A stretch of 64,000 bases of DNA, taken from positions 1-64,000 of the forward strand of contig NZ_CANKXG010000001.1 of NCBI RefSeq assembly GCF_947487575.1. Reading direction: 5' to 3'. Under the pieces are notes generated by a model, which worked only from the letters and a program-made list of their open reading frames with translations, was not told the origin of the DNA and ran no database searches. Source of the stretch: an uncultured Algibacter sp. (lineage in GTDB: Bacteria > Bacteroidota > Bacteroidia > Flavobacteriales > Flavobacteriaceae). The position numbers and the translations under genes were made by a program. Of this stretch, positions 1 to 64,000 are shown in pieces (the stretch's first letter is position 1; every line of letters begins with the position of its first letter).

Positions 1-87
1 CAATCATATGATTGTTCAGTTTTAATTAATAAATTTAATCCTTTAATAATCTGTATCGACTATTTAGGACTAGACAATTTAAACGTT

Positions 88-1320
88 CTACGAAACTGCT
101 TTCAGTTTCTTTAACGTAGTTTTAGTCAGTTTTTCTTCAGCGTAAGCTTTTGTAACGTTTAATTTTTTCTCGTTACTACTAGGTAATTCAAACATCGCAT
201 CAGTTAGAATTTCTTCACATAGAGAACGTAATCCTCTTGCTCCTAATTTATATTCAATAGCCTTACCAACAATAAAACCTAAAGCTCCATCTGTAATAGA
301 AAAATCTATTTCATCCATTTCAAACAACTTTTTATATTGTTTGATAATAGCATTTTTAGGTTCTGTTAAAATGGCTCTTAACGTATCTGCATCTAAAGGA
401 TCCATATAAGTTAATACTGGTAAACGACCAATAATTTCAGGAATTAAACCGAAATCTTTTAAATCTTTTGGAATGATATATTGAAGTAAATGTTCTTGAT
501 CAACAACATCATCAGACATTGAAGCACTATATCCAACAGCCTGCATATTTAAACGCTTAGAAATAACACGCTCAATACCGTCAAAAGCTCCTCCAGCAAT
601 AAATAAAATATTTTCAGTATTGACTTCAATGAATTTCTGATCTGGGTGTTTTCTTCCTCCTTTTGGTGGCACGTTAACAACTGTTCCTTCTAAAAGTTTT
701 AGCAATGCTTGCTGAACACCTTCGCCAGAAACATCACGAGTAATAGATGGGTTATCACTTTTACGAGCAATTTTATCAATTTCATCTATAAAAACAATAC
801 CCTTCTCTGCTTTTTCTAAGTTGTAATCAGCGGCTTGTAAAAGGCGTGTTAAAATACTTTCAACATCTTCTCCTACATAACCCGCTTCAGTTAAAACTGT
901 AGCATCAACAATAGCCAATGGGACATTTAACATTCTAGCAACTGTTTTTGCCATTAAAGTTTTACCAGTACCAGTTTGTCCAACCATTATGATATTACTC
1001 TTTTGAATATCAATATCATCTTTTGATGGCGGCTGTAATAAACGTTTATAATGATTATATACAGCAACAGACATCACTTTTTTTGTAGCACCTTGTCCAA
1101 TAATATATTCATCAAGAAATGCTTTAATTTGTTGAGGTTTACGCAGTTTTAATTCTGCAGATAAATCACTGCTGTCACTTTGTTTAGACTCTTCTATTAC
1201 AATACCATGAGCCTGCTCTATACATCTATCGCAGATGTGAGCATCTAACCCTGCTATTAACAAGTTTGTCTCAGGTTTTTTACGACCACAAAACGAACAC
1301 TCTAATTCTTCCTTTGCCAT
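88..1320 (-). CDS. clpX: ATP-dependent Clp protease ATP-binding subunit ClpX
   Basis: Cytoplasmic AAA+ unfoldase that recognises substrates, unfolds them and feeds them into the ClpP chamber. The 410 residues show the N-terminal C4 zinc finger (Cys8, Cys11, Cys30, Cys33), Walker A GQTGTGKT at 114-121, pore loop GYVG at 147-150 and Walker B VFIDE at about 176-180. Length and motif order are normal for ClpX. The start is ATG. It follows clpP by 71 bp on the same strand, and tig lies further upstream, which is the common bacterial tig-clpP-clpX order. Identification is secure. Confidence 0.98.
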
Positions 1321-1391
1321 TAATCTTAATTTATTTTCGGAATGAATTATTATAAATCACTCTATAACTATTCTTTAAAATTACAAATTAT

Positions 1392-2066
1392 TTATTTGCG
1401 AGCCAAAATCTCGTCAATCATACCATATTCTTTAGCCTTATCAGATTTCATCCAATAGTCTCTATCACTATCTTCATACACTTTGTCGTAATCCTGTCCT
1501 GAATGCTTACTAATTATTCTATAAAGTTCTTCTTTGAGGATTAAAATTTCTCTAGCTGTAATCTCAATATCACTAGCTTGTCCTTGAGCACCTCCTAATG
1601 GTTGATGAATCATAACTCGAGAATGTGTCAAGCCACTACGCTTACCTTTTTGTCCTGCACATAATAATACAGCACCCATTGATGCCGCCATTCCTGTACA
1701 AATTGTAGCTACATCTGGTTTAATAAATTGCATGGTATCATAAATACCTAACCCAGCATAAACACTTCCTCCAGGTGAATTAATGTAAATTTGAATATCC
1801 TTATTAGCATCTGTACTTTCTAAAAACAAAAGCTGAGCTTGAACAATATTTGCCACTTGATCATTAATTCCTGTACCTAAGAAAATAATTCTATCCATCA
1901 TTAAACGCGAAAACACATCAAAAACAGCAATATTCATTTGACGTTCTTCTATAATGTTAGGCGTTAAGTTAGTTGGATACATACTACTAATAATTTTATT
2001 GTAGTAGGTACTACTTATCCCTTGATCTTTTATCGCGAATTTTTCAAATTCTTTTGCGTAATCCAT
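1392..2066 (-). CDS. clpP: ATP-dependent Clp protease proteolytic subunit ClpP
   Basis: Serine peptidase that forms the tetradecameric degradation chamber and is gated by ClpX. The catalytic triad is visible as Ser129 in GMAASM, His154 in VMIHQP and Asp203 in DRDYWM. At 224 residues it has an N-terminal stretch of about 25-30 residues before the conserved core, consistent with a propeptide. It starts with ATG. It lies upstream of clpX in the same direction. A hairpin terminator separates it from tig, so it probably has its own promoter, although I could not pick one out. Confidence 0.98.
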   Translation of the reverse strand: MDYAKEFEKFAIKDQGISSTYYNKIISSMYPTNLTPNIIEERQMNIAVFDVFSRLMMDRIIFLGTGINDQVANIVQAQLLFLESTDANKDIQIYINSPGGSVYAGLGIYDTMQFIKPDVATICTGMAASMGAVLLCAGQKGKRSGLTHSRVMIHQPLGGAQGQASDIEITAREILILKEELYRIISKHSGQDYDKVYEDSDRDYWMKSDKAKEYGMIDEILARK

Positions 2067-2152
2067 AATGTTTTCTGGTATTTCTTTTAATTAAACTCCT
2101 GATTTACATCAATATGAGTTTATATACATTAATTTAACAATTGCTTTTGAAT

Positions 2153-2184
2153 AAAAAAGCGCTTAAACCATATGATTTAAGCGC
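2153..2184 (-). terminator. Rho-independent terminator after tig
   Basis: A perfect 9-bp stem (GCGCTTAAA / TTTAAGCGC, arms 2159-2167 and 2176-2184) with an 8-nt loop is followed on the minus strand by a T run. It lies 26 bp past the tig stop and before clpP, so it should end the tig transcript. Confidence 0.85.
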
Positions 2185-2209
2185 CTAAATATAAGCAATT
2201 ATTCTTTAC

Positions 2210-3538
2210 TTATTTATCACCATAAACTTCTTTAACAAAGTTTTCGTAACTTAACTCTTTAACTTTAAGATTTGCTTTTTCTTTATAAACATTAAGTAAT
2301 TTTTGACTTACTAATTGTTCAGAAATACGACGCGCTTCATCTTGATTTCCTAATACACGAGCTGCAATATCATCAAGTTCTTTATCAGAAGGATTCATTT
2401 GACCAAATTGAGCCATCTGTCCTTTAATCATTTCTCTAGCATGATTTTTAATATCGTCCATAGTCACTTGCACATTATTTTCTTCAATTAATTTACCTTC
2501 AATTAACTGATAACGTAAGCTTTTTTCAGACTTTTCATATTCTTCCTTAGCCTGCACCTCATCCATTTCTTTTTCTCCAGCAGTTTGCATCCATTTTGTT
2601 AAGAATTCAGCAGGTAAATCAAACTTTGTATTTTCAACTAAATGCTCAGTGACATCGTTTAACAACTTTTGGTCTGCTTGTTGAACAAATTGCTTTTCGG
2701 CATCTTCTTTTATTTTAGTTCTCAACTCTGTTACAGACGTTACAGCTTCTGGTCCAAAAACTTTATCAAATAATTCTTGGTCTAAATCTGCTAACTCACG
2801 ACTATTAATTTCAGAAATTGTAAAATTAACTTCAATATTTAATCCATGAACATCATCATGGCTTAATTTTAAAGCATGCATTAAATCATGCTCGTCATCA
2901 AAAAGACCTTTAGTTTTTAAAGTAATTACATCATCAACCTTGGCACCAACAAATTGTTTTGCAGTAGACTTTCCTTTAAATTTATCTAAAGTAAGCGTTA
3001 CTTTATTATCAATTTCTTTTTCTTCGTTTGTATAAGTACCTGTAATTTCGCTATCCTTTTCAACAGTATCTTGAGATACTAATTTCCCGTATTGTTTTTG
3101 AATACGTTCAACTTGCTCATCAATCATTTTATCATCAGCAATAATATTATATTGTGTGATAGCCTTTTTACTTTTTAATTCAACATTAAATTCAGGCGCA
3201 AGACCTAATTCAAATTCAAAAGAAAATTTATCAGCTTCCCAGTCAATTTCATCTTGAGTTTTAGGTAATGGTTGCCCCAAAACATCCAACTTTTCTTCAG
3301 TTAAATACTTATTTAAAGCGTCTTGTAAAAGTTTGTTAACCTCATCAACTAAAACAGCTTTTCCGTATTGCTTTTTTACCATTCCCATTGGCACATGACC
3401 TTTTCTAAAACCTGGAATGTTTGCTGTTTTACGGTAATCTGTTAAGATTTTTTCAACTTTATCGCTATAATCTTCTTTAGCGATATCTACTTTTACTACA
3501 GCATTTAATGCATCAACGTTTTCTCTTGTAATATTCAT
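2210..3538 (-). CDS. tig: Trigger factor, ribosome-associated chaperone
   Basis: Chaperone that binds nascent chains at the ribosome exit tunnel, with a peptidyl-prolyl isomerase domain. The ribosome-docking signature GFRKGHVP lies at residues 43-50. A PPIase-like middle domain (roughly 150-250) and a long helical C-terminal substrate-binding region follow. At 442 residues the length is typical. The ATG start is 89 bp downstream of a strong promoter at 3627-3657, and the gene is bounded by its own terminator. It sits upstream of clpP-clpX, as in many bacteria. Confidence 0.95.
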   Translation of the reverse strand: MNITRENVDALNAVVKVDIAKEDYSDKVEKILTDYRKTANIPGFRKGHVPMGMVKKQYGKAVLVDEVNKLLQDALNKYLTEEKLDVLGQPLPKTQDEIDWEADKFSFEFELGLAPEFNVELKSKKAITQYNIIADDKMIDEQVERIQKQYGKLVSQDTVEKDSEITGTYTNEEKEIDNKVTLTLDKFKGKSTAKQFVGAKVDDVITLKTKGLFDDEHDLMHALKLSHDDVHGLNIEVNFTISEINSRELADLDQELFDKVFGPEAVTSVTELRTKIKEDAEKQFVQQADQKLLNDVTEHLVENTKFDLPAEFLTKWMQTAGEKEMDEVQAKEEYEKSEKSLRYQLIEGKLIEENNVQVTMDDIKNHAREMIKGQMAQFGQMNPSDKELDDIAARVLGNQDEARRISEQLVSQKLLNVYKEKANLKVKELSYENFVKEVYGDK

Positions 3539-3626
3539 TCTAAATGATATAAAGCCCTAAATCAGGCATTTAACAATAAAGGTTTCTTTTAAAAACCCTA
3601 AATTTTTTGGTACTAAAATTGGGATG

Positions 3627-3657
3627 CAAAAATAATATATTTTTACATCCTAACAAA
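3627..3657 (-). promoter_or_regulatory. Bacteroidota-type promoter of tig
   Basis: On the minus strand, TTTG (3657-3654) is followed after 19 bp by TATTTTTG (3634-3627), matching the Bacteroidota -33/-7 pattern TTTG-N19-TAnnTTTG. This places transcription start about 80 nt before the tig ATG. Confidence 0.75.
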
Positions 3658-3681
3658 GTTTTTAATTGCTTGATTTTGAAC

Positions 3682-4029
3682 CTACTTTTTATCCTTTTTC
3701 AGGAAGGACTGTAGAAGCGATTGTAGCATGGATAATAAGATGCTAAATAGGATGGCCCACCAAATACTAGCAACAGAAAACCCATCAATAAATTTATTTG
3801 CTAAAAGAATAATTAACCCATTAATTACTAATAAAAATAAGCCTAAAGTTAGGATTGTTACTGGTAGAGTTAAAATAACTAAAATAGGTTTTACTAATAG
3901 GTTTAGAATAGATAATACTAATGCTACAATTAATGCCGTTACATAATTATCTACACTAACACCTGTTAAAATGTTTGCTAAAGCAAATACAGCTACGGCA
4001 TTTAATAATAATCTTAATAATAGATTCAT
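3682..4029 (-). CDS. Phage holin family 4-like small membrane protein
   Basis: A 115-residue integral membrane protein made of four hydrophobic segments (about 5-22, 28-45, 50-72 and 85-108) with a Lys-rich C-terminal tail. Sequence character and length match the Phage_holin_4_2/YvlD-like family, which is chromosomal and widespread despite its name. Its function is unknown. The ATG start is followed 3' by tig on the same strand, and the alpha/beta hydrolase gene lies 15 bp upstream, suggesting co-transcription with hydrolase and pdxJ. There are no phage genes nearby, so I do not read it as a lysis gene. Confidence 0.8.
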   Translation of the reverse strand: MNLLLRLLLNAVAVFALANILTGVSVDNYVTALIVALVLSILNLLVKPILVILTLPVTILTLGLFLLVINGLIILLANKFIDGFSVASIWWAILFSILLSMLQSLLQSFLKKDKK

Positions 4030-4044
4030 TGTTTTATATTTTGA

Positions 4045-4812
4045 TTATGAATTTACAAAATTAATTACAGCTTCATAAAAATCTTTAGGGTTTTCAGCAT
4101 GCAACCAGTGTCCAGCGTTAGAAATAGTAACAATTTCGGCTTTTGGAAAATGATTTGATATAATATTTTCATCACCAACTCCTATATATTCAGATCTATC
4201 GCCACGTAAAAACAAAGTATCTTTTTCAAACCTAGCATAGCTAGGCAAGGATTCTCCAACTTCACCAACTTCATTTTTTAAGACTTCTAAATTTATTCGT
4301 AAGCCTAACTGTCCTTTTTCAACCCAATATAAATTTTTGAGTAAAAACATACGTATTCCAATTTCAGACACATAATTACTTAACTCTTTATCGGCTTCAC
4401 CTCTACTTTTAATAACACTAAAATCTAAAGAACTCAATCCACCTAATATCGCATCATGATGGACTGGGTAAAACCTAGGAGAAATATCAGCAACAATTAA
4501 TTTTGAAACCAGCCCTGGATATTCAGTAGCCACTAACATAGCTGTTTTACCTCCCATAGAATGACCTAATAATACAATATCAGATAAATTATGTTCATCA
4601 CAATAATGCTTTAAATCTTTAGCAAGTACTTCATAGTTAAACTCATCGTCATGAAAACTCCGTCCATGATTACGCTGGTCTACTAAATGCACTTGAAACC
4701 CCTGTTCACTAAACTGGTTACCTAAGGTTTTCCAGTTATCGCTCATCCCTAAAAAACCATGTAAAATTACCAATGGTTTTCCTTCTCCTAATATATTAGC
4801 ATGTAAAAGCAT
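4045..4812 (-). CDS. Alpha/beta fold hydrolase (YbfF-like esterase)
   Basis: A 255-residue cytoplasmic alpha/beta hydrolase. It shows the oxyanion region HGFLGMSDNW near the N-terminus, the nucleophile elbow GHSMGG around residue 104 and a late catalytic His in NAGHWLHAE. This pattern fits the YbfF/ABHD11 esterase group, whose physiological substrate is not settled. The ATG overlaps the pdxJ stop by one base (TAATG), so the two are translationally coupled. The specific substrate cannot be read from sequence. Confidence 0.88.
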   Translation of the reverse strand: MLLHANILGEGKPLVILHGFLGMSDNWKTLGNQFSEQGFQVHLVDQRNHGRSFHDDEFNYEVLAKDLKHYCDEHNLSDIVLLGHSMGGKTAMLVATEYPGLVSKLIVADISPRFYPVHHDAILGGLSSLDFSVIKSRGEADKELSNYVSEIGIRMFLLKNLYWVEKGQLGLRINLEVLKNEVGEVGESLPSYARFEKDTLFLRGDRSEYIGVGDENIISNHFPKAEIVTISNAGHWLHAENPKDFYEAVINFVNS

Positions 4813-5525
4813 TATTTTAGTTTATGTAAATACATTTGAATAACATTCTCGACACCCAAATATAAACTTTCGGCAATTAAAGCATGCCCTATAGACACCT
4901 CTAACAAATCTGGAATATTATCTTTAAAAAACTTAATATTATCAAGAGACAAGTCATGCCCTGCATTAATCCCTAGTCCTAAATTATTTGCTAATTGTGC
5001 GCTTTCTGCATAAGGTTTAATGGCATCAATATTTCCTAAGCCGTACTGATGTGCAAATGCTTCGGTATACAACTCTATTCTATCGGCTCCAGTTTCTTTA
5101 GCACCTTCAATTTGTTTTAAAACTGGGTCTACAAAAATAGATGTTCTAATGTTGTTTTTATTAAACTCAGCAATTACATCAACCAAAAAATGTTTATTTT
5201 TAATGGTATCCCAACCCGCATTACTCGTTATAGCATCAACACCATCTGGAACTAATGTAACTTGTGTTGGCTTTACTTCTAAAACTAAATTCACAAATGA
5301 TTCAATAGGATTTCCCTCAATATTATACTCGGTATAAACTTCTGGTTTTAAATCGTGTGCATCTTGGTAACGTATATGTCTTTCGTCTGGTCTTGGATGA
5401 ATGGTAACACCCTCTGCACCATAGCGCTGAACATCTTTTGCAAATTGAACAACATTAGGCACATCACCACCTCTTGAATTTCTTAAGGTTGCAATCTTAT
5501 TAATATTAACACTAAGCTTTGTCAT
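4812..5525 (-). CDS. pdxJ: Pyridoxine 5'-phosphate synthase PdxJ
   Basis: Condenses 1-deoxy-D-xylulose 5-phosphate with 3-amino-2-oxopropyl phosphate to give pyridoxine 5'-phosphate, the last ring-forming step of DXP-dependent vitamin B6 synthesis. The 237 residues show the family's N-terminal NINKIATLRNSRGG, the GVTIHPRPDERHI segment, ELYTEAFA and the C-terminal GHALIAESL phosphate-binding region. Start is ATG. It is the first gene of a likely pdxJ-hydrolase-membrane protein unit, divergent from the CBS-domain gene. Confidence 0.97.
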   Translation of the reverse strand: MTKLSVNINKIATLRNSRGGDVPNVVQFAKDVQRYGAEGVTIHPRPDERHIRYQDAHDLKPEVYTEYNIEGNPIESFVNLVLEVKPTQVTLVPDGVDAITSNAGWDTIKNKHFLVDVIAEFNKNNIRTSIFVDPVLKQIEGAKETGADRIELYTEAFAHQYGLGNIDAIKPYAESAQLANNLGLGINAGHDLSLDNIKFFKDNIPDLLEVSIGHALIAESLYLGVENVIQMYLHKLK

Positions 5526-5653
5526 AAATCTATTTTAAAGTATAATTAGTTTATGATTTTTAACATTGGCTAAAAAATCCTTCTTTTAAATTTATCTTTT
5601 TCTTAATAAATAACTAGGCTAAGAAGTTTAAAAAAGATTTAATCTAAATTCAA

Positions 5654-5671
5654 AAGCTAAAATTTTAGCTT
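5654..5671. promoter_or_regulatory. 18-bp perfect palindrome between pdxJ and the CBS gene
   Basis: AAGCTAAAATTTTAGCTT is a perfect inverted repeat in the 243-bp divergent intergenic region. It lies about 28 bp downstream of a possible minus-strand -7 box at 5699-5706 (TATTTTTG). It could be an operator, but AT-rich palindromes also arise by chance. Confidence 0.35.
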
Positions 5672-5768
5672 CAAAGCAAAAACCCTAAACTAATTATGCA
5701 AAAATACAAAGTAGAACATGCATTGATACTATTTTTTTGATTAATTTGCAGTTCTATTTACGCATACC

Positions 5769-6428
5769 ATGAGACTTTCAGAACTAATAATAAACGACAT
5801 AAAACCGTTAAACAACACGAGTAAAATAAGTGATTTACAACAACTTTTTAATCAACTTACTTTTTCTCATATACCTGTTAAAAATGAAAGTGGAGCCCAC
5901 TTAGGGTGTTTCTCAGAAACCGACGCCCATTGTTTTGATAGCGACAAATTGGTTAGTGACTATTTATTTTCGTTAGAAGATTTTTATGTTAGAAACAACA
6001 CACTTTGGTTGGATATTTTAGAAGCATTTGCTGTAAATTCAACCAATATTATGCCTGTTTTAAATACCCAAAACGAGTATTTAGGCTATTATGAACTTAA
6101 CGATGTTATTAGTTTATTTAGCGAATCTCCTTTTTTTACTGAAGCTGGCGGTATTTTAGTAGTTGAAAAAGGAATAAATGATTATTCGTTTAGCGAAATT
6201 AGCCAGATTGTAGAATCTAACGATGGTAAACTTCTGGGAGCATTCATATCTAAAATGAATACAGATTTAGTCCAAGTTACCTTAAAAATTGGAAACATTG
6301 GTCTTAACGAAATTATTCAAACCTTCCGCAGATATAGCTATAATATTGTATCCGGTCATGAAGACGATGGTTATATTGAAAGCTTAAAAGAGCGTTCAGA
6401 TTATTTAAAGAAATATTTAAACATGTAA
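5769..6428 (+). CDS. CBS-domain protein
   Basis: A 219-residue soluble protein whose first 120 residues contain a pair of CBS-like motifs (the segments around HIPVKNE and IMPVLN). The C-terminal part resembles an ACT-like fold and ends in a helix. CBS pairs usually bind adenosine nucleotides and regulate a partner. No enzyme domain is attached here, so its role is unknown. ATG start. It precedes nadK by 95 bp on the same strand, an arrangement consistent with a nucleotide-sensing partner, but that is inference. Confidence 0.85.
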   Translation: MRLSELIINDIKPLNNTSKISDLQQLFNQLTFSHIPVKNESGAHLGCFSETDAHCFDSDKLVSDYLFSLEDFYVRNNTLWLDILEAFAVNSTNIMPVLNTQNEYLGYYELNDVISLFSESPFFTEAGGILVVEKGINDYSFSEISQIVESNDGKLLGAFISKMNTDLVQVTLKIGNIGLNEIIQTFRRYSYNIVSGHEDDGYIESLKERSDYLKKYLNM

Positions 6429-6523
6429 ATCTAATTCATGAACCATCCATAGCTAAAAGTTAGTTATGAAAACAATTATATGGATGCACCATGTGATCCA
6501 TAAAAAACAATAAAAATAAACAC

Positions 6524-7411
6524 ATGAAAGTTGCCATTTTTGGACGATATTATAATGTTACAACCCCAACATCTGTTGAAACACTTTTCAATTATCTTGA
6601 AAATCAAGGAATAGAAGCACATATTGAAACCGAGTTCTATAGCCTTATAGACCGCGAATCGCATAGCATAAAAGACTTCAAGAATTACAAAACGTTTACA
6701 GAACTCGATACAGATTTCGATTTTTTGGTTAGCATAGGTGGTGACGGTACTATATTAAGAGCCACCATGTTTGTAAAAGATTTAGGCATTCCTATAATAG
6801 GTATAAATACAGGTAGACTTGGTTTTTTAGCAACCATTCAAGTTAATGCCATTGAAAAAGCTATACAAGATATTATAGATGGAAATTATAGAATCTCAGA
6901 ACGTAGCCTTTTATCTGTCGAAACATCCTCAGGAAACAAAGATATCAAAGCCATGAATTTCGCCCTCAACGAAATTTCAGTTAGCAGAAAAAACACTACT
7001 GCTATGATAACAATAGACACTTATTTAGACGACGAATTTCTAAATTCCTATTGGAGCGATGGTCTTATAGTGTCTACTCCTACAGGCTCAACTGGCTATT
7101 CACTAAGTTGTGGCGGCCCAGTAATAACACCCGGATCCAGCAGCTTTGTACTAACACCCATTGCGCCGCATAATCTAAGCGCTCGCCCACTAGTAATTCC
7201 AGACTCAACCGAAATACACCTTAGAGTAAACGGCAGAGAAAAAACACATTTAATATCATTAGACTCTAGAATAGCCACTTTAGATAATGGCACACTTATT
7301 AAAATCAAAAAGGCCAATTTTAAAATTAAAATGATAGACCTTTTAAACGAAAGTTTTTTAGATACACTAAGAAAAAAGCTTCTTTGGGGAGAAGACAAAA
7401 GAAACAAATAA
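6524..7411 (+). CDS. nadK: NAD kinase
   Basis: Phosphorylates NAD to NADP in the cytoplasm. The 295 residues show the family GGDGT motif at 72-76 (in IGGDGTILRA), the downstream LNEISVSR segment and the glycine-rich TPTGSTGYSLS motif, followed by the C-terminal beta domain. Length is normal and the start is ATG. A structured intergenic repeat starts immediately after the stop codon. It lies downstream of the CBS-domain gene, and the DUF6089-uppS-bamA unit follows with its own promoter. Confidence 0.96.
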   Translation: MKVAIFGRYYNVTTPTSVETLFNYLENQGIEAHIETEFYSLIDRESHSIKDFKNYKTFTELDTDFDFLVSIGGDGTILRATMFVKDLGIPIIGINTGRLGFLATIQVNAIEKAIQDIIDGNYRISERSLLSVETSSGNKDIKAMNFALNEISVSRKNTTAMITIDTYLDDEFLNSYWSDGLIVSTPTGSTGYSLSCGGPVITPGSSSFVLTPIAPHNLSARPLVIPDSTEIHLRVNGREKTHLISLDSRIATLDNGTLIKIKKANFKIKMIDLLNESFLDTLRKKLLWGEDKRNK

Positions 7412-7414
7412 TTT

Positions 7415-7513
7415 TTTGGGCGTTACCCTAAACGGGTCGGGCTTTCCGTTGCAAGTCCTCGCACCTCCTACGTCGGGCTGTGGGCTTTTCACTGCAATCC
7501 CTAACGCAGTATA
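7415..7513 (+). repeat. Structured intergenic repeat, copy A
   Basis: This copy opens with TTTTGGGCGTTACC three bases after the nadK stop and ends with CCCTAACGCAGTAT, so GCGTTA and TAACGC can pair at the base. The two arms contain an imperfect 20-bp direct repeat (7439-7458 and 7482-7501, both GGGCTTT-N5-TGCAA). The first hairpin site, which is long in other copies, is minimal here (CC-CTAAAC-GG). Related copies are at 36716-36843, 38424-38560 and 16891-17068. The remainder of the gap to 7716 holds AT-rich sequence and a promoter. Confidence 0.8.
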
Positions 7514-7671
7514 ATCCGTAATCTCCAATTTTAATTTATCACCTATTTCCTTCTTAACATCACCTACATTCACCACAATAAATTTATGTTTCCGTACCTT
7601 TTCAAAACAAATTTCAACAATATTTTAATAGAATTTCTGTTTTAAACCCATACAATTAAGCTCAAATTACA

Positions 7672-7699
7672 TTTGACAAATCTTAGTTTATTATATTTG
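7672..7699 (+). promoter_or_regulatory. Promoter of the DUF6089-uppS-bamA unit
   Basis: TTTG (7672-7675), a 16-bp spacer and TATATTTG (7692-7699) match the Bacteroidota promoter pattern, ending 17 bp before the DUF6089 ATG. Confidence 0.7.
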
Positions 7700-7716
7700 C
7701 AAACTTTTGAATATTT

Positions 7717-8403
7717 ATGAGGCATTTAACCATATTGATATTAAGCATTTTAAGCATCCAATTAAGCGATGCTCAAATCAACGAAATTGGCATTTTTGTT
7801 GGAGGCAGTAATTTTATTGGAGATGTAGGTGCAACCGATTATATTGCACCAAACCAATTAGCCATTGGTGGTATTTATAAATGGAACAGAAGTAAAAGAC
7901 ACTCTTACCGAGCCACTTTAATATTTAGCGAACTAGAAGGTATCGATATCAATTCAGACGATCCAAGGCGTATTCAAAGAGGTTATGAATTCTCAAGTAA
8001 AATCACCGAACTTTCAGTAGGTATGGAGTTTACCTTTTTCGATTTCAATCTTCATTCAGGTAAAAAACTAGGCACACCATATTTATATTCAGGAATTACC
8101 CTAGCTTACCATGATAATCATTATTTTGAAAATGGTATACAAACACCAGAAAACACCTCAAGTTGGGCATATGGCATTCCAATGGCTTTAGGTTTTAAAA
8201 CCAATTTCCTAGAAAACTTTATATTAGGCGTTGAAATTGGCGCACGATATGCATTTTCAGACGAACTAGACGGAAGTGTTCCGGATGGAAATCAACGACA
8301 ACAATTTCGAATTGGAAATATAAATAATAATGACTGGTATGTGTTTTCAGGATTAACACTTACCTATACCTTTGGAGAAAACCCTTGTTATTGCGTAGAT
8401 TAA
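7717..8403 (+). CDS. DUF6089 family outer-membrane beta-barrel protein
   Basis: A 228-residue exported protein. A signal peptide (about 1-19, ending SDAQ) is followed by alternating strands rich in aromatic and glycine residues, typical of a small outer-membrane barrel. The start GIFVGGSNFIGDVGATDYI and the C-terminal VFSGLTLTYTFGENPCYC fit the DUF6089 family found next to uppS and bamA in Flavobacteriia. The exact function is unknown. Its position, one base before uppS and upstream of bamA, suggests an envelope-assembly role. It has a strong promoter and an ATG start. Confidence 0.85.
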   Translation: MRHLTILILSILSIQLSDAQINEIGIFVGGSNFIGDVGATDYIAPNQLAIGGIYKWNRSKRHSYRATLIFSELEGIDINSDDPRRIQRGYEFSSKITELSVGMEFTFFDFNLHSGKKLGTPYLYSGITLAYHDNHYFENGIQTPENTSSWAYGIPMALGFKTNFLENFILGVEIGARYAFSDELDGSVPDGNQRQQFRIGNINNNDWYVFSGLTLTYTFGENPCYCVD

Positions 8404-8404
8404 A

Positions 8405-9145
8405 ATGGATTTAAAAAACAGCGTACTTAAAAAAGTATTACCAAAGCACATTGCTATTATAATGGATGGAAATGGGCGTTGGGCAAAACAAAAAGGTATG
8501 CTTCGTGCTTTTGGTCATGAAAACGGCACAAAATCTGTAAAACAAACGGTTGAAGCTTGTGCAGAATTAGGTGTAGAGAATTTAACACTTTACGCATTTT
8601 CAACCGAAAACTGGAATAGACCAAAACTTGAAGTTCAAACATTAATGAAACTTTTGGTGTCTTCACTAAAAAAAGAAATCAAAACACTTCAAGAAAATAA
8701 TATAAAGCTTTCAGCAATTGGGTCATTAAATACCTTACCAAAAAAAGTTTATAAAGAACTTTTTGAAGTAATTGAAAGTACCGCACAAAATACCAGAATG
8801 ACTTTAACACTAGCACTTAGCTATGGTTCAAGAGAGGAAATCTTAAACACTGTTAAAGAAATTAGTATTAAAGTTAAAAATAATATAATTTCGGCCGAAA
8901 ATATTGATGAATCAATTATAAATGAGCATCTTTACACGCAAAATTTACCAGATGTAGATTTGCTTATCAGAACAAGCGGTGAGCAGCGCATCAGTAATTT
9001 TTTGTTGTGGCAAATTGCTTATGCTGAATTATACTTTACAAGTGTATTATGGCCAGATTTCACCAAGCAACATTTGTATGAGGCTATTATTGAATATCAA
9101 AAAAGAGAACGACGATTTGGGAAAACAAGTGAACAACTTAGCTAA
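8405..9145 (+). CDS. uppS: Isoprenyl transferase (undecaprenyl diphosphate synthase)
   Basis: Cis-prenyltransferase that adds isopentenyl units to farnesyl diphosphate to make the C55 carrier lipid for peptidoglycan and polysaccharide export. The signature HIAIIMDGNGRWA includes catalytic Asp21. The later conserved segments TLYAFSTENW, SYGSREEI and DLLIRTSGEQRISNFLLWQ are all present. At 246 residues it is normal. ATG start, one base after DUF6089. Its 3' end overlaps the probable GTG start of bamA by 17 bases, which suggests translational coupling. Confidence 0.97.
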   Translation: MDLKNSVLKKVLPKHIAIIMDGNGRWAKQKGMLRAFGHENGTKSVKQTVEACAELGVENLTLYAFSTENWNRPKLEVQTLMKLLVSSLKKEIKTLQENNIKLSAIGSLNTLPKKVYKELFEVIESTAQNTRMTLTLALSYGSREEILNTVKEISIKVKNNIISAENIDESIINEHLYTQNLPDVDLLIRTSGEQRISNFLLWQIAYAELYFTSVLWPDFTKQHLYEAIIEYQKRERRFGKTSEQLS

Positions 9146-11741
9146 AAAAATACCAACATATACATATTTAAAGTACTGTTTAACTATATTATTTTTTATT
9201 AGTTACTTAAATATAAGTGCACAAAATTCAAATTATAAAGAAGGTGCAAAATATACCCTAGCTGAAATTTCGGTTGCTGGAAACACAACGTTTAGCGAAC
9301 AAACAATCATTACATATTCTGGTTTAAGAAAAGGTAAAGTAATAACCATTCCTGGTGAGGATATAGGTAATGCTATAAAAAAACTTTGGAACTCTAAATT
9401 GTTTAGCGATATTGAAGTTTACGTTACCAAAATAGAAGACGACGTAGCATATCTACAAATAAAGTTAGCCGATTTACCACAACTTAATGAAATTAAAATT
9501 AATGGAGTAAAAAAGGGAAAGAAAGAAAGCATTATAAAAGAAAATAAATTAAAAAAAGGCACCAAGGTAACTGAAAATTTAATTACCAATACCAAAAACT
9601 TCCTTACCAAAAAGTATAAAAAAGACGGATACCTTAATACTAAGATTCATATTAATACTATTGAAGTAAAAGACACTATTAAAACTGCCAGAGTAAACAT
9701 GGTACTTAATATAGATAAAGGCGAAAAAGTAAAAATTAAAAACATAACCTTTAATGGAAATGATGTGCTAAGTGACAAAAAGCTTAGAAAAAGCATGAAA
9801 GGCACTAGAAAAATTAATCGCATAAGAATTTTAAAACGTTCAAAGTTTATAGACTCTACTTATCGAGCAGATTTAGGGGAGATTATTAATACTTATAAAG
9901 AAAATGGGTATAGAGATGCCAGAATTTTATCTGATAGTATAATCTATAATAATGATAAAACCATATCACTTAAAATTGATATTATTGAAGGAGAACCTTA
10001 TACTTTTGGTAATATATCATTTATTGGAAACACGGTTTATACAGATAATCAATTAAACAGGTTATTGCGCATTAGAAAAGGAGATACATATAATGGTATT
10101 TTATTACAAGAACGAATTGCAGACAATTCTAAACCCGATGCTCAAGATATTACAAATCAATACCAAAATAATGGCTATTTATTTTCTAGCATTAACCCTG
10201 TAGAGGTAAGTGCTGTTGATAATGTTATTGATATTGAGGTTAGAATATCAGAAGGAAAGCCTGCCTATTTTAACTCGGTTTCTGTAGTTGGTAATGATAA
10301 AACTAATGATCATGTTATATATAGAGAACTTCGTACGCGACCGGGTCAGCTTTACAGTAAAGCAAATGTAGTACGTACAGTTAGAGAACTTGGACAATTA
10401 GGTTTCTTTGATGCCCAAGAAATATCACCAAACTTTAACAACCCTAACCCTGTTGAAGGGACTATTGATATGGAGTATTCTGTTAAAGAAACTGGATCAA
10501 GCCAAATTGAGTTACAAGGTGGTTATGGAGGTGGTGGTTTTATAGGAACATTAGGATTATCATTTAATAACTTTTCAATAAAAGACATCTTTAAAAAGGA
10601 CGCATACAAACCAATTCCTATGGGAGATGGTCAAAAACTTTCGTTACGTTTACAAGCTAGTCGTTTTTATCAAACCTATAGTTTCTCATTTTCAGAACCT
10701 TGGATGGGTGGTAAACGTCCAGTTCAATTTTCTACATCCTTATCACATACTAAACAGTTTTTATTTGACAGAAATACTGGAAATGCCGATAAAAGTAGAA
10801 GTTTTAATATTACAGGAATTACATTTGGCTTAGCAAAACGATTATCTGTTCCAGACGATTATTTTACATTGTCTCAAGCCATAAGTTACCAACGTTACGA
10901 CTTAAATAATTATAACACAGGTTTGTTTACTTTTGGAGATGGTTTTTCAAACAACTTATCATACACCGTTGGTTTAACTAGGAACAATACTAGCGTAGAT
11001 CCAATTTTCCCAACTGGTGGGTCTAATTTTGGAATTACAGCAAAATTCTCGTTTCCTTACTCTTTGTTTAATGATGTAGATTATAAGGCTATAAGAGAAA
11101 CAAGCGACGAACTTAGCGCGATTCCTCTACAATTAAGAACACAAGATGAAAGAGATAGACTAGAAGAAGCAGACCAAGAACGATTTAGTTGGTTAGAATT
11201 TTACAAAGTGAAGTTCTCTGGTGAATGGTATACACAAATAACCAAAAATTTAGTTTTAAGGCCCAAAATTGAATTTGGATTTTTAGGCGCCTATAATAAT
11301 GACAGAGGCGTTATACCATTTGAGCGTTTTTATTTAGGAGGTGATGGCTTAGGTAATTTTTCACTAGATGGTAGAGAGGTTATTCAACTTCGTGGCTATC
11401 CAAATCAATCGCTAACTCATCTTGACGAATCTATCGGTAGAGCGTCACAAGATGGTTCAAGTATTTACAATAAATTTTCTTTAGAATTACGTTATCCAAT
11501 AACTTTAAAAGCATCAGCAAAAATTTACGCACTTGGCTTTATAGAAGGCGGTGTATCTGCAAATACTTTTAGAGATTTTGACCCTTTCAACCTTAAGCGA
11601 TCTGCTGGCTTAGGTATTCGTATTTTTATGCCAGCGTTTGGTTTATTAGGTATTGATTTTGGACATGGTTTTGATGCTTTACCTGGGCAAACAGTAAAAC
11701 ATGGATGGGAAACACATTTCATAATTGGGCAACAGTTTTAA
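9129..11741 (+). CDS. bamA: Outer membrane protein assembly factor BamA
   Basis: Omp85-family insertase that folds beta-barrel proteins into the outer membrane. I place the start at GTG 9129, because a signal peptide (residues about 14-31, KYCLTILFF... ending ISAQ) follows directly, whereas the longer frame from 8979 adds residues unlike any export signal. About five POTRA repeats (roughly 40-440) precede the barrel. The barrel carries the Omp85 motif RGYPNQSL and ends in HGWETHFIIGQQF with a terminal aromatic. It overlaps uppS and is followed by two ompH genes, the usual Bacteroidota order. Confidence 0.95.
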   Translation: MNNLAKKIPTYTYLKYCLTILFFISYLNISAQNSNYKEGAKYTLAEISVAGNTTFSEQTIITYSGLRKGKVITIPGEDIGNAIKKLWNSKLFSDIEVYVTKIEDDVAYLQIKLADLPQLNEIKINGVKKGKKESIIKENKLKKGTKVTENLITNTKNFLTKKYKKDGYLNTKIHINTIEVKDTIKTARVNMVLNIDKGEKVKIKNITFNGNDVLSDKKLRKSMKGTRKINRIRILKRSKFIDSTYRADLGEIINTYKENGYRDARILSDSIIYNNDKTISLKIDIIEGEPYTFGNISFIGNTVYTDNQLNRLLRIRKGDTYNGILLQERIADNSKPDAQDITNQYQNNGYLFSSINPVEVSAVDNVIDIEVRISEGKPAYFNSVSVVGNDKTNDHVIYRELRTRPGQLYSKANVVRTVRELGQLGFFDAQEISPNFNNPNPVEGTIDMEYSVKETGSSQIELQGGYGGGGFIGTLGLSFNNFSIKDIFKKDAYKPIPMGDGQKLSLRLQASRFYQTYSFSFSEPWMGGKRPVQFSTSLSHTKQFLFDRNTGNADKSRSFNITGITFGLAKRLSVPDDYFTLSQAISYQRYDLNNYNTGLFTFGDGFSNNLSYTVGLTRNNTSVDPIFPTGGSNFGITAKFSFPYSLFNDVDYKAIRETSDELSAIPLQLRTQDERDRLEEADQERFSWLEFYKVKFSGEWYTQITKNLVLRPKIEFGFLGAYNNDRGVIPFERFYLGGDGLGNFSLDGREVIQLRGYPNQSLTHLDESIGRASQDGSSIYNKFSLELRYPITLKASAKIYALGFIEGGVSANTFRDFDPFNLKRSAGLGIRIFMPAFGLLGIDFGHGFDALPGQTVKHGWETHFIIGQQF

Positions 11742-11825
11742 GATAAAAAATACTTTGGCACGATATTTTCTAATAACACATTGATGATTTGCAAGAGAAT
11801 TGAAATTTTTAAGATTAAAATTCGT

Positions 11826-11833
11826 TAATTTTG
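11826..11833 (+). promoter_or_regulatory. Likely -7 box upstream of the first ompH
   Basis: TAATTTTG matches TAnnTTTG and lies 79 bp before the ompH ATG. A TTG at 11800-11802 is the only upstream partner, at a long spacing of 23 bp, so the call is moderate. Confidence 0.45.
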
Positions 11834-11912
11834 AAGATACAATTTAAAAAGGCAGAAAAATCATCTGTCATTTTAGAATTTATAAGCCATAAATTACAAA
11901 ATATTAAAACAG

Positions 11913-12917
11913 ATGAAAAATAACGTTCTTTTTTTACTGACATTAGTTTCTATGCTAAGCTTTTATTCACACGCACAACGTGGCGTAAGAATTGCTTATA
12001 TAGATACAGAGTATATTTTAGAGAATGTGCCAGAATATCAAGAAGCTATCGCGCAATTAGAAGATAAAGCTCAAAAGTGGAAAAATGAGATTCAATCTAA
12101 ATTAAAAGCTGTAGAACAAAAAAGAAATGATTTAAGCAATGAAAAAGCACTTTTAACAAAAGAGCTTATTGATGAGCGCGAGGAGGATATCACTTTTGAA
12201 GAAAATGAAATATTAGATTACCAGCAAAAACGTTTTGGACCAAATGGCGATTTATTTATCCAGAAGAAACAATTAATGCAGCCAATTCAGGATCAAATTT
12301 TTGCCGCAGTTCAAGATATGGCTGAAAGTAGAAAGTATGATTTTATTTTGGATAAATCATCGGATGCTGTGATGTTGTTTTCAGCAAAACGATTTGATGT
12401 TAGCGATCAAGTTTTAAGAAGCATAACAAGAACTTCTAAACGAAAGCAAGCTAGCACAAAAGCAGAACGTAAAGAGGCAGAACAAGAAGAATTAGTACCT
12501 GAAATAAATGAAGACTTAGAAGCTAGAGAAAAAGCATTAGAAGAAAAGAAAGCGGCTAGAGAAAGTGCAGTTGAAAAACGTAGAGCAGAAATTTTAGCAG
12601 CAAGAGAAGCAAAAAAACAGGAAGCAGAAGCAAGACGCCAAAAAGTATTAGAGGAAAGAGAAAAAGCAAAACAGGCTAAGTTAGATGCAAGAAATAAAAC
12701 AACTAAAGTCGTTGAGGAAGCAGAAGAAACAAATAAACCAAATCAAGCAACTGATTCTGGTGCAGGTGAAACAAAAACAAAAGCTCAACTTGTTGAAGAA
12801 AACAGACAAAAGAAATTAGCAGAAAGAGCGGCAAGAAAAAAAGCCCTAGACGATAGAAAAAAGAAAATATTAGAAGAACGCCAAAAGGCAAAAGACAGTA
12901 TAAACAATAACAATTAA
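11913..12917 (+). CDS. OmpH/Skp-family periplasmic chaperone with long coiled-coil tail
   Basis: Periplasmic chaperone of the Skp type that holds unfolded outer-membrane proteins for BamA. A signal peptide (about 1-21, ending SHAQ) precedes IAYIDTEYILENVPEYQEA, the family's N-terminal strand-helix, and the core ends near residue 165 (YDFILDKSSDAVMLF). The remaining 170 residues are almost entirely Lys/Arg/Glu/Ala heptads, predicted as a long charged coiled coil, making it about twice the usual Skp length. ATG start. It is followed 30 bp later by a normal-size ompH paralogue. Confidence 0.9.
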   Translation: MKNNVLFLLTLVSMLSFYSHAQRGVRIAYIDTEYILENVPEYQEAIAQLEDKAQKWKNEIQSKLKAVEQKRNDLSNEKALLTKELIDEREEDITFEENEILDYQQKRFGPNGDLFIQKKQLMQPIQDQIFAAVQDMAESRKYDFILDKSSDAVMLFSAKRFDVSDQVLRSITRTSKRKQASTKAERKEAEQEELVPEINEDLEAREKALEEKKAARESAVEKRRAEILAAREAKKQEAEARRQKVLEEREKAKQAKLDARNKTTKVVEEAEETNKPNQATDSGAGETKTKAQLVEENRQKKLAERAARKKALDDRKKKILEERQKAKDSINNNN

Positions 12918-12947
12918 TAATTTATAACACACTTAATACTATTTAAA

Positions 12948-13448
12948 ATGAAACAAATTAAAACTCTTTTATTAGCAATCACACTATGTTTTGCAACTGT
13001 AAGTTTTACACAAGCACAAAGTAAAGTTGCGCATATAAACACACAGGAATTGATTGCAGCAATGCCAGCAGCCAAAACTGCTCAAGCAGAAATTGAAGCC
13101 TTAGGTAAAACATACCAAACAGATATTCAAGCTTCAATCACAGAATATCAAAATACAGTTAAGCAATATGAAGCTGAAGCTTCTACAAAAACAGATGAAG
13201 AAAACCAAAAAAGAGGTTTAGAACTTCAAGAAAAGCAACAACGCATTCAACAATTTAGAGCAGATGCTCAAAAAGATTTAGCAAACAAAGAAGCTGAATT
13301 GTTTAAGCCTATTCAAGAAGCTGCAATGAATGCTATTAACGAAGTAGCTAAAGCAAAAGGTTACGAATATGTAATTGACAGAGCATCATTAATTGTTGCT
13401 AACGGTACAGATATTCTTGCTGATGTAAAGAAGCAATTAGGCATCTAA
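12948..13448 (+). CDS. OmpH/Skp-family periplasmic chaperone
   Basis: A 166-residue Skp-like periplasmic chaperone. It has a signal peptide (about 1-23, ending TQAQ), the N-terminal KVAHINTQELIAAMPAAKT, a central helical hairpin rich in Gln/Glu/Lys, and the C-terminal strand YEYVIDRASLIVANGTD. Length is typical. It is the second of two tandem ompH genes downstream of bamA, and hairpins that should end the transcript follow at 13462-13568. ATG start. Confidence 0.93.
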   Translation: MKQIKTLLLAITLCFATVSFTQAQSKVAHINTQELIAAMPAAKTAQAEIEALGKTYQTDIQASITEYQNTVKQYEAEASTKTDEENQKRGLELQEKQQRIQQFRADAQKDLANKEAELFKPIQEAAMNAINEVAKAKGYEYVIDRASLIVANGTDILADVKKQLGI

Positions 13449-13461
13449 TTGAAAAAAGACT

Positions 13462-13517
13462 CTACAACACTTACGTTGTAGTTTCAATTGAAATTGTCAT
13501 TCCCGAGAAATCGGGAA
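13462..13517 (+). repeat. Two tandem hairpins downstream of ompH
   Basis: CTACAAC/GTTGTAG (13462-13481, 6-nt loop) is followed by TTCCCGA-GAAA-TCGGGAA (13500-13517). The second, preceded by GTCA, resembles the GTCATTCC-type palindromic elements seen elsewhere in this window. Neither has a long T run. Confidence 0.6.
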
Positions 13518-13538
13518 ACTAAAATTAAAATATATTTT

Positions 13539-13568
13539 AAAGCTGTCTTCTATAAAGGCAGCTTTTTT
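13539..13568 (+). terminator. Rho-independent terminator after the ompH pair
   Basis: AAAGCTG (13539-13545) pairs with CAGCTTT (13559-13565) and a T run follows. The T run overlaps the start of the likely murI -7 box. Confidence 0.75.
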
Positions 13569-13575
13569 ATTTTTG
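13568..13575 (+). promoter_or_regulatory. Likely -7 box of murI
   Basis: TATTTTTG lies only 7 bp before the murI ATG and shares its first T with the upstream terminator tract, so the murI mRNA may have almost no leader. Confidence 0.5.
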
Positions 13576-13582
13576 TACAACA

Positions 13583-14365
13583 ATGACGAATAAACAACCT
13601 ATTGGCATTTTTGATTCTGGTGTTGGCGGTACCTCTATTTGGAAAGAGATAAACACACTACTACCTAATGAACAAACTATTTATTTAGCTGATAGTGCTA
13701 ATGCACCTTACGGACCAAAAGGTAAAAATGCAATAATTGATTTATGCGTAAAAAACACTGAGTACTTACTTAAAGAAAACTGTAAACTTATTGTTGTGGC
13801 ATGCAATACCGCTACAACAAATGCTATTGATTATTTACGATCAAATTACACCGTTCCGTTTATAGGCATAGAACCTGCAATAAAACCAGCAGCGTTGCAA
13901 ACAAAAACAAATGCTATTGGTATTTTAGCAACTAAGGGGACTTTAACTAGTGAATTGTTTTCAAAAACTTCAAATCTTTTTACCAATAACATTAAAGTTA
14001 TTGAACAAATTGGCAATGGCATTGTAGAACTTATTGAAAATGGTAAGCTACAATCTGATGAGATGAAATCACTTTTAAGAGTTTACTTAGACCCCATGAT
14101 TAAAGCCAATATCGATTATTTGGTTTTAGGCTGTACGCATTACCCGTATTTAATTCCTATGCTTTTAGAGTTACTTCCTAAACATGTTAAAATTATAGAT
14201 TCTGGTGAAGCCGTTGCACGACAAACTAAAGCTGTTTTAGAGCGCTATGATATGCTAAATACCTTATCTATTAAAGCTAAACCTCAATTTTATACTAACG
14301 GAGCTATTGAAGTTATAACATCGCTATTAGGGGAAAATTTTGATGTTGATTATTTGGATTTTTAA
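13583..14365 (+). CDS. murI: Glutamate racemase
   Basis: Converts L-glutamate to D-glutamate for peptidoglycan. The 260 residues show the family start GIFDSGVGGTS, the catalytic pair Cys74 (VVACNTATTN) and the second Cys in VLGCTHYPYL, plus ADSANAPYG. Length is normal and the start is ATG. It closes the envelope-biogenesis block and is separated from the ompH pair by a terminator. Confidence 0.97.
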   Translation: MTNKQPIGIFDSGVGGTSIWKEINTLLPNEQTIYLADSANAPYGPKGKNAIIDLCVKNTEYLLKENCKLIVVACNTATTNAIDYLRSNYTVPFIGIEPAIKPAALQTKTNAIGILATKGTLTSELFSKTSNLFTNNIKVIEQIGNGIVELIENGKLQSDEMKSLLRVYLDPMIKANIDYLVLGCTHYPYLIPMLLELLPKHVKIIDSGEAVARQTKAVLERYDMLNTLSIKAKPQFYTNGAIEVITSLLGENFDVDYLDF

Positions 14366-14374
14366 TGGTATATA

Positions 14375-15454
14375 ATGCAAAACTTTGAACAAATAATTCT
14401 TTTATTAATTTCTGGTCAAGGTATGATATTAAGTATCGCCTTACTTTCATTCCTATTTAAAAAAAAATATTCAACCTTTTTTTTGGGACTTATCACTACG
14501 GTGGTTACATTAGAAATTTTAAATATTTGGGGAATGAGAGTTTCCTATCATAGTCTCAAAACTGCTTTTCCTTATTGGTTGTTTGGTTCATATTTAATTA
14601 TTCCACCAGCCTTATGGTTGTTTGTCAAATCGAATACACAACCAATATTTCATCCTAAACCAAAGAGTTTTATTCTTTTTGTTCCTGCATTGGTTGAAAT
14701 TACAATAGAATTTTTGTCCTTTTATTTTTATAAGTTATTAGCAGTAAATTTCCATTTAACAGAAAATCAATTTTGGTTTACGTTTACTGAAATATTACCT
14801 GTTATTTCAATGGTAATGGTTCTTGTCTTTTTCGCAAAAGAACTAAATAAATTAAAGATAAAACAGAAGCAGCTTCCAAAGACAAAAAATAATTCATTTT
14901 ATTTTTTTAAACTATACACCTTTTTCGTGTTTTTTTCATTGTTAACATTATTCTGGTTGCTAGCAACTTTATTTAATTTTAAAGTTTACTATATTATTGA
15001 AATTGGTTTAATAACATTTCTATTTCTTCTTGGTTATATAGGTATTTTTCAACCCTCATTTTTTGATGTTCCAAAAGTTTTAACAGTAGATACTCTAAGT
15101 CAAAAATTCTCTCATTTTGATGACAAAAAGGAGTTGAAAAGATTAAAAGCACTTTTTGAAGATGAAAAGATTTTTACCAAACAGAAATTAGCCTTAAAAG
15201 ATGTCGCAATACAACTTAATCTTCCTGAACGATATGTTTCAAGACTTATTAATCTACATCTTAACTCTTCTTTTATTACTTATGTAAATTCTTTTAGGGT
15301 TACATACGCCTTAAAGCAAATTAAAAACCCAAGTGAGAGAAATAAAACACTACTAGGTATAGCAATGGACTCTGGATTTAATTCTAAATCATCATTCAAT
15401 AAGGTGTTCAAATCCATGACAGGAAAAAAACCTTCAGATTTTCTCAGTTCATAA
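14375..15454 (+). CDS. Membrane-bound AraC-family transcriptional regulator
   Basis: A 359-residue protein with about six to seven hydrophobic helices in the first 230 residues and a C-terminal AraC-type double helix-turn-helix (about 255-357). The latter is seen in LALKDVAIQLNLPERYVS and GFNSKSSFNKVFKSMTGKKP. This layout, an integral-membrane sensor fused to an AraC domain, is common in Flavobacteriia. The ligand is unknown. ATG start, 9 bp after murI. The next gene, a secreted metallopeptidase-like protein 101 bp downstream on the same strand, is a plausible partner or target, by proximity only. Confidence 0.85.
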   Translation: MQNFEQIILLLISGQGMILSIALLSFLFKKKYSTFFLGLITTVVTLEILNIWGMRVSYHSLKTAFPYWLFGSYLIIPPALWLFVKSNTQPIFHPKPKSFILFVPALVEITIEFLSFYFYKLLAVNFHLTENQFWFTFTEILPVISMVMVLVFFAKELNKLKIKQKQLPKTKNNSFYFFKLYTFFVFFSLLTLFWLLATLFNFKVYYIIEIGLITFLFLLGYIGIFQPSFFDVPKVLTVDTLSQKFSHFDDKKELKRLKALFEDEKIFTKQKLALKDVAIQLNLPERYVSRLINLHLNSSFITYVNSFRVTYALKQIKNPSERNKTLLGIAMDSGFNSKSSFNKVFKSMTGKKPSDFLSS

Positions 15455-15555
15455 ATTATGTCCTAAAATATGATTCTGGACGTCCAACTTCTGTTTTAAA
15501 AGCGATTAACAATCAAAATTGCACTTGATTTGATGATTATTTTAAAACATTAATC

Positions 15556-16698
15556 ATGAAAAATATACTTATAATTATAGTTGGTTTTTTGATTTATCAA
15601 AACGGATTCACACAAATAAAAAGAAATCCAACCAAACAGACTAATCTTACAATTGAAATAAATAAGAACATCGAGTTATTAGGCTTGGTTTATTTTATAC
15701 TATTTGAAGGACAAGATCTTGAAACCAAAACCTTAAAAGTTGAAGGTAAAACTTTACTTAAAAAAGAATGGCACAACTATGGTTTTACGATTTACCAACA
15801 ATACAAGTCTAGTGTCTCAAGTGAAAACTTAGGAAAATCTTTATCAGTTGCCAGTCATTTAAGAATTGAATATATATCTGCTTTTCTCCTTCAAACCGAA
15901 AGTGTCCCACAGGCTAAGTTTTCTGACTCAATAAATAAAAAATACTATTTAGATTTTTCAAAAGAAAAAAATATTGGAGAGGCAAAAAAGAATGCCGAAA
16001 TATTTTTGAACGGACTAAATGCTTTTTCTAAAGAAATAGATTTTGACAACTATTTGACTAACTCAAAAAAATATTATAACAAAGTAATTGAAGAGGTCCA
16101 AAATGGGCTTCCAAATACTAGGTTCATCAAAGTTATGGAATCTTTTTATAAGAAGAAGTTTGACAATTATATACTAATCCCTAGTTTAACCATTCCTAAA
16201 GGAATGGGATTTGCTTTTTGGAATACCAATAGCGCCGAGAAAAAAATATTTAGTGTGTTTGGAGCCTTAGATATTCAAGAATTTGAAAATTCTAAAAATT
16301 TGAAGATGGGTTTTTTAAACCAACAAAAATTAAGAGAATTGACCGTTCATGAATTTGGTCATTCTTTTGTAAATCCAACTATAGATAAATTACCAGCCAA
16401 TCTACTCATACGTACAGAACATCTATTCATACCCATAAAGTCTGCAATGATAGAACAGGATTACATCAATTGGAAATTATGCATTGATGAACATTTTGTT
16501 AGAGCAGGAGAGATTATTATTGCAGATAAAGTTGAAGGAAAAAGCGGGGCTAATGAATTACTTTTAGAGTACCAAAAAAATAGACAATTCAAATATCTTC
16601 CAGAAATACTAATTGAGTTGAGAAAATATGATAAAGTAAAAAACCAATCTTATTATGAAACAGTAAAAAAAATAATGAAACAATTAGCAGAACTATAA
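15556..16698 (+). CDS. DUF4932-like secreted putative zinc metallopeptidase
   Basis: A 380-residue exported protein. A signal peptide (about 1-19, ending GFTQ) is followed by a helical domain and HEFGH at residues 265-269, a gluzincin-type zinc motif, with FVNP right after it as in the DUF4932 family. Peptidase activity is likely but not proven for the family. Starts with ATG. It lies alone downstream of the AraC-type regulator and is followed by a 373-bp gene-free stretch. The substrate is unknown. Confidence 0.75.
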   Translation: MKNILIIIVGFLIYQNGFTQIKRNPTKQTNLTIEINKNIELLGLVYFILFEGQDLETKTLKVEGKTLLKKEWHNYGFTIYQQYKSSVSSENLGKSLSVASHLRIEYISAFLLQTESVPQAKFSDSINKKYYLDFSKEKNIGEAKKNAEIFLNGLNAFSKEIDFDNYLTNSKKYYNKVIEEVQNGLPNTRFIKVMESFYKKKFDNYILIPSLTIPKGMGFAFWNTNSAEKKIFSVFGALDIQEFENSKNLKMGFLNQQKLRELTVHEFGHSFVNPTIDKLPANLLIRTEHLFIPIKSAMIEQDYINWKLCIDEHFVRAGEIIIADKVEGKSGANELLLEYQKNRQFKYLPEILIELRKYDKVKNQSYYETVKKIMKQLAEL

Positions 16699-16890
16699 TT
16701 AAATACGTTTCACAACAAAGTATAAACCTTATTGCTGGCTTTTAGCTTACTTGCGAAAGTCCTCGCAGACTTTCTATTCAGTAATAATTCACTTACTTTT
16801 AGCTTAAAAAAACGCAACAAACCATATACAAACACGTTAAACGAACCACTCCAAAAAACAAACCAACTTTCGATTTAAAAATATATTCCG
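16699..16890. other. Gene-free stretch with a small hairpin
   Basis: This is the first half of the 373-bp gap between DUF4932 and the carbonic anhydrase-like gene. It contains a hairpin GAAAGTC-CTCGCA-GACTTTC (16755-16774). The core AGTCCTCGCA is shared with the structured repeat family, so it may be a decayed fragment. Nothing else is recognised. Confidence 0.5.
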
Positions 16891-17068
16891 GCAAGTTAGG
16901 CCAGAGATTGAAGCGGCATACTTTTACTTTTCTTGTAAATTGTCTAGAACCTTCAAAATAAGTTATAAATTTAATTAATGGATTCCTGCCTTCGCAGGAA
17001 TGACAAAAAGTAAAAGATATAACGGAAATCTAGACCTCCCGATAGCTATCGGGAGTGTTTACGCCCAA
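16891..17068 (-). repeat. Structured intergenic repeat, copy D, with a nested palindromic element
   Basis: Read on the minus strand, it begins with TTTGGGCGT two bases after the 17072 stop. The first hairpin site holds the perfect palindrome CTCCCGATAGCTATCGGGAG (17036-17055). The conserved TTTCCGTTA arm follows, then a second stem built from complementary ACTTTTACTTTT-type arms. Inside that stem is a copy of the ATTCCTGC/GCAGGAAT palindromic element (16982-17001). It ends in GCCGCTTCAATCTCTGGCC, a diverged form of the CAATCCCTAACGC end. Confidence 0.7.
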
Positions 17069-17071
17069 ATA

Positions 17072-17587
17072 TTATTCCTTAAACCAACCTGAGTATTTGA
17101 TATAAGCTTCGGAAATACGGTTTATTTCGCCCGAAACGAGCTCTTTACTGATCTCTTTTACTTTTTTAGCGGGTACGCCTGCATAAATACTCCCAGACTC
17201 AATAATAGTGTTTTGTGTAACCACAGCACCTGCAGCGATAATACTATTGCTGTTTACCACACAACCATCCATAATGATACTTCCCATACCCACCAAAACA
17301 TTGTCGTGAATGGTACACCCATGCACCAAGGCATTGTGGCCAACGGATACGTTATTACCAATGGTTGTGCCTGCTTTTTGATATGTGCCATGAATAACAG
17401 CACCATCTTGTATATTGACCTTATTACCCATTTTGATAAAGTTTACATCACCACGAACTACGGCACTAAACCATACGCTGCATTGGCTTCCCATGGTTAC
17501 CTCGCCTACTACAGTTGCGTTTTCGGCAATGAAACAATTTTTTGGTATTACTGGTGTGTTTCCTCTAACTGGTTTTATTACTGGCAT
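17072..17587 (-). CDS. Gamma carbonic anhydrase-like protein
   Basis: Left-handed beta-helix hexapeptide-repeat protein of the gamma carbonic anhydrase/YrdA group. I use ATG 17587 (171 residues, MPVIKPVRGN). The longer frame from 17656 would overlap the end of the upstream response-regulator gene, and its extra 23 residues do not resemble the family. Likely zinc ligands are His66, His84 and His89. Only 7 bp separate it from the LytTR regulator gene. CO2 hydration is possible, but many YrdA-like members have no demonstrated activity. Confidence 0.88.
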   Translation of the reverse strand: MPVIKPVRGNTPVIPKNCFIAENATVVGEVTMGSQCSVWFSAVVRGDVNFIKMGNKVNIQDGAVIHGTYQKAGTTIGNNVSVGHNALVHGCTIHDNVLVGMGSIIMDGCVVNSNSIIAAGAVVTQNTIIESGSIYAGVPAKKVKEISKELVSGEINRISEAYIKYSGWFKE

Positions 17588-17594
17588 AATTTTG

Positions 17595-18329
17595 TTATTT
17601 GAAATAAGATAGTAATTGAGATTTTTTTGACGCTGAAACCATAACTTGTTTTCCATTACTTAGCATTACGCTTCCGCCCTTTCCTTTTATGTATTTAACG
17701 ACTTCGTTTACATTAACTAGATAGGATTTATGTACCCGGGCGAAACCAGAATTAACTAGAGCTTCTTCAAAATACTTGAGTGTTTTGCTTACTACTTTCT
17801 TTTTACTGTTGTTTAAATAAATTTCTGTGTAATTATCATCAGCTTTGCAATACAAAATATCTGTGGTATTTAGTATTGCAAATCCGTCTAGTTGCGGAAT
17901 GGTAATTTTACCTTCTATATTATTTGTTTTTGGAACTAGTATTTGATCTTGAAGTGCATCTTCTTTTGTTTTTATTTCGGTGACGTAATCTACAGCTTTA
18001 ATAAGTTCGTCAATTGAAATAGGTTTCATTAAATAGTAACTTGCATGTGCATTTAATGCATCTATAGCATAATGATTATAGGCAGTTACAAAAATGGTTT
18101 CAAAATTTATATCACCCACTTTGTCTAATAAATCGAAGGCATTGCCATAAGGCATTTCTACATCTAGAAACACTAAATCTAAATTGTTATTTCTAATTAA
18201 AACTAGGGCTTCTTCAACATTAGCCGCCTCGCCCAAAACAGTTACGTTTGGGCAGTACTTTTTGAGATAGTTTTTTAGAATTTCTCTACTAGTTTCTTCA
18301 TCTTCAACTATTATTGAGGTTAACTTCAT
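17595..18329 (-). CDS. LytTR-family response regulator
   Basis: A 244-residue two-component regulator. The N-terminal receiver domain has the acidic pocket VEDEE near residue 10, phosphoacceptor Asp56 in LVFLDVEMP and a Lys in LMKPIS. The C-terminal LytTR DNA-binding domain (about 140-240) includes ILYCKADDNYTEIYL and FARVHKSYLVNVNEV. ATG start. It is 5 bp downstream of the cognate sensor kinase gene. Target genes are not evident. Confidence 0.95.
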   Translation of the reverse strand: MKLTSIIVEDEETSREILKNYLKKYCPNVTVLGEAANVEEALVLIRNNNLDLVFLDVEMPYGNAFDLLDKVGDINFETIFVTAYNHYAIDALNAHASYYLMKPISIDELIKAVDYVTEIKTKEDALQDQILVPKTNNIEGKITIPQLDGFAILNTTDILYCKADDNYTEIYLNNSKKKVVSKTLKYFEEALVNSGFARVHKSYLVNVNEVVKYIKGKGGSVMLSNGKQVMVSASKKSQLLSYFK

Positions 18330-18334
18330 GTTTT

Positions 18335-20503
18335 TTAATCCTTTTTAAGCGTTACAACTACTTTGGTTCCTGCATCTTCTTCGTCTTGAAAATCGTCAAT
18401 AAACACATCTACTTTATCTTTATACATATCGTTTAAAATAGATACACGTTTTTTAATATTACCCATACCTTTTGAGTTTTGTTTTTGCTGATTTTCGGTT
18501 TTTAAGGCTTTTGATTTTTTTCTTCCTATACCATCATCTGTAATGGTTATTTTTATTTCTTCTGGCTTGGTTTGACTAATAGTTATTTCTAATTTTCCTT
18601 TTGTTTTTTTATACCGCAATCCGTGCCATACAGCATTTTCAATATAAGGTTGTAATAGCATTGGTGGAATTACAAAGTCTTCTACTTTTATATTTTTATC
18701 GACATTTATGTTGTAATCAAATTTATCTTGAAATCTAAAATGTTCTAATTGGGTATAAAGTTCAATAAGCTTAATTTCCTTTTCTAACGGAATAAAATCT
18801 TCTTCGCTATTTTCTAAAACAGCGCGCATTAACAATGAGAAATCGGTGAGATATTTATTAGCTGTACGCTCGTCATTTGATGCTATAAAGCTATTGACTG
18901 AGTTTAATGCATTAAAAATAAAATGCGGATTCATTTGACTTCTTAAGCTTTTTAAGGCTAATAAATTATTAGCTAAGCGTTGTTGCTTGATGTATTTAAA
19001 CATTAAAAAGGCGCCAATAAGCAATAAGATTAATCCGCCAATTAATGAGTAGATAATTAGTTTTTGGCGTTTTGCTTGCTCTTCAGATAATTGATATTTA
19101 CTCTCAGAAAGTGCTCTATCACTTTCTAAACTCAATATCCTATTTTGTTTGCTAACAATATCTTTACTAAACCTTGCTGCCTGAGATATTTCTTGTTCTT
19201 TTTTAGAATACAATTTATCAACCAAATCTACATAATCTTGATAGGCTAATAAGGCTTTATTAAATTGCCCTGCATCTCTATAAACTTCCGACAATCTTCG
19301 GGTTGCATCTTTCTGAACAATTAAATCGGCCTTACCACCAGCCTCATCAATACTCTTTTGCAAATATTCAATGGCATTTCCGTAATCTCTTTGTGAGGCA
19401 TAGGCGTTACCTATTTTATAATTTTGTTTTTGTTGTGTTAAAGGGCTTTCATTATCTATATCGTCAGCATCACTTTCAATTTCGTTAATAGTGTTTAAAG
19501 CTTCTTTTCGTAATTCAATTTCATCAGAAAAATTATTGACTTTATTTTGAAAATCGGCAACCTTTATTTGTTCTTCAACAGCTCTTTTTTTGTTTTCACT
19601 ATTCGCCAACTTCATGGACTTATTAAAAAAGCCTTGAGCCTTTTGTGTTTCTCCTTTTGCAGTATATACCTGTGCAATTTTAGAGTTTAAGTCGGTGATT
19701 TTTGGTGTTATTAAATGCTTTTGCGCCACTTTCAATCCATCTTTATAAGCATTAACAGATAGATTATATGATTTGGTTAAAAGATAAACATCACCTAAGC
19801 CCTCGTATAAATCGGTTAATTGCCAATTGGTTAATTCGCTTTTAATAATAGCATTATATATCTGTAAACTTTCTTGGTAATTTCTATTCTGTTTATAGGC
19901 TTTTGCAAGTTTTAATGAAACAGTATTTGTTTTAGCATTTTGCAAACTAATTCTATAATTTGATACTGCTAAATCGTATTGTTTCCAATACATATAAATG
20001 TCGCCTAAAACGTCATAAGCTTCGCCATTTTCTTTGGTAGAATTACTTTCTGATAGGGCATCGGCAATAAATTGAATACTTTTCTTCGCATCTTTTTTTA
20101 GATATGTTTCCGCGGAATCAATTAATGGCTTAAATAATTCTTTCTTAGTTCTTGATACGGATTTAAATTTAGATATTTTTGATTTATCCTCATCGCTAGG
20201 TTGCACTTCTACCTTAATACGTTCACTACTTTGAATAATATAAAATACGGTTTCAAAATCCTTGTGTCTTATGGTTAATTCATCGCCTTTCCTTGCTTCA
20301 ATCCTAAATTCGCCAAAAACATCAGTAGCTGTATAACCGCCCCAATTAACCTCAATATTTACATCTTTTATTGGTTTTTGCGTATCGCTTTCAACCACCA
20401 AGCCACGTACCGTAAATTTTGGTTCACTATTATTTTGAGCGTATAAATACATCCCACTCAAAGAGAGGAACATCACGCATATATATTTAATAACCGATTG
20501 CAT
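18335..20503 (-). CDS. TPR-containing LytS-type sensor histidine kinase
   Basis: A 722-residue membrane sensor kinase. I use ATG 20503, where a signal peptide (VIKYICVMFLSLSGMYLYAQ) begins. The alternative GTG at 20533 adds ten charged residues. After export come a carboxypeptidase-regulatory-like beta domain (about 25-100), a series of TPR repeats (about 120-450), one transmembrane helix (about 480-503), the His_kinase motif MNPHFIFNALNSV, and an HATPase domain with YIENAVWHGLRYK and DDGIGR. Its partner is the LytTR regulator immediately downstream. The stimulus is unknown. Confidence 0.93.
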   Translation of the reverse strand: MQSVIKYICVMFLSLSGMYLYAQNNSEPKFTVRGLVVESDTQKPIKDVNIEVNWGGYTATDVFGEFRIEARKGDELTIRHKDFETVFYIIQSSERIKVEVQPSDEDKSKISKFKSVSRTKKELFKPLIDSAETYLKKDAKKSIQFIADALSESNSTKENGEAYDVLGDIYMYWKQYDLAVSNYRISLQNAKTNTVSLKLAKAYKQNRNYQESLQIYNAIIKSELTNWQLTDLYEGLGDVYLLTKSYNLSVNAYKDGLKVAQKHLITPKITDLNSKIAQVYTAKGETQKAQGFFNKSMKLANSENKKRAVEEQIKVADFQNKVNNFSDEIELRKEALNTINEIESDADDIDNESPLTQQKQNYKIGNAYASQRDYGNAIEYLQKSIDEAGGKADLIVQKDATRRLSEVYRDAGQFNKALLAYQDYVDLVDKLYSKKEQEISQAARFSKDIVSKQNRILSLESDRALSESKYQLSEEQAKRQKLIIYSLIGGLILLLIGAFLMFKYIKQQRLANNLLALKSLRSQMNPHFIFNALNSVNSFIASNDERTANKYLTDFSLLMRAVLENSEEDFIPLEKEIKLIELYTQLEHFRFQDKFDYNINVDKNIKVEDFVIPPMLLQPYIENAVWHGLRYKKTKGKLEITISQTKPEEIKITITDDGIGRKKSKALKTENQQKQNSKGMGNIKKRVSILNDMYKDKVDVFIDDFQDEEDAGTKVVVTLKKD

Positions 20504-20755
20504 TCTATATTTTAAGTAGATAAACTTACGCACTTTACTTGGTTTATTAAAATGATGGTTTTACAAAAAAACTATTTTTTTATACTAATAAGAAGCCTTT
20601 AATAACTTATAAGGTTTGTTTACTCATTAAAATAAGCACTTTACTCATTCTACTTTTTTTATGAAATAAGTCGAACATAGTTTTACAGTATTAATCAAAA
20701 TAGTCCAAAATGGGTATTTCAAAAACATTCACATTAATCTAAAAACAAAAAAATC

Positions 20756-21913
20756 ATGAAAACGTATTTTAAAACAACTTTACTAAGTTTTGCTTTAATG
20801 GGATTTTTATCCTGCAACGCAAAAAATAAAAAACAATCCATTGTACTTAATGACACTAAAATAGAACATCACGAACCTAATAAACAATTCATTAAAGTTG
20901 CTTTATTATTAGACACTAGTAATAGTATGGATGGGTTAATAGATCAAGCCAAAGCACAACTTTGGGACATTGTAAACGAATTATCGTATGCAAAATGCGG
21001 TACAAATAAGCCAAATTTGCAAATTGCTTTATATGAATATGGCAATGATAGATTAAATGGAAGTGAAGGTTATATCAGGCAAGTTTTAGCCTTTAGTGAA
21101 GATTTAGATGATATCTCTAAAGAGCTTTTTTCGCTAACCACAAATGGAGGCGAGGAATATTGCGGGCAAGTTATTCAAACGGCATTAAACCAATTAAAAT
21201 GGGGTAAAAATCCCGATGATTTAAAACTAATTTTTATTGCTGGTAATGAACCTTTTAATCAAGGTAAAGTGAATTATAAGAATGCATCTTCAAATGCTAA
21301 TGAAAAAGATGTTACAGTAAACACCATTTTTTGTGGTGATTATAATCAAGGTATTTCTAGTCATTGGAAAGATGGTGCTCAATTAACACATGGTGACTAT
21401 ATGGCCATTAATCAAAACAGAGCAACAGTTCATATTGCTTCCCCTTATGATGATGCCATTTTAATTTTAAATAATAAATTGAATAAAACCTATATAGCTT
21501 ACGGCTCGAGAGGAAGTCAAAAGATGGCTTTACAAGCAGAACAAGATATGAATGCAAGTGGCTATAGTAAAACCAATGCAGTAAAAAGAACAGTTAGTAA
21601 AAGTTCTCATTTTTATAAAAACAAAAATTGGGATTTGGTGGATGCTGCTAAATTGGATGAGATTATTATTGAAAGTATTTCAGATGATGAACTACCAAAA
21701 GAGCTAAAGGGCAAAACCAAAACCGAAATTAAAAGTTATGTTGCTAAAAAGAGTAAAGAACGTCAAGCTGTTCAGAATGAAATTAATACTTTGAACGCTA
21801 AACGTAAAGCTTATATTTTAAAACATAATAAAGAAAACACTAATGGTTTAGAAAACGCTATGACAAATGCTATAAAAGAACAAGCTAAAAAGAAAAAATA
21901 CACATGGAAATAG
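20756..21913 (+). CDS. VWA-domain lipoprotein
   Basis: A 385-residue protein with a lipoprotein signal (GFLSC, Cys20). A von Willebrand factor A domain follows directly: FIKVALLLDTSNSMDG with the metal-site motif DxSxS at Asp53-Ser57. The C-terminal 80 residues are Lys-rich and helical. It is likely anchored in the periplasm or on the surface and mediates metal-dependent protein contact; the partner is unknown. ATG start, monocistronic. A bidirectional terminator separates it from the convergent PorP/SprF gene. Confidence 0.88.
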   Translation: MKTYFKTTLLSFALMGFLSCNAKNKKQSIVLNDTKIEHHEPNKQFIKVALLLDTSNSMDGLIDQAKAQLWDIVNELSYAKCGTNKPNLQIALYEYGNDRLNGSEGYIRQVLAFSEDLDDISKELFSLTTNGGEEYCGQVIQTALNQLKWGKNPDDLKLIFIAGNEPFNQGKVNYKNASSNANEKDVTVNTIFCGDYNQGISSHWKDGAQLTHGDYMAINQNRATVHIASPYDDAILILNNKLNKTYIAYGSRGSQKMALQAEQDMNASGYSKTNAVKRTVSKSSHFYKNKNWDLVDAAKLDEIIIESISDDELPKELKGKTKTEIKSYVAKKSKERQAVQNEINTLNAKRKAYILKHNKENTNGLENAMTNAIKEQAKKKKYTWK

Positions 21914-21940
21914 GGTTCAGTTAGATTTATTTAAAAAACA

Positions 21941-21966
21941 AAATCCCGCCTTATACAGCGGGATTT
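21941..21966. terminator. Bidirectional terminator between VWA and PorP/SprF genes
   Basis: A perfect 9-bp stem (AAATCCCGC 21941-21949, GCGGGATTT 21958-21966) with an 8-nt loop and A/T flanks lies between two convergent genes. Confidence 0.85.
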
Positions 21967-21995
21967 TACTTTAATTATGTTGCAAAAATATAAAT

Positions 21996-23003
21996 CTAAT
22001 TAACTGCAGGACAATTACAAGCATATTTTTCTCTTCTACAACCAAAATTATATCCAAGAGTTAACTGATGATAAGCACCAGTTGTAAAAACAATTGGATT
22101 TGTTTGATAAGTATACGTGTAACCAAACATAAAATCATTATAATTAACACCTAAAATTCCTGTTATTTGATTCAGTTTTTGGCTATTTACAGTAGTTCCG
22201 TTTAAATACTGAGCGCCATCCAAACTTAGCCTGTAAGATACTCCTCCCCAGAATTTACCAAAATCCATTTGCTTATACGCTTTACCATTTAAATCAAAAC
22301 TAGATTCTTTAGTTAAATCTCTATATTGAAACATTACTGATGGTTCGAAACTCCATTCACTACCAAATTTGCTAAACACGTTTCCTACTGACACTAAATA
22401 GCGCCTTAAGTTACTCGTAATTTCAATATCCTTATTAATACCAGAATTATTCAAAACATTTTTTACAGTGGCATGCGCATAGAAATCAAGATAATGATAC
22501 GAGAATCCTAAATCTACATTAAAATTAGTTTCGTTTTGCACAATGCCGTCAATTGCATTATCAAGAATTGGTGAGCCGTCTAAAAACGTAGTTTCATCCA
22601 ATTGATATTGAATAAACCCAGCACTCAAACCAAACGATAACATATTTAAATCTGCTTCACTTCTAGAAAACATAAGATGATGAGCATAAGTTAGATATCC
22701 CCCCTTTTGAGAATGATATCCATTTTTATCAGCATACAAAATCCCTCCAACCGCAGATTGCGAATCTCCAATTCTACCATTCACACTCAGCGTTAAAAGT
22801 TTTGGTGCATCTTCATGACCAAACCATTGCTGTCTTGCTGTTAATCTAACTTTAGAACAGTTAGCAATACCAGCCATAGATGGATGAATTAAATAATAAT
22901 TATCGGTTAAATAATCTGTATATATTGGCAACCCTTCTTGGGATGAAGCCATGTTTGAAAACATAACTATTATAGCCACTAAAATGATATTTTTTAATTT
23001 CAT
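21996..23003 (-). CDS. PorP/SprF family type IX secretion membrane protein
   Basis: A 335-residue outer-membrane barrel. A signal peptide (about 1-21, ending ASSQ) is followed by GLPIYTDYLTDNYYLIHPSMAGI, the characteristic PorP/SprF start, with QQWFGHEDAPKLLTLSVNG after it. It ends in GAYHQLTLGYNFGC plus a short Cys-containing tail (CACNCPAVN). Family members partner with SprB-like adhesins or T9SS cargo. No adhesin gene is adjacent here, so the partner is unknown. ATG start, single gene. Confidence 0.92.
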   Translation of the reverse strand: MKLKNIILVAIIVMFSNMASSQEGLPIYTDYLTDNYYLIHPSMAGIANCSKVRLTARQQWFGHEDAPKLLTLSVNGRIGDSQSAVGGILYADKNGYHSQKGGYLTYAHHLMFSRSEADLNMLSFGLSAGFIQYQLDETTFLDGSPILDNAIDGIVQNETNFNVDLGFSYHYLDFYAHATVKNVLNNSGINKDIEITSNLRRYLVSVGNVFSKFGSEWSFEPSVMFQYRDLTKESSFDLNGKAYKQMDFGKFWGGVSYRLSLDGAQYLNGTTVNSQKLNQITGILGVNYNDFMFGYTYTYQTNPIVFTTGAYHQLTLGYNFGCRREKYACNCPAVN

Positions 23004-23156
23004 AAACTTTTATTCCCAAGTAGGTTTGGTTTAATACAAACGCCTTGATTCTTAAAAAATTACACGCAAAAAAGATAAAGGTAACCCTTACCTGTAATGA
23101 CCTAGTTTAACAGGCAACAAAAATCAAATATATGGATAACTAAAGTTTTCTTTTAG

Positions 23157-23164
23157 TATTTTTG
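23157..23164 (+). promoter_or_regulatory. Likely -7 box of the NifU-like gene
   Basis: TATTTTTG matches TAnnTTTG and ends 16 bp before the ATG at 23181. No good TTTG is seen at the normal upstream spacing. Confidence 0.5.
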
Positions 23165-23180
23165 TGAAAAATTAGCTAAA

Positions 23181-24083
23181 ATGAACACTTTCAAGGTTTC
23201 CGTGCAGGAAACATCCAATAACTCTATAGTAAAATTTGAGGTCAATCAATTTATCACAAAACACCAAAGTTTTGAGTTTAATAACATAGATGAAGCTAAA
23301 AATTCTCCATTAGCTCAACAATTATTTTATTTACCCTTTGTTAAAAAAGTATACATCTCTGGTAATTTTATTGCTGTTGAAAGGTATGATATAGTAGAGT
23401 GGAATGATGTACAAGATGAAGTTTCTGAACAAATTGAAGCCTATTTGAATGACGGCGGTATTGTAGTTGAAGAAACTGCCACGCCTAAAAAAGTGGCTAT
23501 TACCGTTTATGCAGAAAGTACACCCAACCCATCTGTAATGAAATTTGTCGCTAACAAAAAACTAGTTGCTGCTCTTTTTGAATTTACTTCCATTGATGAG
23601 GCTAAACTTTCACCTTTAGCTACTGAATTGTTTCATTTTCCGTTTGTAAAAAGTGTCTTTCTTGATGAAAACTATGTGTCAATTACAAAATATGACATTA
23701 CGGAATGGCAACATATAACTATCCAACTTCGAGAATTTATTAAGGATTACATTGAAAAAGGGAAAGAAGTTGTTTTACCAGAAGCTATAGAAACATTAGA
23801 AAAATCTTCTAAACAACAAGATAGTCATTTTGAAGCTTTAGATGATATTTCAAAAGAAATTGTTAACATCCTAGAAGAATATGTTAGACCTGCTGTAGCT
23901 AGTGATGGCGGTAACATTCAATTTATTTCTTATGATGCTGCTGAGAAAAATGTAAGCGTCCTGCTTCAAGGTGCATGCAGTGGTTGCCCTTCGTCAACAT
24001 ATACCTTAAAAAGCGGCATTGAAAATATGCTTAAGGAAATGTTACCGGGAAAAATTGATACTGTTGAAGCTATAAATGGGTGA
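23181..24083 (+). CDS. NifU-like Fe-S scaffold with duplicated Nfu N-terminal domain
   Basis: A 300-residue iron-sulfur cluster carrier. Residues about 1-95 and 107-200 are two related Nfu_N-type domains, each with an LSPLA/NSPLA-type segment followed by FPFVKSVF-like and YDITEW-like motifs. The C-terminal NifU domain (about 220-300) has the cluster-binding motif CSGCPSS. Nfu proteins transfer clusters to apo-enzymes. ATG start. It precedes dodecin by 74 bp. Confidence 0.92.
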   Translation: MNTFKVSVQETSNNSIVKFEVNQFITKHQSFEFNNIDEAKNSPLAQQLFYLPFVKKVYISGNFIAVERYDIVEWNDVQDEVSEQIEAYLNDGGIVVEETATPKKVAITVYAESTPNPSVMKFVANKKLVAALFEFTSIDEAKLSPLATELFHFPFVKSVFLDENYVSITKYDITEWQHITIQLREFIKDYIEKGKEVVLPEAIETLEKSSKQQDSHFEALDDISKEIVNILEEYVRPAVASDGGNIQFISYDAAEKNVSVLLQGACSGCPSSTYTLKSGIENMLKEMLPGKIDTVEAING

Positions 24084-24157
24084 CTTTTTAATTCCGTGCG
24101 TGTCTAAAAATAGTTATCTTATACGAGGTAATTAATTTTAATTAAAAACATAAAATC

Positions 24158-24358
24158 ATGGCAGTATTAAAAGTAATTGAAGTTTTATCAAACTCAGACA
24201 AAAGTTGGGAAGATGCAACTAAAAAAGCAGTAAAACACGCATCAAAAAGCGTTAAAAATATACGTTCGGTTTACGTTCAAGACCAAAGTGCTAGTGTAAA
24301 AGATGGTGAAGTATCAGACTTTAGAGTAAATTTAAAAATCACTTTTGAAGTAAACTAA
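24158..24358 (+). CDS. Dodecin family protein
   Basis: A 66-residue small protein with the dodecin pattern: KVIEVLSNSDKSWEDATKKAV at the start, a KNIRSVYVQDQSA strand and a final FRVNLKITFEV strand. Dodecins assemble into hollow dodecamers that store or buffer flavin (or CoA in some lineages). Length is normal. ATG start. A terminator follows 24 bp after the stop. Confidence 0.93.
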   Translation: MAVLKVIEVLSNSDKSWEDATKKAVKHASKSVKNIRSVYVQDQSASVKDGEVSDFRVNLKITFEVN

Positions 24359-24381
24359 GTTTACAATCATTTTAAAATACT

Positions 24382-24409
24382 AAGCGTTCAGTTTCTGAGC
24401 GCTTTTTTT
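24382..24409 (+). terminator. Rho-independent terminator after dodecin
   Basis: AAGCGTTCAG (24382-24391) pairs with CTGAGCGCTT (24395-24404), with one T-G wobble and a 3-nt loop, followed by a T run. Confidence 0.8.
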
Positions 24410-24424
24410 GTGCTTAAAAATCGC

Positions 24425-24432
24425 TAACTTTG
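24425..24432 (+). promoter_or_regulatory. Likely -7 box immediately before the thioredoxin-domain gene
   Basis: TAACTTTG ends four bases before the ATG at 24437, implying a leaderless or nearly leaderless transcript. A TTTG at 24407-24410, inside the upstream terminator tract, lies at a short 14-bp spacing. Confidence 0.5.
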
Positions 24433-24436
24433 ATAA

Positions 24437-26542
24437 ATGAAGTACCTATTACCACTTTCGTTTATGATTCTTATTATAGGCTGTAAAGGTCAGAATTCAG
24501 AGTCTATGGAACACCAATATAACAATGCACTTGTAAATGAAACTAGCCCGTATCTATTACAACATGCCCACAATCCAGTAGATTGGAACCCTTGGAATAA
24601 AACTACTTTAAAGAAAGCAAAAACCGAGAATAAACTCATATTAATCAGTGTTGGCTATGCAGCTTGCCATTGGTGTCATGTTATGGAACATGAAAGTTTT
24701 GAAGACAGCCTTGTAGCGCAAGTAATGAATAAAAATTTCATCAATATTAAAGTTGATAGAGAGGAACGACCCGATGTAGACCAAGTATACATGAATGCCG
24801 TTCAACTTATGACAGGTAGCGGCGGATGGCCTTTAAACGTTATAGCTTTACCAGATGGTAGACCAGTTTGGGGTGGCACCTATTTTAAGAAAAACCAATG
24901 GATGGACGCTTTAAATCAAATTTCAGAATTATATACTAAAAACCCTGAGAAACTTGAAGAATATGCTACTAAATTAGAAGTGGGTATAAAATCATTAGAT
25001 GTAGTTAAGTTGAATACTGACGAGCCCGTTTTTGAGAAAGCATTCATTCAGAGTGCCGTAAAAAATTGGTCAAAACAATTTGATAACAACCAAGGTGGCA
25101 TGAATAGAACACCAAAATTTATGATGCCTAATAACTATCATTTCCTGTTAAGGTATTCACATCAAAATAATGACAGAGAGTTATTAGACTTTGTTAATAT
25201 AACGCTCAAAAAAATGGCCTTTGGTGGTGTTTTTGACCAAATAGGCGGTGGGTTTTCCAGATATTCAGTTGATGCTAAATGGCATGTACCACACTTTGAA
25301 AAAATGCTATATGATAATGGGCAATTAATCAGTTTATATGCTGATGCTTATCTCGTTTCAAAAGATAAATTATATGAGGATATTGTTCATCAAACTCTAA
25401 ATTATGTCAAACTTAATATGACAACAAATAATGGAGCTTTTTATTCTTCACTTGATGCTGATAGTAATACACTAGAAGGCGAATTAGAAGAAGGTGCTTT
25501 TTATGTTTGGTCAAAAGATGAATTAAAATTACTTTTAAAAGATGATTTTGATTTGTTTTCTGATTATTATAATGTAAATAATTATGGGTTTTGGGAGCAT
25601 AACAACTATGTACTTATTAGAAAAGAGGACGATAATTTCATTATTAAAAAACACAACATTACTGCAAACATTTTAGCTGAAAAGAAAAATGAATGGAAAT
25701 CAGTCTTAATAAAAGAGCGAGACAAAAGGCCGAAACCAAGATTAGATGATAAAACTTTAACCTCTTGGAATGCATTAATGCTTAAAGGCTATACAGATGC
25801 TTATCGCGTTTTTGGAAATGATGATTATATCGCTGCCGCGGAAAAGAATGCAAACTTCATTTTAAATAATCAATTACGAGAAGATGGCGGTTTAAACCAT
25901 AATTATAAAAATGGAAAAAGTAGTATCAATGGGTATTTAGAAGATTATGCTGCTACAATTGATGCGTTAATTGCGCTCTATGAAAACACCTTAAATGAAA
26001 AATGGCTAACCACAGCTAGAGATTTAGCAAACTATACTTTTAATCATTTCTTTGACGAAGGGAGTAATATGTTCTATTTTACTTCAAATGAAGACGCATC
26101 CTTGGTATCTAGAAGCATTGAGTATAGGGATAATGTGATACCCGCAAGTAATTCTATAATGGCAAAAAACCTGTTTAAATTATCACATTATTTTGATAAT
26201 GAACACTTCAGCATAACGGCTATGACAATGTTAAATAACGTAAAACCAGAAATGCAAGAATACCCATCTGGATATTCTAACTGGTTTGATTTAATGCTGA
26301 ATTATGCGCAACCTTATTATGAAGTAGCTATTGTTGGAAAAGATGCAAAACAGAAAATAGACAAATTAAATAAATTTTATATTCCTAATAAACTTTTAGC
26401 TGGAAGTACTTCAGAAAACGATATGCCTTTATTAGAAAGTAGATATAACCCAAACAATACACTTATTTATGTGTGTGTAAATAAAGCTTGTAAGCTTCCT
26501 GTTTCAGAAGTAAATGATGCCATTAAATTTTTAAAAAAATGA
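24437..26542 (+). CDS. Thioredoxin-domain DUF255 (YyaL/SSP411-like) lipoprotein
   Basis: A 701-residue protein with a lipobox (ILIIGC, Cys16), then the DUF255 thioredoxin-like domain. The segment [17 protein letters not shown] and the CHWC redox motif (Cys77, Cys80) mark this family. The rest is a helical (alpha/alpha)6-type domain. Bacterial members are poorly characterised; most lack the lipoprotein signal seen here, so envelope location is inferred. ATG start directly after a -7 box. The stop overlaps the next gene's ATG (ATGA). Confidence 0.9.
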
Positions 26543-26892
26543 CACTTATAACCATCATATTAATAGCTTTTGTAGCTTTAGAACATTTATACTTTTTATA
26601 TTTAGAAATGTTTATGTGGACCAAACCAAAAGGAATAAAAGCGTTTGGGTTAAAATCTAAACAATTTGCTGAGGACACAAAAGTACTCGCAGCTAATCAA
26701 GGGCTTTATAATGGGTTTTTAGCAGCAGGTCTTATATTTTCTGTCATTCAGAACGAGATGAAATTTGCTATTTTCTTTTTAATTTGTGTGACTATAGCAG
26801 GTATTTATGGGTCTTACTCTACAAAGCAAATAAAATTATTTTATGTACAAGCAGTCCCTGCAATCATTACATTAATTTTTTGCTTATTCTAA
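26539..26892 (+). CDS. DUF1304 family membrane protein
   Basis: A 117-residue integral membrane protein with four hydrophobic helices. It carries the family features [13 protein letters not shown] near the start and [15 protein letters not shown] in the middle. Function is unknown. ATG overlaps the stop of the thioredoxin-domain gene by four bases, so the two are translationally coupled. That context might hint at an envelope redox or maintenance role, but this is speculation. Confidence 0.9.
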
Positions 26893-26975
26893 AATTAATT
26901 AATCATTTTCATCTGTAAAATTAAAACCCTGAGTATTTATTTTTAATTTTACACAACTAAAAACTAATAAAAATC

Positions 26976-27803
26976 ATGGACACAGAAAACATTGACCCTC
27001 AAAAATGGATTGACCTTGGAATAGGTTTCATTCAAGATTATGGAAAAGGAATTATAGGAGCCATCCTCGTTTGGATTATTGGCTCTTGGCTTATTAAAAA
27101 AATCATTAAAGCAATTGGTAAAGTAATGACTAAGCGTAATTATGATGAAAGCTTACAGAAGTTCTTACTTAATTTAATTGGTTGGGTTTTAAAAATCCTG
27201 TTAGTTTTAACTATTTTATCTCAATTAGGTATTGAAACCACTTCATTTGCTGCTATACTGGCTGCTGCTGGTTTAGCTATTGGTTTAGCTTTACAAGGTT
27301 CTCTTGGTAATTTTGCTGGAGGTGTTTTAATTATGATTTTTAAACCTATTAAAATTGGTGATTTAATTGAGGCTCAAGGAGAACTAGGTGTTGTTAAAGA
27401 AATTGAAATTTTTACAACTAAAATAGTTTCACCTACTAATAAAGAAATAATCATTCCTAATGGGTCTCTATCTAATGGTAACATTACAAATTATTCTACT
27501 GAAGGAAAATTAAGAGTTGATTTAACCATTGGTGTTAGTTATGATGCAGATATAAAACAAACTAAAGACGTTTTAATGAAAGTCTTAACAGATAACCCGC
27601 AAGTTTTAAAAGACCCTGCGCCTTCTGTTAATGTTTCTGAACTAGCTGATAGCTCAGTTAATTTTGCTGTAAGACCATTTGCAACAGTTGACGATTATTG
27701 GGATGTATACTTTGGTACTCTTGAAAAATGTAAAATAGCTCTTGATGCTGCTGGTATTGAAATTCCATACCCACACTCAGTTGAGATACATAAAGATGCT
27801 TAA
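26976..27803 (+). CDS. Small-conductance mechanosensitive channel, MscS family
   Basis: A 275-residue inner-membrane channel that opens on membrane tension to release solutes. Three transmembrane segments lie in the first 130 residues. The pore-lining TM3 is Gly/Ala-rich (FAAILAAAGLAIGLALQGSL). The beta domain motif IIIPNGSLSNGNITNYS and a C-terminal alpha/beta domain follow. ATG start. It is convergent with tsaB and overlaps it by four bases, so its terminator must lie in tsaB sequence. Confidence 0.95.
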   Translation: MDTENIDPQKWIDLGIGFIQDYGKGIIGAILVWIIGSWLIKKIIKAIGKVMTKRNYDESLQKFLLNLIGWVLKILLVLTILSQLGIETTSFAAILAAAGLAIGLALQGSLGNFAGGVLIMIFKPIKIGDLIEAQGELGVVKEIEIFTTKIVSPTNKEIIIPNGSLSNGNITNYSTEGKLRVDLTIGVSYDADIKQTKDVLMKVLTDNPQVLKDPAPSVNVSELADSSVNFAVRPFATVDDYWDVYFGTLEKCKIALDAAGIEIPYPHSVEIHKDA

Positions 27804-28477
27804 GATTTTGGTTTCGGTTTTAAAGCCACAAAATCTTTTAAATAATATGGTTCAAAATAAGCGACATCTTCGGTGTCGCTTATTTTATATTTATTAAATC
27901 CTAACGCACACATTTCTCTAGCAGAAGGCAAATTATCTTCAATAAAAAAAGCATTAGGATGATTGATTAGTGTTTTAGTTTTTTCAACGCCATTACCAAC
28001 AAAATAAACTTTTCCTTTCTGCAGATAATCTTCAAAAGAGTTTTTATCTAAAATCTGTGCTTCAGTATTACGTAGTTGCTTATAATCTGAATCGTAAATT
28101 GCAGAATACACTTCCATACGCCTAGCATCAAGCATTGAAACAATAACACCATCATTAACTTTAACTTGGTGTGCTAGAGCGTCTAAAGTTGGGATAGATA
28201 TCAATGGTTTATCTAATGCAAAACATAAACCTTTAGCTGCTGAAACCCCAATTCGCAAACCAGTATAAGAACCAGGGCCTTTACTAACCGCAATGGCATC
28301 TAAATTACTTGAAGATATGTTAGCTTCTTTTAAGACCTCATTTATATAAACATGAAGTCTTTCGGCATGCGAATAACTTTTATCATTATCTTCTTTCAAA
28401 ACAATGGTATTACCATCTTTTGAAAGTGATACAGAGCAATTAGTTGTTGCGGTTTCTAGGTTGAGTATAAATGCCAA
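27800..28477 (-). CDS. tsaB: tRNA threonylcarbamoyladenosine biosynthesis protein TsaB
   Basis: Partner of TsaD in making the t6A37 modification of ANN-decoding tRNAs. The 225 residues show the ASKHA-fold start ILNLETATTNCSVSLS and the diagnostic AVSKGPGSYTGLRIGVSAAKGL. Length is normal. The start is TTG at 28477; no ATG occurs before the conserved N-terminus. It lies one base after the TolC gene at the end of the exporter operon. Its 3' end overlaps mscS and contains an inverted repeat that looks like a terminator. Confidence 0.96.
   Translation of the reverse strand: MAFILNLETATTNCSVSLSKDGNTIVLKEDNDKSYSHAERLHVYINEVLKEANISSSNLDAIAVSKGPGSYTGLRIGVSAAKGLCFALDKPLISIPTLDALAHQVKVNDGVIVSMLDARRMEVYSAIYDSDYKQLRNTEAQILDKNSFEDYLQKGKVYFVGNGVEKTKTLINHPNAFFIEDNLPSAREMCALGFNKYKISDTEDVAYFEPYYLKDFVALKPKPKS
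27854..27886. terminator. Terminator-like hairpin inside tsaB coding sequence, facing mscS
   Basis: A perfect 13-bp stem (AAAATAAGCGACA 27854-27866, TGTCGCTTATTTT 27874-27886) with a 7-nt loop lies about 50 bp past the mscS stop and encodes roughly residues 198-208 of TsaB. Its plus-strand 3' side is T-rich, and on the minus strand it is likewise followed by T-rich sequence. Confidence 0.65.
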
Positions 28478-28478
28478 A

Positions 28479-29801
28479 TTAGTTTGTTAAAGATTTTCCC
28501 ATGTAAAAGTCTAAAACTTTTGTCTTAAAAACAAAATCATATTTAGCATTAATCAAAGAAGATTCTGCATTTATTAATTGCACACGTGCTTGTTCTAAAT
28601 CAAAAGCTGTCATAGCACCTATATCGTAGCGTTCTTTTGAATTGTTAAAAGCTAAGCTTTGAGATTCTAATGATTTTTGGGCTGCATCATAAGCTTTAAA
28701 TGCAGCTTGAGCATCTGTAAATGCACGTTGTATGTTTGATTCTAAAGTTAATTTTGCTTGTTCTAAATTAAGCAAGCTATTTTCTTCTTGAATTTTAGAC
28801 TTAGCAACGGCTGTTTTATTTTGAAATCTTGAAAAAATAGGAATATTTAAATTTAGCCCAAAACTATGCCCCTTGTTATCATTAATTTGATCAAAAAATG
28901 CTGCTTCCAAATCTGTAAGATTTGTAAAAGATGCCCTAGAACTATAACCATATGTAAAATTTAAACTTGGTAAATATCCGCTTTTAGAAATCTCTGTCCC
29001 CAAAACGGCATTCTCTATGTTCTTTTTAGCCACTTTTATTTCATTTCTATTTTCAAGTGCGTAATTTAATACAGGGTCAATACTGGAATACAGTAAAGAT
29101 TCAGAAGGCGCATCAATATCTATAATTTCAACATAAAAATCATTAAAAGGCACTTGTAATAATTGTGATAAAGAAAGTAATGATAAATTATAACTATTTT
29201 CTGCCAAAGTCACTTGTTGAGCATCCCTACTTAAAGTAGCTTCTGCATCGTAAATATTAGCTTTGGGTTGTACACCTGCATCAACTAATTCTTTAACCTG
29301 TTTTAACTGCTTTTCACTAAACTCATATTGTGCAGTAGCTGTTTCTAGAGTTTCTTGATTAAATAATATATTTAAATACCCATTTACAACATTTAAAGAA
29401 ATATCATCTTTTATTCTATTTAATTCTAACTCATTAGTTTCCCTAGTAAGTTTAGATTGTTTATAAAGATTTAATGTTCTAAACCCATTAAATATATTTT
29501 GTGACAAACTAACACCTAATCTACTTTGATTAAATGTTTGACTCACAAAAACACCAGGATCAATCTCTAAACCACCAATAGTAATATTATGCGCCGCACT
29601 TGCGCTTACAGATGGCAAAAATTGTCCTTTTGCTGCAATAATATCTTGTTCATTTGAGAATAAAGTATTCTGGCCTTGTTTTACAGAAATATTATTTTCA
29701 AGTGCATGATTCACACATGCTTGTAATGTCCATGTTTTTTGCTGCCCAAAAGACAATAGTGAACATGTTACAATTCCAAAAAATAAAACGGTTTGTTTCA
29801 T
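28479..29801 (-). CDS. TolC family outer-membrane efflux protein
   Basis: Outer-membrane channel of a tripartite exporter. I use ATG 29801 (440 residues), because a clean signal peptide (KQTVLFFGIVTCSLLSFGQQ) starts there, one base after the adaptor stop. ATG 29810 is an alternative, while the longest frame runs well into the adaptor gene. The mature protein has the two repeated TolC-type helical/strand units, with VNGYLNILF and GAMTAFDLEQARVQLINAE. It is the fifth gene of the ATPase-permease-permease-adaptor-TolC set. Confidence 0.93.
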   Translation of the reverse strand: MKQTVLFFGIVTCSLLSFGQQKTWTLQACVNHALENNISVKQGQNTLFSNEQDIIAAKGQFLPSVSASAAHNITIGGLEIDPGVFVSQTFNQSRLGVSLSQNIFNGFRTLNLYKQSKLTRETNELELNRIKDDISLNVVNGYLNILFNQETLETATAQYEFSEKQLKQVKELVDAGVQPKANIYDAEATLSRDAQQVTLAENSYNLSLLSLSQLLQVPFNDFYVEIIDIDAPSESLLYSSIDPVLNYALENRNEIKVAKKNIENAVLGTEISKSGYLPSLNFTYGYSSRASFTNLTDLEAAFFDQINDNKGHSFGLNLNIPIFSRFQNKTAVAKSKIQEENSLLNLEQAKLTLESNIQRAFTDAQAAFKAYDAAQKSLESQSLAFNNSKERYDIGAMTAFDLEQARVQLINAESSLINAKYDFVFKTKVLDFYMGKSLTN

Positions 29802-29802
29802 A

Positions 29803-30912
29803 TTAATCATCTTCATTATCTTTTGATGCTTTATTCCAAACTTTAATTTTATCGCCTTCTTTAACGCCTTCAGTAATTTCAACGTTGATTCCATCAGACA
29901 AACCTAATTCGACATCCTCTTTTTTGAATTTATTTTCACCATTCATAATTTCAACAAAAGGCTTTTCAGTAATTCTGTTATATTGAAGCAACGCTTCTCT
30001 TATTACCAAAACACTATCCTTACTTTCTATTTCTATTTCAGCATTTGCGCTATAACCAGCTCTTATATTGGTAAGTGAATCGATAGTGACATCTGCTTTA
30101 ATTGTGAATTGAACAGCTCCGTTTTCTTCTACACCTTTCGGCGCAACAAATGTTAATTTAGCAGGAAACTCTTTATCTCGAATAGCTCCTAAGATTACTT
30201 TAATTTCTTTACCTTCTTGAACTTTACCAACTTCAGCCTCGTCTAATTTTCCTTCAAAAATCATTAAACTCATATCTGCAATAGTTGCAATGGTTGTTCC
30301 TGCATTAAAATTATTACTTTGAATGACTTGATCTCCTTCTCTAACAGGAATTTCTAAGATGGTTCCAGGTATTTGGGCAATAATATTAGTATTTGCTGAG
30401 CTTCCGCCTGAAATTGATCCTCGCTTTATAATTTGATAGTCGTTTTGAGCTTGTGCCAATGATTCTTTAGATTGATTGAAAGACAGTTCGCTATTTTCAA
30501 AATCTTGTTGCGAGATCACCCCTTTTTCAAATAGGGTTTTATTTCTTGTATAAAGTACTTTAGCATTATCATAAGATAATTTTGCCGTACTAATTCTACC
30601 CTTAGCTCCAACTAAATTTTGCTCGTTTGGTACCACTCTAATAGTTGCAATTAAATCTCCCTTTTTAACTTTATCGCCCTCTTCTACAAGAATTTTATTG
30701 ACAATACCCGAAATTTGAGGTTTTAATTCAATCTCTTCTTCTGGGTTTAATTTCCCTGTTGCAACAGCTTTTGTATCTATAGAGCTATAAAAAGGTTCTT
30801 CAACTTTATAGTCTACTACATCTTTTGAATTTGCGTCTTTAAAATACTTTAACACGAATGCTAATGCTATGATAGCAACTAATACTAAAATAATTTTTAC
30901 TGTTTTATTCAT
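29803..30912 (-). CDS. Periplasmic adaptor (HlyD/MacA-like) of an ABC exporter
   Basis: A 369-residue membrane-fusion protein. It has an N-terminal membrane anchor (about 5-22), a lipoyl/barrel-sandwich domain split around an alpha-helical hairpin (about 75-170), and beta-barrel and membrane-proximal domains. Segments PQISGIVNKILVEEGDKVKKGD and the matching second half IPGTILEIPVREGDQV are diagnostic. It links the permeases to TolC. ATG start, 12 bp after the downstream permease. The substrate is not predictable from sequence. Confidence 0.94.
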   Translation of the reverse strand: MNKTVKIILVLVAIIALAFVLKYFKDANSKDVVDYKVEEPFYSSIDTKAVATGKLNPEEEIELKPQISGIVNKILVEEGDKVKKGDLIATIRVVPNEQNLVGAKGRISTAKLSYDNAKVLYTRNKTLFEKGVISQQDFENSELSFNQSKESLAQAQNDYQIIKRGSISGGSSANTNIIAQIPGTILEIPVREGDQVIQSNNFNAGTTIATIADMSLMIFEGKLDEAEVGKVQEGKEIKVILGAIRDKEFPAKLTFVAPKGVEENGAVQFTIKADVTIDSLTNIRAGYSANAEIEIESKDSVLVIREALLQYNRITEKPFVEIMNGENKFKKEDVELGLSDGINVEITEGVKEGDKIKVWNKASKDNEDD

Positions 30913-30924
30913 TTTTTTGATTGT

Positions 30925-32169
30925 TTATTCTTCTCTTAATGCTTCAATTGGTTTTATACTTGTTGCTTTAAATGCTGGTATTAATCCTATTAATGTACCT
31001 AAAACAACTAAAATTACTAATGCTATAAATACAACGGCTATTGATACCGAAGCGTTAACAATGGCGGCATCGTCACCTTGCCCAACGAAATGGTCAAGTA
31101 AAATTAAAATCCAGCCTCCTGTTATAATTCCAAATATGCCAGCAACTATGGTTAAAAAAACTGCTTCAACAACAATTTGTCTTTTTATCTCGAAAGGTGT
31201 TGCGCCTAAAGCTCTTCTAACACCTATTTCTTTGGTACGCTCTTTTACGGTGATTAATAAAATATTTCCAATCGCAAAAACTCCTGCGATTAATGTAGCT
31301 ATACCTACAAACCAAGTTAAAAATTGCATACCTGTTAAGAAACCTGTTACTTTCCCAATCTCCTTTCCTGCATTAGCACTTCCTAATGCACGATTATCTT
31401 TGGGGTGAATATCATTAAGGTTTTTCAATAATAGTTTAGCATCTTCTTCTATTTGTACAATATCATACTCTGGCTTACCTGTAATCATCATCCAACCTAT
31501 TTGATCGCCTTGATTATAAACTTGTTGAAAAGTTGTAAATGGCATATGCATCTCAATAGGAGGCCCCATATTTATTTTTGAAACTTTAAAAAGACCAACT
31601 ACTTTAAAATTGATACTATTGACTTGTATATATTCACCAATAGCATTTTCATCTTTTTCAAACAATTGTTTATATGCGTCTTCTGATAAAACAATGACTT
31701 TCTTTTTATCTTCAATATCATTTTGATTTATGAAACGCCCGCGAATAAGCTTTTTCTTTTCAACTTGATCTAGTAAAGGATAATCTCCAGCAATACTAAA
31801 ACTCCCAGAAAGAAAATTCCTGATTACTATTGCTTGATTTTGATTTCTTGGAACAACAAATTCTATACCTTCAATATTTTCTTTAATTTTTTTTGCATCA
31901 CTTAATGATAATCGAATTCGTTTACCTTCTTGAAAACCTTTAAAAGCCATTCCTGTACTTCTCCCCCAAATAAAGACACTATTGGTAGCAAAATCTCCAA
32001 ATAGACGATTAAAAGAATTCTCTAACCCTCGAGCAGATCCCAAAAGTCCAATAAGCAATAAAATACCCCACCAAACACCTACCATAGTAAGAATAGACCT
32101 TAGCTTATTTTTACTAAAGCTATCATAAACTTCCTGCCATGTATCTCTGTCAAATAAAAACTTAAACAT
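30925..32169 (-). CDS. ABC transporter permease, MacB-like (second)
   Basis: A 414-residue inner-membrane permease without an ATPase domain. It has one N-terminal TM, a MacB_PCD periplasmic domain (about 50-260) and a C-terminal FtsX domain with three TMs, including the conserved VKERTKEIGVRRALGATP. It pairs with the preceding permease (409 residues) and the separate ATPase, instead of the fused MacB of proteobacteria. ATG start, two bases after the first permease. Confidence 0.94.
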   Translation of the reverse strand: MFKFLFDRDTWQEVYDSFSKNKLRSILTMVGVWWGILLLIGLLGSARGLENSFNRLFGDFATNSVFIWGRSTGMAFKGFQEGKRIRLSLSDAKKIKENIEGIEFVVPRNQNQAIVIRNFLSGSFSIAGDYPLLDQVEKKKLIRGRFINQNDIEDKKKVIVLSEDAYKQLFEKDENAIGEYIQVNSINFKVVGLFKVSKINMGPPIEMHMPFTTFQQVYNQGDQIGWMMITGKPEYDIVQIEEDAKLLLKNLNDIHPKDNRALGSANAGKEIGKVTGFLTGMQFLTWFVGIATLIAGVFAIGNILLITVKERTKEIGVRRALGATPFEIKRQIVVEAVFLTIVAGIFGIITGGWILILLDHFVGQGDDAAIVNASVSIAVVFIALVILVVLGTLIGLIPAFKATSIKPIEALREE

Positions 32170-32171
32170 GA

Positions 32172-33401
32172 TTAATCATTTCTTAGTGCTATAATAGGTT
32201 TAATTTTCGATGCCTTTTTTGCAGGTAAATAACCTGCAATGGCTCCTGCTATAATTAACGTAAGTGTAGCTCCAATAACTAGTGTATTACTTACGCCCGG
32301 GTCTTTTATAAAATAGTCTACTAAATATGGTTTTACAATTTCTAGAACGCCTACACCTAATAATAAACCAACATACCCAGCAATAGCGGTTATAAAAATA
32401 GACTCTATTAAAATAATGGAAACAATAGATTTTGGAGAAGCACCTAAAGCCTTACGAATACCGATTTCCTTAGTACGCTCCTTAACAATAAAAATCATGA
32501 TATTACTAACTCCAACAATACCCGCTATTAACGTACCAAAACCAATTACTAAAATTATGAACGTTAATCCTACTGTCATCTGGCTTACGGCTTTAGTGCC
32601 TTCTGCCATATTACGCACACGAATAGCTCTTTGATCACTTCTAGCCACCGAAAACCTATTCTTCAATTTTTTTGATAATAGGGTGCTAAATACCAAAGCT
32701 TGGTCATAATCCATTTCTGGATTATATGTTAGATTTATTTGACTGATATAATCATTATTCCCATAAAGATATTGCGCGGTAGTAACAGGCATATAAATTT
32801 TACGTTCTTCATTATCTCCACCATCATCAGTAAAAACTCCAATCACTTTAAATTGGATACCACCTAAATTTACATACTTCCCTAAAGCTCTTGTTTTTGA
32901 AAACAAATCTTCTTCAACTAATCTACCAATAACGACTGTTTTTGTTTTATTGTTTAAATCGTTTTGGTTGATGTAACGACCTTCTTTTATTTGTGTTTTT
33001 TCTAGAAATTGATGATCTGGGTGAACGGCTATAATGTTATAATTATTCTGTTCACCTCTATATGATACTTGAAAATTTTTATAAATTCTAGCTGTAATAA
33101 ATTCTACTTTATCGTCAAAATCTTCTTTTACATAATCAAGATCTTCATTCTTAAATTGAATTCGCCTGCCAGCCTGAAGTCCTTTATTAGCCTTAGTTGT
33201 CCTGCCAGACCTTATGAAAATAGAATTATTAGCATCATCAACAAAAGCTTCTGCAAAGGTGTTTTGAAGTCCATTGGCAATTCCAAAAAGTATGGTAAAT
33301 AATAAAATAGCAAATGCTACAGTAAAACCAGAAAGTAAACTTCTAGTTCTGTTCATATTGATACTTTGAAATATTTCCCGCCAAAGATCTAAATCAAACA
33401 T
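32172..33401 (-). CDS. ABC transporter permease, MacB-like (first)
   Basis: A 409-residue permease with the same architecture as its downstream paralogue: N-terminal TM, MacB_PCD domain and FtsX domain with VKERTKEIGIRKALGASP. The two together likely form a heterodimeric transmembrane unit. ATG start, overlapping the ATPase gene by eight bases, which suggests tight co-expression. MacB-type systems act as mechanotransmitters that drive periplasmic substrates out through TolC. Confidence 0.94.
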   Translation of the reverse strand: MFDLDLWREIFQSINMNRTRSLLSGFTVAFAILLFTILFGIANGLQNTFAEAFVDDANNSIFIRSGRTTKANKGLQAGRRIQFKNEDLDYVKEDFDDKVEFITARIYKNFQVSYRGEQNNYNIIAVHPDHQFLEKTQIKEGRYINQNDLNNKTKTVVIGRLVEEDLFSKTRALGKYVNLGGIQFKVIGVFTDDGGDNEERKIYMPVTTAQYLYGNNDYISQINLTYNPEMDYDQALVFSTLLSKKLKNRFSVARSDQRAIRVRNMAEGTKAVSQMTVGLTFIILVIGFGTLIAGIVGVSNIMIFIVKERTKEIGIRKALGASPKSIVSIILIESIFITAIAGYVGLLLGVGVLEIVKPYLVDYFIKDPGVSNTLVIGATLTLIIAGAIAGYLPAKKASKIKPIIALRND

Positions 33402-34095
33402 ACTGCTCTGCTCTTACTTGATTAACTTTTTTGTCTTCCATAATAACACCGTCTCGAAGACGAACAATACGCTTGCACATATTTGCAATATCTTCTTCAT
33501 GAGTTACCATTAAAATGGTTTTACCTTCATCATTTAACTGCTGGATAAATGCCATAATATCATAAGACGTCTTTGTATCTAAAGCTCCAGTGGGCTCATC
33601 GGCTAATAATAATTTAGGATTTGCAGCTAATGCTCTTGCTATAGCGACACGTTGTTTTTGACCTCCAGAAAGTTCTTTTGGTAAATGTTTAGCCCAATCT
33701 GCCAAACCTACTTTACCTAAATGAAACATCGCTTTTTCTTGGCGTTCTTTTCTTTTTAGTCCTTGATAATACAACGGAAGTGCAACATTTTCAAGAGCGT
33801 TTTTGTAATTTATTAAGTTGAAAGATTGAAAAATAAAACCCAAAAACTTGTTTCTGTAAACTGCTGCTTTTTTTTCTGTTAAATCTTTAATAGGAAGATT
33901 ATCTAAAATATATTCACCTGAATCAGCTTCATCTAGCATTCCTATAATGTTAAGTAATGTAGATTTACCTGAACCCGAAGATCCCATGATTGCTACCATT
34001 TCACCTTCTTCGACATTAAGATCTATTCCTTTTAAAACATGTAAACTTGAATCTCCTATTGGATAGGATTTGTGAAGTTGATGAATCTTTAACAT
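33394..34095 (-). CDS. ABC transporter ATP-binding protein, MacB/LolD type
   Basis: A 233-residue ATPase that powers the adjacent permeases. Walker A GSSGSGKST, signature LSGGQKQR, Walker B LLLADEPTG and the H-loop MVTHEEDIA are all present, and LINYKNALENVALPLYY is typical of the MacB/LolD group. It is the first gene of the five-gene exporter operon. ATG start. No convincing promoter is visible in the 88-bp gap upstream. Confidence 0.96.
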   Translation of the reverse strand: MLKIHQLHKSYPIGDSSLHVLKGIDLNVEEGEMVAIMGSSGSGKSTLLNIIGMLDEADSGEYILDNLPIKDLTEKKAAVYRNKFLGFIFQSFNLINYKNALENVALPLYYQGLKRKERQEKAMFHLGKVGLADWAKHLPKELSGGQKQRVAIARALAANPKLLLADEPTGALDTKTSYDIMAFIQQLNDEGKTILMVTHEEDIANMCKRIVRLRDGVIMEDKKVNQVRAEQYV

Positions 34096-34183
34096 GATTT
34101 GATTGATTTAATTAAGCTAATCAGTTTTTAATTAGACTATCAATGCAAAGAAATGTTACAAAAAGATTACAAAAAACTTTTTA

Positions 34184-34402
34184 TTACTTTTTTAACGTAT
34201 TATACTTTCTATAAATAAAGTAACCTATACCCGCAACAAGTATATATGGTATAGCCATTAAATATACTATTCCATCATTAATACCTTCTGCAGCTGTTTG
34301 CCCTTCTTCACTTTCTAATACGGCACGACACATGGCACATTGCGCATTACTCCTAATAAAAAAGCAAAGAGAAAAAAGAAGAAAGATTATTGTGCGTTTC
34401 AT
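34184..34402 (-). CDS. Small exported membrane protein with CxxC motif, cox-cluster associated
   Basis: A 72-residue protein when started at ATG 34402, which is preferred because a signal sequence (KRTIIFLLFSLCFFIRSNAQ) begins there and the longer frame overlaps the DUF420 gene. After the signal come CAMC and a single C-terminal transmembrane helix (about 45-65). Similar small proteins accompany DUF420 and SCO genes in Bacteroidota. A copper or redox role in oxidase assembly is plausible from the CxxC and the neighbours but unproven. Confidence 0.75.
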   Translation of the reverse strand: MKRTIIFLLFSLCFFIRSNAQCAMCRAVLESEEGQTAAEGINDGIVYLMAIPYILVAGIGYFIYRKYNTLKK

Positions 34403-34404
34403 TT

Positions 34405-34941
34405 TTAAGCGTAATATGGTGATATCATAATAAAAACTATAACACCTGTAATAGCAACATAAAGCCATAATGGGAATGTTATTTTTGCAATTTTTTTATG
34501 CTTTTCAATATTGTTAGTAATGGCTCTAACATAAGTAATTAATACAAATGGAATAACTACTATTGACAATAATATGTGAGTAATTAGTATAAAGTAATAA
34601 AAATATTTTGCCACACCTTCTCCTCCAAATTTAGTAGAATCGCTTGTCATATGGTACGCTATGTACATTAATAAAAACAAAACTGATAATACTATTGCAA
34701 ATTTCATTAACCTATTATGTAGTTTTATATTCTTTTTTTGAATAGCCACAAATGCCAATACTAAAATAAGAGCAGTAAGCGCATTAACACTTGCATAAAT
34801 TGGTGGTAAAAAAACTGGGAGTTGGGCATCTATTTTAATTCCGAAAAGCGCTGCTACTGCAACAGGAATTACTATAGATAATACAACAATAAGTTTGTTG
34901 TACTTTTTCTCGTCTATTATTTTATCTTGATTATTATCCAT
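34405..34941 (-). CDS. DUF420 family membrane protein (CtaM-like)
   Basis: A 178-residue inner-membrane protein with about five transmembrane helices and conserved His residues (HNRLMKFA, AYHMTSDST, THILLSIVVIP, EKHKKIAKITFPLW), as in DUF420. Its relative CtaM is needed for haem-copper oxidase assembly in Firmicutes. It lies between SCO and the small CxxC protein in the oxidase cluster, supporting an assembly role. ATG start. It is two bases from the downstream small gene. Confidence 0.88.
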   Translation of the reverse strand: MDNNQDKIIDEKKYNKLIVVLSIVIPVAVAALFGIKIDAQLPVFLPPIYASVNALTALILVLAFVAIQKKNIKLHNRLMKFAIVLSVLFLLMYIAYHMTSDSTKFGGEGVAKYFYYFILITHILLSIVVIPFVLITYVRAITNNIEKHKKIAKITFPLWLYVAITGVIVFIMISPYYA

Positions 34942-34977
34942 TTTATTAAAATGATTATATGATAAGATTCTGAAACA

Positions 34978-35020
34978 ACCCTTCGACTGTGCTCAGGATG
35001 ACATCTTCAGAATGACAAAT
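34978..35020. repeat. Dispersed palindromic-repeat fragment
   Basis: ACCCTTCGACTGTGCTCAGG followed by ATGACA and a second AGAATGACA lies between DUF420 and SCO. It belongs to the TGACA/GTCATTCC-flanked repeats scattered in this window and common in flavobacterial genomes. No clear T run, so a terminator role is uncertain. Confidence 0.5.
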
Positions 35021-35021
35021 G

Positions 35022-35765
35022 TTATTCATTAAGCAACTTTTTAATATCTTCTTTTAAGGCACTAATTTCTTCTAATTTACCATCTTCATCTGTTTTTTCA
35101 GATTCAGAGGTTATACCATTATAATAAATTATAGGATTTCCGTTTACTACTCTGCATCTTATAAACCCATTTTTATCGATCAATGCAAAATTACCTGAAT
35201 GCTCAAAACCTCCTTCTACATCATCATTTGCAGCAGCATAAATATAAAATCCTTCATTAGATAGTTTATAAATAGCTTCCTTATTACCTGTCATTAAATG
35301 CCAATTAGGGTTAGTAACTCCGTATTTTGAAGCGTAGGCTTTAAGAATTTCGGGCGTATCAAAATCTGGATTAATGGTGAAAGATGCTACACCAAAATCA
35401 TCAAAATCTTTAAATTCATTTTGAATTTGTATAAGGTTTCTATTCATTCTAGGGCAAATAGTAGGGCATGTTGTAAAAAAGAATTCTATAACATACACCT
35501 TACCTTCAAAATCCTTATTTGTAATGGTTTTTCCATACTGGTTTGTAAAAGAAAAATTTGGCACTTTTCTATTTACTCCATTATTGGGTATAAAAACTAA
35601 ATCGGATTTTTTAAGTTCTTTCTCTTTTGGTTGGTCGCTTCTGCTTTCTTGTCTAGATATATCGCTATTAGATATTCTATCAACAATTTTTGGGATAAAA
35701 ATAATTCCAAAAACAAGAATAATAAAGGCTATGCCTATATATGAATAATTTGTTTTTTTACTCAT
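35022..35765 (-). CDS. SCO1/SenC family copper chaperone
   Basis: A 247-residue membrane-anchored thioredoxin-fold protein. One N-terminal TM (about 8-25) precedes a domain with the copper-binding CPTIC motif (Cys100, Cys104) and a downstream His (His189 in GFEHSGNFALID). SCO proteins deliver copper to the CuA site of cytochrome c oxidase. ATG start. It sits in the cox cluster upstream of DUF420. Confidence 0.94.
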   Translation of the reverse strand: MSKKTNYSYIGIAFIILVFGIIFIPKIVDRISNSDISRQESRSDQPKEKELKKSDLVFIPNNGVNRKVPNFSFTNQYGKTITNKDFEGKVYVIEFFFTTCPTICPRMNRNLIQIQNEFKDFDDFGVASFTINPDFDTPEILKAYASKYGVTNPNWHLMTGNKEAIYKLSNEGFYIYAAANDDVEGGFEHSGNFALIDKNGFIRCRVVNGNPIIYYNGITSESEKTDEDGKLEEISALKEDIKKLLNE

Positions 35766-35777
35766 TATTTAACTTTT

Positions 35778-35857
35778 TGTCATTCCTGCGAAGGCAGGAA
35801 TCTATTCAATTTAATTTACGGTTTTTAAAGTAGATTACTGCCTTCGCAGGAATGACA
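35778..35857. repeat. Inverted pair of GTCATTCCTGCG palindromic elements
   Basis: Two 27-bp elements (35778-35804 and 35831-35857) are inverted copies with one mismatch. Each is itself a hairpin (CTGCGAAGGCAG or CTGCCTTCGCAG core). They fill the gap between SCO and the 213-residue membrane-associated protein and could form one large cruciform or act as a transcript end. The same element occurs at 16982-17004, nested in another repeat. Confidence 0.75.
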
Positions 35858-35870
35858 GCTTTAAATAAAT

Positions 35871-36512
35871 TTACTCTGATTTTAAATCACTTGCTCTTCT
35901 GGTATCAGAATTAAATTCACCTTTTCGTTTTTGTCTGTACTCGGTAAACAAAATACGTAAATCGTCACTCATTTTATTTTTTATTTCGGCTACTTCAATA
36001 CAATTATATGCATTAAGACCATAGATAGGTTTATTTTTTTCTAATTCCTTATCTGTTCTATCATCCAAACGTCCACGTTGGTTTAAATCTTTATCAACTA
36101 TATATACTTGATTGGTAACCAAATTAGATGATAAGTTCCCTTCTGTTTTTAAGCTAAAAAATACACGCTTAATATCACTTGGATCTCCAAATACAAAATG
36201 CCAAAATCTTAAATCTTGATAAGAGCTAATTTCAGATTTTAATTCTTTAACGGCTTCTTCTGTACCTTTTGGCATTAAGATTACCATCTGAAATTTTTTA
36301 AATCCTTTAAATTTATCGTAAACTAACTCTTTTAAATTTAAGGCTATAGTACTACTTTTTTTAGGTTCGTTTCCAAAAAAACCAACGACAGTAATATGGT
36401 CTTTCAAAAGGATTTTCTCTTCTGAGTTTAACGTAAAATTATCTAAATCTAAGACTGTTTCTTTTACAATATCTAATGGTGAGTAGTTATGAGTTGCGGG
36501 ATATAAAAACAA
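35871..36512 (-). CDS. Cox-cluster protein of unknown function with N-terminal membrane anchor; start uncertain
   Basis: At least 213 residues, beginning at TTG 36512 if a standard start codon is required. The protein resembles the membrane-associated proteins found beside SCO genes in Flavobacteriia (IVKETVLDLDNF, ITVVGFFGNEPKKSS, a thioredoxin-like pattern without CxxC). Reading upstream in frame to the stop at 36660-36662, codons encode a convincing transmembrane segment (YVVLGILFFLPVTFLLFLYP, about 36557-36498). The whole extension contains no ATG, GTG or TTG. The real start may be ATT or ATA around 36577-36593, or the gene may be damaged. Confidence 0.6.
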   Translation of the reverse strand: MFLYPATHNYSPLDIVKETVLDLDNFTLNSEEKILLKDHITVVGFFGNEPKKSSTIALNLKELVYDKFKGFKKFQMVILMPKGTEEAVKELKSEISSYQDLRFWHFVFGDPSDIKRVFFSLKTEGNLSSNLVTNQVYIVDKDLNQRGRLDDRTDKELEKNKPIYGLNAYNCIEVAEIKNKMSDDLRILFTEYRQKRKGEFNSDTRRASDLKSE

Positions 36513-36610
36513 TAAAAACGTTACCGGAAGGAAGAATAAAATTCCTAGAACAACATACCGACTTACCTTTTTATAAATTATTAAAATTTCTATTGTATTA
36601 AATTGTTTTG

Positions 36611-36618
36611 CAAAAGTA
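36611..36618 (-). promoter_or_regulatory. Possible -7 box upstream of the 213-residue protein
   Basis: On the minus strand TACTTTTG (36618-36611) matches TAnnTTTG. Transcription from it would begin near 36604, limiting where the start codon of the downstream gene can be. The upstream -33 match is poor. Confidence 0.4.
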
Positions 36619-36715
36619 AAAAAAGCGGATTTAATAACCGCCCAAATTTTGTTATTTAACTACTTGATTAGGTTACACGAACCTATTTATTTAGTCATGT
36701 AACCTGGCAGATACA

Positions 36716-36843
36716 TGCGTTAGGGATTGAAGTGGATAGCCCACAGCCTGATCCCGATAGCTATCGGGAGAAGTGCGAGGACTTGTAACGGAAAACCCGA
36801 CCTATATCCTGAACTAAATTCAGGATATAGGTAACGCCCAAAA
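36716..36843 (-). repeat. Structured intergenic repeat, copy B
   Basis: On the minus strand it begins TTTTGGGCGTTACC and ends CAATCCCTAACGCA. The first hairpin site holds a perfect 13-bp stem with a 5-nt loop (36801-36831, arm CCTATATCCTGAA). The conserved GGTCGGGTTTTCCGTTACAA arm follows. The second site holds the perfect palindrome CCCGATAGCTATCGGG (36753-36768). It lies between subunit IV and the 213-residue gene. It fills most of the 392-bp stretch that lacks an assigned gene. Confidence 0.85.
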
Positions 36844-36858
36844 CTTTTGTTGTAAAAA

Positions 36859-36882
36859 AAATCCCACCAATTGGCAGGATTT
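36859..36882 (-). terminator. Hairpin terminator after cytochrome oxidase subunit IV
   Basis: AAATCC...CCAATTGG...GGATTT forms an interrupted stem 23 bp past the subunit IV stop, followed on the minus strand by a T run. Confidence 0.7.
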
Positions 36883-36904
36883 GTTTTTTATATTTTGATA
36901 TGTC

Positions 36905-37285
36905 CTAAAAATCTCTTTTTATAAAACCATTGTCATATACATCAAAAACATAACCGCCTTCTTGCAATAAGATGAATATTAGGTAAAGAATAAGGAAAAT
37001 TGCAGTCCAAACTACCATACGTCGTAACGCTTTTGTTTCATCGCGCATGTGCATAAAATCCCATGTAATGTAATATGCTTTTACTATGGTTAAGATAATG
37101 AATATCCAGTTTAAGAGTTTCATACCTAAAAACTTAGCCATTAAAGCCTCTGGTTTTACAATACCTAATGCAACCTCTATTATAGTTACAATGGTGAGGA
37201 AAATTAAAACGCCCCAAATTTTTTGAGTGTTTGATTTGAATTTTAATAATCCTTGAAATATTTCTAATTTATGTTCGTGTGCCAT
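36905..37285 (-). CDS. Cytochrome c oxidase subunit IV family protein
   Basis: A 126-residue inner-membrane protein with three transmembrane helices (about 25-43, 50-70 and 85-107) and the motif ITWDFMHMRDETKALRRM, typical of prokaryotic COX4/CtaF-like subunits of haem-copper oxidases. It stabilises the CuB region in related enzymes. ATG start, 51 bp after the large subunit III gene, so probably co-transcribed with it. A terminator follows. Confidence 0.93.
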   Translation of the reverse strand: MAHEHKLEIFQGLLKFKSNTQKIWGVLIFLTIVTIIEVALGIVKPEALMAKFLGMKLLNWIFIILTIVKAYYITWDFMHMRDETKALRRMVVWTAIFLILYLIFILLQEGGYVFDVYDNGFIKRDF

Positions 37286-37293
37286 TTTAAATT

Positions 37294-37324
37294 TGCTTTT
37301 GGCCTTTAGCTTTTGGCTATTGGC
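37294..37324. repeat. Short degenerate simple repeat
   Basis: The intergenic stretch repeats the unit GCYTTTGGC/CTTTAGC about three times (GCTTTTGGCCTTTAGC, then TTTTGGC and TATTGGC). No function is evident. Confidence 0.4.
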
Positions 37325-37336
37325 GAATATTATTTA

Positions 37337-38329
37337 TTAAACCAGGTAGAAGAATGTAAATACAAATACCCAAACTAAATCTACGAAGTGCCAATACAGT
37401 CCTACTTTTTCAACCATTTCATAACTTCCGCGTCTTTCGTAAGTACCTAAAACAACATTAAAGAAAATAATGATATTAATTATAACACCCGAGAATACGT
37501 GAAACCCGTGAAATCCTGTTATAAAGAAAAAGAAATCGGCAAAAAGTGGTGAACCATACTCGTTTACATGAAGGTTAGCACCCTCAACATACAATCTACC
37601 ATTTTTCATGATTTGGTTTATAGACTCTTCTCTAGATAAAACTGTTTTTTCGCCTTCTTCGTTTATGATTTGAGTACGTACTAAAACATCTTTATTAGCT
37701 TGTAATCCATGAATTACTTCGTCCATAGTATAAGCAGGAAGTGCACCTTCATCTACAAACCAAATTCCTTTTCGGCTTTCATGTTGCGTTCTATCTTGAT
37801 GCGCTGCAGCAACTGCAAAATCTCTAACAGCTACACGTTTAAAAACCTGTTCGCCATCTTTGTCAACATAATGACCAAACTGTAAAATATTACCGCCTTT
37901 AGTTTGTACTGCGCCATAATCGCCTTTAATAAATGTACCCCATTCCCAAGCCTGCGACCCAACAAATATTAAACCACCAATAATGGTTAAAAACATGTAA
38001 ATGGTTACTTTAGCCTTGTTCATGTGGTGACCTGCATCTACAGCTAACACCATAGTTACAGACGACATAATAAGTACAAACGTCATAAACGCCACATAAT
38101 ACATAGGTGCATCTACACCATGCAAAAACGGAAAGTGTGTAAACACCTCATCTGCAATTGGCCATGCATCAATAAATTTAAATCTTGAAAATCCGTAGGC
38201 TGCTAAAAAACCCGAGAATGTTAAGGCATCAGAAACAATGAAAAACCACATCATCATTTTACCGTAACTTGCTTTAAGTGGCTGATTACCACCTCCCCAA
38301 GTCTTACCTTCTGCTACTGCTGTACTCAT
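37337..38329 (-). CDS. Cytochrome c oxidase subunit III (long form)
   Basis: A 330-residue subunit III of a haem-copper oxidase. N-terminal and C-terminal transmembrane helices of the family are present (MMMWFFIVSDALTFSGFLAAYG, ITGFHGFHVFSG and the final WHFVDLVWVFVFTFFYLV). About 120 hydrophilic residues (roughly 115-235) are inserted between helices, a feature I associate with Bacteroidota. ATG start. A shorter subunit III paralogue lies upstream, separated by repeat copy C, and subunit IV lies downstream. Confidence 0.95.
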   Translation of the reverse strand: MSTAVAEGKTWGGGNQPLKASYGKMMMWFFIVSDALTFSGFLAAYGFSRFKFIDAWPIADEVFTHFPFLHGVDAPMYYVAFMTFVLIMSSVTMVLAVDAGHHMNKAKVTIYMFLTIIGGLIFVGSQAWEWGTFIKGDYGAVQTKGGNILQFGHYVDKDGEQVFKRVAVRDFAVAAAHQDRTQHESRKGIWFVDEGALPAYTMDEVIHGLQANKDVLVRTQIINEEGEKTVLSREESINQIMKNGRLYVEGANLHVNEYGSPLFADFFFFITGFHGFHVFSGVIINIIIFFNVVLGTYERRGSYEMVEKVGLYWHFVDLVWVFVFTFFYLV

Positions 38330-38358
38330 ATATAATGGTTGTTATTTATAAAGTTGGA

Positions 38359-38366
38359 CAAAAATA
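38359..38366 (-). promoter_or_regulatory. Likely -7 box of the long subunit III gene
   Basis: TATTTTTG on the minus strand ends 29 bp before the ATG. It lies downstream of repeat copy C and would give the subunit III-IV pair its own promoter. Confidence 0.45.
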
Positions 38367-38423
38367 ATCATTTTATTCATCTAATAAAACATCACGCTAA
38401 AAAATAAAAGATTAGTTCTTATA

Positions 38424-38560
38424 TTTTGGGCGTTACCTTTTACTCATACCTGCTAGATTTTAAAATCTAGCAGGTATGAGTAAAAGGTCGGGCTTTCGGC
38501 AGTCGTTCCCTCCTTAGGTTGGGGAACTTCAACAAATGCCTCAATCTCTAACGCAGTATA
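38424..38560 (+). repeat. Structured intergenic repeat, copy C, with a perfect 52-bp palindrome
   Basis: Plus-strand orientation, beginning TTTTGGGCGTTACC and ending CTAACGCAGTATA. The first hairpin site contains a perfect 52-bp palindrome without any loop (38436-38487, arms of 26 bp centred at 38461/38462). The GGTCGGGCTTTC arm follows. The second site differs from the other copies and carries GTTCCC...GGGGAAC. It is antisense to the flanking cox genes and occupies most of the 283-bp gap between the two subunit III genes. Confidence 0.85.
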
Positions 38561-38612
38561 AAACCGCTAACACCTTGTCTTCAAGCTAAATTCAGTGCGT
38601 TTAAAAAGGTAA

Positions 38613-39194
38613 TTATCTAACAAAATACAAAAACAAAAAGAGGTATACCCAAAGAATATCTATAAAATGCCAAAACGTTCCAGCCAATTCAAAACCTAAC
38701 ATATTTGTTGGTGTATACTTTTGTTTAAAATGATTATAAATTACAACCAATACACAAAATAAGCCAACCACAACGTGCAAAATATGCACAATAGCAATTA
38801 AATAAATGTAAGACATGGTTACATTACTCGTTGGACCCGTAAAATTATACCCTAAATCAATTATCTGTTGAAAACCAGAAAACTGATTGAAAATAAAAAT
38901 AACACCCAAAATTAATGTAGCAATTAACCAAAGTGAAGTTGCTTTATGATTTCCGTTTTTTAAAGCGCGCTTCGCTAAAATAAATGTAAGGCTACTCAAA
39001 ATTATTACAACCGTACTAACAATAAAGGCATTTGGTAAAACAAAATCTTTTAACCAATCGGGTCTAGAGCTACTTACTACAAAAGCACTTGTCCACCCAG
39101 CAAAAGACATAATTAAGGAAATAATCCCAAACCAAAGCATCATTTTTTTGGCTCTGCTATTTTTTTCTTGTGGTGTTCCTTGCGTTAAATCCAT
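38613..39194 (-). CDS. Cytochrome c oxidase subunit III (short form)
   Basis: A 193-residue, five-helix subunit III-like protein: KKMMLWFGIISLIMSFAGW near the start, HILHVVVGLFCVLV, and the terminal ELAGTFWHFIDILWVYLFLFLYF. It is smaller than its neighbour and lacks the hydrophilic insertion. ATG start, three bases after ctaB, so the two form one transcript. Having two subunit III-type genes side by side is usual in this phylum. Confidence 0.94.
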   Translation of the reverse strand: MDLTQGTPQEKNSRAKKMMLWFGIISLIMSFAGWTSAFVVSSSRPDWLKDFVLPNAFIVSTVVIILSSLTFILAKRALKNGNHKATSLWLIATLILGVIFIFNQFSGFQQIIDLGYNFTGPTSNVTMSYIYLIAIVHILHVVVGLFCVLVVIYNHFKQKYTPTNMLGFELAGTFWHFIDILWVYLFLFLYFVR

Positions 39195-39197
39195 AAT

Positions 39198-40091
39198 CTA
39201 TCTGATAAATTTATCTACAACGTAAATAATCTGTATTAAAGTAATATATGATACACTAACAAGCATTAATTGTCTTGCTGCCTTTTCTGTCATCTTGTTA
39301 AACAATCGTATCGCATAATATAAAAACCACATACCAGCACCAAAAACCAATACAGCAGCCACAATAGAAAGTTGTAACCTCCCTGTAAAACCAAATACTG
39401 GAATTATAGAAATTAAAATCGTCCAAATGGTATACATAATAGTTTGTACTGCAGTGCCTTTATCCTGTTTTCCGGTTGGTAACATAAAAAAACCGCCTTT
39501 TTTATAATCATCGTACAAAAACCAACCAATAGCCCAAAAATGTGGAAATTGCCAAAAGAATTGTAATGCGAATAAGGTTCCTGGTTCAATACCAAAATCA
39601 TCAGTAGCAGCAACCCAGCCTAACATAAAAGGAATAGCACCTGGAATAGCTCCAACAAATACAGCTAATGGTGTTTTTGTTTTTAAAGGTGTATAAGCAC
39701 AGGTATATAAAAAAATGGAAATAGCACCAAACATAGCAGTTTGCTTGTTGATGGTGTATAAAATAATAATCCCTAAAACCGTAAAAATGGACGAAATAAT
39801 AAACGCTGCATTCACAGACATGCGTCCCGCAGGAATAGGTCTATTTTTAGTACGGTTCATCAACGCATCTAAATCTTTTTCAATAATTTGATTGAATCCG
39901 TTAGAAGCACCAACCATAAAATAACCACCTAAAGCTAGTAAAATTAAAGTCTGAAAATCTATAGTATCAACACCTAACAAATATCCAATAAGTGAAGAAA
40001 AAACAACACTAATAGACAAGCGCATTTTCGTGATTTCCTTAAAATCTGAAATTACAGAATGGGTTGCTATTGAAGATTTTGAATTACTCAA
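39198..40091 (-). CDS. ctaB: Protohaem IX farnesyltransferase (haem O synthase)
   Basis: Farnesylates haem B to haem O for cytochrome oxidase. UbiA-family membrane prenyltransferase with multiple transmembrane helices and the substrate-binding motif NGFNQIIEKDLDALMNRTKN plus the second Asp-rich YDDYKKGGF. I start at TTG 40091 (298 codons), because the earlier TTG at 40130 lies inside the -7 promoter box and cannot be on the mRNA. The first ATG (40025) would remove the conserved DFKEITK segment. It leads the ctaB-subunit III unit. Confidence 0.94.
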   Translation of the reverse strand: MSNSKSSIATHSVISDFKEITKMRLSISVVFSSLIGYLLGVDTIDFQTLILLALGGYFMVGASNGFNQIIEKDLDALMNRTKNRPIPAGRMSVNAAFIISSIFTVLGIIILYTINKQTAMFGAISIFLYTCAYTPLKTKTPLAVFVGAIPGAIPFMLGWVAATDDFGIEPGTLFALQFFWQFPHFWAIGWFLYDDYKKGGFFMLPTGKQDKGTAVQTIMYTIWTILISIIPVFGFTGRLQLSIVAAVLVFGAGMWFLYYAIRLFNKMTEKAARQLMLVSVSYITLIQIIYVVDKFIR

Positions 40092-40127
40092 TGTTGTATG
40101 TCCTTGACGGCTTTTATATTGCGAGTG

Positions 40128-40157
40128 CAAAGATACGCCTTAAAAGCAATTTGAGCA
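40128..40157 (-). promoter_or_regulatory. Promoter of ctaB
   Basis: On the minus strand TTG (40157-40155), a spacer near 20 bp and TATCTTTG (40135-40128) match the Bacteroidota promoter. The box fixes the ctaB start downstream of 40128. Confidence 0.65.
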
Positions 40158-40237
40158 ATGCTTTATCTCTAAATTTAAAAACGCTTACGCTTTAAAAATT
40201 CGTACTTTTAATGAGACTAAATTTTTAATAGCATCCC

Positions 40238-41107
40238 ATGAAAACATTCAACTTTATCTTAACCTTCTTTTTTATTAGTTCAATAACAGCAGCTTGTGCT
40301 CAAAACAAAGAAGTCATAATAAAAACACACAAACTCACTGAAAACATTTACATGCTTGAAGGCAAGGGCGGAAACATTGGAATATCCGTTGGAGACAATG
40401 GTGTTTTCATGATTGATAGTCAATTTGCTCCATTAACACCTAAAATTTTAGAAACTATTAAAAAACTAAATGACAAACCTATTAAATATTTAGCAAACAC
40501 ACACCATCATGGAGACCACACAGGCGGGAACGAAAATATTTCAAAATTAAACACACCTATAATTGCGCATAACAATGTATATAAACGCGTAAAAAACAAC
40601 CCCAAACAAACAGATGCTTCACTTCCCACAATAACTTTTAATAATAAATTGAGTCTATATATTAATGGTGAGCAAGTCATCATTTTCCATGTCGATAATG
40701 CACATACCGATGGCGATGCACTACTCTATTTTACAAAAAGTAACGTATTGCACACAGGCGACACCTATTTTAACGCACGCTACCCATACATCGATTTAAA
40801 CTCTGGCGGAAGTGTTGATGGGTATATCAATGCTATAAAAAGTGCTATGATTTTTGTTGATGATAATACCAAAATAATCCCTGGCCATGGCAACCAATCA
40901 AACAAAACCGAATTCACCACTTTTTTAAATATGCTAGAAACATTAAAAAGCAAAGTTGAAATTGAAATCGGCAATGGAAAAACCGAAGAAGAAGTAGCAT
41001 CAAATTCTAACTTAACAAAAACCTACGACGATTTAAATTATGGTTGCTGTTATATCTCTTCAGAAAAAATGAGACGTACGCTTTATAATGGTTTGAAAAA
41101 AGAATAA
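40238..41107 (+). CDS. Exported metallo-beta-lactamase-fold hydrolase
   Basis: A 289-residue exported protein (signal peptide about 1-21; Cys20 in ITAAC could be a lipid-modified residue) with an MBL fold. The zinc motif HHHGDH supplies His89, His91, Asp93 and His94. GDTYFNARYP and IPGHGNQS give the later ligands. It resembles the broad MBL-fold group that includes quinoprotein-relay and lactonase-like proteins. Beta-lactam hydrolysis cannot be claimed. ATG start, single gene. Confidence 0.88.
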   Translation: MKTFNFILTFFFISSITAACAQNKEVIIKTHKLTENIYMLEGKGGNIGISVGDNGVFMIDSQFAPLTPKILETIKKLNDKPIKYLANTHHHGDHTGGNENISKLNTPIIAHNNVYKRVKNNPKQTDASLPTITFNNKLSLYINGEQVIIFHVDNAHTDGDALLYFTKSNVLHTGDTYFNARYPYIDLNSGGSVDGYINAIKSAMIFVDDNTKIIPGHGNQSNKTEFTTFLNMLETLKSKVEIEIGNGKTEEEVASNSNLTKTYDDLNYGCCYISSEKMRRTLYNGLKKE

Positions 41108-41113
41108 AACAAG

Positions 41114-41133
41114 ATTCCTGCTTTCTCAGGAAT
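41114..41133 (+). terminator. Hairpin downstream of the MBL-fold gene
   Basis: ATTCCTG-CTTTCT-CAGGAAT, six bases after the stop, is a variant of the ATTCCTGC palindromic element. It is followed by A-rich, not T-rich, sequence, so termination is uncertain. Confidence 0.4.
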
Positions 41134-41175
41134 AAAAATAATTTGAGATGCTGAAACGAGTTAAGCACGCCAACT

Positions 41176-43293
41176 TTAGTTGTCGAAATACCAATTAAAC
41201 AAATCGGTTCTTATACCAAAATTAAGCCAAAGCGTACTGTTCTTAAAGGTTGACACTGTTGTAGCTTCTGGATTAAAATTTCTAACTGTAATATCTGTAA
41301 ATATTTTTAAATTAGTTGCAGGGTTTATCAAATAACCAGCCTGTAAATTTCCATTAAAAACTGTTGTTTCTAAACCTTGACTTACTTCAACACCTGTATC
41401 AAAAGGTCTGTCCACTTCACTTCTAAAAATATCTCCACCATAGTTAAAATCATCTGTACCATCATTAAAATCCAATCCACGAGTACCAAAAATTAATTTA
41501 GCATCACCAAACCAACGTTTGTAACGGTAACGCGCAATTATAATCGCTTCACTAAAGTTAGCACCCCATAAATGTGCCATAGACTGGTTGTTATGTGCAT
41601 AATTTAAAACAATGGTATTATGAGAATACGTATAAGGTCGTACACGGTTATATTCAAATTGCAATAATAAATTATCAACTTTAAAAGCGTTATAATATTT
41701 GACACCTAATTGATACCCAAATTTGTTTTTCCAACTTTTATCTCCAGCTTTTACATCGCTAAGAGAGAATTCATCTAAAATAAATTGACTATAAACATTT
41801 ACATTATCACTAAACTTATATTTAGCTGATGCCCCAAGAATTGCATTACCAGCGCCTTGCCCAGTTTCAAACTCAATAGCTCTATAAAAAATAATTGGAT
41901 TTAAGTAATTGACATCAAAACCTCTGTCGTTAGAATTTGTCCATAACACCGATTCAAACAAACCAATATTTAAACGTTTTGATGCATTCCAACTTAAATA
42001 ATGGTTGGCAATATATTTAGTTAAAAAAGCTTTGTCTTGCTCTACTTCTGGACGCACATCTTTCGCCCACATCCATGTATTGGTGTACTTTATTTTCCAA
42101 AATTTAGTGTTCAATTTTAAAAACGGAAGTGGACTTGCTGCATCACCTAACAATAATGATCGATACCCATCACCAATGAAGTTTTTTCCATGCCCAAATT
42201 GGATGTTTATAAACTTTGCGGGGGTATAAGACAAATAAGCTTCAGCCACCGGATAGTCATAAGCATCTATTTTAAAACGTTTTGCTATACCTCGCCCTGG
42301 AATTATAGCGGGGTCTGGTCCAAAGGCTTTTAAGCTTTCAGCATATCTATTTACATAATCAGCAAATCGTCCTTGACTTTCAAAAACCGAAGCGTAAAAA
42401 TTTAATTTTTTCCCTAAACCACCTTGCACTAAAAAACCTCTAGTATTGTTGTATGTTTTATTATTCTCAAGATTTGAATCTATTCCAAATTCTAAATCTA
42501 AAATAGGATCTACAGTAAACCAATAGTCCTCACCTTGTAATTGCACTAAATGCTCATTCCATAATTTCTTTCCTGCCCAAGTTTCCGTTTCTCTTTTTAA
42601 TCGTTCTTGTTCATCTTCAAAATCAAAATATTTTGAAACATCATTATAAACAAATGGTTTTGATGCTGTATGGCTGTTCGTTCCAGTAAGGTTCATCTGT
42701 CTATCAAACCTAGCATAATCACTATGGGTAAATTGGATATTTAGCTGGCTTTTAAATGCTTTATTTTCAAACGCTTTTAAGCTTTTATTTACTTCATCAA
42801 ATTCTTTTTTGGCAGCTATTTCTAACTGAGAAAGTTCTTTACCTTTATCATTTGCATTTTCTTTAGCTAAATCTTGAGTTATCACCGATTGCTCAGTTAA
42901 AGGAATTCTGATTGGAATTGAATATTGCTTAAATGTGTTTTTACCATTGTAGGTAGCAGGAGTAATTTTTGGAAATTCGGCAAACACGCGTTTCGCTTCT
43001 TCTTTTAATTCAGAATATAAGGCATCAACATACATTACCCGAAATTGTCCAGTGGTGTCAACCTCAAAAAGCACAACAACCTCACCTTTATAATTCTCTT
43101 TTGTAATACGCTCTGGAACTTTAAAATTGTTATAAATCTTATCAAATATGTTCTTATCAAAGCATGCTTGCAAAGCATCTATGGTTACATTTTCACAATT
43201 AGGAAAAACTGGTGGCTTTTCAGAAAATAAAGTGTTTTGTGAATAGGAATTATATTGAACTAAAAGTAGGAATAGTAAAATGAATTGCTTCAT
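41176..43293 (-). CDS. RemB-like gliding motility protein: TonB-C-like domain fused to an outer-membrane barrel
   Basis: A 705-residue exported protein (signal about 1-18, ending NSYSQ). Residues about 28-155 resemble a TonB C-terminal domain (PPVFPNCENVTIDALQACFD, then GEVVVLFEVDTTGQ and ITPATYNGK), matching the C-termini of the two TonB genes just upstream. The rest is beta-rich with a porin/Wzi-like pattern (FGHGKNFIGDGYRSLLLGD) and matches what I recall of RemB, needed for full gliding in Flavobacterium johnsoniae. ATG start, own transcript. Confidence 0.75.
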   Translation of the reverse strand: MKQFILLFLLLVQYNSYSQNTLFSEKPPVFPNCENVTIDALQACFDKNIFDKIYNNFKVPERITKENYKGEVVVLFEVDTTGQFRVMYVDALYSELKEEAKRVFAEFPKITPATYNGKNTFKQYSIPIRIPLTEQSVITQDLAKENANDKGKELSQLEIAAKKEFDEVNKSLKAFENKAFKSQLNIQFTHSDYARFDRQMNLTGTNSHTASKPFVYNDVSKYFDFEDEQERLKRETETWAGKKLWNEHLVQLQGEDYWFTVDPILDLEFGIDSNLENNKTYNNTRGFLVQGGLGKKLNFYASVFESQGRFADYVNRYAESLKAFGPDPAIIPGRGIAKRFKIDAYDYPVAEAYLSYTPAKFINIQFGHGKNFIGDGYRSLLLGDAASPLPFLKLNTKFWKIKYTNTWMWAKDVRPEVEQDKAFLTKYIANHYLSWNASKRLNIGLFESVLWTNSNDRGFDVNYLNPIIFYRAIEFETGQGAGNAILGASAKYKFSDNVNVYSQFILDEFSLSDVKAGDKSWKNKFGYQLGVKYYNAFKVDNLLLQFEYNRVRPYTYSHNTIVLNYAHNNQSMAHLWGANFSEAIIIARYRYKRWFGDAKLIFGTRGLDFNDGTDDFNYGGDIFRSEVDRPFDTGVEVSQGLETTVFNGNLQAGYLINPATNLKIFTDITVRNFNPEATTVSTFKNSTLWLNFGIRTDLFNWYFDN

Positions 43294-43448
43294 ATTATCT
43301 AATTAAGAATTGATTTAGGTTTGAAAGATACTATATTTTTAGATTCTAATCATGCTTAAACAATGATAAGTACTAGTAATATTGAAAGCTATATTTATCA
43401 GAATCTGAAATACTGAAACAAGTTCAACACATGTAAATTTAGGTCATA

Positions 43449-43485
43449 AAAAACCGTTAGTACTAATCGTAGTAACGGTTTTTAT
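43449..43485 (-). terminator. Terminator after the first TonB gene
   Basis: AAACCGTTA (43451-43459) pairs perfectly with TAACGGTTT (43473-43481), with T-rich sequence following on the minus strand, 27 bp past the stop. Confidence 0.75.
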
Positions 43486-43511
43486 AGCATGAAATTACAA
43501 ATAGCACTTAC

Positions 43512-44306
43512 TTATTGCACCTGAAAAACTATAGGTAGTGAATAAATAACGCCTACGTTTTTGTTATTTTGTTTTCCTGGAATCATTTCTGGAATAAAAT
43601 TTATAACACGTAAAGCTTCATCTTCTAATTTTGGGTGCCCTGCTTTTGCTTTTATATTAGTTACCTGACCTTCTTTATCAATAGTAAACTGGACATTAAT
43701 TCGCTGTCTACCAATCAAACCATAGCTAGAAGCGACATCACTTCCATCAAATTTTCTATGAATAAGTTTAGTGATTTTTTCAGACATACACTTTTTTCTA
43801 CCTGAATTGCTTTTTTCTCCTTCACAACCTGGATAAATCGGAACGTTTTGAATAAATGCATAAGGCACATTCACTTCCTCTGGTATCTTTTCGACAATAA
43901 TCTTGGTTGGATCTATAGGTGTCTCTGAAGACGTATTCTGTTCGCTTGTAATTATATTAAGTGCCTTTTCCAACTTAAAATCGTTATCAACTTCTTTAAT
44001 TTTATCAGTAAGTAGAACTTTCTTCTTTACTTCTGGCTGAACTTCTTTTATAGGTTCAACATAAATTTCGAAGTTTTCAATTGAAATTTCAGATGACTCA
44101 TCAGGGATTAACACATCTACAACTTTTGGAATTTCAGTTTCAAACTTCATCTCTAACAATCCAAAAGCTGCCAGTAAACACACAATTAACCCTATTTGAA
44201 AATAAAGGGTTGAGTTTTTTTGTAAATTCGCTTCATGCTTTTGTGACTTTTTCACGATTTGCTCATTTTGCCGAATGAGTTCGTGAGAATTCTTTTGATT
44301 TCTCAT
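43512..44306 (-). CDS. Energy transducer TonB
   Basis: A 264-residue TonB-type protein. It has a single N-terminal transmembrane helix (about 32-48), a Glu/Lys/Val-rich periplasmic linker and a C-terminal TonB domain (about 150-264). The last contains NVPIYPGCEGEKSNSGRKKC, IGRQRINVQFTIDKEGQV and the final YSLPIVFQVQ. It transmits proton-motive energy to outer-membrane receptors. ATG start. It is flanked by terminators, so it is transcribed alone. A paralogue lies 187 bp upstream. Confidence 0.93.
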   Translation of the reverse strand: MRNQKNSHELIRQNEQIVKKSQKHEANLQKNSTLYFQIGLIVCLLAAFGLLEMKFETEIPKVVDVLIPDESSEISIENFEIYVEPIKEVQPEVKKKVLLTDKIKEVDNDFKLEKALNIITSEQNTSSETPIDPTKIIVEKIPEEVNVPYAFIQNVPIYPGCEGEKSNSGRKKCMSEKITKLIHRKFDGSDVASSYGLIGRQRINVQFTIDKEGQVTNIKAKAGHPKLEDEALRVINFIPEMIPGKQNNKNVGVIYSLPIVFQVQ

Positions 44307-44366
44307 AATAATTATAATTTAAATGTTAATGTTATGATAAAGTCTCAATAAGCATACCAAAAACAG

Positions 44367-44396
44367 AAATCCCGTTACAGTTTTGTAACGGGATTT
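44367..44396 (-). terminator. Second of two tandem terminators between the TonB genes
   Basis: A perfect 13-bp stem (AAATCCCGTTACA / TGTAACGGGATTT) with a 4-nt loop and T-rich 3' sequence on the minus strand. Confidence 0.8.
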
Positions 44397-44438
44397 TATT
44401 TATTTAAAAACATTAGTATACTTCAACAAAAGGCATAA

Positions 44439-44468
44439 AAAAACCTCGAAGCTAGCTTCGAGGTTTTT
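44439..44468 (-). terminator. First of two tandem terminators after the second TonB gene
   Basis: A perfect palindrome around CCTCGAAGCTAGCTTCGAGG with A/T flanks, 26 bp past the stop at 44494. Confidence 0.8.
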
Positions 44469-44493
44469 AAATATATAATTTAAAAGTATAGTC

Positions 44494-45213
44494 TTAATCT
44501 TGTACTTGAAAAATAATTGGTAAAGAATAAGGAACGTTTACTGGCTTACCACGTTGCTTTCCAGGTTTCATTTTTGGCAATAAACCAATAACTCTTTTAG
44601 CCTCTTTTTCTAACCCTGGGTGTGGTGCTCTAGCTCGAATACCAACTACATCACCTTTTTTATCAATTTTAAAAATAACATTTATACGTTGCCTTCCTGT
44701 TAAACCTAAATCACTTGCCAACTCCGTATTAAATTTTTTATTTACAAATTTTGATATCTTACTAGACATACATGCCTTTTTCGCAGCATTATTTCCTTTT
44801 TCACATCCTGGAAAAATTGGCACATTTTCAATAACAGAAAATGGTACATCAATATCTTCTTCTACTTCTTCTACTTCCACTTCTTCAACCTCAACGATTT
44901 CTGTTTCTTGATCAACCTCTGTAGATTCGATAACCGTTTCTTCCACTTCTTCTTCATCCTCTACAATCTCAATAACTTCAGGAGCTGCTGGAGGTGGTGG
45001 AGGTGGTGGAGGTGTTTGAATTTGTTCTGTAATTGGAATTTCTTCTTCATCCAATTCATCTAGATTCAATTGCCCTATGTCAATATCAGATTTATCATAA
45101 GTTTTGTAGTTGATAGCATAATTTGTTAAAAATAACATTAATGCTAATCCAATGGCGAAGAAAAGCGAACTATTACGTCCAACATTTGCTTTGGGATTTT
45201 TTTTAGGTTCCAT
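44494..45213 (-). CDS. Energy transducer TonB (proline-rich)
   Basis: A 239-residue TonB paralogue with one N-terminal TM (about 15-32), a run of eight prolines (near residue 70), a highly acidic Glu/Val linker (about 78-122) and a C-terminal domain starting FSVIENVPIFPGCEKG and ending YSLPIIFQVQD. The C-terminal domain is close to that of the neighbouring TonB. ATG start. Two terminators follow it. The acidic linker differs from the Lys-balanced linker of its paralogue, so the two may serve different receptors. Confidence 0.94.
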   Translation of the reverse strand: MEPKKNPKANVGRNSSLFFAIGLALMLFLTNYAINYKTYDKSDIDIGQLNLDELDEEEIPITEQIQTPPPPPPPPAAPEVIEIVEDEEEVEETVIESTEVDQETEIVEVEEVEVEEVEEDIDVPFSVIENVPIFPGCEKGNNAAKKACMSSKISKFVNKKFNTELASDLGLTGRQRINVIFKIDKKGDVVGIRARAPHPGLEKEAKRVIGLLPKMKPGKQRGKPVNVPYSLPIIFQVQD

Positions 45214-45273
45214 AATTTAAATCGTTTATCAAGAGTGCTAAAATAACTATTTATTTTTCAAAAAAGCAAGCGT

Positions 45274-45651
45274 TTAAGAGTTTTTAACGTGCAAAACATT
45301 TTTAATCCACAACACAAAAGAAGCAATAAGTGCTCCTAGAGTATTTGCTAAAGCATCGTAAGTATCTAAAGCTCTTGAGACTGTCAATGTACCCTGTAAA
45401 ATTTCAACAACTATACCAAATATTACTGCAAAAACAAAAGCGTATACTATAGCTTTCTTTTTTTTTAAGCTAAATGTATAAAAAAAAGCTAAATACCATA
45501 ATATTACGAAAACACCATAGGCCAAAAAATGAAATATTTTATCGGCAAAAGATATTTTAACATTAGGCAAATCGTGTAAAGTAATTAAACTTATTGTTAC
45601 TAATATAATAGAATACCCAACAGCAGCTAAAAAAGCACCTTTTCTAAGCAC
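45274..45651 (-). CDS. VanZ family membrane protein
   Basis: A 125-residue membrane protein with four hydrophobic helices and the VanZ-like segments DKIFHFLAYGVFVILW and EILQGTLTVSRALDTYDALANTLGA. VanZ-like proteins are widespread; teicoplanin resistance is specific to a few and is not implied. The start is GTG at 45651, overlapping the gcvH stop by eight bases, so the pair is one transcript. Confidence 0.88.
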   Translation of the reverse strand: MLRKGAFLAAVGYSIILVTISLITLHDLPNVKISFADKIFHFLAYGVFVILWYLAFFYTFSLKKKKAIVYAFVFAVIFGIVVEILQGTLTVSRALDTYDALANTLGALIASFVLWIKNVLHVKNS

Positions 45652-46024
45652 CTATAAGTGCTTTATAATCTTCAGCAGACATTAGTCCGTCAACCTGAGA
45701 TAAGTCTGAACACTTTAGTTTTATCATCCAACCTTCTTCATAAGGGTCTGAGTTTACAACTTCTGGTTCATCTTCTAAACCTTCATTAAACTCAATAATT
45801 TCTCCAGATAATGGTAAAAACAAATCTGAAACCGTTTTTACTGCTTCAACAGTCCCAAAAACTTCATCAGCTTCTAATGTTTCATCTAAAGTTTCAACTT
45901 CAACATAAACAATATCGCCTAATTCGCTTTGCGCAAAGTCGGTAATACCAATAGTAGCAATATCACCATCTAATTTAACCCATTCGTGGTCTTTAGTATA
46001 TTTTAATTCTGAAGGAATGTTCAT
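45644..46024 (-). CDS. gcvH: Glycine cleavage system H protein
   Basis: Lipoyl carrier of the glycine cleavage system, shuttling the methylamine intermediate between GcvP and GcvT. At 126 residues, with the lipoylation site Lys63 in GTVEAVKTVSDL, it is a standard GcvH; YTKDHEWVK near the start is diagnostic. ATG start with a strong promoter. It is co-transcribed with the VanZ gene, a Bacteroidota arrangement. No other gcv genes lie in the window. Confidence 0.97.
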   Translation of the reverse strand: MNIPSELKYTKDHEWVKLDGDIATIGITDFAQSELGDIVYVEVETLDETLEADEVFGTVEAVKTVSDLFLPLSGEIIEFNEGLEDEPEVVNSDPYEEGWMIKLKCSDLSQVDGLMSAEDYKALIGA

Positions 46025-46053
46025 CTTATAAGATTTTAAATGTATTTATTTAA

Positions 46054-46084
46054 CAAATGTATTTATTCGGAGTCACATTTCAAA
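46054..46084 (-). promoter_or_regulatory. Promoter of gcvH
   Basis: On the minus strand TTTG (46084-46081), a 19-bp spacer and TACATTTG (46061-46054) match the Bacteroidota promoter exactly, 30 bp before the ATG. Confidence 0.8.
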
Positions 46085-46208
46085 TATAAATTTTGTTAAT
46101 TGAAGGTTTACATTTTATGAGACTCTTTATCTTTTTAAACTTGCTTGCGTATTTCAAACATTCAAAAAGTTAATCCTTGAAATGAAATTCAAGTGGAATA
46201 CATTTTAG

Positions 46209-49200
46209 TTAGTTACCAAAGTTATACCTGATAGTAAACCCTGATCGAATAGTTGTTTGAGGAAATGCTGTAGATATGGCATAGTCTGAAAAAGTATAAT
46301 CAAAATAGAAAAGACCTGTTAAATTTTTACTAAACGCATAATCTGCTGAATATTTTAGCCCCCAAATTGTTTGCCCTGAAGTAATCTGATTATTATCTAA
46401 ATCTAAATACCTGATTATTGTTTTATTCTCTCTTACCGAAATATCTGCTTTCATATTCAAATCGCTAACAATACGTTTTTTGGGTCCTGCTAATTTTGAG
46501 CGAATACGCAAATCTTTAATTCTATATCCTAAACCAACAATATACTCATTTCCCTGAACTTCAGTCAATAAGTTATTATCAAAACTTAAAGACAACATTC
46601 TATCTTTTTTGATTTCTGCTAGAATTCTAATAGAGTTTTTCATTTCTAAATCTATTCTAACTAATGGACTGAACAATTCTGTTAAGTTAATATTGCTGAA
46701 TAATCTTTCATTCTTAAAATTACCCGCTTGATCTAATTGAAATGTATTAGAATCATTAGGATCTGTTACTGCTTTTGAATCAAAATCTAAATTGGTATTA
46801 AACTGATTAATGGTATATGTTGAACGATAACCGTGCGTTAAAGAAAAACGCTTAAATCGTTTTTTAAACCATCCAAATTTCATGAATCCAGTATACTTTA
46901 AATCCCAGTTGGGTATTGGAATATCTCTAAATGCACTCGTTGAAATATCATTGGCATCCTGCCCAGAATAAGCCGCTAAAAAGGCAGGTAGCAATACTTT
47001 TTGATTGGTTTTTCCAAAGCCTAAAGGAAAGTTATCGTCTGGATTTCTGGCATATGTATTTGTGCCATAAAACTTTTCGGCAAGTCGTTCTGCAACTTTT
47101 AATCGGTTGGTTTTAAAGTCATCAAACGCTTTAGAATTTGATTCGTCACTTTGACTAAAAGCTGTTTTAATCAAAATAGTTGAGATATTAAAGTTCCCAA
47201 AAGTATTTGGTGTTAAGCCATTATAATCTAATATCCCATCTTGACCTGGATTTCCATCTCCATCTTGATAATCTTCTACTCTATAATTCTCGGTAAAATT
47301 TTGATAATAGGCTCTATTTCCAACAATATCTATTTTTAAATCTCTAACGGGTTGTAAACTTGCAGAAATATCTAATTGCTTAGTGTTTGTTGCAGTAAAT
47401 TGTTGGTTAAATTCTTGAAATGTTGTTAACCAACCTCTCCTTGCAGCCAAATCTCTAATATCACTTTGGCTACCAAACGTAAACCCTAATGTTGGTTTTA
47501 ATGTACCAATAAACCCAGGTGTTTGTAAATATCCTGGTAAAAACGTACCATTATTCTCTGAATAGTTAACCTGAATTCTTTTAATACTAGTTAGAATATC
47601 AATTCCTGCATTTAATAGCTTTGTAGCACTTTGATTTTTGACTCTAGACACCTTCTTTTTCTCTGTATCTGAATTTCCTCCTGGAGGCGCACCACCAGGT
47701 GTTGTTCTTGTTCTTACTCTTCTAATTGGTTTTTTAACCAAACCTATGTATTTGTAAAAACGTTTCATATCCAACGATGTGTTGATGTTATGAACATTAG
47801 AGTTTTGTATGCTATTTCCTAAATCATAAAAATTAGTTGTTTCTACACCGTTAACGGTTTCTGTAACAGGTAAATTACCAAATAAATCCGATCCTTTTTG
47901 CCATTGAAAACTACCAGTGTACTGATACGTAGCATCAAGAAAACTAAACATAGGTAATTTATTTAATGGCAATTGATATGTAACACCAAGGTTTTGAGTT
48001 TGCCTATTCGGATCTCCAACATCCAATAAACCATCCCAAACATCTAAGGTTTCATCTTGCTCTCCAGCAATTAAATCATTATCCTTAAAATAATTTCTAA
48101 CAATATTATTGTTAGCCGCAGTAAAGTTAAATTGTAAGGAGTTTGTTAAATTATAATTGATTGCATATTGAAAATCGAAAGTGTAATTTCTTCTAAATAA
48201 TTCTTCTGTTGTTATATTACCTCCTTCTAAAGCATCTCTAAATTTCTGACGATTAAATTGTCGATTAATATCGGTATTAACAGTAAAACTTGTTGGCAAT
48301 AAATTAAAATTAAAATCTTTTAAAATTTTCCAATATTTACCATTAAATAGCGAATCATTTTTCTTGAAAGGCTCAATGCTAACGGGGTTAAAATTATGTG
48401 CATAATTCGCTCCTATTCGTAGTGTTTTATTAACTGAATTTTCGATTTCAAAATCTCTATGTTCAATTTTGTTATATGAATAATTTAAAGTCACATTTTC
48501 GACATCATAAAAACGTGGTTTTTTATCGGTCGTTCTTGTTTTTCTAACACCAATAAAATTAATGCTTTGTCGTTTTGTGTAATCTTCTGACTTTTGCCTT
48601 ATTTCGTCTCTTTCGGCATTACTATCTGCCGCCTCTAACCTAGAATCTAAAGTTAAATCTTTATATAACTGATCGTATTTTGGAGTTATAAGCTCTTCGC
48701 TTTGCCCATAATTAAATGGTACTTGAATACCCCATTTTTTAGGTAATAATTGACCAACATTAATATTGGTAACGACATCATATTGTTTTACATCTTCTAA
48801 GCTTCGTTGACTAGGACCTTGCTCTAAAGAACCAAACCCAGAAGTACTCTGCCTACCTGTTGCACTAATGTTCGCAAAGTCCGAAATATTAGTATCCATA
48901 CTTACTACTGCTGCCCAACCGCCTTCGTTATCTAGATCTGATAAACGTAATTCGTTAAACCATACTTCAGCACACAAATCATTACTACCAGACTTGTTTT
49001 TAACACCAACCATAAGGGTTCTTATATCTCCAAAATTAGGGTTTCCTTTTATAGCCACACGATGTTGTTCGCTAGTGTAAGCAGTACCATCAGCAACTCT
49101 AATGATATCATTATTAATCACATCATAAAATCTAGCTTCTCCTACAGGTGGCGCATCATCAGAAAAAGATTCTGCTTTAACTTTACCCAATATATCTAAA

Positions 49201-52200
49201 GGTATATTAATTTCGTTGGCTGTTGGCCATATATCTGAAGTGTTATTACCCGTAATTTTTAAAGGAATCTCGATTTGATAATAATTATCATTAAGATCAT
49301 TACCCATTCTAATAAAACCAATAAGTTCATCATCGTCAACAGTACTTGTCCCAGAATCATCATCTTCAGCATGAATAAACATCCTTAAACGTTTGTATTG
49401 ACGCATATCAACATTTATATTCTTATATGCAGCTCGGGAATCGTCATCTTCTAATTTGCAAACCTTAGTTACTAAAGATTGTTCGTTTTGCGGAACCACT
49501 GTGTTATTATTAAATAACTGTTCTGGCTCAATTCCTGGAGGACTTTCATAACTACCATCGTTTTCAATAGTTCCTATAATACCTAGTGAAAATTCTGTAT
49601 TATCATCTTCCGTATTTAAAGGCTTTCCATCAAGTGTTTGAGTATATCGTCTCCAATCACTTCTAACCAAATCTAAAGTTCCAAAACGGAAAACTGTTGC
49701 TTCTTGAAAATCTTTTAAATATATCCTTGAAAATCTAACCGATCTTAACTCTGGGTTGTTTACCTCTTTAACATGGCTACCTTGAACAGGTATTCTAAAT
49801 TGATACCATCGAACCTCTGGTGAATCCCCGTTAGGTAATTGTCTTTTTTGAGACTTAAAATCTCTTAAAAATTGTTTTAAAGGATTTGTATCTGGCATAT
49901 TATCAAATGCCCCTTTATCAAGTGGTAAATTTGCTCTTGTAAGGTCTAATTCATATTCAAAATAACTATCAATCGTGTTCATAGTATTATCACGATTAAT
50001 ATCTTCTACATCGGGTTGCGTATTGGCAGCTCTATCTGTAGCTGTAAAGGTATCAGGTGTATTACCTTCAACACCATTAAATTTTTTGTAACGCTCAAAA
50101 ATATCGCCATCTGTATTTAAAAAGTATGCATAGTTATCCTTTGCAGGATCATCGCCAAACCCAGACCCAAACTCTAGTATTTCTTTAGCGTCACCATAAC
50201 CATCATACCCGACATCTTGATTAGTTCGTTCGTCTCCAGTGCTATCAAAGGTATAAAGCAACGATTGGTTTTGAGGCACAACAGTTCCCCATCTTGTTTC
50301 TGTTAATAAATCAACATTTCCATCTTTAGGCAATCCGTTTTCATAGAGTTTTTTACCATCTTTAATAATATCTTCCGAAATATTACCTAAGTTGAATACC
50401 AATTTACCTCCTGGATTAGCAGGGTTTTCTTGAAAAGGATCTTGCAACCAAAAATCGATATATTCTACATTTTGTTGTTCAAAATCTGTTGATGTAATTT
50501 GCCTTGTTATACCTGCCCAACTTTCTTCTGGATTATCTAAAACATCATCCTCTGCCCCAGTTTCAAAATTATAAGGCCCTCGCTCTTCTGGGTAGTAGGC
50601 CAAATCTAAAGTAAAAATTACTGAATTTTGTCCAGCTACTTGAACTCTTTCTGGAAATAACTCATCAATAAATACTCGGCTAGTGTACAAATTGGAAACA
50701 TCATCATCTGTTATTTCATCTGGACGTTGGCTACTATAAAAAACAGGGTCAATAGTGTACCAGTTTAGTAAGGCTCTATCATAACCATTTTGAACACCAG
50801 CTTCATCTTCATCTTCTGTATAAATTCTACCTAAATTCAAAGGTCTACTTGATAAAAACCAAGATTGTTGAGATTTTAAATCGATTCCATTTTGCGACCC
50901 TTCAAAATCATCAATATAAGAAGTAGCTTCACCGTTTAAATCTGTGCCACTTGGAGCACCGGGAGCCAAATATGCGAACTCGCCACGAAGCGATAAGTTT
51001 GATTCAACATCGGTATCAATATTAGGTAACTTATTTGCTAACCTTGTTAAAAACGGAACTTTTGTAGAATAATTTCCATTTAAACCAAAAATGGTATTGT
51101 TTATAGATTCTGAACCATAATTTGCCTTTTGCGTAATTGGGCGTTCATTAAGATTTAATAAGGTAGCACCTAATACAAAATTTTCATTGAACTTATGTTC
51201 TACATTCAACCCGGTAAAACGTCTTGTTTGCTGCCCGAAAACTGCATTATTTTCTGTAGAAACTTGAATAGGTGTATTTGATGCTTTTAAAGATTCATCT
51301 AAAATTTGAACACGCCCTAATTGATAGTTTACCGTATAATCAATACCCTCAACTAGTACACGCCCACCTGCAGTTACTCTTACAGAACCTCGCGGTACAT
51401 TAAAAGCACCTATTGGAATACCATCACCACCACCAGAAGATTTAAAACGTCCTTTTAATTTGAATTTATTTTTTTCAACTTCTTCTAAAGCAGCTGTTTT
51501 TGTGCTTTTATATAGCACATCATAAACGTATTTTTTCTGGTCGTCGTTAAATAATGCATTATCAACATCATCATAATTAGTTCCTCCACCCAATACGTTA
51601 TACAAATATTCACCAAATGGTTCAGCACTTGTAAATACAATTTTTCCGTTTTGCGGAATTACTGTTATACCCGGAACATAATCAAAAAAACCATCTCCTT
51701 TAGGTTGCGGATCGTTATTAAAGTTTAATTTATCTAGATTAAAAACTCGCAGTAATGGTGAATTCTGAATAAGATTTTCACTAGGTGTATTTCCATCTAC
51801 TGGGTTTCCATTAATATCCAAATCAAAATTAGCCCCAACAGGTGAAATAAAATTTAATGGAGAAGCTTCGTTATAGAAAATATTTAAAGTAAAATCATCT
51901 TGACTTAAATTATAAGCTCCAGTATCATATATGTTTTTCATCATTAAATCCCAAACTGGTTGCTCTACATTAGTAATACTACTTTTAAGCATTTTTAAAA
52001 CTAAACTTTGGGTAGATCCTGCCTGAATAATTACAAAAGTATCATTTATACCATCTCCATTAGCATCTGGACCATTGTCAATGGTACCGTCTCCATCAAT
52101 ATCTGCATCTCCTGTATCATTTATACCATCGTTATCTGTATCTGTGCCATTATCTATAGTGCCATCACCATCAGTATCTGCATCAATAGTATCCGGAATA

Positions 52201-53678
52201 TTATCACCATCTGCATCATTACCATTTCCTGTAGAACTCACACCATCATTAGCAAACTCACCAACTTGATAAACTTTTCCTCCTACTGTAAATTGAAATG
52301 CTACAGCTAAAACCTCATCATTATTTAGACGTTGATTAAGAGAAATATATCCTAATTCGGTATTTAAAGTGTATTCTTGTCCGTTAATTAATTTTCTAGC
52401 ATTTTCAAGTTTTGCATAGTCACTTCCTTCTTTAACTTCATTATTTAAAGAACTAAAACCTTGATCTGCAGTTGAAATATCTCTTATTTGCTCGGTTAAA
52501 ACTGAATTACCTGTTGTAATGCCTTCAGGGTTAAATCCATTATTCTCATTATCAGGAAAAGCTCCGGGTCCAGCTGAAACTGGTACTGAAGCTGAGTATA
52601 GTTGATCACTCTCTCCTATATCTTGAAGTGCAACTATATTTCTAACATTATCAGTCCTATTAGATCTATTTGTAACCCAAACTTCTAATCTTGTTACTTG
52701 CAACCCTTTATTGTTGATAAATGGGTAATTTGCTAAAGCATTATCATATTCATTCCTAAAATATTGTGCTAAAAAAAAGTGCCTATTTTCATCGTAGTCT
52801 CTGATGAATAATTCAAATTCTTCAAGAGTTCCACCCCCTTGGGCTATAACAGTATTTGCCTGTGATTTTTGTTCAGAAAACACTCCCGTTACCATAGTTT
52901 TTCCAAATTGAAGTTGAGCTTTTACACCAAATAAACTTTGAGCTCCTGTAATTAAAGAGCTATTTAAAGGCATACTCACATTACCAACTTCTATTTTTTG
53001 AATGATATCATCCTCAGTTGGTGTGTATTCTAACTTTATAAGCTGTTGAAAATCAAATGTTGACTGTGTATCATAATTTGCATTTACTTGAAGTCTAGTA
53101 CCAACTTTACCTAATAAACTCAAGCTGATACGCTGATCAAAATCAAAAGTAAAATTACTTCTGTTTCTAGGTGAAAATGAAGGATTATCCTGTTGTGAAA
53201 ATAACATACCCAAATCCATTTCAACAGATCCTTGCGGAATAACCTCAATGGTATTACTTCCAAAAATAGTTTCAAAAAAATCTGATTTTACATAAAACTC
53301 GGGTAATAAATTTTTCCTGCTTTCTTCTGAACCTTCTTTTTTCCCATCAAAAGCATCAATTTTTTCCTTATAATAAGATCGTAAATTTTCTTTAGCGACT
53401 AAATCATCATACTCCTTGGGTGTTAAAATAACTGGGTAATTGATATTAAAACTACCTATTTTCTCTGTATAAATATACCTATCGGTTAAAGGATCATAGG
53501 TATATTTAGATTCGACACTATTAGGACTAGGTATTTTTATTTTTCCTAAACTAAACCCTGTTTTTGTAGAGTCTTGGTCTGGTTGCTGAGACCAAGCCAC
53601 TAAAGAATAGCATAATAAAAATGCTATTAAAAGAGATTGCTTAGTTAATTTATAAAGCTTATAGTTAGTTTGGTTCAA
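46209..53678 (-). CDS. sprA: Type IX secretion/gliding outer-membrane translocon protein SprA
   Basis: A 2489-residue giant barrel that forms the outer-membrane pore of the type IX secretion system and is needed for gliding. A signal peptide (QSLLIAFLLCYSLVAWSQ) is followed by repeated SprA domains (SVEMDLGMLFSQQDNPSFSP, FNVPRGSVRVTAGG, LKSQQSWFLSSRPLN) and a C-terminal strand ending RSGFTIRYNFGN. The start is TTG 53678, since no Met precedes the signal. Residues about 484-546 are a DxDxDG Asp-rich repeat inserted in a loop. It lies six bases after ruvA, in the common maeB-ruvA-sprA order. Confidence 0.97.
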   Translation of the reverse strand: MNQTNYKLYKLTKQSLLIAFLLCYSLVAWSQQPDQDSTKTGFSLGKIKIPSPNSVESKYTYDPLTDRYIYTEKIGSFNINYPVILTPKEYDDLVAKENLRSYYKEKIDAFDGKKEGSEESRKNLLPEFYVKSDFFETIFGSNTIEVIPQGSVEMDLGMLFSQQDNPSFSPRNRSNFTFDFDQRISLSLLGKVGTRLQVNANYDTQSTFDFQQLIKLEYTPTEDDIIQKIEVGNVSMPLNSSLITGAQSLFGVKAQLQFGKTMVTGVFSEQKSQANTVIAQGGGTLEEFELFIRDYDENRHFFLAQYFRNEYDNALANYPFINNKGLQVTRLEVWVTNRSNRTDNVRNIVALQDIGESDQLYSASVPVSAGPGAFPDNENNGFNPEGITTGNSVLTEQIRDISTADQGFSSLNNEVKEGSDYAKLENARKLINGQEYTLNTELGYISLNQRLNNDEVLAVAFQFTVGGKVYQVGEFANDGVSSTGNGNDADGDNIPDTIDADTDGDGTIDNGTDTDNDGINDTGDADIDGDGTIDNGPDANGDGINDTFVIIQAGSTQSLVLKMLKSSITNVEQPVWDLMMKNIYDTGAYNLSQDDFTLNIFYNEASPLNFISPVGANFDLDINGNPVDGNTPSENLIQNSPLLRVFNLDKLNFNNDPQPKGDGFFDYVPGITVIPQNGKIVFTSAEPFGEYLYNVLGGGTNYDDVDNALFNDDQKKYVYDVLYKSTKTAALEEVEKNKFKLKGRFKSSGGGDGIPIGAFNVPRGSVRVTAGGRVLVEGIDYTVNYQLGRVQILDESLKASNTPIQVSTENNAVFGQQTRRFTGLNVEHKFNENFVLGATLLNLNERPITQKANYGSESINNTIFGLNGNYSTKVPFLTRLANKLPNIDTDVESNLSLRGEFAYLAPGAPSGTDLNGEATSYIDDFEGSQNGIDLKSQQSWFLSSRPLNLGRIYTEDEDEAGVQNGYDRALLNWYTIDPVFYSSQRPDEITDDDVSNLYTSRVFIDELFPERVQVAGQNSVIFTLDLAYYPEERGPYNFETGAEDDVLDNPEESWAGITRQITSTDFEQQNVEYIDFWLQDPFQENPANPGGKLVFNLGNISEDIIKDGKKLYENGLPKDGNVDLLTETRWGTVVPQNQSLLYTFDSTGDERTNQDVGYDGYGDAKEILEFGSGFGDDPAKDNYAYFLNTDGDIFERYKKFNGVEGNTPDTFTATDRAANTQPDVEDINRDNTMNTIDSYFEYELDLTRANLPLDKGAFDNMPDTNPLKQFLRDFKSQKRQLPNGDSPEVRWYQFRIPVQGSHVKEVNNPELRSVRFSRIYLKDFQEATVFRFGTLDLVRSDWRRYTQTLDGKPLNTEDDNTEFSLGIIGTIENDGSYESPPGIEPEQLFNNNTVVPQNEQSLVTKVCKLEDDDSRAAYKNINVDMRQYKRLRMFIHAEDDDSGTSTVDDDELIGFIRMGNDLNDNYYQIEIPLKITGNNTSDIWPTANEINIPLDILGKVKAESFSDDAPPVGEARFYDVINNDIIRVADGTAYTSEQHRVAIKGNPNFGDIRTLMVGVKNKSGSNDLCAEVWFNELRLSDLDNEGGWAAVVSMDTNISDFANISATGRQSTSGFGSLEQGPSQRSLEDVKQYDVVTNINVGQLLPKKWGIQVPFNYGQSEELITPKYDQLYKDLTLDSRLEAADSNAERDEIRQKSEDYTKRQSINFIGVRKTRTTDKKPRFYDVENVTLNYSYNKIEHRDFEIENSVNKTLRIGANYAHNFNPVSIEPFKKNDSLFNGKYWKILKDFNFNLLPTSFTVNTDINRQFNRQKFRDALEGGNITTEELFRRNYTFDFQYAINYNLTNSLQFNFTAANNNIVRNYFKDNDLIAGEQDETLDVWDGLLDVGDPNRQTQNLGVTYQLPLNKLPMFSFLDATYQYTGSFQWQKGSDLFGNLPVTETVNGVETTNFYDLGNSIQNSNVHNINTSLDMKRFYKYIGLVKKPIRRVRTRTTPGGAPPGGNSDTEKKKVSRVKNQSATKLLNAGIDILTSIKRIQVNYSENNGTFLPGYLQTPGFIGTLKPTLGFTFGSQSDIRDLAARRGWLTTFQEFNQQFTATNTKQLDISASLQPVRDLKIDIVGNRAYYQNFTENYRVEDYQDGDGNPGQDGILDYNGLTPNTFGNFNISTILIKTAFSQSDESNSKAFDDFKTNRLKVAERLAEKFYGTNTYARNPDDNFPLGFGKTNQKVLLPAFLAAYSGQDANDISTSAFRDIPIPNWDLKYTGFMKFGWFKKRFKRFSLTHGYRSTYTINQFNTNLDFDSKAVTDPNDSNTFQLDQAGNFKNERLFSNINLTELFSPLVRIDLEMKNSIRILAEIKKDRMLSLSFDNNLLTEVQGNEYIVGLGYRIKDLRIRSKLAGPKKRIVSDLNMKADISVRENKTIIRYLDLDNNQITSGQTIWGLKYSADYAFSKNLTGLFYFDYTFSDYAISTAFPQTTIRSGFTIRYNFGN
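52042..52227 (-). repeat. Thrombospondin-3-like Asp-rich repeat region within sprA
   Basis: This in-frame segment encodes five imperfect DADxDGDGxxDxxD units (DADGDNIPD, DTDGDGTIDNGTD, DTDNDGIND, DIDGDGTIDNGPD, DANGDGIND). The spacing matches calcium-binding TSP type 3 repeats. It interrupts the loop between VYQVGEFANDG and STQSLVLKMLK. Confidence 0.85.
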
Positions 53679-53684
53679 AATATA

Positions 53685-54266
53685 TTATAAATTTTTTAAG
53701 GCTTGTTTTATAATAGTTTCAACATCGGCATCGGGCTGAGCTATCATAATTTTATCCACAACACGTTCTGCCTGTTTTTTCATAAAACCAAGCACTTCTA
53801 AAGCAGATAACGCTTCATCTTTGTTGGTATTGCCTTTATAAACAGAAACATCATCAATATCGTAAATCTTTAAGATTTTATCTTTTAAGTCTAGAATAAC
53901 ACGTTGTGCAGTTTTAGCTCCTATCCCTTTAACAGACTGAATTAACGGCACATCTCCACTAGCAATTCCTTCTCGCACTTGTTTTGGCGTTAATGAAGAC
54001 AACATAGTTCGTGCTATACTTGCACCTATACCACTTACGGAAATTAATAATCTAAAAATTTCGCGTTCTGCCAAAGAAGAGAAGCCATACAATGTATGGG
54101 AATCTTCTTTAACCTGAAGATGTGTATACAGTTTCAAATGTTCTTTTTCGGGAATTTGAGAATATGTATGCAAGGAAATATTCAACATATAGCCTACACC
54201 ATTGCAATCTATAACCACATGTGTTGGATTTTTTTCAGTAAGTTTTCCGTGAATATGTGTTATCAT
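53685..54266 (-). CDS. ruvA: Holliday junction branch migration protein RuvA
   Basis: Tetrameric junction-binding subunit of RuvAB. The 193 residues show the N-terminal OB fold (ITHIHGKLTEK, VIDCNGVGYMLNISL), helix-hairpin-helix repeats (LISVSGIGASIARTML, LIQSVKGIGAKTAQRVILDLKDK) and the C-terminal domain III (DEALSALEVLGFMKKQAERVV) that contacts RuvB. ATG start. It is followed six bases later by sprA and preceded by maeB (55-bp gap). Confidence 0.97.
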   Translation of the reverse strand: MITHIHGKLTEKNPTHVVIDCNGVGYMLNISLHTYSQIPEKEHLKLYTHLQVKEDSHTLYGFSSLAEREIFRLLISVSGIGASIARTMLSSLTPKQVREGIASGDVPLIQSVKGIGAKTAQRVILDLKDKILKIYDIDDVSVYKGNTNKDEALSALEVLGFMKKQAERVVDKIMIAQPDADVETIIKQALKNL

Positions 54267-54321
54267 TTAGAGCAATTCGTTAACTCACCAAATGTAATAA
54301 AATTATTCGCATTTTATTTAC

Positions 54322-56616
54322 TTACCTGTCTGGATTTTCTAATTCCCATTTTTCTTTATGTTGTGCATCTATAACGGCAATTGCAGTCATATTTACAATT
54401 TCATCTACGCTTGCTCCTAATTGAAGAATATGTACTGGTTTTCGCATACCTAACATAATAGGACCAATTGAATCTGCATCATGTAATTCTTTTAACAACT
54501 TATATGTAATGTTAGCAGAATCTAAATTAGAAAAAATAAGTGCATTAACTTTTTTGCCTACTAATTTTGAAAACGGAAAACGTTCGCGAAGCATCTCATC
54601 ATTTAAAGCAAAATCCGTTTGCAATTCGCCATCAACAATCATATCAGGATAATTTCTATGTAATATAGAAACAGCTTCTCTTACTTTTGAAGCTCTATCG
54701 TGAGTTGACGATCCAAAATTAGAATAAGATACCATGGCTAATACAGGATCTAAACCAAACATTTTAATAACCCTAGAGGTCATTTGCGTAATTTTAGCCA
54801 GTGTTTTTGCATCAGGATCAATATTTATAGAGGTGTCACTTAAAAATAAAGGCCCTCGTTTAGTCATCATTAAATTGGTTGTTGCAGCCTTACTAACACC
54901 TGGCATTAAACCAATAAGCTCTAACATAGGCCTAAGCACCGTAGGATAATTACGAGAATACCCTGAAATTACTGCATCTGCATCACCTTCATTTACCATC
55001 ATTGCTGCAAAATAATTACGTTCTCGCATTAAACGCTGGGCAGAATAGTATGTAACGCCTCTGCGTTTGCGCTGTTCCCAATAAACTTTAGCATATTTAT
55101 TTTTACGGTCGTTTTCTTCTTCAGTCTTAGGGTCAATAATAGTAATATCGGCATCAAATTCAATTTCTGCCATAAGCGTTTCAATAGCTTCTTTTCTTCC
55201 TAATAGAATTGGTATTGCTATACCCTCTTCATGAACTATTTGTGCCGCTTTTAATACATCTAATTGATCTGCTTCTGCAAAAACAACACGCTTTGGATAT
55301 AACTTTGCGCGATTCAACAGTAACCTTACTAGTTTGTTATCAGATCCTAATCGTTCAAGTAAGGCATCTTCGTATTTTGCCCAATCCTTAATTGGATACT
55401 TTGCTACACCGCTTTCCATAGCTGCTTTTGCAACCGCTGGTGGAACTTGTGCTATTAAACGCGGATCAAAAGGTTTTGGAATAATATAATTTTTACCAAA
55501 TGTTAAACGGGTTTCGCCGTAGGCAATATTAACTTGTTCTGGTACTGGCTCTTTAGCTAATTTTGCTAAAGCATGAACTGCGGCCATTTTCATGGCTTCG
55601 TTAATTTTGGTAGCACGAACATCAAGTGCTCCTCTAAAAATAAAGGGAAACCCTAATACATTATTTACTTGATTAGGGTGGTCTGAACGACCCGTTGCCA
55701 TGATAATATCTTTTCGTGTAGCTACAGCAATATCATATTTTATTTCTGGATTAGGGTTAGCCATTGCAAAAACTATTGGGTTTTTAGCCATAACTAAAAG
55801 CATTTCTGGAGTTACAATATCTGCCATTGAAAGTCCAATAAATACATCGGCGTCTTTCATGGCTTCATCAAGAGTATCTATTTTTCTATGTGTGGCAAAT
55901 TCAGCTTTTTCTGGAGTTAAATTGTCTCTATCATTTCTAATAACACCCTTACTGTCTAACATAACCATGTTTTCACGATTTGCTCCACAGGCTTGATATA
56001 AACGTGAACACGAAATGGCTGCTGCTCCTGCTCCACTTATTACTATTTTAACTTCATCAAGTTTCTTTTCAGCAAGTTCTACAGCATTTAACAGCGCTGC
56101 AGCAGAAATGATTGCTGTTCCATGTTGATCATCATGCATCACAGGAATATCCAACTCTTCTTTAAGGCGCCTCTCAATTTCAAAAGCCTCAGGCGCTTTA
56201 ATATCTTCAAGGTTAATACCTCCAAAAGTGGGTGCGATATTTTTTACTGTTTGAATGAATTCTTCAACATTTTCAGTATCAACTTCAATATCAAATACAT
56301 CAATATCAGCAAAAATCTTGAATAATAAACCCTTACCTTCCATGACAGGTTTTGAGGCTTCCGGGCCTATATTCCCTAAACCTAAAACAGCAGTTCCATT
56401 AGAAATTACAGCTACTAAATTCCCTTTAGAAGTATAGCGGTAGGCATTCTCTTTATCTTTTTCAATCTCTAAACAAGGTTCAGCTACTCCAGGAGAATAA
56501 GCTAATGATAAATCTCTTTGGCTTGCATATTTTTTGGTTGGAACAACTTTAATTTTACCAGGAGTTGGTTTTGCATGGTATATAAGAGCCTCTCTTCGTT
56601 TGCTTTCTTCACTCAT
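54322..56616 (-). CDS. maeB: NADP-dependent malic enzyme (malic-PTA fusion)
   Basis: Oxidatively decarboxylates malate to pyruvate with NADP. The 764 residues join a malic-enzyme half (about 1-430; [35 protein letters not shown]) to a C-terminal phosphotransacetylase-like half (about 430-764; RVVFAEADQ). The latter is regulatory in MaeB enzymes and not itself catalytic. Length is normal. ATG start with a TATCTTTG box just upstream. It heads the maeB-ruvA-sprA group. Confidence 0.96.
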
Positions 56617-56644
56617 AATAATGATGGATAGTTTAGTAAACGAA

Positions 56645-56652
56645 CAAAGATA
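56645..56652 (-). promoter_or_regulatory. Likely -7 box of maeB
   Basis: TATCTTTG on the minus strand ends 28 bp before the ATG. No clear -33 TTTG. Confidence 0.5.
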
Positions 56653-56725
56653 GTAATCCTGAGAAAGGATAGCCCTAATCTTTTGGAAAATTGATGTTTC
56701 TTTTGTTAATTGAAATTACATCATT

Positions 56726-58288
56726 TTAGAAAGACATAATTCTAGTTTCACCAACTTCTGTATAATTTATAGTGAAATTACACGTTTTAAGATTTGCAGT
56801 AAGATGCGCAATCTCATTTTGATTAACCCACTTAATATCAATTTCCTTTTCTGAAGTTTCATTAATTCTTACAGTTCCTAAAAATGCGCTAGATGTATTT
56901 CTCAATCTAATAATCTCTAATTGTTTACGCACAACATCTCGTTTTAAACCGTTTTGAACATCCTGAATTGAAAGCGTACTCCTGTTTATTTCTTTATGCC
57001 CCGTATTTCCACCTTTATCGGCAGCTTCATAATCATTTTTACCAGCAAAAATATCTAAATACCATACTTGTGGAATCCCTGGCATAAACATTTGAATAGC
57101 CCTAGCTAGCAGTAGTTTTTGTTCATCCTCTCCTAATGCACTAAAAAACGTTGCGTTAACTTGATAATATGAAATTTTATTACCTGATGGGTCGTAAAGG
57201 TTTTTTACTCTGCCACCACGTTCCATTATGACATTCATAATAGCCTCTATCTCATTATCTTTTAGTAAACCCTTATTATAATTACCATCAACAGATTTAC
57301 CTTTTAAATCAAGCACAGGAATACCATCATGACAACCCAACATATTTACCGTTTTATAACCTTTGCTAATAATTTCTTTTGCCCATGTTAAAAGTGCTTT
57401 ACTATTACCCTTTTCAATGGTATGAATGGTTAATCCTGGTAAGAAAAAATCATATATCTGATAGCCTTCATTAGCCACCTCATCATGCAAATGCAGTCCA
57501 TATTCCGCATGAATTTCTGGCAATAAGGTCAAATCATTTTTATCTGCAATTTGTTTAATTCGTTCTAAATACTGCCAAGTACCAGGTTTATTAAAAAAGT
57601 TTGATTGCCCAATTTCTTTATGTAAATAAGCAAAAGCATCTAACCTTAATATCTTGCATCCAAAATCACTTACTTTTTGTAATGTTTCTTCATAAAAACT
57701 CCAAACCAATTCAGACTTAGCATTCACATCCATTTGCCCTAAAAAGGTTTTATCCTCATTCACTTTTTGGTAAAAAGTATTCCAATATGGTTTTTCAGTC
57801 CCATCAGGAAAAGGCACCTTTAAAATTGGAAGACCCGATTTTCTCATGAATAATTTATCAAGAAATTCTTTTTTAGGAATGATAACACCTTCTTCGTTTA
57901 ACGCACCATTTCCTTTCCAAAATGTATTCCAGTTAATAAAGAAATCTTTGTATTTTGATTGGTCTCCATTTTTGAGTAAATCTTTAAATTGAGGAGATGC
58001 TACAGATAAATGATTTAATACAATATCAAATTTTAATTGAATATTAAGTTTTTCAAGAGCTTCTAAATCGTCTTTTGAAACTAAATCTTTATTAAGATTA
58101 TAGTCTATTACGGAAAAGCCTCTATCTAAATCACTATTAAAAAATGTTGGTAACATATAGAATAAAGAAAAAACACCCCTAAACTCTGGCATTTCAAGCA
58201 CCCTTATTATGTCGCTTAATTTTTTACCAATACTATCTGGGTATGCATTAAGCATAACACCATTAGTTACAATAGATTTTTTTGACAT
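56726..58288 (-). CDS. GH13_18 glycoside phosphorylase, probable sucrose phosphorylase
   Basis: A 520-residue cytoplasmic enzyme that cleaves an alpha-glucoside with phosphate to alpha-glucose 1-phosphate. The GH13 catalytic residues are visible: nucleophile Asp217 (RLDAFAY), acid/base Glu258 (LPEIHAEYG) and Asp321 (GCHDGIPVLDLKG). The segment PGIPQVWYLDIFAGKND is typical of subfamily 18. Other members act on sucrose 6'-phosphate, glucosylglycerol or glucosylglycerate. The adjacent fructokinase-type gene favours sucrose. ATG start, 10 bp after the kinase gene. Confidence 0.88.
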   Translation of the reverse strand: MSKKSIVTNGVMLNAYPDSIGKKLSDIIRVLEMPEFRGVFSLFYMLPTFFNSDLDRGFSVIDYNLNKDLVSKDDLEALEKLNIQLKFDIVLNHLSVASPQFKDLLKNGDQSKYKDFFINWNTFWKGNGALNEEGVIIPKKEFLDKLFMRKSGLPILKVPFPDGTEKPYWNTFYQKVNEDKTFLGQMDVNAKSELVWSFYEETLQKVSDFGCKILRLDAFAYLHKEIGQSNFFNKPGTWQYLERIKQIADKNDLTLLPEIHAEYGLHLHDEVANEGYQIYDFFLPGLTIHTIEKGNSKALLTWAKEIISKGYKTVNMLGCHDGIPVLDLKGKSVDGNYNKGLLKDNEIEAIMNVIMERGGRVKNLYDPSGNKISYYQVNATFFSALGEDEQKLLLARAIQMFMPGIPQVWYLDIFAGKNDYEAADKGGNTGHKEINRSTLSIQDVQNGLKRDVVRKQLEIIRLRNTSSAFLGTVRINETSEKEIDIKWVNQNEIAHLTANLKTCNFTINYTEVGETRIMSF

Positions 58289-58298
58289 CGCTTAAGAG

Positions 58299-59237
58299 TT
58301 ATAAAAGTTCTGACAATATGTTAATATTATCTGGTAACCTCCCCACATTTTGAAGCTTTAATGCTGCTAATTGCAAAGCCACTTCTAAACATTTTTTAAT
58401 AGGCTTTTCTTTAATATAGGCAAACAAAAAACCAGACCAAAAAGCATCTCCAGCTCCTGTTGCATCCTGTACCACATCGATTTGTATTGCTGGTAATTGA
58501 ATAACTTCTTTTCCTTTTTGAGACAACTTAACACCATTACTTCCTAGAGTTAAACACACCGTATCTACACCTTCAGAATGGAAAAAATTAAATATATCTT
58601 CATGAGGTAGCTTCTGCTCAAAAAGTCTAAGCATATCGTCTTCACTAATTTTAACCAAAGGATTAAACTTGCAATAGGCCTTAATAATCTTAAGTGCCTC
58701 TTCTTGACTTTTCCATAATTTCTTAGCATAATTAACATCGATGCTTAATTTACACCCTAAATTAAATGCTTCCTCTGCCTTTTTTAAAATGGTAGTTTGT
58801 GCAGGGTTTTTGCTTAAAGCAAAACAAGTTGTATGATATATATTGGTTTTTGAAAGTAACTCTGTTGAAATTTGATCTTCTGAAATACACGAATCAGCTT
58901 TCCTAAATGGAACAAAATCTGGTGTACTATCTGTTCGAGACACAAAAATGACACTTGTAGGTTTGTTATTAATTTTTTTTACCTGAGCTGTATTTACACC
59001 AACTTCATCAAGTCTTTCAAAAATATAATCTCCAAATCCATCATCGCCAACGGTAGCCACCATAACAGATTTTAGCCCTAATCTTGCAGAATTCATAGCT
59101 ACGTTTGCTGGCGACCCCCCTAAATACCTATGATAATCTCTTGTATTATTAATAAGTACTCCTGTTTGATGCCCTATGAAATCAACCAATACTTCTCCAA
59201 CACAAAGAATATCTATATCTTTATTATTTTTTTTCAA
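58299..59237 (-). CDS. PfkB-family carbohydrate kinase, probable fructokinase
   Basis: A 312-residue ribokinase-fold kinase. The N-terminal ILCVGEVLVDFIG, the GGSPANVAMNSARLG substrate motif and the catalytic DATGAGDAFWSGF are all present. Closest in pattern to fructokinases, it would phosphorylate the fructose released by the downstream phosphorylase. The start is TTG 59237; no ATG precedes the conserved strand. The gap to the MFS gene is 26 bp. Confidence 0.9.
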   Translation of the reverse strand: MKKNNKDIDILCVGEVLVDFIGHQTGVLINNTRDYHRYLGGSPANVAMNSARLGLKSVMVATVGDDGFGDYIFERLDEVGVNTAQVKKINNKPTSVIFVSRTDSTPDFVPFRKADSCISEDQISTELLSKTNIYHTTCFALSKNPAQTTILKKAEEAFNLGCKLSIDVNYAKKLWKSQEEALKIIKAYCKFNPLVKISEDDMLRLFEQKLPHEDIFNFFHSEGVDTVCLTLGSNGVKLSQKGKEVIQLPAIQIDVVQDATGAGDAFWSGFLFAYIKEKPIKKCLEVALQLAALKLQNVGRLPDNINILSELL

Positions 59238-59263
59238 AACTATTTTTCTTTTCTTAATTAAAA

Positions 59264-60613
59264 TTAATGTCCGCCATGGCTAGAAATAGCAACATCCTCA
59301 TCTTCTTCATAAGATTTTGGCTGTTTAAGTCTTAATGCCAAAAGGCCTGCTATGATAAAAAATACACCACCAAAAATTATAGCATTAACTGCACTATTAT
59401 TCAACAAGTTCTTTACTATAGGTCCAAATGTTACCGTTTGAATTCCCATAGGGATTACAATCATCATATTCAATATGCCCATATAAACACCGCGCCTTTC
59501 TTGAGGCACTATTTTAGACACCATAGAATAAGGAATACCCATCATTGCTGCCCAACCTATACCAAACAAAATCATAGGAAGGATAACCAAAAGTGGGTCC
59601 TGAATATATGGAATACTAAGCATTGCAATTCCTGTTAAAAACAAACTAAACACATATACTTTTTTACCACCAAATTTTAAAGCTAATGGTACAAGTGCTA
59701 ATGCAAAAACTATAGTTGAAACATTGTATGTGGTATTCATTTTTGCCGCTTGGCTTAATGCTTGAGAAGCATCAAAATTCATACTCTCTCTAAACATAGG
59801 TGCAATAAACTGCCAATACACAAATAAGGCATACCATTGAAAAAGATAAACCGCAGATAATTTCCACATAAATTTAGGCATATCTTTTATAGCTGCTACA
59901 ATTTCAAGAAAAGGTGTTTTTACTCTATCTGAAAAAGGCAAAGCATTATGCTTTTTAATTTCATCAAACTCCTCTTCGGAAGGTGGTATTTCTGGAGTTT
60001 TTAAAACTGACCATAAAATAGTAGAAACCGATAAAATTGCACCAATAAAAAATGAATAATACAACCATTTAGGAATACCGCTACCCGCTTCAACAGTTTC
60101 AGCACCACCAAACCAATCTTGAAATAAAAAAATGGAGGCATTAGCTAAAACAATACCCGCTCCAACAAATAAACTTTGCATTTGATAACCAAAACTTAAC
60201 TGCTTGTTAGGTAATTTATCACCTACAAAAGCGCGATAAGGCTCCATTGCCATATTATTACCAACATCAAGAATCCACAACAAACCAACTGCAAACCAAA
60301 GAGCTGGACTAAATGGAAATGCAAATAAACATAAACTACCTATTATAGCACCGATAAGAAAGAAAGGTTTACGTCTTCCCCAACGTGGCGACCATGTTTT
60401 ATCTGAAATTGCACCAATTATAGGTTGAATTATCAAACCAGTAACAGGACCTGCAAGGTTTAGTAAAGGTAAATCCTCATGATGTGCTCCTAAAAATGAA
60501 AATATAGGATTAACGGCTGTTTGCTGCAAACCAAAACTGAATTGAATTCCTAAAAACCCCACATTCATATTAAAAATTTGCCAAAAGGATAAACTTGGTT
60601 TTTTTATCTTCAT
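59264..60613 (-). CDS. MFS sugar transporter, SLC45/sucrose-symporter-like
   Basis: A 449-residue inner-membrane carrier with twelve predicted helices. The loop SDKTWSPRWGRRKPFFLIG and the first-helix pattern FGLQQTAVNPIFSFLGAH match the sucrose/maltose proton-symporter branch (SuxC/SLC45-like). Its tail is acidic and ends in HGGH. ATG start, one base after the glutaredoxin gene. In this locus it would carry the disaccharide from periplasm to cytoplasm. Confidence 0.9.
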   Translation of the reverse strand: MKIKKPSLSFWQIFNMNVGFLGIQFSFGLQQTAVNPIFSFLGAHHEDLPLLNLAGPVTGLIIQPIIGAISDKTWSPRWGRRKPFFLIGAIIGSLCLFAFPFSPALWFAVGLLWILDVGNNMAMEPYRAFVGDKLPNKQLSFGYQMQSLFVGAGIVLANASIFLFQDWFGGAETVEAGSGIPKWLYYSFFIGAILSVSTILWSVLKTPEIPPSEEEFDEIKKHNALPFSDRVKTPFLEIVAAIKDMPKFMWKLSAVYLFQWYALFVYWQFIAPMFRESMNFDASQALSQAAKMNTTYNVSTIVFALALVPLALKFGGKKVYVFSLFLTGIAMLSIPYIQDPLLVILPMILFGIGWAAMMGIPYSMVSKIVPQERRGVYMGILNMMIVIPMGIQTVTFGPIVKNLLNNSAVNAIIFGGVFFIIAGLLALRLKQPKSYEEDEDVAISSHGGH

Positions 60614-60614
60614 C

Positions 60615-60968
60615 TTAATTTAGTTTTTTAAGAAAATTTTCAAAATTAGCGCCATTCATAACCAGTTTCTCTCCTAAATCTACAACTGGTAATGATAAGT
60701 TATCTAAAGAAATTCCTGCCTTTTGAAGTTTTAGAATCATTTCTCTTTGTTTTAAGAGGTTTACATCTACATCATAATAAATAAAATCTACGTTTCTTTC
60801 TTTGAGGTATGCTTTAGTGTCAATACAGTAATGACATGTATCACTTCCGTATACAATCAATTTGTTTTGAGAACTTATTGTATTATTTAAATCTGAATTT
60901 TTTAATTGTCCATAGCTATCTTCACCGAAGGTAACCATTACTAATATTGAAAAAATTAAAGCTTTCAT
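60615..60968 (-). CDS. Exported glutaredoxin-like protein
   Basis: A 117-residue protein with a probable signal peptide (about 1-20, ending SYG). A glutaredoxin fold follows: LIVYGSDTCHYC with the dithiol site Cys45/Cys48, a KERNVDFIYYDVD strand and LPVVDLG with the cis-proline. Most bacterial glutaredoxins are cytoplasmic, so periplasmic export is unusual. ATG start. It is the first gene downstream of the TonB receptor terminator and directly precedes the MFS gene. Its role in a sugar operon is unclear. Confidence 0.8.
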   Translation of the reverse strand: MKALIFSILVMVTFGEDSYGQLKNSDLNNTISSQNKLIVYGSDTCHYCIDTKAYLKERNVDFIYYDVDVNLLKQREMILKLQKAGISLDNLSLPVVDLGEKLVMNGANFENFLKKLN

Positions 60969-60988
60969 TATATATAAAATTTAAATTA

Positions 60989-61026
60989 AAAAGAGTTGGA
61001 ACTTAGCATAAAACTCCAACTCTTTT
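60989..61026 (-). terminator. Terminator or attenuator between the TonB receptor and the sugar operon
   Basis: AAAAGAGTTGGA (60989-61000) pairs perfectly with TCCAACTCTTTT (61015-61026), 33 bp past the receptor stop. No promoter is evident before the glutaredoxin gene, so partial readthrough may set the receptor to enzyme ratio. Confidence 0.7.
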
Positions 61027-61058
61027 ATTACAAACTCAAATCAAACTAAACTTATTTT

Positions 61059-63749
61059 TTAAAATTTATATTGTAATGATACTGTAGTAGAACGAGCACT
61101 AATTGCTCTAGCCCTTACTAAACGATCGCTACCAAAAGCACCATCGCCATTCCCTTCAACTTCTGTAATACCAACCGTATCAAAAAGATTATTTACACTT
61201 ACTACTAAAGAAAGACCATCTGTTAAACCTGCTCTACCTATTAAGTTAAAGTAAGCATACCCTGGCATCACTAAATCGTTATCATCTTGAGCATAAGATT
61301 TAGATGTTCCTAAAACACTTAGTGCTAAACTATGCTCTCTATTATCACCAAAACTATAAGATGGAGATAAGTTGTAAACTAAATCAGCTTGCCTTCTAGG
61401 AGTATTCCCTTTATTAGGGCCCCCATCAATTTCTGCTTTTGTCCAAGTAAAAGAACCATTAAAAGAGAAGTTTTCTCCAAATGCAAGAGCTGTTTCAACC
61501 TCTAAACCTAAAGCTTTAAATGGATTACCTACAGATCTATTTAACTCATTACTTAAACCTTCATCTGTATTACTCATAAAACCTGTTAGATTAAGTGTAC
61601 CATTATTAAGTCTTTTTTTGAAACCAACTTCAAGTTGAGATAATTCGTCATACTGAACATCAGCTAAACCATTAGTTCCATAATTATTTCTATCAGCTGC
61701 TCTACCAGAAGCACCAGAACTATATCTTCCAAATACAGCAGCTCCATCATTTAACTTATAGTTAAGACCAGCAGAATAAGAAACAAAGTTGTAATCATCA
61801 TTTACTATTTGACCAGCGTTACCTGTAGCAATTGGCACTATTTCTTCCATACCTTCTATAGTTCCGTTTCCATCATAATCAAAATTACCTTTTCTAACTA
61901 ATTCTCCTTGTTTATCACCTATAACATTTCCGTTTACTTTAACGTTTTCAAAACGAATACTACCATCAAAGTTCAACTTATCATTTATATCGGCATCAAC
62001 ACCAACATAAGGCGAATTCACGCTATGTACAGTATTATATTTACGTTGACAACAGTTACCCCAAACTGGAGTTCCATAAGAGTATTGTCCCCCTCTAGAG
62101 AACCCATCAAAATCAGCTAATCTTGCTTCCCCTTCACCTTTAACCTCAGATAAGAAAGAATTCCATTGCCATCCAATTTTAGTGTTTTGAGTAGCTGTAA
62201 ACAAACCTGCTGTAATTCCAACATTATCGCTTATTTTTTTACTTATTTTAACATCACCAAAAAAGTTACTTAAATCTTCTATTGAAACATCAAACATGTG
62301 TATAATTTGTGCTAATCCATTTGATGGATTAAAAGCTTCTCTATCACCATCAGCATAAACTAATGTTGAAGGCACATCACCAGCTGTCGCGTAATTTCCT
62401 AAATGTGATTGTATACCAGAAGTATCAGTATCATTATCAGCTGTTAACGCTCCTTGAATCTCAGCAACTGTACCTACAGCAGCTGTAAAAGGTGCAATCC
62501 ATTGCCCGCTATTGTTAGAATATCTAGCTTTACCAGTTATTTTCCAATCTTTTGGTAAGCTAAAAGAAAACTCAGCACCCAATGCTTTTGAAATAGGGTT
62601 ATTGCCCTTTCTAACATCATTTACATGTCTTTCACCATTAAAAGGCGATGTACCTGCACTTTGTTGTAAATAAGCAGAGTGTTGAGAGTCTGAAGTAATA
62701 TCAAAACCTGGTAAATTAGAATAAGTAGGATTAGAATTATCACCCTCTAAACGCATTGGCATTGGTAAATACATTACAGATTGGTCATTTAAAAACTTAA
62801 AATATGTACGTACATATCCATTTTTAAATGTTTTAGTAAGGTTTGCTTTAAATTGCCCTCCTTTATTTCCTTGATATCCAATATCTCTTGGTCCTTCTCC
62901 AGTTCTCATAAATCCACCAATATGATAAGACAAACCATTTCCTATTGGTGTACCATATTCAAAATCTAATCTGCTAGTTTGGTAATCCAACCCAAAAGTT
63001 GTTGCTAAAGAACCGCCTTCAGACGAACCTGTTTTACTAATCATGTTAATGATACCTGCTGGTCCATTTGATGTTTGCGTAGATGCAGAACCACCTCTAA
63101 TCGCTTCAACTCTTCCAATATTAGAATCAATTCTTAAAAAGTTATCAGCGTTTCCAAAAGATGTATCTCCAAATAAGTTTAATGGCAAACCATCTTCTTG
63201 GATTTGAAAATATCTTGATCCACCAGAAGATACAGGTACACCACGTACATTAAAGTTAGCATTACCTTCACCTCCTGAAGATTCAGCACGTACACCAGGT
63301 ATGTTTCTAAAAAGTTCACCAGCACTTCTTGGTGCTGCTTGCTCAATAAGTTTAATACCCATTGTAGAAACAGATACACTAGATTCTATTCTAGATTTAG
63401 GATTTACAACTCCCGTTACAATAATTTCATCTAATGATTGTGCGTCTTCTTCCATTATAAAGTCTACAGTAATATCTGCACCGTCAATAGTAATACTTTG
63501 TGAAGTTTTTGCATACCCAATAAAAGTAGCAGACAATGTGTAAGTACCGTTTTCTAAATTACTAATAGAGTAGTTCCCATCAAAATCTGTAACGGCTCCT
63601 TTAGTAGTTCCATCTACAATAACATTAACACCCGGTAAAGGTATACCTGCTTTGTCTTTTACATTTCCTGATATTGATTGCGCTATAACAGTACTAACTG
63701 AAAGTAGCATCATAATCAATAAAAATCCATTTTTTTTAATTGAATTCAT
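61059..63749 (-). CDS. TonB-dependent receptor, probably for a sugar
   Basis: An 896-residue outer-membrane receptor. It has a signal peptide (about 1-23, ending VIAQ), a CarboxypepD_reg-like domain (about 24-110; SGNVKDKAGIPLPGVNVIVD), a plug with DEIIVTG-type TonB box and NVRGVPVSSGGS, then a 22-strand barrel ending VSLQYKF. There is no SusD partner, so it resembles the receptors of SuxA-type loci more than SusC. ATG start. The upstream region carries a -7 box and two LacI-type operators. Confidence 0.93.
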   Translation of the reverse strand: MNSIKKNGFLLIMMLLSVSTVIAQSISGNVKDKAGIPLPGVNVIVDGTTKGAVTDFDGNYSISNLENGTYTLSATFIGYAKTSQSITIDGADITVDFIMEEDAQSLDEIIVTGVVNPKSRIESSVSVSTMGIKLIEQAAPRSAGELFRNIPGVRAESSGGEGNANFNVRGVPVSSGGSRYFQIQEDGLPLNLFGDTSFGNADNFLRIDSNIGRVEAIRGGSASTQTSNGPAGIINMISKTGSSEGGSLATTFGLDYQTSRLDFEYGTPIGNGLSYHIGGFMRTGEGPRDIGYQGNKGGQFKANLTKTFKNGYVRTYFKFLNDQSVMYLPMPMRLEGDNSNPTYSNLPGFDITSDSQHSAYLQQSAGTSPFNGERHVNDVRKGNNPISKALGAEFSFSLPKDWKITGKARYSNNSGQWIAPFTAAVGTVAEIQGALTADNDTDTSGIQSHLGNYATAGDVPSTLVYADGDREAFNPSNGLAQIIHMFDVSIEDLSNFFGDVKISKKISDNVGITAGLFTATQNTKIGWQWNSFLSEVKGEGEARLADFDGFSRGGQYSYGTPVWGNCCQRKYNTVHSVNSPYVGVDADINDKLNFDGSIRFENVKVNGNVIGDKQGELVRKGNFDYDGNGTIEGMEEIVPIATGNAGQIVNDDYNFVSYSAGLNYKLNDGAAVFGRYSSGASGRAADRNNYGTNGLADVQYDELSQLEVGFKKRLNNGTLNLTGFMSNTDEGLSNELNRSVGNPFKALGLEVETALAFGENFSFNGSFTWTKAEIDGGPNKGNTPRRQADLVYNLSPSYSFGDNREHSLALSVLGTSKSYAQDDNDLVMPGYAYFNLIGRAGLTDGLSLVVSVNNLFDTVGITEVEGNGDGAFGSDRLVRARAISARSTTVSLQYKF

Positions 63750-63796
63750 TTTGTCTTAATTTTAGTTATTCGATAAATTATTTAGTTAATTTTTAT

Positions 63797-63804
63797 CAAA
63801 TCTA
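63797..63804 (-). promoter_or_regulatory. Likely -7 box of the TonB receptor
   Basis: TAGATTTG on the minus strand, 47 bp before the ATG, matches TAnnTTTG. The operators lie about 33 bp further upstream. Confidence 0.5.
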
Positions 63805-63836
63805 TATTTATGCACATTTAAATTTTGATTTTTATC

Positions 63837-63854
63837 ATCGAAAACGTTTTCGAT
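63837..63854. promoter_or_regulatory. LacI-type operator 1
   Basis: ATCGAAAACGTTTTCGAT is a perfect 18-bp palindrome centred on CG, the classical LacI/GalR-family operator shape, in the 166-bp region between the receptor and the divergent lacI-type gene. Confidence 0.85.
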
Positions 63855-63859
63855 TTAAC

Positions 63860-63873
63860 CGAAAACGTTTTCG
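63860..63873. promoter_or_regulatory. LacI-type operator 2
   Basis: CGAAAACGTTTTCG is a perfect 14-bp palindrome identical to the core of operator 1. The centres are 21 bp apart, two helical turns, so two dimers could sit on the same DNA face. Confidence 0.85.
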
Positions 63874-63915
63874 ATTCTTCATTTAATTATTATATTTAGT
63901 CTTTAAATTAAAGAT

Positions 63916-64000
63916 ATGAAACCTGTAACATTAAAAGAAATTGCAGAACAATTAAATATATCTGTTACTACAGTTTCAAAAGCCTTAAAAGATTACCCCG
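63916..64000 (+). CDS. LacI-family transcriptional regulator, truncated by the window end
   Basis: Only the first 28 codons are visible, but they hold the LacI helix-turn-helix: VTLKEIAEQLNISVTTVSKA. The reading frame runs off the window edge with no stop. ATG start. It is divergent from the TonB receptor and sits next to two operators, so it most likely controls the sugar locus and itself, with the ligand probably sucrose or a derivative. Confidence 0.9.
   Translation, partial: MKPVTLKEIAEQLNISVTTVSKALKDYP

Follow-up and report, generated by a model that had tools for sequence, protein, structure and literature searches.

The window, by which we mean the whole 64,000-nucleotide stretch analysed, forms the start of contig 1 of a genome from an uncultured Algibacter species (3.5 Mb in 35 contigs), and it carries four copies, A to D, of an intergenic repeat. 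Copy A follows ORF 6524-7411, copy C lies beyond a terminator-like hairpin that comes after ORF 36905-37285, and copy D sits between two minus-strand ORFs (37337-38329 and 38613-39194). The strand described throughout is that used in the initial annotation of this DNA, on which copies A and D are read from the plus strand and copies B and C from the minus strand; the Rfam model discussed below represents the opposite strand. The features are as follows, with the evidence for each in brackets.

7415-7508, plus strand: copy A, full element (sequence; starts 3 nt after the stop codon, 7409-7411, of ORF 6524-7411; orthologs in relatives)
7420-7425, plus strand: copy A, 5' side of the closing stem, GCGTTA, which pairs with TAACGC at 7502-7507 (sequence)
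7425-7437, plus strand: copy A, hairpin 1, ACCCTAAACGGGT (sequence)
7439-7458, plus strand: copy A, arm 1 of the core stem, GGGCTWTCCGYTNCAAGTCC type (covariation; Flavo-1 match)
7482-7501, plus strand: copy A, arm 2 of the core stem, GGGCTWTCCRCTNCWATCCC type (covariation; Flavo-1 match)
16891-17068, minus strand: copy B, degenerate (sequence; Flavo-1 match below gathering score)
36716-36843, minus strand: copy C, full element (sequence; Flavo-1 match below gathering score)
36752-36769, no strand: copy C, tip of hairpin 2, palindrome TCCCGATAGCTATCGGGA (sequence; genome-wide placement)
38424-38555, plus strand: copy D, full element of the GGCAGTC module class (sequence; antisense to both neighbouring ORFs)
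38435-38488, plus strand: copy D, hairpin 1, a perfect 54-nt palindrome (sequence)

The initial annotation described a single order of conserved blocks in all four copies, and this description fits A, C and D. The block GGGCGTTACC is exact in A (7418-7427, plus), C (36830-36839, minus) and D (38428-38437, plus), mismatches in the second block number none in A, one in C and three in D, and in the end block only D deviates, by one mismatch. Copy B is degenerate. Its blocks read GGGCGTAAAC, then GGTCTAGATTTCCGTT with three mismatches, then an end with a disrupted CCTAACGC, and the closing pair GCGTTA/TAACGC consequently does not hold. Hairpin 1 of copy B carries CTCCCGATAGCTATCGGGAG, and its interior is of the TATATCTTTT class with a nested CAGGAATCC palindrome. 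Copies A and D had both been placed two or three bases after a same-sense stop codon, which is correct for A but not for D.

On the described strand, the element consists of TTTGGGCGTTA, hairpin 1 (ACC...GGT), a single C, arm 1, the tip of hairpin 2, arm 2 and TAACGCR. Arm 1 is GGGCTWTCCGYTNCAAGTCC and arm 2 is GGGCTWTCCRCTNCWATCCC in the canonical class. Other interior classes have the outer arms in common with it and differ inside (TATATCTTTT..AAAAGGATGCC; CACTACTCGC..GCGAGCTCAAACATGCC; GGCAGTCGC..GAGCTTCAACAAATGCC), and a further variant carries an inserted TATTCATG.. segment. The side hairpins had been regarded as unrelated between copies, which needs qualifying: many of them come back elsewhere as members of a module class or as palindromes, TCCCGATAGCTATCGGGA being one. 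When one mismatch is allowed, this palindrome is present at 25 places in the genome, 20 of them in elements or shortened relics and five outside, and within elements it occupies hairpin 1 or the hairpin 2 tip. Sequences of the CGTCATTGCGAGG type are likewise nested inside hairpin 2 or the interior of some copies.

Several further repeats lie near elements or apart from them. Two TCCCGATAGCTATCGGGA palindromes are located outside elements on contig C14 of the same genome (L306), at 70707 and 70975, the former shortly after an apparent gene end. The window also carries an inverted pair of AGATTCCTGCCTTCGCAGGAATGAC-type palindromes (35779-35803, minus; 35832-35856, plus) that is related to the palindrome nested in copy B at 16980-17004. 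A second repeat, GTTCGTTTA(A)CG, accompanied in some copies by TATACGGTGTTG, is found downstream of a subset of elements: after copy B (window about 16690-16890) and at loci L061, L063, L066, L068, L082, L093 and L098. We considered this repeat as a longer 3' tail of the element and rejected the idea, as in L082 it begins approximately 340 nt past the element.

The 3' end motif CAATCCCTAACGCA, with at most one mismatch, has 114 matches in the 3.5 Mb genome versus none for the same pattern read backwards, and the repeat family is therefore far from a chance finding. A total of 87 elements were extracted from fetched stretches of this genome. Later permissive matching gave 106 copies, of which one is a false match within a gene (L026-2041) and several have a misplaced 5' end. 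Copies are dispersed over the genome in both orientations, and the element is present in all 10 genomes of the genus that were searched, which bears out the initial annotation's claim of a repeat family. Most elements (217 of 227) are 80-179 nt long. The initial annotation's placing of similar sequences in flavobacterial genomes was too narrow, since copies also occur in records titled Chitinophagaceae, Pedobacter and Bacteroidales. With regard to a possible phage origin, seven viral contig stretches match a core pattern of the element. One full element (L148), with a Flavo-1 match of 56.6 bits, lies on a contig labelled Candidatus Saccharibacteria, which is possibly a misbinned Bacteroidota contig.

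Although the initial annotation knew of no established name, the core stem is that of Flavo-1, which Rfam lists under RF01705 as a motif from Bacteroidetes with no known function, read from the opposite strand. When the Rfam structure line is set against the arm pairs that we counted, both give three base pairs, a mismatch, two base pairs, 3-nt loops, two base pairs, 3-nt loops and an inner helix. The likeness extends to the spacing of the internal loops and to the phylum, as the element is found in Bacteroidetes, and some copies from this genome and its relatives reach the Rfam gathering score. The Rfam model differs in that it is on the opposite strand and leaves the ends unpaired, with neither the closing stem nor hairpin 1. 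Thus, the repeat family is Flavo-1, with more of the element described here and its opposite strand read.

No Flavo-1 match is obtained in the window at the gathering score (42 bits). At a relaxed threshold, matches below that score appear for copy A (7431-7516, minus; 32.5 bits, E 0.0056), copy B (16894-17040, plus; 31.0 bits) and copy C (36697-36806, plus; 21.9 bits), whereas copy D is not among the matches even then. The gathering score recovers six of 20 loci tested in the same genome and misses 14. Among the collection loci, seven of 18 match at the element itself, and an eighth match (L114) is to another copy. Each of the 10 genus genomes has at least 20 to 47 Flavo-1 matches with E of 0.001 or less. 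In total, 35 of the 60 genomes searched, this one included, have at least one match, compared with none of 14 control genomes. The literature passages on Flavo-1 that we consulted assign it no function, and six longer arm strings of the element had no match in literature text.

Arm pairs were counted in 159 canonical elements out of 229 from own, sister and collection loci, the remaining 70 being of other module classes. The two arms pair with each other rather than each within itself. Core pair 6 is T-A in 104 elements and A-T in 53 (99% paired versus 55% with shuffled partners). Core pair 17 is G-C in 97, T-A in 53, C-G in three and A-T in two (97% versus 50%), and core pair 20 is C-G in 119 and T-A in 36 (98% versus 61%). 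Core pair 11 is weaker, with 68% paired versus 56% when shuffled. Hairpin 1 retains both of its outer C-G pairs in all 229 elements, although the search pattern by which the elements were collected itself contained CC and GG.

A MAFFT alignment was made of 53 canonical copies of at most 112 nt, comprising 52 from genome-collection records plus copy A, with 13 Aquimarina loci skipped by hand. In this subset, 94.9% of cells are paired compared with 88.8% in shuffles, and 74 cells have changes on both sides compared with 21.4 in shuffles, a count that none of 500 shuffles reaches. The covariation score is 0.208, versus 0.104 when shuffled and at most 0.082 when slid. The number of pairs with any both-sided change (six versus 5.5 in shuffles) and the number of further pair types (12 versus 14.0) show no excess in the same 53 copies. 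The initial annotation had proposed looking for covariation beyond chance, and the both-sided cells and the score reveal it. RNAalifold, unaided, recovers hairpin 1 and the closing stem together with the greater part of the core stem. Of the closed junction with two side hairpins that had been suggested, the core stem and one pair of hairpin 1 are supported by covariation, whereas the closing stem is conserved only: 99.6% of its cells are paired almost without variation, and a stem that hardly varies affords no covariation test.

The sites were also compared with those of relatives (genomes designated G001 to G009). At site A, compared in genomes other than G003, an element lies directly after the same gene in G001, G004, G005, G007 and G008, a relic is present in G002, and G006 and G009 have no element. 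The interior is canonical in our genome, G001, G005 and G008, with differing inserts, and belongs to two other classes in G004 and G007. At site B, where the left flank could not be aligned, elements of three different interior classes adjoin the right-hand gene in G004, G006 and G007. Site C holds an element in G007, a relic in G004 and nothing in G008 and G009. Site D holds an element of the same module class as our copy in G004, G007 and G008, and none in G009. Hairpin 1 has diverged at this site, where our perfect palindrome corresponds to imperfect hairpins of different sequence in G004 and G007.

A wider comparison of our sites, against 460 kb from each of the two sister species G007 and G008, placed 12 sites of the 106 own copies. 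The 21 site comparisons comprise 16 with the element present, one partial (an element by eye) and four scored absent, one of which (L003 in G007) is a relic by eye. Alignment of the left flank runs to within 29 nt of the element in the relative for 15 of the 16 present cases, and to 125 nt for the remaining one (L005). Some relatives carry additional sequence of several hundred bases to the right (331 and 1114 at L062; 432 at L060, after a short aligned piece). The interior, or second hairpin, class differs in eight of 17 retained elements: A in G007, L004 in both relatives, L005 in G007, L059+ and L059- in G008, and L062 in both. These classes were assigned by eye because the automatic module labels were wrong for C and for A in G008 and absent for D. 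The suggestion that the loops are replaced or regenerated is therefore supported by orthologous sites. What is new here is that the sister-species comparison indicates exchange of the inner hairpins while the element keeps its site.

In 12 of 15 testable pairs, the core resembles another copy of the same genome more closely than it does the ortholog, in a test that sets the nearest of 105 copies against a single ortholog and leaves C in G007, where detection was truncated, out of the 16 present pairs. The ortholog is closer than any paralog in the other three comparisons, at copy D and L059+. At L059+, our genome, G007 and G008 have GTCAGGCT..ATCCTTAACGC in common, in which A-T replaces the usual G-C outer pair, an uncommon state found in four of 106 own copies. 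Hairpin 1 of our copy is identical to that of G008 at 37 of 49 aligned columns, and the interior in G008 is of another class. Given the common hairpin 1 and A-T pair, the different interior was exchanged inside an inherited element. Sites A and B of G004 carry elements with a single base difference over 89. In the 10 genus genomes their module has mismatch-free matches at these two sites alone, and it is found with three mismatches at seven more places in our genome, G004 and G007. Among the empty sites compared, where the relatives are too diverged, none reveals a recent insertion marked by a clean empty site or a target duplication.

We consider it probable that the element is a REP/MITE-like DNA repeat, with Flavo-1 as its core stem, that undergoes conversion within the genome, a reading that draws on the sequence comparisons above. 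When single-stranded, the element would fold through its GCGTTA/TAACGC stem, hairpin 1 and a long core stem capped by the variable hairpin 2. Interiors might then be replaced by non-reciprocal conversion between dispersed copies, with the conserved arms serving as the homology. We infer this conversion from similarity between copies, and it would explain interiors that are held in common within a genome while sites and outer arms are kept. Imperfect hairpins may be corrected by strand switching during replication, which would explain why perfect hairpins have imperfect orthologs. The arms could be maintained by homogenisation, by selection on folding, or by both. The original spread of the family would have needed an enzyme, and a search for Y1_Tnp, the sole family searched, identified no mobilising enzyme. 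Flavo-1, listed since 2010 as a probable RNA, would thereby be recast as part of a larger repeat, present in many copies, in which the interior is exchanged while the site is kept. There is a trap in this: covariation is the usual proof of a structured RNA, and in repeated DNA it could arise or spread by conversion.

The covariation fits a functional RNA equally well. Under this explanation, which we regard as possible though doubtful, Flavo-1 is a structured 3' UTR or small RNA element that is selected copy by copy, with its hairpin tips free to vary. Compensatory changes between orthologs agree with it, as the copy D stem is GCTCCC/GGGAGC in G004 and G007 versus GTTCCC/GGGAAC here, and the outer stem of L004 in G007 has C-G for G-C. 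Also in its favour, 58 of the 87 own elements have an upstream ORF in the same sense, and 32 of these begin no more than 13 nt from the stop codon of that ORF, compared with three of 45 where the stop of an opposite-strand ORF faces the 3' end (Fisher 9e-8). This placement in our genome could reflect a 3' UTR role. At the collection loci, 12 of 34 elements lie within 20 nt of a stop, versus three of 37 in the opposite arrangement. However, only 34 of 69 collection copies with both neighbours are in the sense of the upstream ORF, and the orientation bias in tandem gaps of our genome is weak (35 versus 21, p 0.08). Convergent gaps hold more copies than divergent gaps (23 and seven), and nine of 88 elements at collection loci overlap a mechanical ORF. 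The element has an AT-rich leader at positions -7 to -1, and this leader could itself be the source of stop codons. An intrinsic terminator was considered and dismissed, as there is no T-run past the element in the copies read by eye.

A difference in folding energy between the strands speaks for an RNA, but the evidence on which strand would be transcribed is contradictory. On average, folding energy is lower for the Rfam strand (-27.35 kcal/mol versus -25.51 for the described strand), and the described strand is lower in 63 of 229 elements, or in 26 without G-U pairs. The conserved mismatches read as G.A on the Rfam strand. In contrast, the mismatches at core pairs 18, 19 and 23 of the described strand are G.T, with A.C at 0.00, and core pair 11 reverses this order (A.C 0.09, G.T 0.02). 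Published statements point in both directions as well. In the portion of Weinberg 2010 that treats the motif, Flavo-1 is rated as probably an RNA, probably not cis-regulatory and probably not a riboswitch. Passages of a study of F. psychrophilum report that several 5' transcribed regions coincide with Flavo-1 matches, but also that matches are sense or antisense indistinctly and that many lie outside transcribed regions (PMC9723704).

An actively mobile, non-autonomous element that is moved by a Y1/RAYT (HUH) transposase, and that gains new interiors by re-insertion at the same sites, seems unlikely. The high copy number and folded ends would suit such an element, and counts of Flavo-1 and Y1_Tnp matches correlate over 60 genomes (Spearman 0.49, p 7e-5, uncorrected for kinship). 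In addition, the one Y1_Tnp match of our genome is about 1.4 kb from a copy, although this local Y1-like domain is in frame with HemF. Y1_Tnp matches are absent from six of the 18 genomes that have 10 or more Flavo-1 matches, among them G008 with its 32, which weakens the case for a RAYT/Y1 transposase as driver even though the positive correlation remains. The retention of hairpin 1 and the outer pair at L059+ alongside a different interior argues against re-insertion of the whole element. Moreover, no gene-bearing parent was found among 298 loci (1.79 Mb), where all 227 arm pairs lie within 220 nt. The strict pattern left eight 5' and 20 3' arms without a partner at these loci, and those that were read have an altered partner or an arm at the end of the locus.

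The HemF fusion is an observation in its own right. On contig C10 of our genome (L038:340-1863, minus), an N-terminal domain that resembles a Y1 transposase shares the reading frame of HemF, or coproporphyrinogen III oxidase. The Pfam scores are 449.6 bits for HemF and 20.2 bits for Y1_Tnp (cut-off 23), the latter reaching 24.6 bits in another search. A frame in G009 (L278:1471-3039, plus) reads alike by eye, and Y1 matches in long open frames of G001 and G002 may be the same fusion.

We consider quite unlikely a dedicated exchange system, in which the element would be a constrained frame at fixed sites and an enzyme acting on the folded single strand, not general recombination, would swap hairpin cassettes. 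If a specific enzyme did perform the exchange, this would be a new kind of recombination. An integron attC-type recombination site, that is, a folded single-strand site after the stop codon of a gene, would match the fold, the variable tips and the frequent placement just after stop codons, but is highly improbable and was rejected: attC sites run from RYYYAAC on the left to GTTRRRY on the right, the element has the inverted order (GCGTTACC left, CCTAACGC right), and its copies are dispersed in both orientations.

Among known systems, the probable DNA repeat proposed here resembles REP/REPIN sequences with their RAYT proteins in being dispersed, intergenic, palindromic and present in about 100 copies, and REP-like palindromes are nested in some interiors. 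A REP sequence, however, is a tagged hairpin of 20-40 nt, whereas the present element has two long arms and is larger, and by eye neither GTAG nor CGTC is found at its ends. The CGTC-tagged palindromes described in passages of PMC3733652 resemble, by similarity only, the CGTCATTGCGAGG-type sequences in some second hairpins. They would be a separate family, nested in the element as a guest. Compared with a MITE, the element has only a 6-bp closing pair, no target duplication at the diverged empty sites and no parent among the 298 loci. BOX, ERIC and similar repeats are modular and intergenic and have variable inserts, and on this general description the element may be like them.
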